From Eubacteriales Family XIII. Incertae Sedis bacterium (lineage in GTDB: Bacteria; Bacillota; Clostridia; Peptostreptococcales; Anaerovoracaceae), in NCBI GenBank assembly GCA_031277015.1, contig JAISLZ010000089.1, forward strand, positions 1 through 32,119: 32,119 bases of DNA. Reading direction: 5' to 3'. The notes below the pieces were generated by a model. The model did no database searches. It worked only from the letters and a program-made list of their open reading frames with translations, and was not told the origin of the DNA. Positions 1 through 32,119 of the stretch are shown piece by piece. The stretch's first letter is position 1, and the number at the start of each line of letters is the position of its first letter. The position numbers and the translations under genes were made by a program.

Positions 1-2
1 TT

Positions 3-1085
3 GCAGCGTGGATCAGGATAGCCTGTTTCTGGGGGCTGGTTGCGGCATTAGTACTGGCGCTCAACAGCATCATCGGCATCGGTGACGACAAATATGACAA
101 CAGAGGCCGGATAAGCTCGTTCTACAGGCAACCGGAGGATACCATCGATGTGGTATTCATCGGCGCCAGCAGCATGTATCGCGGCTGGTCGTCTATGATG
201 GCTTGGCATGAATACGGCATTACTTCATACGCGTACGCCACATCGGCCCAGCCTGCCGCCGCTTGCCAATTTATCATCAAAGATGTCCTGAAGACGCAGA
301 GCCCCAAGGTATTCGTGCTCGACCTGCGTTCATACCGCGGCAATCCAGAGCCGACGGACAGATATATCACAGGCGCGATACGGAAAGTGACGGACAACAT
401 GCCGTTTTCCCGGAACAGGATAGACGCTATAGACTATATGCTCGATTCGATAGGGATAGAGACAGGCAACAGGAATCTCGACTACTATTTCAGCTTCCTT
501 CTATATCACAACCGCTGGACGGAAGGCAGGGAGGCGTTCGATATCGGACGCGACATATACAACAAGACACAGGGCACGCGTATCGGCGATGAGATATTCG
601 GAGTGTACGATTTTCCGGTCGACAAACTATCCAAGCCTACGGACAAGGCCGCGCCCCTGCCCGAAAAGATAGAAGAAAACCTGACCGATCTGCTGAATTT
701 CCTGAAAGAAAGCGATACCAAAGCGACATTCCTGTTGTTGCCGTGCCTGGTATCTGAAAACGACAGGGAACTTTTCAATACCGCTGAATCCATCATTGCC
801 AAAAACGGTTTCTCGTATTTGAACCTGATGGACAGCACGTCAGAGATGGGCATAGACTACAAGACCGATTTTTACGACAAAAAGCATATGAACGTATATG
901 GCATGGACAAGAGCACACGCTTCATTTCCGAATATCTAATACGCGAATACGGGCTTTCCGACCACCGCGGCGACCCGAAATATTCGCTTTGGGACGATGC
1001 CTACGAGGAATACGTATCCCAGATGAAAAGTTATATCGAGGGAAAGGGCATAACGCCCCCTACTTCCCTTGAAGGCGTCCGATAA
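3..1085 (+). CDS. Membrane-anchored SGNH/DltD-like protein, 5' truncated
   Basis: The reading frame is open from the window edge, so the true start lies outside; a GTG at 150 is only an internal candidate. The visible N-terminus holds one hydrophobic segment (codons about 21-83), consistent with a membrane anchor. An extracytoplasmic domain follows with a GASSM block near base 165, which resembles the Ser-containing block I of SGNH hydrolases. Near the C-terminus a D-x2-H-x-N-x2-G stretch (Asp 876-878, His 885-887) resembles the catalytic Asp-His block. The overall layout is like DltD and AlgX/AlgJ-type O-acyltransfer partners. Its last 26 bases overlap the end of the opposing acyl carrier protein gene, a suggestive pairing because DltD-type proteins work with carrier proteins. 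Family assignment is by motif only, and the acylated substrate is unknown. Confidence 0.6.
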   Translation, partial: AAWIRIACFWGLVAALVLALNSIIGIGDDKYDNRGRISSFYRQPEDTIDVVFIGASSMYRGWSSMMAWHEYGITSYAYATSAQPAAACQFIIKDVLKTQSPKVFVLDLRSYRGNPEPTDRYITGAIRKVTDNMPFSRNRIDAIDYMLDSIGIETGNRNLDYYFSFLLYHNRWTEGREAFDIGRDIYNKTQGTRIGDEIFGVYDFPVDKLSKPTDKAAPLPEKIEENLTDLLNFLKESDTKATFLLLPCLVSENDRELFNTAESIIAKNGFSYLNLMDSTSEMGIDYKTDFYDKKHMNVYGMDKSTRFISEYLIREYGLSDHRGDPKYSLWDDAYEEYVSQMKSYIEGKGITPPTSLEGVR

Positions 1086-1287
1086 GCGCCATGATCGACT
1101 CGGCAGAGCTGAAATTCTCCGGATTGATTTCGGATACCGGTATATTCACATTGAACGACTCGTTGATTTCAGGGACCATTATGACGATATCAAACGAATC
1201 AAGGACGCCGCCGTCCACGAGATCTTTTTCTTTCGCAAAGTCCACATCCGGACGAATATCGTTTAATATTCTGAGCAGTTCTTCCAT
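1060..1287 (-). CDS. Free-standing acyl carrier protein
   Basis: This is a 75-residue acidic protein with the phosphopantetheine site LDSFD; Ser31 is the expected attachment residue. Its size and the helix pattern around LDSFDIVIMVPEI fit the PP-binding family. The LDSF form and length resemble DltC-type carriers more than the fatty-acid AcpP, whose motif is usually DSLD. It is the last gene of a three-gene operon, starting 3 bases after the stop of the CitE-like gene, and its 3' end overlaps the convergent SGNH gene. No adenylating ligase or phosphopantetheinyl transferase is visible in the window, so the loading partner is unknown. I infer that it carries an acyl group for cell-surface modification. 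Confidence 0.85.
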   Translation of the reverse strand: MEELLRILNDIRPDVDFAKEKDLVDGGVLDSFDIVIMVPEINESFNVNIPVSEINPENFSSAESIMALIGRLQGK

Positions 1288-1290
1288 CTT

Positions 1291-2193
1291 TCAATTACCT
1301 TCCTTTGCTTTCACAAGTTCAATAAGTTCCGTAATCCATTCGGCTCGGCGCTGCATAGGTGGGCCGATCATGCGCTCCCCAAGCATAATGCACAACCCCC
1401 CCCCTGAACGAATGTTCTTCTGCCGTTTTATTGCATCCGTTATGGCCTGTGCCCGTTCCGCTTCCTCCTTCGACGGGGTGAAACATTTGTTGATGATGTC
1501 GATATGGCGCGGGCTGATAAGCAGTGCGCCTCCGAATCCGAGTTCAAAGCCCTGTTCTTTTTCCCTTTTCAAGCCTTCAATATCGTGGAGGTACAGGTAC
1601 GGCGTATCGATGGGTATGAGGCCCGCACTGCGCGCCGCCATAGCTATCATCGCCCGTGGCGTGAAATGAGCTACGGGAGGATCGCCATATGTGCCGTGCA
1701 GATCCCCGAGGAAGTCGTCTCCACCAAAGCACAGAGCCACAAGACGGGTATTGCCCCTAAGTATTTCCGACAGGTTAAGTACCGCGCCGGTCGTTTCAAT
1801 GAGAGGCGCGAGCTTGAAATGCCCGGCAGCTATGCCGTGCGCGTTTTCCTTTTGCGTCAGCAATTTCTCGAAGAAGACGATGTCATTTCTGGACGTAATC
1901 TTAGGAGGCATAAATCCTGTGATATCCTCATGCATACCGCATTCGATATCACGCAACAGCTCGGGGCTATCCATAGCGTTCGTGCGTATGAACACGGTGG
2001 AGCCTTTAAATGCCCGGTCGTCGATATAGCCCTTCAGTATCGTACGCGCTTCATCCTTCTGCTCATCGGGCACAGCATCCTCAAAATCCAGGATAAGGGC
2101 ATCCGCTGCGCTAGCCAAGGCTTTCTCTATAAATTTACTGTTATTCGCCGGGACGAACATCATGCTGCGCAAGAGCATCTTCTTCGACGTCAT
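1291..2193 (-). CDS. CitE-like HpcH/HpaI-family lyase
   Basis: About 300 residues of the CitE/malyl-CoA lyase TIM-barrel family. Visible family features are SMMFVPANN at the N-terminus, LDFEDAVP, the Arg in VFIRTN, the Glu in PLIETTGAV and a GGDDFLGD metal-site segment. Family members cleave or form 3-hydroxy-acyl thioesters such as citryl-, malyl- or citramalyl-CoA/ACP. An in-frame ATG exists at 2208, but the Shine-Dalgarno-like GGAAAGG is correctly placed for the ATG at 2193, which I chose. The gene lies between a MaoC-like hydratase and an acyl carrier protein, not with the citrate lyase alpha and gamma subunits, so citrate fermentation is unlikely. I infer aldol chemistry on a thioester, possibly on the adjacent carrier protein. 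Confidence 0.82.
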   Translation of the reverse strand: MTSKKMLLRSMMFVPANNSKFIEKALASAADALILDFEDAVPDEQKDEARTILKGYIDDRAFKGSTVFIRTNAMDSPELLRDIECGMHEDITGFMPPKITSRNDIVFFEKLLTQKENAHGIAAGHFKLAPLIETTGAVLNLSEILRGNTRLVALCFGGDDFLGDLHGTYGDPPVAHFTPRAMIAMAARSAGLIPIDTPYLYLHDIEGLKREKEQGFELGFGGALLISPRHIDIINKCFTPSKEEAERAQAITDAIKRQKNIRSGGGLCIMLGERMIGPPMQRRAEWITELIELVKAKEGN

Positions 2194-2214
2194 TTCATAC
2201 CTTTCCATATAGTA

Positions 2215-2694
2215 TCAATCACTGCCGGCCTCATCATGGATCCCGCTCTTAACAAGTACATGCCGACGAAATCTGATTACCGCCTCATCTTTCTGGTTGA
2301 ATCCCGTCGTTTCGACATATACCACCCCACGATCGGGTTTAGACGATGATTTTCTGACCGACAACACCTCTGTTTCCGCGCAGATGGTATCTCCGATGAA
2401 TACGGGCGCGAGGTGTTCGACCTTTTCATAGTCGAGATTCGCAATAGCCTTACCGCTTATGTCATTTACGGTCATACCTACGACTATGCTGAACACGAAC
2501 GTGCCTACGACGAGGATTTTTCCGTGCTGCCCGTTTTTCGCGTACTCGGTATTTGTATGGACCGGATGCCAATTCATGGTGAGCAATGAAAAGATATTGT
2601 TATCGCTTTCGAATATCGTCTTTGACGGGGCATGCTTTACAAGTTCGCCCTCTTTAAAATCTTCAAGGTAATTTCCAATCAAATTAACATGCAT
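2215..2694 (-). CDS. MaoC-like (hot-dog fold) acyl-thioester hydratase
   Basis: A protein of about 159 residues with a MaoC/hydratase-2 pattern: FSLLTMNWHPVHTNTEYA matches the N-x-HPxH active-site region, followed by a GTFVFSIVVGM helix and hot-dog strands ending in FRRHVLVK. MaoC proteins add water to, or remove it from, enoyl thioesters. The upstream in-frame ATG at 2724 is rejected because GGAGGA (2701-2706) sits about seven bases before the ATG at 2694. It is the first gene of the MaoC-CitE-ACP operon; its stop lies 21 bases before the chosen CitE start. MaoC-CitE pairs are known from mesaconyl/methylmalyl-CoA metabolism, but the ACP and surface-gene context here differs. Substrate unknown. 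Confidence 0.8.
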   Translation of the reverse strand: MHVNLIGNYLEDFKEGELVKHAPSKTIFESDNNIFSLLTMNWHPVHTNTEYAKNGQHGKILVVGTFVFSIVVGMTVNDISGKAIANLDYEKVEHLAPVFIGDTICAETEVLSVRKSSSKPDRGVVYVETTGFNQKDEAVIRFRRHVLVKSGIHDEAGSD

Positions 2695-2727
2695 TGCGTA
2701 TCCTCCGTCGTTCTTTAGATACACATT

Positions 2728-2880
2728 CTACCACATCAGGTCCCACCTTGCCTGTAAATCCGTAATAGGCAACAGCGTCAATGCCGGCTCCGGTTCCGGC
2801 ACGCGCTCAGGTTACAGCTCCGGCTCAGGTTCCGGCTCCGGTTCCGGTTCTGTCTCGGGTTCAGGCTCGGGTTCGGGCTC
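2728..2880 (-). repeat. Pro-Glu coding microrepeat interrupted by a stop codon
   Basis: Alternating CCN GAR codons encode the C-terminal Pro-Glu tail at 2815-2880. A TAA lies at 2814-2812, yet the same frame continues with PERVPEPEPA and then a short non-repetitive tail to TAG at 2730-2728. The repeat DNA therefore spans both sides of the stop. Slippage or point mutation inside the repeat is the simplest explanation. Confidence 0.7.
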
Positions 2881-4440
2881 ATACGGGAAATATTCCGGTT
2901 TATCGTAGCGCTCCCATACCAATTTGATATTCATATGGATAACGTCTATAAATACGTTCTTATTAAGGATATCCGCGAGATCATCTGCGAATATCACTGG
3001 CCTGATGACCGGATAATCGTCTTCATCCCACGCTATGAACTGAGCGGCCCTGACCATATTGATGAATTGGTTTCCCTCCACTTTCAGATTTGTCACACCC
3101 TCACCAGAAATGCCATGGTATTTATTCATTACATCCTGAATGATATTGCCCTTGATCAGACTGTCCTGCCAATACATTGCACCGATTGCGCTCGCGTATG
3201 TGTTCTGGATGTCGTTGTTCAGGACGCTGATATTTTCATGAGGATAATTGTACGAGTACGTATGCGACCCAACGGCTCGCGGCAGATCCCGAAACACGCA
3301 GTTCTTCACCACCACGTTGAGGCATGGGGTCTTGTCATATTTGATGTACGGGACATTGATCCCGCCGGTTCTGAGGTCGGGCGTATCGATGTTGATAGCC
3401 TCGTCGCTCTTGCTGGTAGCGCGGCTGTCGCCGATAAAATCGCATCCCGAAATCGTCACATTCCTTGAACCGTTCACCTCTATCCCGTGACCGTTTCTGA
3501 TCCCCTGAAAATTAACTCCCGTGACCGAGATGTTTTTTGCATGCGGGATGACGGCGCCATATCGGTCAGAGACGCCCATCATGTCGATTATAGCGCCGCC
3601 ATACCCAATAATCGCTGAATCGTGAACCCCTTCATATCCGACATACCCACCCTTATACTTACCGAGCTTGCTGCCCGTATATTTCAAAGCCGCTCGGGCT
3701 TTGGAAGATGCGCAGAAATGAAATACCGTTTTGGCAGGGCTCAATTTGGATGTATTCGTGTTGTTGGAGTTTTTTATATATACGCCGTTCGACAGGATAA
3801 TTTTCGTATTGGATGGAATATATATAACGTTCGTGACGCTGTACGTCCCTGCGGCCAGGGTGAGCGTACCGCCACCACGTTTTTCGAGATCTTCGACATA
3901 GGAGCGTAGCATATAGTAGTGCTCCGTATATTTATTGTAAGCCGCGTTTTTCGTATAAGCTGATGCGGGCAAGGGCTTCGTCGCCGCGTTCACCACATAG
4001 CTCGGCCTTTTGACCGTGACCTTGCAGGTGTATACCTTCGCCTTCTTATCCGTCTTGCGTTTGAACATGGCGGTGATGGTGGCAGTGCCGTACCTGATCG
4101 CGGTCACCTTGCCGTCTTTAACCGTAGCGACCGACTTTGACGAGGATGTCCATACGACTTTCGGGTAATCCATTACGGTCTTGGTCTTTTTTTTGCCATT
4201 TTTGTCCTTATACTTGACCTTCTTCTTCTCCGTTTTTTTCAGGTTGATGACTTTCAGAGTGAAAGCCTTGCCCGCAGTCACCGTCTTCTTCTTGTAGTTT
4301 AGCCGTAAAGTCTTTGAAGCAGAAGATGACGCCTTCCTAACGCTCTTTTCCGCGAAAGATTCCGCCGGTTGAATCATAAAAGTGGATATTAATGTTATTG
4401 CCGCTATCACGCAAACAAGTCGTCTTGCCTTCTCGCCCAC
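2812..4440 (-). CDS. Secreted Big2 domain plus parallel beta-helix protein with Pro-Glu tail
   Basis: A 542-residue exported protein. Residues 1-30 form a signal peptide (basic start, hydrophobic core, cleavage likely near ESFA). Residues about 45-145 are a Lys-rich bacterial Ig-like Big2 domain, shown by WTSSSKSVATVKDGKVTAIRYGTATITA. Residues about 160-515 carry short repeats of the right-handed beta-helix type (NVTISGCDF, NISVLNNDI, SLIKGNIIQD), as in pectate-lyase-like and NosD/CASH proteins. The tail is about 24 residues of Pro-Glu repeats. The start is GTG at 4440 with AAAGG six bases upstream. No catalytic residues for a lyase can be assigned. It may bind or cleave a surface or environmental polysaccharide. 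The Pro-Glu tract continues in frame beyond the stop (see findings). Confidence 0.75.
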   Translation of the reverse strand: MGEKARRLVCVIAAITLISTFMIQPAESFAEKSVRKASSSASKTLRLNYKKKTVTAGKAFTLKVINLKKTEKKKVKYKDKNGKKKTKTVMDYPKVVWTSSSKSVATVKDGKVTAIRYGTATITAMFKRKTDKKAKVYTCKVTVKRPSYVVNAATKPLPASAYTKNAAYNKYTEHYYMLRSYVEDLEKRGGGTLTLAAGTYSVTNVIYIPSNTKIILSNGVYIKNSNNTNTSKLSPAKTVFHFCASSKARAALKYTGSKLGKYKGGYVGYEGVHDSAIIGYGGAIIDMMGVSDRYGAVIPHAKNISVTGVNFQGIRNGHGIEVNGSRNVTISGCDFIGDSRATSKSDEAINIDTPDLRTGGINVPYIKYDKTPCLNVVVKNCVFRDLPRAVGSHTYSYNYPHENISVLNNDIQNTYASAIGAMYWQDSLIKGNIIQDVMNKYHGISGEGVTNLKVEGNQFINMVRAAQFIAWDEDDYPVIRPVIFADDLADILNKNVFIDVIHMNIKLVWERYDKPEYFPYEPEPEPEPETEPEPEPEPEPEL

Positions 4441-4508
4441 AAAATACCTTTTACCTAACTCAGGGGGTTTAAAATCGGGATGTTACCTTTTACCCGCCAA
4501 AACCATCG

Positions 4509-4532
4509 TATAATTTATATTATAATTTATAT
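4509..4532. repeat. Tandem 12-bp AT-rich direct repeat
   Basis: TATAATTTATAT occurs twice head to tail (4509-4520 and 4521-4532) in the divergent intergenic region. It overlaps the -10 element of the minus-strand promoter, so it supplies several alternative -10 hexamers. It may be an unwinding element or the product of slippage. Confidence 0.8.
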
Positions 4533-4545
4533 TTATCGATGTCAA
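4517..4545 (-). promoter_or_regulatory. Sigma-A promoter of the beta-helix protein gene
   Basis: On the minus strand a consensus TTGACA (4545-4540) is followed after 17 bases by TAATAT (4522-4517), or after 15 bases by TATAAT (4524-4519). The predicted leader is about 70 bases, ending at the GTG at 4440. Confidence 0.7.
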
Positions 4546-4627
4546 GGCATCAACACCGATCTCTCTTTTGCACGTCCTTCTTCTCATTCACAGAAACTCG
4601 ATTACAGTGACATGGAGCTGCGGTCAT

Positions 4628-4656
4628 TTGAAAACCGGATGCCACTGTGCGATAAT
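4628..4656 (+). promoter_or_regulatory. Sigma-A promoter of the first TagF-like gene
   Basis: TTGAAA (4628-4633), a 17-base spacer and GATAAT (4651-4656) point toward the gene starting at 4702. The leader would be about 40 bases. With the opposite promoter at 4517-4545 this accounts for the divergent gap 4441-4701, where I see no other gene. Confidence 0.55.
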
Positions 4657-4701
4657 TTTCTATGATGTGACCGTGATACTGAGAGGTGATGAGAAACCGT
4701 A

Positions 4702-6033
4702 ATGCGACATGCACAAAAAAGCTTATTCCGATTCATCGCGGGTAGCGCGTACCGCTTCGTCATGAAGCGCAGCCCTATGCTAGGTAATATCATACGTACA
4801 TTGCTCAACCAGATTAAAAAATCGCGATATAACAGGTCATATCCGCATGCCACCGACAAGAAGTTGATGGTATTCATGTCTTTCCAGGGCCGCAGATTTG
4901 ACGATACCCCTAAGGCCATCTACGAGTATATGAAGTCGCGTAAAAAATATGACGACTTTCGATTCGTCTGGGCTTTCCGCAATCCTGAAGATCATAAAGT
5001 CCCCGATCACGATGGCAGAACTACCATCGTAAAATGGCCGAGCGTGGCATTTTTGCAGGCGCTTAGCGAAGCGGGATATTGGATATCAAACAATCGTGTA
5101 CTGCCGTACGTATACCCGAGGGACGATCAAGTATACGTGCAGTGCTGGCACGGCACGCCTCTGAAACGGCTAGGCCACGACCTCAAAGAAACCACGAACG
5201 CCATCTATTCATTGAAAGACCTTCTGCACAAATATGACATGGACGCGATGAAGATGAAATTTTTCGTCTCACCTTCCGCATACGCGACAGAAAAGTTCAT
5301 ATCAGCCTTCGACCTTACGGGCAAGGGCAAGGAGGGCGCTATCCTCGAGGTCGGCTACCCGCGCAACGACCGCATAGTCACGGCAACAAGGGAAGATCGC
5401 GCGGCCGCGTTCAAAAACCTAGGTATACTGGAAGACTCCGGGAAGAAAGTTATCCTCTACGCGCCTACATGGCGCGAAGATCAATACGGCTCCACCGGAT
5501 ATACATATCGACTTGGCCTTGATTTTTCCAAACTCCTCAACGCGCTCGGAGACGACTACATATTTATCTTCAGGGTGCATTACTTCATTTCAAATTCGTT
5601 CGACTTTTCATCATTTGGAAGCCGCATTATCAACATGAGCGAACATGACGACATCAACGACCTCTATATCGCGTCTGACATGCTCATCACTGACTATTCG
5701 TCCGTATTCTTCGATTACGCTAATACGGACAAACCAATTATTTTTTACATGTACGACCTTGACGAGTACCAAGACAAGGCACGTGGATTCTACATCAATC
5801 TGGACGAGTTGCCCGGCGATATAGTCATGGAGGAACGATATCTGTCAGAAGCTATAAAGCGGGCCTCGAATCCGGACGCTTACGCCGCTGCCTACGATGA
5901 AAAGTACAGAGCGTTCAAAGCGAAATACACTTACCTTGACGATGGAAGAGCCACGGAACGCCTCGTAGATAGAATCTTCGCCGACGATCTTCCAATAGTA
6001 TCAGCTACACCATATCCTGTCCACAAGCCTTGA
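4702..6033 (+). CDS. CDP-glycerol:poly(glycerophosphate) glycerophosphotransferase (TagF/TagB-like)
   Basis: A 443-residue peripheral membrane GT-B-like enzyme that transfers glycerol phosphate from CDP-glycerol onto a teichoic acid or related polymer. Diagnostic motifs are CWHGTPLKRLG (His150, general-base candidate), EVGYPRND (216-223), LYAPTWRE (252-259), FRVHY (His293, the second conserved TagF histidine) and TDYSSVFFDY (330-339), which binds the donor phosphates. A basic N-terminus (residues 1-45) may contact membrane. An in-frame TGA at 4690 rules out a longer start; the closest Shine-Dalgarno, GAGAGG at 4681-4686, is rather far. The gene converges on a paralogue and their 3' ends overlap by 33 bases. 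It could be a primase or a polymerase; sequence alone does not tell. Confidence 0.88.
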   Translation: MRHAQKSLFRFIAGSAYRFVMKRSPMLGNIIRTLLNQIKKSRYNRSYPHATDKKLMVFMSFQGRRFDDTPKAIYEYMKSRKKYDDFRFVWAFRNPEDHKVPDHDGRTTIVKWPSVAFLQALSEAGYWISNNRVLPYVYPRDDQVYVQCWHGTPLKRLGHDLKETTNAIYSLKDLLHKYDMDAMKMKFFVSPSAYATEKFISAFDLTGKGKEGAILEVGYPRNDRIVTATREDRAAAFKNLGILEDSGKKVILYAPTWREDQYGSTGYTYRLGLDFSKLLNALGDDYIFIFRVHYFISNSFDFSSFGSRIINMSEHDDINDLYIASDMLITDYSSVFFDYANTDKPIIFYMYDLDEYQDKARGFYINLDELPGDIVMEERYLSEAIKRASNPDAYAAAYDEKYRAFKAKYTYLDDGRATERLVDRIFADDLPIVSATPYPVHKP

Positions 6034-6075
6034 CGTAGCGCCACCGTCAAGGTAAGTATATTTTTCTTTAAAGGC
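5911..6075. repeat. Long imperfect inverted repeat formed by convergent paralogue ends
   Basis: ACTTACCTTGACGATGG at 5929-5945 is the inverted counterpart of CCACCGTCAAGGTAAGT at 6041-6057, with 16 of 17 matches and about 95 bases between. Weaker similarity extends the arms to roughly 5911 and 6075. Both arms encode the same C-terminal peptide region (KYTYLD) of the two TagF-like proteins. On the + strand the second arm is followed by a T-rich run at 6061-6065, so the fold could also assist termination. Confidence 0.75.
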
Positions 6076-7281
6076 GAGATATTTTTTATCCGGCGAAAAC
6101 GGAGCGTCTGTTTCCAGAGCTCCACGGATGGCGGGCGCAAGTTCCGTATCCTCCCTGAGTATGTGGCCAGGCAATTCCGCGATGTCGAAATAGAAACCTC
6201 GCGTCCTGTTTGCGTATTCTTCAAGGTCATACATATAGAACAGCATAGGTTTCTCCAAAATGGAATAATCGAAAAACACCGACGAGTAATCCGTGAGTAA
6301 CAAATCGCTTATAAGATACAGGTCGTTGATATCGTCGTAATCCGAACAGTCGTAGATGAACCCATCGTACTTCGCGAAGTCGAATGATTTCATGACAAGA
6401 TAGTGCACGCGGAACAATATGATGTACTTATCTCCTATTTCATCTCGAAGTTTGTCGAAGTCTATCTTTAAATCATACGTGTAGCCAAACGCCGGGTCGA
6501 ATTGGTTATCCCGCCATGTTGGTGCATAGAGTATCACCATTTTTTCACTTTTAGCAGGCAATCCGACGGCGATTTTTATCCGTTCCTTTTCGTCGGGCGT
6601 GGAATGCCCGGATTTCACCGCGATCGCGAGCCTGTCGTTCCTTGGATATCCGACTTCAAGAATGCGGTCCATCTTTCCGTACTTTGCTAAATTCCACGCC
6701 GATGCGAATTTTTCCGAAGCGAAAGCGGACGGAGACAGAAGCCACGTAATCTTCTTCGCGTCATTGATGTATTTATTTAGAATTTCCATCTGTGAGTTCA
6801 TCGCGTTATCCGATTCTAGTATGTCGAAACCAAGCCGCTTCAAAGGCGTACCGTGCCAACATTGAAGATACACCTGTTCATTACTCGGCCATACGTATTC
6901 AAACACGCGAAAATTGACGACCCAATATTTTGCGCGAATTAGCTCGCACCTATGTGCGTTGGTTTTGTATTTGACAATGCTCGTATTAGGATTCTTGAGC
7001 AGATGGACGTACTTCTCAGGTTCTTTGAATACCCATACATAGCTGTACCCCGCAAACTCCGGACGGGAGATCATGTATTCGTATACGACCTTGGGCGTAT
7101 CGCTATAAGCCCGTCCATTGAACGATACAAACAGTACCCTCTGCTCGCCCAGCCTCACAAACAACCGCGTCAAATAATATATGGAGCTATTAAAAATATA
7201 TATGCCCAAACGCAAGCATTTGCGGAAGCGCACATTGCGCTTCGCCAAGCCTCTCGCCCATGTTTTTATTTCGTCAATCAT
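6001..7281 (-). CDS. CDP-glycerol glycerophosphotransferase, second paralogue
   Basis: A 426-residue TagF/TagB-like enzyme with the same motif series as its convergent neighbour: CWHGTPLKRLG (His143), EVGYPRNDR, LYAPTWRDNQ, FRVHY, TDYSSVFFDY and the terminal KYTYLDGG. The N-terminal 45 residues are basic and hydrophobic, fitting membrane association. It starts 40 bases after the stop of the LtaS-like gene and no promoter is obvious in that gap, so the two are probably co-transcribed. The coding sequence looks AT-richer than the sugar genes to the right. The two paralogues probably add glycerol phosphate to different acceptors or act as primase and polymerase; that division is inference. Confidence 0.88.
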   Translation of the reverse strand: MIDEIKTWARGLAKRNVRFRKCLRLGIYIFNSSIYYLTRLFVRLGEQRVLFVSFNGRAYSDTPKVVYEYMISRPEFAGYSYVWVFKEPEKYVHLLKNPNTSIVKYKTNAHRCELIRAKYWVVNFRVFEYVWPSNEQVYLQCWHGTPLKRLGFDILESDNAMNSQMEILNKYINDAKKITWLLSPSAFASEKFASAWNLAKYGKMDRILEVGYPRNDRLAIAVKSGHSTPDEKERIKIAVGLPAKSEKMVILYAPTWRDNQFDPAFGYTYDLKIDFDKLRDEIGDKYIILFRVHYLVMKSFDFAKYDGFIYDCSDYDDINDLYLISDLLLTDYSSVFFDYSILEKPMLFYMYDLEEYANRTRGFYFDIAELPGHILREDTELAPAIRGALETDAPFSPDKKYLAFKEKYTYLDGGATSRLVDRIWCS

Positions 7282-7320
7282 AGTCCATATACGTTCTCGT
7301 TATCATTAATAATATCGCAA

Positions 7321-9507
7321 TTAGTGTCTGTTGTCGAGATAGAAGAAATCCGCCACCCGGTGCTTAGGGTCGAACAGGTTGTTGTATTCGAGCATGAAAT
7401 ACTCGTGCAGCAGCTTGTCCTGCGGTGTGGAAGCCTCCGCTTGGTTCTTGTTCGGGTTTGCGTGCGGATCGCGCTGTATCTTGTCCTCCGTGTTGTAGAA
7501 GGCGCCGTTCCTATCATAGTGGCCAAATGCCGTGATACACGGTACTTCCTCGAAAAGGCCGAGCAGATACTTGTTGTACGCGGTCATTTCTATCCCTCCC
7601 GCCTGGAGCGTAAGGGACGACAGATAGTTCATGCTCACACGCTCTATCGTCTTTTCCTCTATATCGAAATTAGCCCAGATAAAGAACGGTACACGGTATC
7701 GCTTCATCAGGTCCTCCGACGAAAGCTTGCCCATCGGAGCACCGAGCACCCTTTCATAAAACGGCACGGGAAGGGTAGCCTGATGGTCGCCAAAGAACAC
7801 GATTATCGTCGGGTCGCCGGTATTCCTGAAATACTCGACAAGCTCCCCCGTAGCCCGGTCACTCTCGTGCATCAATGACATGACCTTCCCTATTTCGTTA
7901 TGCTCTCCTATCTCGGATGAAGTCAACTCACCCAACGGAGTGATGGTGGGGGTGAAGTTCTTGTAATCGTTCCTGTAGTTCCCATGGTTCTGCATCGTTA
8001 TCGTCCATAGGAATACGGGCGCATCCGACTTTTTCTTATACTTCTCGTACAGAGATATGAGCTTACCGTAATCGGACTCATCCGATATATACTTCCTTAC
8101 CATCCGGGGGTCTTTGAAGTCGGTTTCGTCCAGGTATTTGTCGAACCCCAGCATCTCGTAAGCCCTCGGCCTGCTGTACCCGTTTCTGTCGAACGGGTGA
8201 ACGGCCACATTGCCCTGGTAACCCTGGTCCTTCAGAGTGCTCACGAGCGACGGCTGCGGAGATTTTATGTATAGCTGATAGGGGCTCGCGTTGACAGGGA
8301 CAAAGGCGAGCGAATTGCCGGTGAAAAACTCGAACTCCGAGTTGGCGGTGCCGCCCCCAAGCCCGGACGAGTAGGCCCATCCCTTGATCGTATCCTCCGT
8401 AAGGCTGTCATAAAAGGGCAGCATCGGCTCGTTCGTCTCTATGTGCTCGCCGATATTTGCAACATCGGTGAAACTTTCGTTCATGATGGTGATCACATTG
8501 GGCTTTTTGGCCCTCTCCGAGCCAGGGTAAGCCTTGTCGACCTTCTCAGCTATCCCAGCCGTTAGCTTCTGAACGGAGTCCGCAGAATAGCCTTTGGGTT
8601 TGTCCACGATGCTGATCTTCGCGCTGCGAATCAAGGAGAGAAGGCTCCCGTTCCTGTTGTACCCCTTTATCATCGGGTCGAATGTGCTCACCTTGATCCC
8701 TGCTACACCGTGCCTCCAGGCATAGTGGTCCGAAAGAACAAGCAAGTTGATGAGGCCGAGCCATCCTACGCAAAATACCGCGACAAGCGCCACACGAGCC
8801 TTCCGCCCGAAACGCTTACCTATCCTTAGCTTGCTCGTAACAACGCATATTGAGAAGATCGCCACGGCAAATATATACCCGCGGAAATCCAGGTCGTAGG
8901 TGAAATCCCCCAGCATCTCCGCGCCCGTGCCGAAGTTGGACAAGTCGGAAAAAATCAGGGGGCTGCCACGAAATATATTCGCGAAGTAGGCGATATATCC
9001 AAAAGTGCAGACAATCCCTGTGCCGACGAAAAGGCCCGTCCTTATCGCTCCCGTAGCAATAGTTCCAATGAAACACAGGAGATATATGATTGCCATGTTT
9101 AATAGGATTTTGAACAAAGCTAAATCGAAAGCGTGCGTATGGAACAGATACTCCAGAGCAAAGAACGTCGCCAAGGGTACGGCAAAGCAGCAAACTATCG
9201 TGAATATCCTGTTCCACTTCTCGTTCAGGACGTTTGGGACGACGGAAATGACGGCAACGAGAGCCAGGATGAACATCGTCCCCCCGGCCTTCCTTATCGC
9301 GAACCACGGCGTACCGTCGCTGTAGTGGTTAGTGTAGTAGTCAGGATGCATCCAGTATATCACCGCGAATACGGCGATGGCGCACAGGAACGCAATACGC
9401 AGAATCAACGACCACCGGCGCTGCGGCCATCCGTCCAGAAATAACTCTTTGATACTTTTATTTTTGAATCCCTTTGCGAATATACTTACTCTATCAAGCA
9501 CAAACAT
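7321..9507 (-). CDS. LtaS-type lipoteichoic acid synthase (phosphoglycerol transferase)
   Basis: A 728-residue polytopic membrane protein with an extracellular sulfatase-fold domain. Hydrophobic segments lie near residues 35-53, 77-93, 101-119, 131-154, 158-178, 210-226 and 238-259. The catalytic domain begins near 335: Glu344 in IMNESF is a metal ligand, Thr387 in GGGTANSEFEF is the expected nucleophile, and Asp574-His575 in FFGDHQA complete the metal site. LtaS enzymes polymerise glycerol phosphate from phosphatidylglycerol; relatives decorate sugars with it. The start is supported by GGAGAG just upstream. The protein is somewhat longer than typical LtaS and has more membrane segments than the usual five, so it may be a phosphoglycerol transferase I-like relative. 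It heads a unit with the downstream TagF-like gene. Confidence 0.85.
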   Translation of the reverse strand: MFVLDRVSIFAKGFKNKSIKELFLDGWPQRRWSLILRIAFLCAIAVFAVIYWMHPDYYTNHYSDGTPWFAIRKAGGTMFILALVAVISVVPNVLNEKWNRIFTIVCCFAVPLATFFALEYLFHTHAFDLALFKILLNMAIIYLLCFIGTIATGAIRTGLFVGTGIVCTFGYIAYFANIFRGSPLIFSDLSNFGTGAEMLGDFTYDLDFRGYIFAVAIFSICVVTSKLRIGKRFGRKARVALVAVFCVGWLGLINLLVLSDHYAWRHGVAGIKVSTFDPMIKGYNRNGSLLSLIRSAKISIVDKPKGYSADSVQKLTAGIAEKVDKAYPGSERAKKPNVITIMNESFTDVANIGEHIETNEPMLPFYDSLTEDTIKGWAYSSGLGGGTANSEFEFFTGNSLAFVPVNASPYQLYIKSPQPSLVSTLKDQGYQGNVAVHPFDRNGYSRPRAYEMLGFDKYLDETDFKDPRMVRKYISDESDYGKLISLYEKYKKKSDAPVFLWTITMQNHGNYRNDYKNFTPTITPLGELTSSEIGEHNEIGKVMSLMHESDRATGELVEYFRNTGDPTIIVFFGDHQATLPVPFYERVLGAPMGKLSSEDLMKRYRVPFFIWANFDIEEKTIERVSMNYLSSLTLQAGGIEMTAYNKYLLGLFEEVPCITAFGHYDRNGAFYNTEDKIQRDPHANPNKNQAEASTPQDKLLHEYFMLEYNNLFDPKHRVADFFYLDNRH

Positions 9508-9525
9508 TCTTCTCTCCAGGCGCCA

Positions 9526-9554
9526 ATTATATCATGTCAAATCCACCGCCGCAA
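9526..9554 (-). promoter_or_regulatory. Extended -10 promoter of the LtaS-like gene
   Basis: The minus strand carries TGATATAAT, a consensus -10 (9531-9526) with an extended TG element, and TTGCGG 17 bases upstream. The predicted start near 9519 leaves a leader of only about 12 bases containing GGAGAG. Confidence 0.6.
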
Positions 9555-9582
9555 CAATACCGAATTGGAAATTTTGATGATA

Positions 9583-9619
9583 GGAAAACAGCCGCTTCTA
9601 TTACAAAAGTGGGAAGCGG
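9583..9619 (-). terminator. Possible terminator after the Gfo/Idh/MocA unit
   Basis: CCGCTTC (9619-9613 on the minus strand) pairs with GAAGCGG (9598-9592), giving a 7-bp stem with a 14-base loop followed by TGTTTTCC. The T-run is weak. It lies between the end of the catabolic island and the LtaS promoter, a sensible place to stop transcription. I see no gene in 9508-9707. Confidence 0.45.
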
Positions 9620-9707
9620 TACAGTCTATCGCCAGAAACTAGCGCTTAACCCGCGCCCTGCTAAGGAGAAGGTTTCGCGATAAGTTCAACCTCGTAGCCA
9701 AGGGACT

Positions 9708-10880
9708 TTATTTTATCTCCGCAACAGCAACGCGCCTCTTTTCTTCGCTCGATTTGATGGCTGCTTCAAGCACGCGGATGCACGCTACTCCGTCGTTCAG
9801 GTTCGGCGTAAGTACGCCACCGTCCGAAATCGCGTTCAGAAAATCCACCGCCGCGTGGAAGAACGTATTTTCGTAACCGATGATATGCCCTGGACCCCAC
9901 CAGTTTCCCGCATAGGGATGATTCCCTGTCGTGACGCTTATAGTCTTAAAACCCTGTTCGGCGGCAGGACGCGTGGCGTCAAAAAACTCCAGCTCGTTCA
10001 TCCTTTCGAAGTTCCATCTGAGAGATCCCTTATTCCCATAAATCTCAAGCTCATTGCAATTCTTACGGCCCGTGGCAAAACGCGTCGAATTGAAACTACC
10101 CAGGGTACCACGTTCGAACTCCGCGATTATAAAGCTCGCGTCGTCGATATCGACGGGACCTTTCTCCTCGCTCACCTCGTCGCCAGATGTGAAAGTCGCG
10201 GCGCGCTTGCCCGGTAGCGGACGTTCCGTAACAAAGGTCTTTTGGACGGCCGTAACTGCGTCTATCTCTCCTACGAGATAGCGCGCAAGGTCTACCGAAT
10301 GTGAGTTCAGATCGTAGAGCGGGCCACCGCCGGCCAGCTCCTTCTTGAAATGCCATGTGAGCGGGAAGTTAGGATCCACCACCCAATCCTGCAGGTAAGT
10401 GCCGCGCCAATGAAAGATATCTCCGATGCGCCCGTCATCGATCAGATGTTTTGCGTAGGTGACGGCGGGAACGCGGCGGTAATTGTGGTTGAGGTAATGC
10501 ACGACGCCGGCTTTCTCTGCGGCCTCGGCCATCGCTTTTGCCTGGGCATAGGTCACGGCCGCCGGTTTTTCGCAGAATATATGCTTGCCCGCTTCGGCGG
10601 CGGCAACAGCGATCTCACTATGCATAAATGTAGGGGCGGATATGTCGATGACATCGATGTCGTCGCGTTCTATGATGGTTCGCCAATCGTCCGTGACTGT
10701 CTCCCAGCCCCATTTTTCAGTAAATTCCCGCGTAAGGTCGGGATTCCTGCTGAAACAGACTTTCAACACCGGATCGAAGTCCGTATCAAATACGCGGCTC
10801 ACGTTGAGCCACGCAAGACTGTGCGCCCGCCCCATGAATCCCGTCCCAATGAGACCGATGTTGATTTTTTTCTTTGCCAT
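9708..10880 (-). CDS. Gfo/Idh/MocA-family NAD(P)-dependent oxidoreductase
   Basis: About 390 residues. The N-terminal Rossmann fold starts with GLIGTGFMGRAH, the CEKP motif (Glu-Lys-Pro at about 104-106) holds the catalytic Lys, and GGPLYDLNSHSVDLARY provides the family Asp190/His194 pair. Members oxidise hydroxyl groups of sugars, inositols or glycosides. I prefer the ATG at 10880 (MAKKK), since AAAGG sits directly against the alternative ATG at 10892. It is the last gene of a three-gene unit, after a TIM-barrel isomerase and a FucI/AraA-like protein. That pairing also occurs in clusters acting through 3-keto-glycoside intermediates, including C-glycoside cleavage, but the substrate here is unknown. 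Confidence 0.85.
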   Translation of the reverse strand: MAKKKINIGLIGTGFMGRAHSLAWLNVSRVFDTDFDPVLKVCFSRNPDLTREFTEKWGWETVTDDWRTIIERDDIDVIDISAPTFMHSEIAVAAAEAGKHIFCEKPAAVTYAQAKAMAEAAEKAGVVHYLNHNYRRVPAVTYAKHLIDDGRIGDIFHWRGTYLQDWVVDPNFPLTWHFKKELAGGGPLYDLNSHSVDLARYLVGEIDAVTAVQKTFVTERPLPGKRAATFTSGDEVSEEKGPVDIDDASFIIAEFERGTLGSFNSTRFATGRKNCNELEIYGNKGSLRWNFERMNELEFFDATRPAAEQGFKTISVTTGNHPYAGNWWGPGHIIGYENTFFHAAVDFLNAISDGGVLTPNLNDGVACIRVLEAAIKSSEEKRRVAVAEIK

Positions 10881-10921
10881 TATGTCATTCATCCTTTCTA
10901 TATATTGCTACGGTAGCCGGT

Positions 10922-11788
10922 TCAGCTTACCGCATCGCGAATACGTTTCATTTCTTTGACGCTGATGCTGACGGCCTCATCTTCATATCCTGTCCAATCG
11001 GTATGCGGATGGTCGATTTCGACTGCGAGGAAGCCTTGGTAGTCCGCTTTCGCGAGGTATCCCGCGAGTTTCATATTGTCGACGAGCCCTTGCCCCACAG
11101 GGACACCCGCAAAGAAGAACCACTCTCGCGGATCGACATTTGGATCGACGTTCAGGTCTTTGCAGTGGGTCGCAAACACATAAGGGGCCAGCTTTTCCAT
11201 GCCCGCGACGGGGTTGTCAAGCAGGCGTAGAAAATTCCCCGTATCGAAGTTGACTCCGAAATTCGGGTCGTCGACCATTTCAAGAAGCTGGAGTATCTCG
11301 TCCGACGTGAAATCGATATGATTCTCAACCGCAAGCTTCACATTGTTGTCGTTGGCTATCGCCATGCACTCCTTGAACTGGGCGGCCAGCCTCTCAAGCT
11401 GTTCCTTATGATCCTCGTGGCGGAACATGAGGCTCGAGCCCGTCACGCGCATAACGTCCGCCCCGATCAGCTGGGCGCGAGGTATGAGAGACTTGACTTC
11501 CTCGAACGCCTTGGGATTCAGACCGCGCTCAAGACCGTCGGGATGCCCCCACGCAAACACGCGGTCAAATCCATATTCATCGAGCTGCGGCCCAAGCTCT
11601 TTCAGATAGCCGGGCTCCAGGCTCGGAAGGAAACATGTCTCCAGCGACACGGCCTCCGCGCCTATCTCATACGCCCTTTTGAGAAAGTCCTCGATGGTCA
11701 TATCCTTATCCGGCGCCCTCTGGTCGGGATACACTTCCCCAAAGAACCGGTGATAACAATAACTGTCAATACCCACTTTCATTTTCAC
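10922..11788 (-). CDS. Xylose-isomerase-like TIM-barrel sugar isomerase/epimerase
   Basis: About 289 residues of the AP endonuclease 2/sugar phosphate isomerase superfamily. The four-ligand metal site is visible as Glu in AVENHID, Asp in NFDTGNFLRLL, His in THCKDL and Glu in AVEIDHPHTDW, the order expected for D-tagatose 3-epimerase-like enzymes. The ORF could begin at 11839, but GGGAGG lies 8 bases before a GTG at 11788 (or 14 before the ATG at 11782), so the extension, which overlaps the preceding gene, is unlikely. It lies between the FucI-like gene and the Gfo/Idh/MocA dehydrogenase. It may epimerise, isomerise or eliminate on the ketone made by that dehydrogenase. Confidence 0.82.
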   Translation of the reverse strand: MKMKVGIDSYCYHRFFGEVYPDQRAPDKDMTIEDFLKRAYEIGAEAVSLETCFLPSLEPGYLKELGPQLDEYGFDRVFAWGHPDGLERGLNPKAFEEVKSLIPRAQLIGADVMRVTGSSLMFRHEDHKEQLERLAAQFKECMAIANDNNVKLAVENHIDFTSDEILQLLEMVDDPNFGVNFDTGNFLRLLDNPVAGMEKLAPYVFATHCKDLNVDPNVDPREWFFFAGVPVGQGLVDNMKLAGYLAKADYQGFLAVEIDHPHTDWTGYEDEAVSISVKEMKRIRDAVS

Positions 11789-11819
11789 TTTCTTTACCTC
11801 CCTTGGCTGCTTTTTATCA

Positions 11820-13154
11820 TTATAGAGAAACGAGTTCAAATCCGAAAGTTTTTGCCAGTTGCGTGAGGGCGGGCTTTTGGTTGCCTGTCACTATGAGCGC
11901 GTGGTGCGAACACAGATGCTCCATGATCCTGTGCCCGTCCTTCCAGCGGATCAACGCGCCGTTACGGCAATCCGAGCCCGGGTACTGCACATAGTCTTCG
12001 ATCTCCGCTTCGATAACGGAGAATCGCTTCAGGTCGGGATATATCTTCGCTAGCGTGACCGGTCCCTTGGCAAATTCACAGTCGATCACGTGGGCGTCGT
12101 CGTCCACAATCTCGAGCACCTTGGGGCGCATCACCCACTTTGAGCAGAAACCCCGCGGCGCGAAACCGTAGTAACCACAGTGCACTCCGAGGGCATGATT
12201 ATCCGGGTCATCGATGTCGGGGAACTTGTCGATCTTCTCATGCGCAAGCGCCGCCATGCCCACGAGAAACGGGTACAGGTTCGTCATCATCACGGGCTGC
12301 ACGAGCGACCTATAAAGGATGAATGTGCTGATCATTGTGAGAGTATCGCCTTCGCACGCAAATATGATGCCGTCCCTCTCAAACAGTTCGTTCCACGCGA
12401 GGCAAGGCGTAGTCCCGGAATTGAACGATTCATTCAGGCAGTTCGCGCCGACGCCCTCCACTCCCCCCAGTTCCTCGATCACTTCCTTTACTGCGATGTA
12501 GAGCTTCACGGCTTTCAGGAAAGATACGTCGGTCAGTTCCTGGTCTTTCGGCACGTTCCAATCCCGGCAGACCTCACGCGCCATGTCGTCTGAAATGCCG
12601 GCCGCCTTCTCGTTGAGTTCCCTGTAGCTGCGGTATATGAGCTTGACGCCGAAGGTGTCCTCAAGGCGTTCCGTACATTCCCGCTCCCACCAGAAGAAGC
12701 GCTTGAAGATGTATGCCTGCATACCCTCACCCGGGCTATCCTGAAACATCAGGAACTTGGCTCCGTCCTTCATGGCCTTCTTCGCGGCGATAGAACGGAT
12801 GACCACCTTCGCCAGCTCTGTCGTATAGGGAGAGAACACCGTAAGTCCCTTTTCCCTCAGGTAAGTGACGATCTCCCAATCCCACATCTCGACCGTGCCG
12901 AACTTCGATGTGAGCGCGATCATCGGCAGGCCGTAAGCCGCCAATTTGTCGCGGTCGCCGAAGGCCGCCCCGATCAGCTGAGGGAAAACTATGGCATCCG
13001 CATCCGGTATCGGGTCACCGACAGCGGCAACTTTAAGTATCTCGGCAACATCACCGTACATTCCCTTCAAATTCTCTACCTGGGTATTAAATTCCCCTAT
13101 TTCTCTTTCATTGGCCGCCTTGAAATACAGCGGTATCAACCTCGCTTTTTGCAT
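11820..13154 (-). CDS. L-fucose/L-arabinose isomerase-related protein
   Basis: A 444-residue protein related to the FucI/AraA fold. Features seen are an N-terminal domain with ADAIVFPQLIG and IALTSKFGTVEMWDWE, a middle domain with GANCLNES, then FACEGDTLTMIST and ALGVHCGYYGFAP, where Glu, Asp and His could form the metal site as in FucI. It is shorter than FucI (about 590) and near AraA (about 500), as in the uncharacterised FucI-related proteins of sugar clusters. It is the first gene of the 13154-9708 unit and has its own promoter with candidate DeoR operators. Probable role: aldose-ketose isomerisation of the imported sugar or its product. Exact activity not assignable. Confidence 0.68.
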   Translation of the reverse strand: MQKARLIPLYFKAANEREIGEFNTQVENLKGMYGDVAEILKVAAVGDPIPDADAIVFPQLIGAAFGDRDKLAAYGLPMIALTSKFGTVEMWDWEIVTYLREKGLTVFSPYTTELAKVVIRSIAAKKAMKDGAKFLMFQDSPGEGMQAYIFKRFFWWERECTERLEDTFGVKLIYRSYRELNEKAAGISDDMAREVCRDWNVPKDQELTDVSFLKAVKLYIAVKEVIEELGGVEGVGANCLNESFNSGTTPCLAWNELFERDGIIFACEGDTLTMISTFILYRSLVQPVMMTNLYPFLVGMAALAHEKIDKFPDIDDPDNHALGVHCGYYGFAPRGFCSKWVMRPKVLEIVDDDAHVIDCEFAKGPVTLAKIYPDLKRFSVIEAEIEDYVQYPGSDCRNGALIRWKDGHRIMEHLCSHHALIVTGNQKPALTQLAKTFGFELVSL

Positions 13155-13202
13155 AGTTGTCTCACATTCTCCCTCCGGATTTCACGCACGCTACAGCTCA
13201 TC

Positions 13203-13230
13203 TTTTGTTTACTAGCGTTTGCTTTCATTT
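13203..13230. promoter_or_regulatory. Candidate DeoR-family operator repeats at the FucI-like promoter
   Basis: TTTTGTTT (13203-13210) and TTTCATTT (13223-13230) are spaced exactly 20 bp, with a weaker TAGCGTTT between them at 13213 and TTTTATTA at 13233. The array lies from just beside the -10 into the leader, a good position for repression. The same motif and phase occur at 22150-22197. Confidence 0.5.
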
Positions 13231-13236
13231 GCTTTT

Positions 13237-13264
13237 ATTATATAACTTCACCGCGCCATGTCAA
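13237..13264 (-). promoter_or_regulatory. Consensus sigma-A promoter of the FucI-like/isomerase/dehydrogenase unit
   Basis: On the minus strand a perfect TTGACA (13264-13259), a 16-base spacer and a perfect TATAAT (13242-13237). The strength of this promoter implies repression when the substrate is absent. Confidence 0.8.
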
Positions 13265-13271
13265 GGAATAT

Positions 13272-13301
13272 AAAAAGATATAGCCCGATATCAGCCTATA
13301 T
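13272..13301 (-). terminator. Weak terminator after the phosphotriesterase-family gene
   Basis: ATATAG (13301-13296) and CTATAT (13283-13278) form an AT-rich 6-bp stem followed by C and five Ts (13276-13272) on the minus strand. It lies between the end of the nine-gene unit and the next promoter. The low stem stability makes it uncertain. Confidence 0.4.
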
Positions 13302-13309
13302 GTAACATC

Positions 13310-14338
13310 TCAGATATGGGGCAACGGCTTAACAATTCTCGCGAGGGCGCGGGCGGGGTTCTCCACGAATATCTTTTGGATATGCGCAGCGTCCGCACCG
13401 GAGCTTTGCAGGAAGGGGATGAAATCCGTCTTCATGTACTCTAGGCCGGGCGCCCCTCCGTAGCCGCGCAGGCGCATGCGCGTGACGTCGAGCGACATCA
13501 GGATACGGTCAGCGAAGCCCGCCTCCAGCATCTCCATGATGACGCGCACCTCGTCTTCCTGCGTATGGTACTTAGGTCTCGCGACGGTGTCGTACTCGAG
13601 GTACGCGCCGCCGCGTGCGAGCTCCTTGTGCAGCGATATGTCACCTGCCGCCCTGTCCAGGTGGCAGTATATTGTCCGCTCCGGGCGGACGCCGCGCGCG
13701 TCGAGGAAGCGCGCGAGGCGCAGTGGGCCGGCGCCTTCATCCACATGGATCAGGATCGCGGTTCCGGTCACGGCTGACACCCTTGCTACGGCGCCGAATA
13801 ATTTTGAGTGAAGATCGGTAAAATCCGGCTCGAGGGCAGCCTTGATGACACCCGCGCGTATTTCGGTGCGCCGCATGGCGCCTGACACAAAAAGGTCCGT
13901 CCACGCCGTGATGCCGCTCGCTGTGCTGCCGTTCACAGGGTAGAACGGAGCAGCGTACATGCCTTCATCGATCTCACCGGTGAACACACCCGCCATTTCA
14001 TCCTCGCTCTGGTCCAGGAAGGGATTGCCTTCACCATAGTAGAACAACTTGTGGAAACCCGTGGACGCGACCACATGGATGCCGCAATCTTCGGAGATGC
14101 GTAACAAGGCCTCAGCATCTCTGCCCGTGAACAAGGGTTGAGCGTCGACGATGGCGGAGCCACCCGCGTCCCTGAAAGCTATAGCGTCCGTTTCCGTCCT
14201 ACATATATCATCGATCAAAAGCTGGGGATAGCGATCTGCGGCGGGGCCGGGCGCGATAAACAGGTGCTCATGCGGCTGGCAGAATCCGAGCGCCGCGGGG
14301 TCGATATCCCCTCTTACCGTCGTGATGTGTCCGCTCAT
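13310..14338 (-). CDS. Phosphotriesterase-family metal-dependent hydrolase, probable sugar lactonase
   Basis: A 342-residue amidohydrolase-superfamily protein with every binuclear-site ligand of the phosphotriesterase family: His23 and His25 in QPHEH, carboxylated Lys166 in GVIKAA, His198 in ILIHVD, His226 in TIYCHLD and Asp284 in LMSLDVTR. Several enzymes of this group (COG1735) are known to hydrolyse sugar lactones or phosphosugar lactones, and few are true phosphotriesterases. Placed after a KDPG-type aldolase and in an operon with a Gfo/Idh/MocA dehydrogenase, lactone hydrolysis is the best reading. It is the last gene of the nine-gene unit. The ribosome site is poor (GAGA only). Substrate unproven. 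Confidence 0.8.
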   Translation of the reverse strand: MSGHITTVRGDIDPAALGFCQPHEHLFIAPGPAADRYPQLLIDDICRTETDAIAFRDAGGSAIVDAQPLFTGRDAEALLRISEDCGIHVVASTGFHKLFYYGEGNPFLDQSEDEMAGVFTGEIDEGMYAAPFYPVNGSTASGITAWTDLFVSGAMRRTEIRAGVIKAALEPDFTDLHSKLFGAVARVSAVTGTAILIHVDEGAGPLRLARFLDARGVRPERTIYCHLDRAAGDISLHKELARGGAYLEYDTVARPKYHTQEDEVRVIMEMLEAGFADRILMSLDVTRMRLRGYGGAPGLEYMKTDFIPFLQSSGADAAHIQKIFVENPARALARIVKPLPHI

Positions 14339-14371
14339 ATGAATCTCTGCGATAACGCCATCATACCGGCG

Positions 14372-15019
14372 TCATCTGAGCGACTTTATCACATGCACGG
14401 ATTCACGACAGGCTTCCGTGATATCGGCAAAATTCCTGGCTCGTATGTCATTGCGGGGGCAGAGCCATCCGCCTCCGACAGCCGCGATCTGTGGGATGAC
14501 GAAGTCCCCCAGGTTGCCCAGGTCCACTCCACCCGTAGGGATGAACCGTACACCGGGGAACGGCCCCGACAGGGCTTTGATTGCCTTCACTCCGCCGTAT
14601 ACATTCGCGGGAAAGAACTTGACGACGCTTAGACCGAGGCCTATCGCGACGGTGATCTCCGTCGGAGTGACACAGCCCGGATAGACTGGCACGCCTTCCT
14701 CCAGGCACCACGAGACGATCTTAGGGTCGAGCCCGGGCGATACCACGAACCGCGCGCCGCGGCGCACGGCCTCCTTCGCCGCGTCAAGCGACAACACGGT
14801 GCCGGCGCCGACGATCACGTCAGCGGCGCTCTCCGAGACGGACGCGATGGCGTCCTGCCCTGCCTCCGTCCTCAGCGTTATCTCCATGACGCCCACGCCG
14901 CCAGCCTTCAGGGCTTCCGCTGTGTGGACAGCGTCTGACGCGTCGTCGATGACCACGACAGGGACGAGCCCGATGCTTTCGATCCTGCCCTCTATGTCAT
15001 TGCCCATATTCACATCCAT
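14372..15019 (-). CDS. eda: KDPG/KHG-type aldolase (Eda family)
   Basis: A 215-residue class I aldolase of the 2-keto-3-deoxy-6-phosphogluconate family. The Schiff-base lysine is Lys134 in VVKFFPA and the acid/base glutamate is Glu46 in MEITLRT; VGAGTVLS, VSPGLD and PTGGVDLGN are conserved phosphate-binding and structural segments. The reaction is reversible aldol cleavage to pyruvate plus an aldehyde such as glyceraldehyde 3-phosphate, glyoxylate or a shorter aldehyde. Two nearby ATGs (15019, 15007) compete as starts: the AAGG sequence abuts the first, so the second is possible. It follows the cupin gene by 3 bases. No dehydratase of the IlvD/EDD or enolase family is visible nearby to supply a keto-deoxy acid, so the upstream step is open. 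Confidence 0.9.
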   Translation of the reverse strand: MDVNMGNDIEGRIESIGLVPVVVIDDASDAVHTAEALKAGGVGVMEITLRTEAGQDAIASVSESAADVIVGAGTVLSLDAAKEAVRRGARFVVSPGLDPKIVSWCLEEGVPVYPGCVTPTEITVAIGLGLSVVKFFPANVYGGVKAIKALSGPFPGVRFIPTGGVDLGNLGDFVIPQIAAVGGGWLCPRNDIRARNFADITEACRESVHVIKSLR

Positions 15020-15022
15020 CCT

Positions 15023-15613
15023 TCACTCGGCCTTCCATTTCGGGTTGTCGATCAACTCGTAACCGCCGCTGGCCTTTTCTACTACAAGCTTGCGGTAGCC
15101 CTTCGTCTCTATCGTGCCATAGTCATGGCCGGCATCGCCACGGAAGGCAAAGAACGTGACGAGCGGGCTGCTGCCCGTATTCACGCTCCTGTGTGCGTAA
15201 CGCTGCGGTACGTAGACAGAGACACCCGGCTTGAACTCCTCGAAAGAGACATCCCCCTCGGGGTTCTCGAATATCATGCCGCCTTCTCCCGACAGGCAGA
15301 AATACACCTCGGCGGTCTCGAGCACGGTATGGAAATGCCCCTTGGTCATGTAGAACTCCCTGCCCACCTTGCCCGGGTACGTGATAGAGGTCCCGAACGC
15401 GATATCCCCGGGGAGTTCCGGCACACCCAGCTCGTAGAACTCGTATATCAGCGGATCTCCACCCTTTAGCAGCTCGGTAGCGGCCGCGTCATCATAGAAC
15501 ATTCCCGCGACCTTTGAAAGATACCTCTTTGAACTCTCCGCCGTTCCCGAAAGCCCGGTAACGAGCGAAAAATCCACGGTGAAACTCCTTGTCCAGTCAA
15601 AATTATTAGCCAT
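15023..15613 (-). CDS. Cupin-type glucose-6-phosphate isomerase
   Basis: A 196-residue cupin of the archaeal-type phosphoglucose isomerase family. The metal-site residues are all present with the spacing of the Pyrococcus enzyme: His93 and His95 in TKGHFH, Glu102 in AEVYF and His141 in YAHRSVN; the conserved YVPQRYAH and EFYMTKGH segments are also visible. The family interconverts glucose 6-phosphate and fructose 6-phosphate using bound metal. AGGAG lies just before the ATG. This fold is uncommon in bacteria compared with the normal Pgi, and its place in a catabolic operon suggests action on a related sugar phosphate or uronate rather than housekeeping glycolysis. Family confident, substrate inferred. 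Confidence 0.82.
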   Translation of the reverse strand: MANNFDWTRSFTVDFSLVTGLSGTAESSKRYLSKVAGMFYDDAAATELLKGGDPLIYEFYELGVPELPGDIAFGTSITYPGKVGREFYMTKGHFHTVLETAEVYFCLSGEGGMIFENPEGDVSFEEFKPGVSVYVPQRYAHRSVNTGSSPLVTFFAFRGDAGHDYGTIETKGYRKLVVEKASGGYELIDNPKWKAE

Positions 15614-15655
15614 CTTACTCTCCTGTTCTCTCTCTGCTTACTGCTACGGACCGCA

Positions 15656-16594
15656 CTATATATCCCGGGCAATCGCGCTGAGCTCCTCAAGCCGCTTGCC
15701 CTTGATCTCTACGTGAAACACTTCAGCTATCACCTGCGTCCAGCCATGGATGAAATAGTTCCATCCGTCCTCAACGCGGAGGTCCTTCGCCCCGGCCTGA
15801 CGTTCGGCCTGCTCCTTGAAGATAAGGTCTCCCCTGTAATTTATCTCCCAGACGAGGGAATGCATCGGATAGTCAACCGAGTCAGTAGTGGGGGAACCCG
15901 GCGCATCCTTGCCGAGCCCCGTCGCGTTGACGATAAGCGAATAAGGAGGAAGAAAAGATACCAGCCTATCGTTGTCCGTGGGGACGGGCCCGTGCACAAA
16001 GCGCATGTCTATCTTAGGATTGAGGCCCGCAAGGATTTGCTTCGCGGACTCAAGCCTCGGGACACTACGGTTCGCGATAGTGATCGCCTTTGGCACATTG
16101 TCCCCCCACTTCTCCTGACCGAAATATATGGACATGGCGAGTGAGCTACCTCCCGCTCCCAGGAGCAGGACTTCCCCGCCGTGTTCCTTAAAGTAGTTTG
16201 CGGGTACGAAACTCTCGATGGCGAGGCCACTGGAGATCGGATCCTTCGCGTGCGCACGGAACTCTCCGCCGCCTTTCGAAAGGCTCGACACTTCTTCAAG
16301 CTTCTCCGCAAACGGGTCTATATAGTCGAACATATCCCTGCACGCGCTAAACAGGTCCAGCTTGTGCGTCGTGACGAGAGCCCCTTCGGAGAGAGGATCG
16401 TCTTTAAGGAACTGAGTGACCCTGCGGTAGTCCTCCGCAGGGGCATGGAGAGGCAGGTCTATGCCCTTGATCTCCACGTCACCGAGGCCGAGAGCTTCGG
16501 CCCATTTCGGGAACACCTTCATGATAGACGATTTAGTGGTCGTCACTCCGATGAAGTATAGCGTCGGTTTTGTTGCGGGTGTGAAATCAAACAT
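15656..16594 (-). CDS. Shikimate/quinate dehydrogenase-like oxidoreductase (AroE family)
   Basis: A 312-residue protein with the two-domain AroE layout. The N-terminal substrate domain keeps the catalytic Lys78 (in LVTTHK, in place of NVTxPxK) and Asp118 (in AHAKDPISSG, in place of the usual NTDGxG). The NAD(P) domain has LLLGAGGSSLAMS near 144-154. The usual GAVNT segment is replaced by EVSSLSK, and the Asn before the catalytic Asp is Lys, so shikimate itself is doubtful. It starts after a good AGGAGG and sits between a 2-hydroxyacid dehydrogenase and the cupin isomerase. Probable role: oxidation of a polyhydroxy ring or chain in the local catabolic pathway. Confidence 0.7.
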   Translation of the reverse strand: MFDFTPATKPTLYFIGVTTTKSSIMKVFPKWAEALGLGDVEIKGIDLPLHAPAEDYRRVTQFLKDDPLSEGALVTTHKLDLFSACRDMFDYIDPFAEKLEEVSSLSKGGGEFRAHAKDPISSGLAIESFVPANYFKEHGGEVLLLGAGGSSLAMSIYFGQEKWGDNVPKAITIANRSVPRLESAKQILAGLNPKIDMRFVHGPVPTDNDRLVSFLPPYSLIVNATGLGKDAPGSPTTDSVDYPMHSLVWEINYRGDLIFKEQAERQAGAKDLRVEDGWNYFIHGWTQVIAEVFHVEIKGKRLEELSAIARDI

Positions 16595-16640
16595 ATTTTC
16601 CTTTCCTCCTGATCCTTATATTCGTCATTGAACGCCCGGC

Positions 16641-17564
16641 CTAAAGACCGAGATCGCTTATTAGGTTGTGTGCGGACATCATACCCATGTTATCCGCCGC
16701 CCCTTTCGTGGACGCGGCGCAGTGAGATCCCATCACCACGTTATCAAGCCCGTACCATCTGTCATCCTCCGGCGGTTCATGGGCAAACACATCCAGGCCG
16801 GCGCCGCCGATCCTGCGCGCCTCGAGCGCATCAAGCAGGGCGTCCTCGTCGATGAGCCCCCCGCGCGCCGTGTTAACTATAAAGGCGTCCGGCTTCATGA
16901 GCGCGATCCTGCGGGCGTCGATGATATGCCGTGTCCCATCCAGCAGGGGGACGTGCAGGCTGATGAAATCGCATGTACGGCATATGTCGTCCACATCCGC
17001 GTATTTCACGCCAGCGGCCTCCGCGTAGCCTTTGTTCCAATATACGTCATAGGCGAGCACATCCATGCCGAAGCCCTTCGCACGGCTGACGACGTTCCTG
17101 CCTATCGCGCCGAGCCCGACAAGCCCAAGCGTCTTCCGCGCCACATCGGACGTAGTCACCTTCGTCCAGTCGCGCCGCCTGCAATTTGAGTCTATCAAAA
17201 TCACCTTACGGGAAAGCGCGAGCATGAGCGCAAATGCGTAGTCTGCGACGGCATCGCTGTTTGCGCCAACGGTCTTTGAAACCTTGATGCCCTTGCTCTC
17301 GCAGTACTCGAGGTCTATGTTGTCCGTACCGACACCGTATTTAGCAACAGCCTTCAGTCCCGGTGCTGCGGACATCACGTCAGCCGTGAGCGGGTCCACT
17401 CCGACGATGACTCCGTTCGCTCCGGCGATAGCGGACTTAACCGCGCCCTCATCCATGATCCCGCCCGTATCGTTGCGAATGATATCCAGCCCCTTACCCT
17501 CAAGCAGCCTGAACGGGGCATCATCGTGTTTTCCAAATGATCTCGGCGTTATCAATACTTTCAT
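16641..17564 (-). CDS. D-2-hydroxyacid dehydrogenase (SerA/PGDH-like, no regulatory domain)
   Basis: A 307-residue NAD-dependent dehydrogenase. The Rossmann motif GLVGLGAIGRNVV and the three catalytic positions are visible: Arg in NTARGGLIDE, Glu in AHEPPED and His in GSHCAAST. The length equals the catalytic core of phosphoglycerate dehydrogenase without an ACT domain. Proteins of this type oxidise 2-hydroxy acids or reduce 2-keto acids. In this operon a sugar-acid or hydroxypyruvate/glyoxylate-type substrate is more likely than serine synthesis. The ribosome site is weak. It follows the DeoR gene by 57 bases. Confidence 0.85.
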   Translation of the reverse strand: MKVLITPRSFGKHDDAPFRLLEGKGLDIIRNDTGGIMDEGAVKSAIAGANGVIVGVDPLTADVMSAAPGLKAVAKYGVGTDNIDLEYCESKGIKVSKTVGANSDAVADYAFALMLALSRKVILIDSNCRRRDWTKVTTSDVARKTLGLVGLGAIGRNVVSRAKGFGMDVLAYDVYWNKGYAEAAGVKYADVDDICRTCDFISLHVPLLDGTRHIIDARRIALMKPDAFIVNTARGGLIDEDALLDALEARRIGGAGLDVFAHEPPEDDRWYGLDNVVMGSHCAASTKGAADNMGMMSAHNLISDLGL

Positions 17565-17621
17565 CTACTGTTCTTCCTGTTCTTCTATTGCAAATACTCC
17601 GCAAATGCGGCAGGCATGGCC

Positions 17622-18428
17622 TCACACCATGATAAGTTCCAGGTCCTCGGCCGAGGCCATGATCATCTCAGCGGCTTTCTCACCGATACCGGAATCCGTT
17701 ATGAACACATCTATATCCTCCGGTGTGGCAAAGGTATAGAAAGCGATGCGGCCTATCTTGTCGCTGTCCATCAGCATGAAACTTTTCAGCGATATCTCGC
17801 GGAAGCGTTTCTTGATCTCCGCATGCTCTATGCTCGGCGTCGAGAAGCCTCTGTCGAAGGTGAAGGCGTTGGCGGCGAGGAATGCCTTGTCGACGTTTAT
17901 GTCATTCAGCGCCTCAATGGCCTTCACTCCGACCGTGCAATGAAAGCCCCTGCGTAGCGCTCCACCAATCAGTATCACCCTGTGCCCGGTCCTTTCCTCA
18001 AGCAGCGCCGCTATGCTGATGTCGTTCGTGACGATGGTGAGCCCGCTCCTCTCCGCAAGCGTATCGGCAAACTCGTAGGTCGTAGTGCCTGTGTCGATCG
18101 CGATCGAATCACCGTCCTCAACGTGTTTCAGCGCCTCCTCCGCAATTCGCCTTTTTTCTTCCCGGCTAGATATCTCCTTCTGGGCGGTATTGAGCTCGAG
18201 CCCGGCCTTGCCGGTCGGGATAGCGCCACCGTGCGTGCGCACGAGCAAACCGGCCTTTTCGAGCTCGCGCAGGTCGGTGCGTATGGTCGCATGCGAAACG
18301 TCGAAGGATTCGCTGAGATCCTGGACAAGGACCTTGGACGCTTCTTCTAATTTTTTCAATATAAGGCTCTTGCGTTCTTCCGCAAAGAGCTGCCCTGACG
18401 CGATCCCTTTTTCTTTTTCCATTTCCAT
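17622..18428 (-). CDS. DeoR-family transcriptional regulator
   Basis: About 268 residues from the chosen ATG at 18428; a longer frame to 18524 overlaps the kinase gene and its N-terminus is unlike the family. An N-terminal winged helix includes VQDLSESFDVSHATIRTDLRELEKAGLLVRTHGGA, the DeoR recognition helix and wing. The C-terminal DeoRC sensor domain has DTGTTTYEFAD, and NAFTFDRGFSTPSIEHAEIKK is typical of the phosphosugar-binding fold. Such proteins generally repress sugar operons and are released by a phosphorylated intermediate. It lies 10 bases after the kinase stop. I infer that it binds the TTTCRTTT arrays at 22150-22197 and 13203-13230. Confidence 0.9.
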   Translation of the reverse strand: MEMEKEKGIASGQLFAEERKSLILKKLEEASKVLVQDLSESFDVSHATIRTDLRELEKAGLLVRTHGGAIPTGKAGLELNTAQKEISSREEKRRIAEEALKHVEDGDSIAIDTGTTTYEFADTLAERSGLTIVTNDISIAALLEERTGHRVILIGGALRRGFHCTVGVKAIEALNDINVDKAFLAANAFTFDRGFSTPSIEHAEIKKRFREISLKSFMLMDSDKIGRIAFYTFATPEDIDVFITDSGIGEKAAEMIMASAEDLELIMV

Positions 18429-18438
18429 CACTATTTCA

Positions 18439-19959
18439 TCATCCCATGGCCTGTAGCCCCAACAACCTTTCGTATGTGTCGTGCAACGCTCCGTACAGCC
18501 CCTCGAATATGTCCTTGCGCTCATCGTATTCGTGGCGCGACGACACGTCGGGGGCCGTACTTCCGTGATAGTCGTCGGGGCGTACTGTAAGCGAAGCGAT
18601 GTCGTCGGTCATACCGACGCCGTAGCCCGCTATGCTGTAGCAGGCGCGCAACGCGGTGTCCGCCACGGCTCCTGTGCTGACAGGTATACCCAGCACATCA
18701 GCCTTTATTTTCGTGAACAGCTCGCTGACCGAACCGCCGCCTATGCTCAGTATCCGCTCATAAGACTGTCCCGGCACAAGCTCGTCTATTATGCCTTTAT
18801 ATATCGCGTATTCGTACGCAATCCCCTCCATGATAGCGCGAAACAGATGCCCCTTGCCATGTATCCATTGAAGACCGATATAGCTGCCGCGTACGAGCGT
18901 GTCATTGGGGCAGACGCGCCCGGAGAACTGCGGCACGAAAAGCAGGTTCTCACTGCCGGGCCTTACCCCTGCCGCCAGGGAGTCCAGTTCCGCATATGTC
19001 GCCGTCTTCCCCAGGACATCGTCGCGAAACCATTTAAGGCACATGCCGCCACCGTTGATGTAAGCCATCGGTGTATACAGACCCTCGACCACGGATGGCG
19101 CGAACATGATCGTCTTGTGCTTCGTGTCGGGCACAAATTCCCCCACAGCGCAAGCCAGTACCGAAGCTGTGCCCGCAACATCGAACATCAGCCCCGGTTT
19201 CGTGACACCCGCACCAAAGCTCGACGCGGCCGTATCACCGCAACCCGCGACCAGGGGCGTGCCCTCCACCAGTCCGCAACGCTCCGCCATCTCGGCGGCA
19301 AGCCCTCCGACTATATCCGACGGGCGCACGATGCGCGGAAATTTCGACGCGTCCACTCCAAGCGCTTCCGTCAATTCCTCCGACCAGACCCTATGCGCGG
19401 TATCGGCAAAACCGGAAAAATGCAGATACGTATGGTCATAGAAAGCGCCATCACCACCCAGTCCGGCAAGGCGCATCGTACAATAGGCAGCCGGCTGGAC
19501 GAACTTATGTATCTTTTCATAGGCTTCAGGATGATTTTCCTTCCACCACATGATCTTAGGACCGGCCGTGTATGAAATAGGGCTTCCCGTAATCCCGATC
19601 ACCCGTTCCTCGCCGTAATCGAGGAAGGCCCGCCGTGCGCTCCCGCAACGCGTATCGAGCCAACTGTCGTATGGGATGGCGGCCATCCCAGCACGATTCA
19701 CTCCCATCACTCCCGCCATCTGCCCGTCTATGCAGATGCCCTCCACATCGGAAGCGTTGACGCCGGAAGCCCCCATCACATCCCCTATGGCGCCGATTAC
19801 GGATGCGAGCATCTCCTCGGGATTTTGAATGATAGCGCCTTCTTCGGGATATATGAGATTCGTCTCGCACGCGGACTCCGCACGCATGACGCCATGCTCG
19901 TCCGCGATGCCCGCCTTCGTCGACTGAGTTCCCAGATCCACCCCGATAAGATACTTCAT
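18439..19959 (-). CDS. FGGY-family carbohydrate kinase (xylulokinase-like)
   Basis: A 506-residue sugar kinase. The N-terminal phosphate loop is GVDLGTQSTKAG, ICIDGQMAG matches the substrate-binding region of xylulokinases, Asp242 in GCGDTAAS is the catalytic base, and LSIGGGSVSELFTKIKADVLG is the C-terminal ATP-site signature. Family members phosphorylate pentuloses, glycerol, gluconate, fuculose and similar sugars or acids. It is co-transcribed with the regulator and dehydrogenases. Its product, or a downstream phosphosugar, could be the inducer of the DeoR protein. It is not closely similar to the second FGGY kinase at the right end, so the two probably act on different substrates. Confidence 0.9.
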   Translation of the reverse strand: MKYLIGVDLGTQSTKAGIADEHGVMRAESACETNLIYPEEGAIIQNPEEMLASVIGAIGDVMGASGVNASDVEGICIDGQMAGVMGVNRAGMAAIPYDSWLDTRCGSARRAFLDYGEERVIGITGSPISYTAGPKIMWWKENHPEAYEKIHKFVQPAAYCTMRLAGLGGDGAFYDHTYLHFSGFADTAHRVWSEELTEALGVDASKFPRIVRPSDIVGGLAAEMAERCGLVEGTPLVAGCGDTAASSFGAGVTKPGLMFDVAGTASVLACAVGEFVPDTKHKTIMFAPSVVEGLYTPMAYINGGGMCLKWFRDDVLGKTATYAELDSLAAGVRPGSENLLFVPQFSGRVCPNDTLVRGSYIGLQWIHGKGHLFRAIMEGIAYEYAIYKGIIDELVPGQSYERILSIGGGSVSELFTKIKADVLGIPVSTGAVADTALRACYSIAGYGVGMTDDIASLTVRPDDYHGSTAPDVSSRHEYDERKDIFEGLYGALHDTYERLLGLQAMG

Positions 19960-19988
19960 TATGTAAACCTCACCAAACTACCCCCATT

Positions 19989-21026
19989 TTAATCGAAGAC
20001 GACGGCCTGTTTGAGCCCTTGTTGCGCCGCCGCGCTGTCGAACGCCTTCTGCACGTCCTCAAGACTATATCTATCGGTAACGAGCGGATCGATATCAACG
20101 AGCCCTTTTGAGATGAAGTCAAGCGTCTTCCTGTAATGTTCGTGGCTGGAACGTGTCGTACCCGACACCTGAAGTTGCTTGTAGTGTATCTGGTTCGTAT
20201 CGAGCTTTGCGTCCTTTCCGGACGGCAGGCCTCCGAAGAAGTTTACCCTGCCGTTCAGCCCCGCGTAATCAAAAGCAGCTTCCTGCACCGCGGGTACGCT
20301 ACACGCGGTGATGACGACGTCCGCGCCCCGTCCGTTCGTTTCCCTGTCTACAACCTCCTTCAGGCCTTCAGAGACGATAATGATGCGAGGGTCTATGGCC
20401 TTGCATCCCCGTAGCCTATCCTCCGAAAGGTCGTTCAGCAGCACCTTCGATGCGCCCGCCATGAGCGCCAGCTTTGCATGCATCATGCCTATGGCGCCCG
20501 CGCCGATGATGAGCACTACATCACCGGGGTTCACGCCGTAACGCTCAAACGAATTGTACACGCAGGCGAACGCCTCGTTGGCGGCCCCTGCCTCAAAACT
20601 CACTCCGTCTGGAAGCGGCGTGACGTTGCCGTTCACGATGGCCCTGGCGGGGATCTTGACAAACTCCGCGAACGCCCCATCGATATGGATGCCGAACGCC
20701 TCAAGCTCCTCGCAGTGATGGCTGCCTCCCGACACGCACGCGTCACACACACCGCAACCTATATTCGGAGCGACGCTGACACGCTCGCCGACTTCGTAAC
20801 CTTTAACGTCCTTGCCGACCTTATCTATCGTCCCGGCAAATTCGTGACACAGAGTGAGGGGATGTCCCTCGTCTACCCCTGTAGCGCCATTGGCGTACAT
20901 GCGCAGATCAGTACCACAGACCGTAGCCGCGCGCACGCGCACGCGCATCTCGTCATCGCCTATTTCGGGGACGGGGACGTCTTCCACCCTCAAATCATTT
21001 TTTCCGTAAAGTCTTGCAGCTTTCAT
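19989..21026 (-). CDS. Zinc-dependent medium-chain polyol/sugar dehydrogenase
   Basis: A 345-residue MDR enzyme of the sorbitol/galactitol-phosphate dehydrogenase type. The catalytic zinc ligands are Cys37, His61 and Glu62; the structural zinc is held by Cys91, Cys94, Cys97 and Cys105. The nucleotide site is VVLIIGAGAIGMMHAKLA. The start has GGAGG seven bases upstream. It is the second gene of the nine-gene unit, after a Gfo/Idh/MocA dehydrogenase and before a kinase, so oxidation of a polyol to a ketose before phosphorylation is a reasonable guess. The 84-base gap before it holds no clear promoter. Confidence 0.88.
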   Translation of the reverse strand: MKAARLYGKNDLRVEDVPVPEIGDDEMRVRVRAATVCGTDLRMYANGATGVDEGHPLTLCHEFAGTIDKVGKDVKGYEVGERVSVAPNIGCGVCDACVSGGSHHCEELEAFGIHIDGAFAEFVKIPARAIVNGNVTPLPDGVSFEAGAANEAFACVYNSFERYGVNPGDVVLIIGAGAIGMMHAKLALMAGASKVLLNDLSEDRLRGCKAIDPRIIIVSEGLKEVVDRETNGRGADVVITACSVPAVQEAAFDYAGLNGRVNFFGGLPSGKDAKLDTNQIHYKQLQVSGTTRSSHEHYRKTLDFISKGLVDIDPLVTDRYSLEDVQKAFDSAAAQQGLKQAVVFD

Positions 21027-21110
21027 ATTTTGCCTCCAGCGGGATGCGGAAAGTTTTCGCGCTTATCCCTCTATGACTTCATTCCTACCACAATTATCAT
21101 TATATTGCAA

Positions 21111-22139
21111 TCACAATTCCACTACGCGTTTTTCCGTGATCGACATGTTGCCGGCATTCACGACGCGCACGGCCATAAGGCCGTCATGACCCGTTACTTC
21201 CGGCTCCTTCCCCTCAAGGATGCACTCCGTGAACGAGATGTCCTCGGCGAGATAGGCCGGCTCGAACAGCTGTCGCCAGCTGCGCACCAACGGATAGGAG
21301 CCCGAATTGCCTTCTGCCGTGCACGTGACGACCGACTCGTCGTTCAGCCTGCCTATGAACACGCAACCCCTCGTACCGAGCACCTCGGTGCGGGCGTCAT
21401 ATCCGTAGGCCACGCCCTGCGCGCCGTCGATCATTCCCTGCATGCCGTTGTCGAAGGTAGCCGCCACTACAACATTGTCATAGAAATCCGGCCAGTCGGC
21501 CTTCGCGTCAGGAGAACGGTAGTTGCCGCCGGTCGCGTATACGGTCTTGAACTCGCCGCCCGTGAACCAACGCAGGGTGTCTATGTCGTGGCTGTTCACC
21601 TCCGCGAGGGGCCCGTTGGATTTCCTTATGTCATACATCCACGGCTGGGGCACGGACGGCCCCCTGGTATTCGAGCGCACCATGACGACGTCCCCTATCG
21701 CGCCCGACATTACCGTCTCCTTGGCCTTCCGGAACCCGGCGTCAAAGCGGCGCATGAAACCGATCTGAAGCTTCGTCCCGGCCGATTCCGCCGCGGAGAC
21801 CATATCCCGGCATTCATCCTCCGTCATCGCCATCGGCTTCTCGCAGAGCACATGTTTGCCGGCAGCCGCCGCGCCGATGACGATATCTCTGTGGAACGCC
21901 GTGGGCGACACCACTACGAGGGCGTCCACCTCATCATCGCTCAGCGCGTCCCTGTAATCCTCATATGCCTTGTCTATCTCCAGCGCCCCTTTCGCATGGC
22001 TACGCGCCTCCGGCACAGGGTCCGCCACGGCGACCAGACGTGCGCCGGGAACATTTTTCCGGAAATTGACAGCATGGATCATGCCCGCCCTGCCGGCGCC
22101 CACGACCGCCACACCTATTTGTTTGTCAGACACAGACAC
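21111..22139 (-). CDS. Gfo/Idh/MocA-family dehydrogenase, inositol 2-dehydrogenase-like
   Basis: A 342-residue oxidoreductase with an N-terminal VAVVGAGRAGMIHA dinucleotide motif, catalytic Lys101 in CEKP, and EVNSHDIDTLRWFTG carrying Glu180/His184 in the family's C-terminal catalytic motif. The overall look is of IolG-like inositol dehydrogenases. It starts with GTG at 22139 behind AAAGGAG. It is the first gene of the nine-gene unit and lies directly behind the phased operator array, so it is probably the first committed enzyme. Inositol is only one candidate; the rest of the classical iol genes (iolB, iolC, iolD, iolE) are absent here. Confidence 0.87.
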   Translation of the reverse strand: MSVSDKQIGVAVVGAGRAGMIHAVNFRKNVPGARLVAVADPVPEARSHAKGALEIDKAYEDYRDALSDDEVDALVVVSPTAFHRDIVIGAAAAGKHVLCEKPMAMTEDECRDMVSAAESAGTKLQIGFMRRFDAGFRKAKETVMSGAIGDVVMVRSNTRGPSVPQPWMYDIRKSNGPLAEVNSHDIDTLRWFTGGEFKTVYATGGNYRSPDAKADWPDFYDNVVVAATFDNGMQGMIDGAQGVAYGYDARTEVLGTRGCVFIGRLNDESVVTCTAEGNSGSYPLVRSWRQLFEPAYLAEDISFTECILEGKEPEVTGHDGLMAVRVVNAGNMSITEKRVVEL

Positions 22140-22149
22140 TTTCTCTCCT

Positions 22150-22197
22150 TTTCGTTTGATAAGCTTTGCTTTCGTTTTATTTTATTTACTTTCATTT
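22150..22197. promoter_or_regulatory. Phased TTTCRTTT operator array of the nine-gene unit
   Basis: TTTCGTTT at 22150, TTTCGTTT at 22170 and TTTCATTT at 22190 start exactly 20 bp apart; TTTTATTT at 22180 adds a 10-bp phased half unit. The array overlaps the -10 and the leader, ideal for repression. The motif resembles operators described for DeoR-family repressors such as AgaR, and a DeoR gene is in the same operon. Confidence 0.65.
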
Positions 22198-22222
22198 TAC
22201 AACTATCATCTGGACGTGTCAA
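22194..22222 (-). promoter_or_regulatory. Sigma-A promoter of the nine-gene catabolic unit
   Basis: Minus strand TTGACA (22222-22217), a 17-base spacer and TAAAAT (22199-22194). It lies just beyond the terminator of the importer genes, showing that the unit is transcribed separately. Confidence 0.75.
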
Positions 22223-22232
22223 GCGCACATGA

Positions 22233-22282
22233 GGAAAATAAACACCCGGGCGCAGTCCCTCGATATGAGCGCCCGGGTGTTT
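22233..22282 (-). terminator. Strong rho-independent terminator after the importer permease gene
   Basis: A perfect 14-bp stem, AAACACCCGGGCGC (22282-22269, minus strand read) with GCGCCCGGGTGTTT (22253-22240), a 15-base loop, then ATTTTCC. It follows the permease stop (22302) by about 20 bases. Confidence 0.88.
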
Positions 22283-22301
22283 AGCCTGACGGGGATTTGC
22301 T

Positions 22302-23312
22302 TCAGTTCAACTTGCCCCTGCTCCTGAGCAGCAGCACCGCCGCTATGATGATGCCGCCCTTCACAGCGTTGACGAGGTACACGTCCATCCCCATGATCGT
22401 CAGCACGTTGTTGATCATGCCGAGTATGATGATGCCGAACAGCACGTTGACAAAATTGCCTTTGCCGCCCTCCATGGCTATGCCGCCTACGACAGCCATC
22501 GCTATCGTGTTCAGGTCATATCCGAGGCCGGATGAGGAGGAGTTCATCGAGTTCATGCGCGAGCCCTCCACTACGGCCGCTATAGCGACGGTGAGGCCGA
22601 GAAGCGCGAACGCCTGTATCTTGATCATATCCGTATTGATACCGGACAGCCTTGTCGCTTGCGCGTTGGAGCCGACGGCGAATATTCTCCTACCCAGGAC
22701 CGTATATCTCGATATGTACAGATAGACCGCGAATACGATGAAGAAATAAATGACAGGCATGGGCACGATGCCGAGATTCGTGTTCGATATCTTCTGAAAT
22801 ACCTTCGTGCTGATATTGATGCCCCCCGACTGCAGCTCGAATATGGACAAACTGCGATAAATATAACTGAGGCCGAGCGTGATGATGAATGAAGGCACGA
22901 CGCCCTTCGTTACGATAAACCCACAAAACATCGAGAGCGCTACGGACATCACCATAGCGACGACGATACCCACGGCGATGGCCGCGTACGGCCCTATGCT
23001 CGGTTCGAGCCCGTTTATAACATTGAAAGAAGCTATGCCGACGAACACCATCTGCGCCCCGACAGATAGGTCGATGTTACCCGATATAATCACGAAAGCC
23101 ATGCCTAGCGCGATGATACCCATGACCGAGCTGGCACGTAGGATATTGACCATATTCTGTATATTAAGAAAATGGGTTGGCTCACCAAACTTGATGGTGC
23201 AGGCAATCGTAGCGCATACGAATACGCCTATCGTTATCAGCACTATCATGTATTCATGCGCAAACCTGCTGAACGCGCTCGGCGTCCTGGCCGCACTGCT
23301 TGTTGTACCCAT
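22302..23312 (-). CDS. Sugar ABC transporter permease (RbsC-like)
   Basis: A 336-residue integral membrane protein of the RbsC/branched-chain permease family. Many hydrophobic segments span residues about 20-330. The family loop is seen as GMAFVIISGNIDLSVGA near 65-85, and VVGGIAMEGGKGN lies near 280, in the cytoplasmic loop that contacts the ATPase. It is the last gene of the importer operon and is followed by a strong terminator. It should form a homodimeric channel with the ATPase at 23349-24860 and take substrate from the lipoprotein at 24942-25994. The sugar cannot be inferred from the permease. Confidence 0.9.
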   Translation of the reverse strand: MGTTSSAARTPSAFSRFAHEYMIVLITIGVFVCATIACTIKFGEPTHFLNIQNMVNILRASSVMGIIALGMAFVIISGNIDLSVGAQMVFVGIASFNVINGLEPSIGPYAAIAVGIVVAMVMSVALSMFCGFIVTKGVVPSFIITLGLSYIYRSLSIFELQSGGINISTKVFQKISNTNLGIVPMPVIYFFIVFAVYLYISRYTVLGRRIFAVGSNAQATRLSGINTDMIKIQAFALLGLTVAIAAVVEGSRMNSMNSSSSGLGYDLNTIAMAVVGGIAMEGGKGNFVNVLFGIIILGMINNVLTIMGMDVYLVNAVKGGIIIAAVLLLRSRGKLN

Positions 23313-23348
23313 ACCTAATCCTTCCCTCCCGTCAGTTCAAGTGTCCGC

Positions 23349-24860
23349 TTAGTTCAAATGTCCGCCTGTTGATAGAATCATTATAGACTCTTCCGAAAAA
23401 TTGTTTCTGTCAAGCTCTCCTTGCAGGTTCCCATGGTACATGACGAGAAGCCTGTCGCATATGCGCGCAGCCTCAGCCGCCTCCCCCGTAGTCACGATGA
23501 TGCCCATACCGAGCCCGGCGAGTTCCATTACTATGTTGTAGATTTCGTTCTTCGCGCCTACATCGACGCCCTGCGTAGGGTTGCACAGTAGCATTACGTC
23601 CGGCTTGGCTATGAGCCACTTGGCGAGGACGACCTTCTGCTGGTTGCCCCCGGACAGGCTGCCTATGAGGTTGTGCAGATCCTGTACCTTGATATTAAGA
23701 CGTTCTTTGTATAATGTCGCTGTTTCATATTCCTTGCTTTTGATCAGCGTGGGGCCCCTTCGGTAATCGGGCAAGGTGACTATGGTCATGTTGCCCGCCA
23801 CTGTTAGGTCCTTGATGATCGCGTTTTCCTTCCTGTTTGCCGGGAGCATGCCTATGCCAAACTTTCGCGCCGCCGCCGGCTGTTTCGGATTGATCCGCTT
23901 GCCACGCAGTTCCATAGTACCCGAAGTGTACCTGATATCGCCGAAGATGGCCCTGGCAAGTTCCTCCTTGCCATCTCCGAGCAACCCCGTGATGCCAAGT
24001 ATCTCCCCCCGGTGAAGATCAAAGCTGATCTCGTTGACGTGACCCGGTACGTGCAAATCCTTGACGCTGAGCAGGATGTCCCCCTCCTTGCGCTCCTTGT
24101 ACACCTCGACATTGATAACGTCGCGGCCGACCATCATGCGCGCTATGTCGGCCTGGTCGACAGGCCTTCCCTCCGGCGTTTTTGTCGCCTGCGTGCCTAT
24201 CACCTCCCCGTTGCGAAGCACGGTGAACGTATCGCAAAATTCCACTACCTCCTTGAGTTTGTGTGAAATGAAGATAATAGTGACGCCATGCTGTTCCGTG
24301 AGGTTCTTCATGACCCTGAATACATTCTCCACCTCGTGCTGCGTCAGCGAGGTAGTGGGCTCGTCCATGATGACGAGCTTCGCGTTGAACAGGACGGACT
24401 TCGCGATCTCTATGATCTGTTTGTAGGTGGCCTGAAGATCGCGTACCATCACCGTAGGATCCACCTCTACGTCGATCCTTTCAAATATCTCTACCGTGCG
24501 GCGGATCATCTCCGCTTTGTTGAGCTTGCCGAACTTGCCCTTGAGCTCATGCCCGAGAAACAGGTTCTCGTACACGGTGAGGTCATTGACCACGTTGAGC
24601 TCCTGGTGGACGAAAGCTATGCCCTTCGCCAACGCTTCGGCAGGGGTATGGAACTCCACCTTTTCCCCGAACAGCTCGATCTCCCCCTTGTCACGTGGTA
24701 TGACGCCGCCGAGTATGTTCATGAGCGTGGACTTCCCCGCGCCGTTCTCCCCGATGAGCGCGTGTATCTCACCCTTCCCTACTGTGAAATCCACATCAAT
24801 GAGCACCGGTACACCACCGAATGTCTTTGTGATATTGCTCATTGCCAAGGCGTTTTCCAT
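23349..24860 (-). CDS. Sugar ABC transporter ATP-binding protein (RbsA/MglA-like), asymmetric
   Basis: About 503 residues with two fused ATPase domains. Numbered from the ATG at 24860 (GGAGG upstream; the ATG at 24926 would place a hairpin in the coding region), domain 1 has Walker A GENGAGKS at 37-44, Walker B LVIMDE at 162-167 and the switch His at 200, but LQATYKQ at 142-148 where LSxGxxQ is expected. Domain 2 has an intact LSGGNQQ at 402-408 but a weak P-loop GLLGDGKEE at 292-300 and LLCNP at 424-428 where LxLDEP is expected. One composite ATP site is thus canonical and the other lacks every key element. It energises import through the adjacent permease. Confidence 0.9.
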   Translation of the reverse strand: MENALAMSNITKTFGGVPVLIDVDFTVGKGEIHALIGENGAGKSTLMNILGGVIPRDKGEIELFGEKVEFHTPAEALAKGIAFVHQELNVVNDLTVYENLFLGHELKGKFGKLNKAEMIRRTVEIFERIDVEVDPTVMVRDLQATYKQIIEIAKSVLFNAKLVIMDEPTTSLTQHEVENVFRVMKNLTEQHGVTIIFISHKLKEVVEFCDTFTVLRNGEVIGTQATKTPEGRPVDQADIARMMVGRDVINVEVYKERKEGDILLSVKDLHVPGHVNEISFDLHRGEILGITGLLGDGKEELARAIFGDIRYTSGTMELRGKRINPKQPAAARKFGIGMLPANRKENAIIKDLTVAGNMTIVTLPDYRRGPTLIKSKEYETATLYKERLNIKVQDLHNLIGSLSGGNQQKVVLAKWLIAKPDVMLLCNPTQGVDVGAKNEIYNIVMELAGLGMGIIVTTGEAAEAARICDRLLVMYHGNLQGELDRNNFSEESIMILSTGGHLN

Positions 24861-24890
24861 ATGCGCGTCCTCCGTTCTGATCCCCCCATC

Positions 24891-24918
24891 GTGCGGGCCG
24901 CCGCGTGGCGGCCCGCAC
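24891..24918. promoter_or_regulatory. Perfect 12-bp hairpin between binding-protein and ATPase genes
   Basis: GTGCGGGCCGCC (24891-24902) and its exact inverse GGCGGCCCGCAC (24907-24918) enclose a 4-base loop. No T-run follows on the minus strand. It sits 23 bases after the binding-protein stop, so it probably stabilises that mRNA or partly attenuates transcription, giving more binding protein than ATPase. Confidence 0.8.
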
Positions 24919-24941
24919 ATAGCCAAAGGATTGCTCTCTAT

Positions 24942-25994
24942 TTAATAGGGGGCGTCCTCCGTGATGCCATTGTCTGCGAGGTACTGCTCATAGTTCGTCC
25001 TGTCGACATTGAGCGGCGGGATGATCGTTTTCTCCGGCACGGTCTCGCCGTTGATGAGCTTCTGCACTATGTCGAGGCAGTCGTTCATCATGTACGGCGC
25101 GTAGGTCTGCGAACAGACCCAGATGTCGGGATAGTCGTTCATGATGTTGAAGTAATCCTTCCATCCGCCGCCACCGGTGATGACCTTGACGTCCGTGCGG
25201 CCGGCTTCCTTGATGGCCTGCAAGATGCCCATGGACATCTCGTCGTCAGTGCTGTAGATCGCGTCGATCTGGGGGTTGGCCGTCAGGACGTCCTTCATTA
25301 CGGGCAGCACCGTCTCGGGCGCGCCGTTGTCTGAAGCCCATGTGCCGATGACCTCGATGTTGTCGGTCTTGTCAAATACGGACATGGCCCCGTCAACGCG
25401 CTCCGTGAATATGGAGCCGTAGTTCGGGATGTTCATGATGGCGACCTTGCCGCCCTTGCCTTCGAGCTTCTCGATGATGTACTCCGCGCCTATGACGCCC
25501 ATACCTTTGTTGTCGCCTGCAACGTAGTAGTCGGGCGTCGTGTCACCGAGCGTACGGTCGAAGTCGATGAGCGGGATGCCCGCATCCTTGACCTTCTGCG
25601 CGGCTACGGCGAGCTCATCATTCTCCGGGAAGAGGACGATGTACTTGCACCCCATATTGATGAGGTCGTCGATCTTGTTGGCCTGGTCGTTGGGGTCGTT
25701 GGACGTAACGAGCTGATAGTTGAGTCCCAGTTCGTCTGCCTTCTTCTTCGCAGTCCACTGCACGGCACCCACCCAGCCAGTCGGGTTGTTCGGGACGGAA
25801 ATGCCTACGAGAGGTTTATCCGCGCTGTCGTCAGCCGCGGGCTCATCAGCCACGGGCTCGTCAGCCACGGGTTCCTCTGTGACGGGTTCTTCCGCCGGCT
25901 CCCCTCCGGAATTGCCGCAAGCTGTCGCCATCATGGTCAGCGAGAATGCGAGCGCGATACACAGCATGATCATAAGAATCTTTCTTTTCTTCAT
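24942..25994 (-). CDS. Sugar ABC transporter substrate-binding lipoprotein (RbsB-like)
   Basis: A 350-residue lipoprotein. The signal peptide has a KKRK start, a hydrophobic core and a lipobox ending at Cys26. An acidic linker with four EPV/EPA repeats spans about 33-58. The mature domain (60-350) is a type I periplasmic-binding fold: VGISVPNNPTGWVGAVQ, INMGCKYIVLFPEND, IPLIDFDRT, YVAGDNKGMGVIGAEYI and IYSTDDEMSMGILQA are typical of RbsB/XylF relatives. AGGAGG precedes the ATG. It is the first gene of the importer operon and should bind a monosaccharide, sugar acid or polyol outside the cell; which one is unknown. Confidence 0.9.
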   Translation of the reverse strand: MKKRKILMIMLCIALAFSLTMMATACGNSGGEPAEEPVTEEPVADEPVADEPAADDSADKPLVGISVPNNPTGWVGAVQWTAKKKADELGLNYQLVTSNDPNDQANKIDDLINMGCKYIVLFPENDELAVAAQKVKDAGIPLIDFDRTLGDTTPDYYVAGDNKGMGVIGAEYIIEKLEGKGGKVAIMNIPNYGSIFTERVDGAMSVFDKTDNIEVIGTWASDNGAPETVLPVMKDVLTANPQIDAIYSTDDEMSMGILQAIKEAGRTDVKVITGGGGWKDYFNIMNDYPDIWVCSQTYAPYMMNDCLDIVQKLINGETVPEKTIIPPLNVDRTNYEQYLADNGITEDAPY

Positions 25995-26093
25995 TTTCTT
26001 CCTCCTGAAAATTGTTCATCTACTACTCTAACTTAACTTTATCTCAAACCGAACCTTGCAGGCCGATAATAAGATCCCGGTGCACTCCAGTAA

Positions 26094-26121
26094 AGTATAT
26101 TTTTGCTCTGCTTTCTGTCAA
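26094..26121 (-). promoter_or_regulatory. Sigma-A promoter of the sugar importer operon
   Basis: TTGACA (26121-26116), a 16-base spacer and TATACT (26099-26094) on the minus strand. The leader is about 90 bases. A GAAAGCA element in the spacer faintly resembles the DeoR-type motif but lacks the 10-bp phasing. Confidence 0.65.
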
Positions 26122-26130
26122 TTTCCCCCG

Positions 26131-26150
26131 TATGCCATGCTACTGGCATA
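26131..26150. promoter_or_regulatory. Inverted repeat upstream of the importer promoter
   Basis: TATGCC (26131-26136) and GGCATA (26145-26150) form a perfect 6-bp dyad with an 8-base centre, ending 10 bases before the -35. There is no T-run, so a regulator site at about -45 to -65 is more likely than a terminator. I see no gene in 26018-26216. Confidence 0.45.
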
Positions 26151-26216
26151 TTTTAAGCGTTTTGCAGGCAATTAAGCAACACTTTACGCTAAATTTTTAC
26201 TTCGCGTCCTTTCATA

Positions 26217-26894
26217 CTACATACCCACTTCAAATGACTGCACTATTTCCATCGCGGATTCGGTATTGATGCCGAAGCGCTCAACGTTCATCTCGAGCAA
26301 AGCGTCAAATTCATACCTGGACCTGATGCCTCCGGCCGCCTTTATTTTGACATCGTTCCCCGTGACTGCTTTGAGCTTGCCTATGCGCTCCACATTCGCC
26401 CCGCCGGGGACCCACCCCGTACCGGTCTTGAGGAAGTCCGCGCCACTATCTATGACCAACTCCGCCGCCCTCAACATCTCGTCATCGGTCAGCACGTTGA
26501 TCTCGATAATGACCTTCTTTGTAATGCTGTCCGGGACGTGAGCTATCACCCGATTCAGCTCGTCCAGCACGTAGTGGTAATCCCCGTCTTTGAACCTCCC
26601 CACGTTCATCACTATGTCCATCTCCTGCACCCCGTCGCGCGCGAGCAGCTCGGCCTCACGCAACTTCGTTTCAGTCCTGTGGCCCCCTCCGGGAAAGCCT
26701 ACCGGGGCGCCGACGTATATATCGGGTGCGCTCGCGAGGAGCTCCGCGACGAGTGCGGTATAGGTCGGCAATGAGTGTACGTTTATAAAACCATACTCTT
26801 TGGCGACGCTCACGCACTCACGCACATCGCTTTCCGTATGACACGCCCTGACGGCGCTGATGTCTATGAGCCGCGCGGCTTCTTCACGAGTCAT
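26217..26894 (-). CDS. deoC: Deoxyribose-phosphate aldolase family (DeoC), atypical N-terminus
   Basis: About 225 residues of the DeoC class I aldolase family. Schiff-base lysine in FLKTGTG, second lysine in KIKAAGG and the acidic residue in EMDIVMNVG are all present, as are APVGFPGGG and FGINTESAM. The start is chosen at the ATG at 26894, which has AAGGGG six bases upstream; the GTG at 26909 overlaps the previous stop. The usual IDHTLLKP N-terminal signature reads IDISAVRACHT, so the substrate pocket differs from housekeeping DeoC. It is the last gene of the 31870-26217 unit. It may cleave a keto- or deoxy-sugar phosphate made by the local kinase and dehydrogenase. Confidence 0.85.
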   Translation of the reverse strand: MTREEAARLIDISAVRACHTESDVRECVSVAKEYGFINVHSLPTYTALVAELLASAPDIYVGAPVGFPGGGHRTETKLREAELLARDGVQEMDIVMNVGRFKDGDYHYVLDELNRVIAHVPDSITKKVIIEINVLTDDEMLRAAELVIDSGADFLKTGTGWVPGGANVERIGKLKAVTGNDVKIKAAGGIRSRYEFDALLEMNVERFGINTESAMEIVQSFEVGM

Positions 26895-26905
26895 CACGCG
26901 CCCCT

Positions 26906-27982
26906 TCACAATACCGTGCGTTCGGTGATCTCAGGACTGACGAGCACCTTGACGAGCGACGCCCTCGTGACCGGATCATGTAGCTCGTGAAGCGCCTGTT
27001 CAAGTTCTTCAAGGGGCACGATCATCGAAATCATGGGAGTCGGGTCTATACGCCCGTATCGCAGGAGTTTGATCGCGTCGCCCCAGTCATTGCCTATGCC
27101 CGCACAGCTACCCGACACCTTCTTCTCATTCAGCACGAACTGGAAGGGGTCGACCTCCATGGTATCTCCCTCCGCGCAGATGCCGAACGACTCGAGCTTG
27201 CCTCCGCGGCGCAGCATTTTGAAAGCCTGCACGTAGGTCGCGGGCGTACCGACAGACTCGATGACGTAGTCTGCGCCGACGCCGTCCGTCAATCTGAACA
27301 CCTCCGACACGACGTCAGGTGTCTTTTCGAAATTGATGATGTGGTCGGCGCACATCTCCCTGGCCATGGCTAGCCTCTTTTCGTTCCGACCTACGACGAT
27401 GATCGGGCAGAGCCCCCTGAGCCTGGCCATAACGCCGTGTATCGTACCGAGGCCGGTACCGATGATGACGACGCTACCCGCAATCTCCGCGTCCATCTTC
27501 TTTGCGGCCTGTATGGTCGCCGTAAGCGGCTCAATGAAAGCGGCTTTCAGATCGTTCACCTCATCAGGCACCTTGTATATATTTTTCCAGGGCGCTTTGA
27601 CGTACTCGGCAAAACCTCCGGGCATATCCTTCGTATGAATGCCGATCTGCTCGAAGCTCTCGCAGAGCAAGCCATCCCCTTTGCGGCAGAAATAGCACGT
27701 ACCACAGGGTAGCGTGATATCTATCGCTACACGGTCGCCTACCTCAAGCCCACGGGCGTTCGCCCCTATTTCGGCGATCGTCCCGAACATCTCGTGCCCG
27801 GTCACGAGGGGCAGCCTCTCAGGTACATACTTGCCGGTATATATGCTGTAGTCCGAACCGCAGATGCCGCAGTATTTGATCTTGACAAGAACCTCGTCGT
27901 CCGTTATACGCGGGACCGGTATCTCCTGTAGTTCCATCCTGTTCGGCGCAAGCACAACCTGCGCCCTCATCATTTTTTCCAT
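26906..27982 (-). CDS. Zinc-dependent medium-chain dehydrogenase (sorbitol/threonine dehydrogenase-like)
   Basis: A 358-residue MDR enzyme. Catalytic zinc ligands are Cys41, His63 and Glu64; structural zinc ligands are Cys93, Cys96, Cys99 and Cys107. The nucleotide motif is SVVIIGTGLGTIHGVMA. AAAGGA stands seven bases before the ATG. Its stop overlaps the alternative GTG start of the DeoC-like gene, showing tight co-transcription. It probably oxidises a secondary alcohol of a polyol or sugar; it is distinct from the second zinc dehydrogenase in the island. The 99-base gap before it has no clear promoter. Confidence 0.88.
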   Translation of the reverse strand: MEKMMRAQVVLAPNRMELQEIPVPRITDDEVLVKIKYCGICGSDYSIYTGKYVPERLPLVTGHEMFGTIAEIGANARGLEVGDRVAIDITLPCGTCYFCRKGDGLLCESFEQIGIHTKDMPGGFAEYVKAPWKNIYKVPDEVNDLKAAFIEPLTATIQAAKKMDAEIAGSVVIIGTGLGTIHGVMARLRGLCPIIVVGRNEKRLAMAREMCADHIINFEKTPDVVSEVFRLTDGVGADYVIESVGTPATYVQAFKMLRRGGKLESFGICAEGDTMEVDPFQFVLNEKKVSGSCAGIGNDWGDAIKLLRYGRIDPTPMISMIVPLEELEQALHELHDPVTRASLVKVLVSPEITERTVL

Positions 27983-28081
27983 AATTTTCCTTTATCAGTT
28001 ATCCGTTAACCGTTCACGAAGATACCGGCGCTTTCCCATCTATGAAAGGAAGCCTCAATATATAGACGCCATATCCCTCAT

Positions 28082-29062
28082 TCACGCCGTAAACAGTTTG
28101 TCGTTCCGGCCCTCGTACGGGGCCTTTATCATAAGCGGGCCAAGGAACTCTATGGCCTTGTCGACCCCGTCCGCGCGGGACATCGTTACATCCTCATGTT
28201 CATATGAAAAAACTCCGTCGTAGCCCGTGAGGTATAGCTCCGTGATGACACTCCTCCAGTCGATGCTTCCCCATCCCGGTACGCGGAAGCGAAACGAATG
28301 CTCGATGTTCGCCCAGTCCCCCTGGAACATCCACCACCCGCCGCGCGCCATATTGTGCGGTATGATCTGGCAGTCCTTCGCGTGCACAGAAAATATCCTG
28401 TCCTTCATCTCGTCGACAAAAGCCTCTACGCTGATGCCCGTGTAGAGCAGGTTGGCGGGGTCGAAGTTGATGCCGAAATTCGGATGCCCGTCCACGAGGT
28501 CCACTGCCTTGCGCGCCGTGTGCAGGTCGTAGATGATGTTGTTCGGATGTGGCTCCACGGCTATCTTGACGCCGTAATCCGCGCATTTGTCCAGTATAGG
28601 GCCAAAGCGCTCCACAAAATTCCTTTCCTCTTCCTCCCAACCTTTCGCATATGGGAATACGTTCATGTGGCTCTGGCTTTTCAGGCCCGTGAACGATATG
28701 ACAACCGGGACCTCCATCGCGTTCGCGAGCCGGGCGCTGCGCAGAAGGCTCTCCGCCCCGAAGGCGTGCTGATCTTCCGGCGTCCCGTCGCATATGTGCC
28801 TGATGTCGTCGCCCTCGCACAGTATGGCCATCGTATCGGCGTGATTCGATATCCCGCTTACGAATAGGCCGTAGCCCTCTATATGTTTCTTGAGCTTCGC
28901 AGCTCCAGCGCCGCCGCCTGCCAACAGCTCATCCGGATCGGTCTGGCCGTTGTCCGTGAATGACGGTATCTCTACCGCCTCGTAGCCTTTGTCCGCCGCT
29001 AGCCTGAGCACGTCGTCAAGCGGCCATTCGGAATAGTTGACCGTGCAGAACCCTACCTTCAT
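28082..29062 (-). CDS. TIM-barrel sugar isomerase/epimerase (second)
   Basis: A 326-residue xylose-isomerase-like TIM barrel. Metal-site residues appear in order: Glu in AVEPHPNN, Asp in GINFDPANLLYTG, His in SVHAKDCQI and Glu in SYEHEDVT. A longer loop after the His (ARGGWWMFQGDW) separates it from the shorter family member at 10922-11788 and may shape a larger substrate pocket. Relatives include tagatose/psicose 3-epimerases, IolE/IolI-type enzymes and the catalytic subunits of glycoside-cleaving systems. It starts 15 bases after the OYE-like gene's stop. Reaction not assignable. Confidence 0.82.
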   Translation of the reverse strand: MKVGFCTVNYSEWPLDDVLRLAADKGYEAVEIPSFTDNGQTDPDELLAGGGAGAAKLKKHIEGYGLFVSGISNHADTMAILCEGDDIRHICDGTPEDQHAFGAESLLRSARLANAMEVPVVISFTGLKSQSHMNVFPYAKGWEEEERNFVERFGPILDKCADYGVKIAVEPHPNNIIYDLHTARKAVDLVDGHPNFGINFDPANLLYTGISVEAFVDEMKDRIFSVHAKDCQIIPHNMARGGWWMFQGDWANIEHSFRFRVPGWGSIDWRSVITELYLTGYDGVFSYEHEDVTMSRADGVDKAIEFLGPLMIKAPYEGRNDKLFTA

Positions 29063-29077
29063 ATCCCTTCCCTTCCG

Positions 29078-30319
29078 TCACGTATGTGACTGCGTGAGCT
29101 TGCCGTGCAGCTTGCGCTGCTCAACGAGTATGTCCGTGAAACGCTTGTCGTATGTGCAGCAACCGACGGGCGTCTGCCTTATGAGCAGCTCGAGGCAGTT
29201 GTCACACACGGTGCACCACTTTATATCATCTTCTCTGCCTTCGCGCAGTTTCCTGGGCAGATGCGGGTCGGCGAAGCTCTGCCTGCCGAGCGCAACCATA
29301 TCAAGAGCGCCATCCTCTATGCATTTGGCGCCGTACGGCAGCAGCCCCGACTCCCCTGGCTTCACTGCGCAGAGCCCGTTTTTGCCGTCGCGGAACACCG
29401 TGAAATTGGAGCCTATGATGACCGTCTCCGGACGGACGGCCTTTTTGAATTCCTTCGCCCAGTATTGATTGATGTAGGCGTAGTACGGGATATGCTTGTC
29501 CACCTGGGTGAGGCTGATCGTGATACCCGGGCTGCCCGCTGACTGCACGAAGAATTGCGCGCCGCGCTCCTCGAGCCCGCGAAGCAGGTCGAGGGGCTCG
29601 GTCAGGTCCATGATAGGCGATTCCGGGCCTTCCGTTCCAAAGCCGCCGGGAAAGCCCTCCCACGCGGAAATCTTGGAACCGATGAGGAAGTCCTTGTCGT
29701 TCACCGCCTTCGCTATGCGCTCGTAGAGATCGAACGCGAACCGCCTCCTGTTTTCCCATGGCCCTCCATATTTCCACTTGCGGCTGTTGTAGGGACGCAG
29801 GACCTGCGATCCGAAATAGCCGTGGCACAGCTTCATGTCTATGCCGTCGGCCCCGGCGTCATGCGCTATCCGGGCCGCCAGAACGAAGTCGTCTATGATC
29901 TTGTCCACCTCGTCCTCTGTCAGTATCTCGCCCCCGTAGCCGTAGAGAGGATTCACCGTCACCCTCCTTGAGAACTTGTCACTTGACAGCTCCCCCGAAT
30001 GCGTGAGCTGAAATATGAACAGCGCCTTAGGATTCGCATCCTTAACGCGTTTTACGAACTTTCTCAGTGGCTCCCTGTTGGGTTCCATGATCGTCAACTG
30101 GTTGTCCCTGGCGCGGCTCTCCCGCGTGATGGTGATGGCCTCGAGGCATATCAGCCCGGCCTCGCCGCGCACGAGCTCTTCGTAGCGCCGTGTCGTATGT
30201 ACGGATGGGTCGCCCGTCTCGTCCTCGTCGTTCGTCTCCATCGCCTGGATGAAAAACCTGTTCTGTGCGGTGCGCGTACCTATCTTGATCGGGCTTAAAA
30301 GTGTTTCTCTGTATTCCAT
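29078..30319 (-). CDS. NADH:flavin oxidoreductase (old yellow enzyme family) with Fe-S cysteines, no FAD/NAD domain
   Basis: A 413-residue protein. Residues 1-360 form the FMN-binding OYE barrel: SPIKIGTRTAQNRFF at the start, FIFQLTHSGE, a KLCHGYFGSQ active-site strand, GGPWENRRRF and ALGRQSFADP. Cys369, Cys372, Cys375 and Cys387 near the end match the Fe-S cluster of 2,4-dienoyl-CoA reductase-type enzymes, though C-x2-C-x2-C replaces the usual C-x2-C-x3-C. The roughly 250-residue FAD/NAD(P)H module of that class is missing. Such enzymes reduce activated C=C bonds. In a sugar operon an enone, such as an eliminated keto-sugar, is a conceivable substrate. An external electron donor would be needed. 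Confidence 0.8.
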   Translation of the reverse strand: MEYRETLLSPIKIGTRTAQNRFFIQAMETNDEDETGDPSVHTTRRYEELVRGEAGLICLEAITITRESRARDNQLTIMEPNREPLRKFVKRVKDANPKALFIFQLTHSGELSSDKFSRRVTVNPLYGYGGEILTEDEVDKIIDDFVLAARIAHDAGADGIDMKLCHGYFGSQVLRPYNSRKWKYGGPWENRRRFAFDLYERIAKAVNDKDFLIGSKISAWEGFPGGFGTEGPESPIMDLTEPLDLLRGLEERGAQFFVQSAGSPGITISLTQVDKHIPYYAYINQYWAKEFKKAVRPETVIIGSNFTVFRDGKNGLCAVKPGESGLLPYGAKCIEDGALDMVALGRQSFADPHLPRKLREGREDDIKWCTVCDNCLELLIRQTPVGCCTYDKRFTDILVEQRKLHGKLTQSHT

Positions 30320-30355
30320 TGCCGCATCCTTCTTCCTATGCTTGCCTGATGGCGC

Positions 30356-31870
30356 TCATGCCAATGCGTCGCCAAGTCCTGCGAGCGCTTCCGATACTAT
30401 AGAAAATTGATTTGAGAGTTTCCTGTATTCTTCGACCTTGACCGAGTCGGGCGCGCAGCTAAACTCTGTCTTGTGTAGCGCCCCTATGCCCGAATAGCCG
30501 TCCCACAGCCCCACGGCCCTGGCGGCTATCGCCGCCGCTCCCGTAGACGCCGCATCCTGGTCGATGTTCGTCTTGAACACATCTACGCCGAGCACATCCG
30601 CAAAAATTTGCAGCCAGAATCGGCTCTTCGAGCCGCCCCCCGTGATGAGGAGCCTGCTCTCCAGTCGCACCTTCCGCTTCATAAATTCATAGGAAGATTT
30701 CAGGTTCATCGCAATGCCTTCAAACGCCGCCCTCACGAGGTCCTCCCTCGTCGCGCCGAGATGCAGCCCAATATACGCGCCCCTGATATTCACGCTCTTG
30801 TCCTGCGAAGTGCCTCCCGCAAGGCTCGGGTTGAAGAAGACTCCGCCCGCCCCGACAGGCGACCGCGCCGCCATCCTGTCCATGAGCGCGTACGCGTCCT
30901 CGCCCTGCGCATCGCCGGGCAGTCCGGAACAGATATTGTCCCTCACCCACTTGAGACTGCCCCCTCCCGAGAATATGGAGAAGGCGGACGTGAACATGCC
31001 TTCTGCTATGTGGCTGAATACGTAAGGCTTCTTGTCGAAATCGAGTATAGGCTCGCACGAGTTGACAGGTATCCAACTCGACGAGCCGAGCGACAGGTAG
31101 ACCCTGCCCTCCTCCGCGCCGACCGCACCGAGGGCCATACAGGCGTTATCGACCCCTCCGCACGCGACAGGCGTCCCCTCTGCCAAGCCTGTCTCCGCCG
31201 CCGCACCCGCACGGACGCGCCCTATCACTGAATGCGATGGCAATATATCCGGATATATGCCCATACCTATGCCCGCCGCCTCCCAATAGTCAGGCTCAAG
31301 TCGCGCGGATTTCAGGCTGTACCCACCGCAGCCCGAAGCGTATGAATGATCCGTCGCGACCTCCCCCGTCAGGCGATAGTTGATATAGTCCTTGGAGCCG
31401 AGCACCTTGTATATCTTTGAAAAAACATCGGGTTCGCGGCGTTTGAGGTTCATGAGTTTGAACAAAGAGTAGGTGTATGAGGGAAAGCCGTTGCCCGTGG
31501 TCATGTACCATTGTTCCTCGTCGACCCTGCCAAAGAAATCGCGAGCTTCGTCCACCGCCCTGCCGTCAGACCAGATCGGTACCCGGTCAGTCATCAGCTC
31601 GCCCGAACACGATATCGGTACGGCCACAAGGCTGTGTCCGGATATAGCTACGCAAGCGATATCACCGGCCTTCACGCCGGAGCTTTTGAGCAGGGACCCG
31701 GTGGATGCGCATATCCCATCCCACCAGTCATTCGGGCGCTGTTCGTGCAACATCTGCGCGGGATAATAGGTGTCGTATTCGATGAAAGATTTTGCGATGG
31801 CCTTCATACCCTCGTCATGCAAAGAAGCCTTGACGCCGCCCGTGCCTAAATCATACGAGATGATCTTCAT
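30356..31870 (-). CDS. FGGY-family carbohydrate kinase (second)
   Basis: A 504-residue sugar kinase, first gene of the 31870-26217 unit. The phosphate loop is SYDLGTGGVKASLHD, the substrate region includes VAISGHSLVAVP and IWSDGRA, the catalytic base is Asp241 in CGGVDNACMALGA, and LLITGGGSKSRFWLQIFADVLG is the C-terminal ATP signature. It resembles xylulokinase/ribulokinase-type enzymes, but ISGHS replaces the IDGQM of the other FGGY kinase in the island, so its substrate is probably different. AAAGG lies 11 bases before the ATG, a rather long spacing. Confidence 0.9.
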   Translation of the reverse strand: MKIISYDLGTGGVKASLHDEGMKAIAKSFIEYDTYYPAQMLHEQRPNDWWDGICASTGSLLKSSGVKAGDIACVAISGHSLVAVPISCSGELMTDRVPIWSDGRAVDEARDFFGRVDEEQWYMTTGNGFPSYTYSLFKLMNLKRREPDVFSKIYKVLGSKDYINYRLTGEVATDHSYASGCGGYSLKSARLEPDYWEAAGIGMGIYPDILPSHSVIGRVRAGAAAETGLAEGTPVACGGVDNACMALGAVGAEEGRVYLSLGSSSWIPVNSCEPILDFDKKPYVFSHIAEGMFTSAFSIFSGGGSLKWVRDNICSGLPGDAQGEDAYALMDRMAARSPVGAGGVFFNPSLAGGTSQDKSVNIRGAYIGLHLGATREDLVRAAFEGIAMNLKSSYEFMKRKVRLESRLLITGGGSKSRFWLQIFADVLGVDVFKTNIDQDAASTGAAAIAARAVGLWDGYSGIGALHKTEFSCAPDSVKVEEYRKLSNQFSIVSEALAGLGDALA

Positions 31871-31957
31871 GTGGAACGTAACCTTTCGAAATCCGTCGCT
31901 TTCCTACAACACGCTTGTTCGACAGCCACCAACAAAGACTAACTATAAATTTCATTC

Positions 31958-31986
31958 ATGATAACATCATTATAAGTTGATGTCAA
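31958..31986 (-). promoter_or_regulatory. Promoter P1 of the kinase-OYE-isomerase-dehydrogenase-aldolase unit
   Basis: Minus strand TTGACA (31986-31981), 17 bases, TATCAT (31963-31958). A dyad ACATCA (31964-31969) / TGATGT (31978-31983) lies across the spacer and into the -35, a typical repressor position. The leader is about 80 bases. TTTCATTC at 31950 is a lone, imperfect copy of the DeoR-type motif. Confidence 0.6.
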
Positions 31987-32014
31987 TATAAACTTTAAAC
32001 CAGGACGGTGTCAA
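31986..32014 (-). promoter_or_regulatory. Possible second promoter P2 overlapping P1
   Basis: TTGACA (32014-32009), 17 bases, TTATAT (31991-31986) on the minus strand. Its -10 overlaps the -35 of P1 by one base, so the two would be tandem and mutually exclusive. Confidence 0.35.
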
Positions 32015-32027
32015 GTTGTTCTGGGGT
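32001..32027. terminator. Possible hairpin at the end of the right-edge gene fragment
   Basis: CCAGGAC (about 32000-32006) pairs with GTTCTGG (about 32018-32024), including one G-T pair, with an 11-base loop. On the minus strand only TTT follows; on the plus strand GGTTTTG follows. It could end transcription of whatever gene lies to the right, or be the end of a mobile element. Confidence 0.3.
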
Positions 32028-32034
32028 TTTGTCA

Positions 32035-32118
32035 TCATATGGCAGCCCTCATTTTGGAGAGGGCATCATAAGCCCGCTTCGTGCCGGTGACCAATCCCAT
32101 TGAGTACGATGATCTCTC
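32035..32118 (-). CDS. C-terminal fragment of an unrecognised gene at the window edge
   Basis: A minus-strand frame is open from the edge for 27 codons and ends with TGA at 32037-32035; the visible end is about VTGTKRAYDALSKMRAAI, a basic amphipathic stretch. I do not recognise it. It may be chance, the tail of an upstream gene in the same direction, or the end of a transposase. Confidence 0.25.
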   Translation of the reverse strand, partial: ERSSYSMGLVTGTKRAYDALSKMRAAI

Positions 32119-32119
32119 A

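Follow-up and report, generated by a model that had tools for sequence, protein, structure and literature searches.

Does a gene cluster in which a MaoC-type hydratase and a CitE-like lyase share an operon with a free-standing acyl carrier protein (ACP), beside an SGNH protein, decorate a surface polymer with an unusual acyl group? The cluster lies at the left end of the window, the whole stretch of DNA analysed here (32,119 nucleotides, the entire contig C18 of genome G000). An earlier note on this sequence had proposed that hydratase, lyase and carrier may together build a hydroxy- or dicarboxylic acyl group on the carrier for transfer to a surface polymer. The hosts are two related uncultured gut bacteria, that of G000 and a sister species, G001. 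Our answer is that a Dlt-like trans-membrane acylation set, comprising an MBOAT protein, an SGNH protein and a DltC-like carrier, has about an even chance of being coupled to a MaoC–CitE acyl-thioester module, whereas the nature of the acyl group can be proposed only tentatively.

Organization of the locus

Three genes on the minus strand form the trio: a MaoC-type hydratase of the mesaconyl-CoA hydratase/RipB kind (2215..2694; 159 aa from its ATG, with an N41-x4-H46 dyad), a CitE-like C–C lyase/aldolase of the malyl-CoA/citramalyl-CoA lyase superfamily (1291..2208; 305 aa; assigned from Pfam, NCBIfam and PDB matches and from conserved residues), and a DltC-like ACP (1060..1287; 75 aa, with its serine in the motif VLDSFD; assigned from DltC and PDB matches). 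The gaps between MaoC and CitE and between CitE and ACP are only 6 and 3 nt, respectively, which argues for a tight operon and bears out the linkage described in the earlier note; a scan for promoters and terminators gave a result at chance level. Facing the trio on the plus strand is the gene for a candidate membrane-anchored acyltransferase of the SGNH (DltD/PatB-like) type (1..1085; ORF 3-1085, open at the contig start), which shares its last 26 nt, tail to tail, with the ACP gene, again as had been claimed. The teichoic acid genes said to be nearby are likewise present, at 4702-9507: two TarF-like CDP-glycerol glycerophosphotransferases (4702..6033, plus strand, and 6001..7281, minus strand), which provide the context for a possible acceptor polymer, and a membrane sulfatase-domain protein of LTA-synthase-like build (7321..9507, minus strand; PF00884, 110.7 bits), for which there was no NCBIfam equivalog.

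The SGNH gene is truncated by the left edge of the window, and an extension in this direction had been suggested as a way of finding an MBOAT and an AMP ligase. Searching with the MBOAT of the sister species located contig C74 of G000 (6128 bases), which ends ~150 bases past an MBOAT gene, and whose last 8 nt are the first 8 nt of the window. Joining the two yields a continuous, in-frame SGNH reading frame of 397 aa, equal in length to that of the sister species; although the 8-base match alone is weak, the join is convincing by frame, length and gene order. The resulting order is a GNAT-like gene, the MBOAT (527 aa) and, after a spacing of 36 nt, SGNH, and then, facing the latter, ACP, CitE and MaoC. 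The MBOAT is, therefore, where it had been sought, directly upstream of SGNH; the predicted AMP ligase is found in neither C74 nor the window, and a DltA-like ligase occurs only in a second Dlt-like operon (see below). The GNAT-like gene was considered as a CoA-to-ACP loader and rejected: its score lies below the Pfam cut-off, and 99 genomes yielded no convincing relative.

Conservation in a sister species

In G001, contig C158 (9092 bases) encodes the MBOAT, SGNH, ACP and CitE (minus strand), followed by a divergent MaoC–CitE pair; here MaoC and a second CitE form the divergent unit, which places MaoC outside the operon of the carrier. The order of SGNH, ACP and CitE, and the 26-nt overlap, are identical in the two genomes, with sequence identities of 75% for SGNH and 83% for ACP, and dN/dS values of 0.08 (MBOAT), 0.08 (SGNH) and 0.12 (ACP). 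The three are under purifying selection and the set is maintained; together with the preserved order and overlap, this indicates that the trio and SGNH are real genes rather than chance reading frames. Conservation of SGNH with the trio, on which the original proposal depended, holds in part, as SGNH is kept with ACP and CitE, but within one genus only. Indeed, the ACP–CitE–MaoC arrangement is limited to two species of one genus, both represented by incomplete MAGs. A MaoC of the window type was recovered from only 2 of the 198 family genomes, and from a single one of 391 genomes sampled from the class; given this rarity, the cluster looks like an accessory acquisition.

The MBOAT, SGNH and carrier proteins

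The closest PDB match to the MBOAT is DltB (E 2e-26), and its score against the TIGR04091 equivalog is 143, below the cut-off of 375. It has the WHG histidine at position 353 and its C-terminus ends in FIYQQF, an example of the FxYxxF acyl-shuttle motif; with a catalytic histidine, a tyrosine shuttle motif and an adjoining SGNH gene, it falls within the broad class of MBOAT–SGNH polymer acyltransferases. No separate DltX microprotein was found in the operon, the FxYxxF motif being the C-terminus of the MBOAT itself. DltX bears this motif in the Dlt system; acyl-CoA systems, which are described as having no carrier protein, have it fused to their MBOAT (PMC12148441). The window set combines the fused motif with a carrier, a hybrid that is not unique to it, being shared with operons C106 and C19 (elsewhere in G000 and G001, respectively) and with the relatives G036 and G028.

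The SGNH protein gave no Pfam or NCBIfam match, including none to the DltD family. Its predicted model (mean pLDDT 57) aligns with TesA, the E. coli thioesterase I (Z 13.4), and with PatB (Z 11.3); the SGNH call comes from this second structural alignment, as a Foldseek search with the model returned nothing under E 0.001. The predicted fold is that of an SGNH hydrolase, and the alignment does not separate DltD from PatB. For the ACP, the Pfam PP-binding score of 20.2 bits is just below the cut-off of 20.8, and the best model is DltC (42 bits; cut-off 68); the phosphopantetheine-type DSF serine is conserved and D-alanyl carrier proteins are among the top PDB matches. It also fits the ACPs of ligase-ACP-MBOAT-SGNH operons in the same bacterial family and, with 53-56% identity to those of C106 and C19, is by sequence assigned to this ACP family. 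The window cluster stands out by the loss of the ligase, along with the presence of CitE and MaoC in the operon of the carrier.

Could the MBOAT and SGNH proteins instead be a Pat/Alg-like O-acetyltransferase that uses acetyl-CoA, with the carrier and CitE forming a citrate-lyase-like complex? Fused FxYxxF tails are described for acyl-CoA-using MBOATs, the SGNH fold also matches PatB, and the top curated score of the CitE-like protein is to citE (164 bits). This score is, however, far below the cut-off of 443, the carrier is DltC-like by score and the cluster is without CitF. Moreover, MBOATs with the same fused tail adjoin a ligase and an ACP in the related operons and, therefore, the tail does not imply acyl-CoA use. 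We regard this explanation as rather improbable.

MaoC–CitE as a surface-glycan module

The CitE-like protein matches the Pfam family HpcH_HpaI (123 bits), and the MaoC protein matches both MaoC (71.6 bits) and MC_hydratase (66.9 bits). A scan across 84,980 species found 223 MaoC relatives, and the best 80 of these 223 were retrieved; of the loci so picked by MaoC similarity, 77 (the window included) had a usable gene call. MaoC is clustered with CitE/HpcH in 74 of the 77 and accompanied by a hexapeptide transferase of a NeuD/PglD cluster in 61, in 56 of these within three genes; this cluster is a BLAST component that may take in other hexapeptide transferases, and against NeuD two of its representatives reach 147 and 129 bits, below the cut-off of 160.8. 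A DegT aminotransferase occurs in 53 of the 77 loci, and RmlA, RmlB or FdtA in many. Wherever neighbours were read, across many phyla, MaoC–CitE lay within surface-glycan clusters: it is a widespread surface-glycan module, and the simplest view is that the pair produces an unusual acyl-CoA with which aminosugars are N-acylated. Nearly all of the relatives are without an ACP nearby and, by analogy with these, the window enzymes probably act on CoA esters. The notion of the trio as a special system is, thus, qualified: the enzyme pair is widespread, typically with a NeuD-type N-acyltransferase and usually without an ACP, whereas here it is ACP-linked. The neighbours of the window CitE also differ from those in relatives' loci where CitE lies between a short protein and one of 500 aa.

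Active-site residues are retained: Arg75, Glu138 and Asp165 of CitE are invariant in 81 of 81 homologues, and the Asn41-x4-His46 dyad of MaoC is conserved in 83 of 83. The latter aligns with the second domain of two solved structures, 4e3e and 8hgn (beta-methylmalyl-CoA dehydratase), Asp being seen instead in 1q6w. The top PDB match of CitE is a malyl-CoA/beta-methylmalyl-CoA lyase. The dyad and these matches point to mesaconyl/beta-methylmalyl chemistry; a methylmalonyl-CoA decarboxylase/carboxyltransferase-like gene, seen in ~12 of the loci, fits a propionyl/methylmalonyl origin.

The same chemistry would serve dicarboxylic acid catabolism, namely, itaconate or mesaconate breakdown of the RipB–RipC kind, with MaoC–CitE merely lying beside an acylation operon. 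RipB (143 bits) and RipC (137 bits) are among the top NCBIfam matches, and distant plasmid homologues (≤48% identity) are found near CoA-transferases, acyl-CoA dehydrogenases and dicarboxylate transporters. The scores are, however, well short of the cut-offs (340 and 375, respectively), and no RipA-type CoA-transferase adjoins the trio, the three CoA_transf_3 genes of G000 being on other contigs and none being found in G001. Furthermore, the window MaoC belongs to a single clade of 83 glycan-linked MaoCs (support 0.91, on a long stem), spread over many phyla and apart from the four distant plasmid homologues, of which the three with annotated neighbours lie near genes that include CoA-transferases, CoA ester lyases or acyl-CoA dehydrogenases. 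A catabolic role is, in our judgement, distinctly improbable.

Within the glycan clade, the nearest relatives of the window MaoC are L053 and L066, both from Lachnospiraceae (support 0.76); in L066, MaoC–CitE–NeuD lies ≤10 kb from an SGNH–MBOAT–ACP–ligase set, in one 20-kb stretch. A NeuD/PglD-type partner is absent from the window cluster. The best match in G000 is an unconvincing 32 bits (cut-off 160.8), which leaves carrier, MBOAT and SGNH as the only linked consumer of the acyl group; G001 has a NeuD-like match of 102 bits elsewhere in its genome. A single-sequence CitE scan of the genome contigs gave no match.

A second Dlt-like operon and loading of the carrier

Both genomes contain, elsewhere, a second, complete Dlt-like operon (G000:C106 and G001:C19). 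In these, as in G036 and G028, MBOATs with a similar tail are grouped with a DltA-like ligase, an ACP and an SGNH protein; a search for a further DltA-like ligase in G000 beyond the C106 operon found none. By eye, an alignment places Val in the C106-operon ligase at the Asp position of amino-acid-activating domains, with an Arg nearby. In such domains, this Asp binds the amino group of the substrate; hence, the ligase may activate a non-amino acid.

This operon underlies the alternative that deserves most weight, namely, that the window encodes a second Dlt-like system of the usual kind, in which the C106/C19 ligase charges the carrier in trans with its own acid, MaoC–CitE being mere neighbours in a glycan island, engaged, for example, in sugar N-acylation. 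Both genomes with the window cluster have the ligase operon, and three further (incomplete) genomes of the genus yielded no such ligase. The ACPs of the two operons are alike, as noted, the ligase is grouped with ACP, MBOAT and SGNH in relatives, and in L066 MaoC–CitE–NeuD has a ligase-containing Dlt-like set close by. Against this, only 3 nt separate ACP from CitE within one operon, and in G001 the ACP still follows CitE on the same strand despite the relocation of MaoC; G000 is without a convincing NeuD-type acyltransferase; and an ACP is already encoded in the second operon, such that a further, like-charged carrier would be redundant. On balance, we consider charging in trans unlikely, though less so than the other alternatives.

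Proposed mechanism and significance

Returning to the coupling of the acylation set to MaoC–CitE, we can outline a scheme that starts from the gene content, order, constraint, motifs and fold. The CitE-like enzyme would condense or cleave, and MaoC hydrate or dehydrate, a C4-C5 dicarboxylic thioester (malyl/fumaryl or beta-methylmalyl/mesaconyl), the substrate and the direction of reaction being deduced from the enzyme families and active sites. The acyl group would be made on the phosphopantetheine of the carrier, transferred there from CoA, or attached by the DltA-like ligase that the second operon encodes. We infer this loading, and it is the weakest step of the proposal, as the cluster has no loading enzyme and the pair is probably CoA-using. 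By analogy with Dlt/Pat chemistry, the MBOAT, via its WHG histidine, would then pass the acyl group from the carrier to the tyrosine of FIYQQF, from which the SGNH serine would accept it and esterify an outer polymer, for which the glycerol-phosphate product of the neighbouring TarF-like enzymes is a possible candidate. The ACP may, in this scheme, bear a hydroxy- or unsaturated dicarboxylic group. That such a group is built for the carrier by a C–C lyase and a hydratase, not by an adenylating ligase, and that a teichoic-type polymer thereby gains negative charge, is a possibility that we put forward with some reserve. The interpretation given in the earlier note is supported in part: MBOAT, SGNH, carrier and MaoC–CitE are retained in two species, but the expected ligase is missing from the cluster.

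D-alanylation makes the Gram-positive wall less negative. If the proposal is correct, the addition of acids to the same kind of polymer by the same kind of machine would be its opposite; an acid group without known precedent in Dlt-like systems may then decorate a polymer on the surface of these cells, and the reading of many MBOAT–SGNH–carrier operons in gut bacteria would change. The MaoC–CitE pair, apparently undescribed in the surface-glycan clusters of many phyla, is, in addition, a candidate source of N-malyl or related groups of O-polysaccharides. N-malyl groups are known in O-polysaccharides (PMC3210612). Our search of open-licence papers found no description of MaoC/CitE/HpcH in glycan clusters, no carrier-dependent MBOAT–SGNH system beyond Dlt, and nothing tying MaoC–CitE to N-malyl groups or to carrier–MBOAT–SGNH systems; in this literature, the statement that no system of this make-up had been described stands. 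The E. coli genomes contained no close MaoC–CitE DNA and, therefore, no O-antigen of known structure was matched.

Comparison with known systems

The window set shares with DltABCDX a DltC-like carrier, a DltB-like MBOAT, an SGNH partner, a tyrosine shuttle motif and teichoic-type genes nearby, but its cluster is without DltA or a separate DltX, its SGNH protein does not match the DltD family, and MaoC–CitE occupies the operon of the carrier. With the PatAB and alginate O-acetylation systems it has in common an MBOAT with a fused C-terminal FxYxxF motif and an SGNH partner, whereas those systems are described without the carrier that is present here (PMC12148441). The ligase-ACP-MBOAT-SGNH operons (G036, G028 and G000:C106) have the same MBOAT, SGNH and ACP families and the fused shuttle tail; unlike the window, they have a DltA-like ligase and no MaoC–CitE. 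The MaoC–CitE–NeuD/PglD modules of O-antigen, capsule and other glycan clusters share the MaoC clade (~60-77% identity) and the CitE family, but have an adjacent hexapeptide N-acyltransferase and no carrier, where the window has carrier, MBOAT and SGNH instead. The RipABC/Ict-Ich-Ccl route of itaconate degradation and Mch–Mcl of the ethylmalonyl-CoA pathway involve the same enzyme superfamilies and conserved active-site residues, yet the window proteins score far below the curated cut-offs, lie in a surface-glycan context and have no CoA-transferase partner in the cluster; likewise, the CitE-like protein does not reach the equivalog score for CitE of citrate lyase, CitDEF.

A second, complete Dlt-like operon, ordered MBOAT–SGNH–ligase–ACP, is found elsewhere in the source genome (L167, contig C106, 6486–11301), and the sister species has its counterpart (L168, G001:C19). 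The MBOAT carries the C-terminal acyl-shuttle tail as a fusion (FIYGRF), and the ligase has Val at the position where the amino-binding Asp is usual; because of this substitution, the ligase may, to judge by its sequence, use a substrate other than an amino acid.

Contig C74 of the source genome, which joins the left edge of the window, encodes an 882-residue CDP-glycerol transferase (L137, 761–3409, minus strand), the first ~70 residues of which resemble, at E 4e-8, the N-terminal end of the second CitE in the sister species. This CitE-like start probably derives from a CitE gene, since lost, that adjoined the MBOAT and left this stretch fused to the transferase.

Between the MaoC–CitE–ACP trio and the teichoic genes of the window lies a probably secreted protein (2812–4440, minus strand). 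It combines a Big_2 domain with a right-handed β-helix, and its C-terminal part holds a row of E-P repeats. A long run of minus-strand genes in the window (9708–31870), mostly for carbohydrate catabolism, includes an FGGY-type kinase, a phosphotriesterase-family protein, an ABC transporter, a 2-hydroxyacid dehydrogenase and an FMN oxidoreductase.

In the sister species (L031), the MaoC frame has no canonical start codon downstream of its stop (region 3320–3345); a GTG has a good ribosome site upstream, but is out of frame. This is possibly an assembly error.

A methylmalonyl-CoA decarboxylase/carboxyltransferase-like gene repeatedly adjoins MaoC–CitE (L066, L048, L053 and about nine further loci), often accompanied by an ATP-grasp gene and by a second HpcH/HpaI protein, which is short and RipC-like. 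At L096 (2–5420), ACP, MBOAT and SGNH genes directly adjoin a MaoC of a different kind (PhaJ-like, with an Asp dyad), with a ligase-like gene upstream; this is an independent instance of a hydratase adjoining a carrier–MBOAT–SGNH set.
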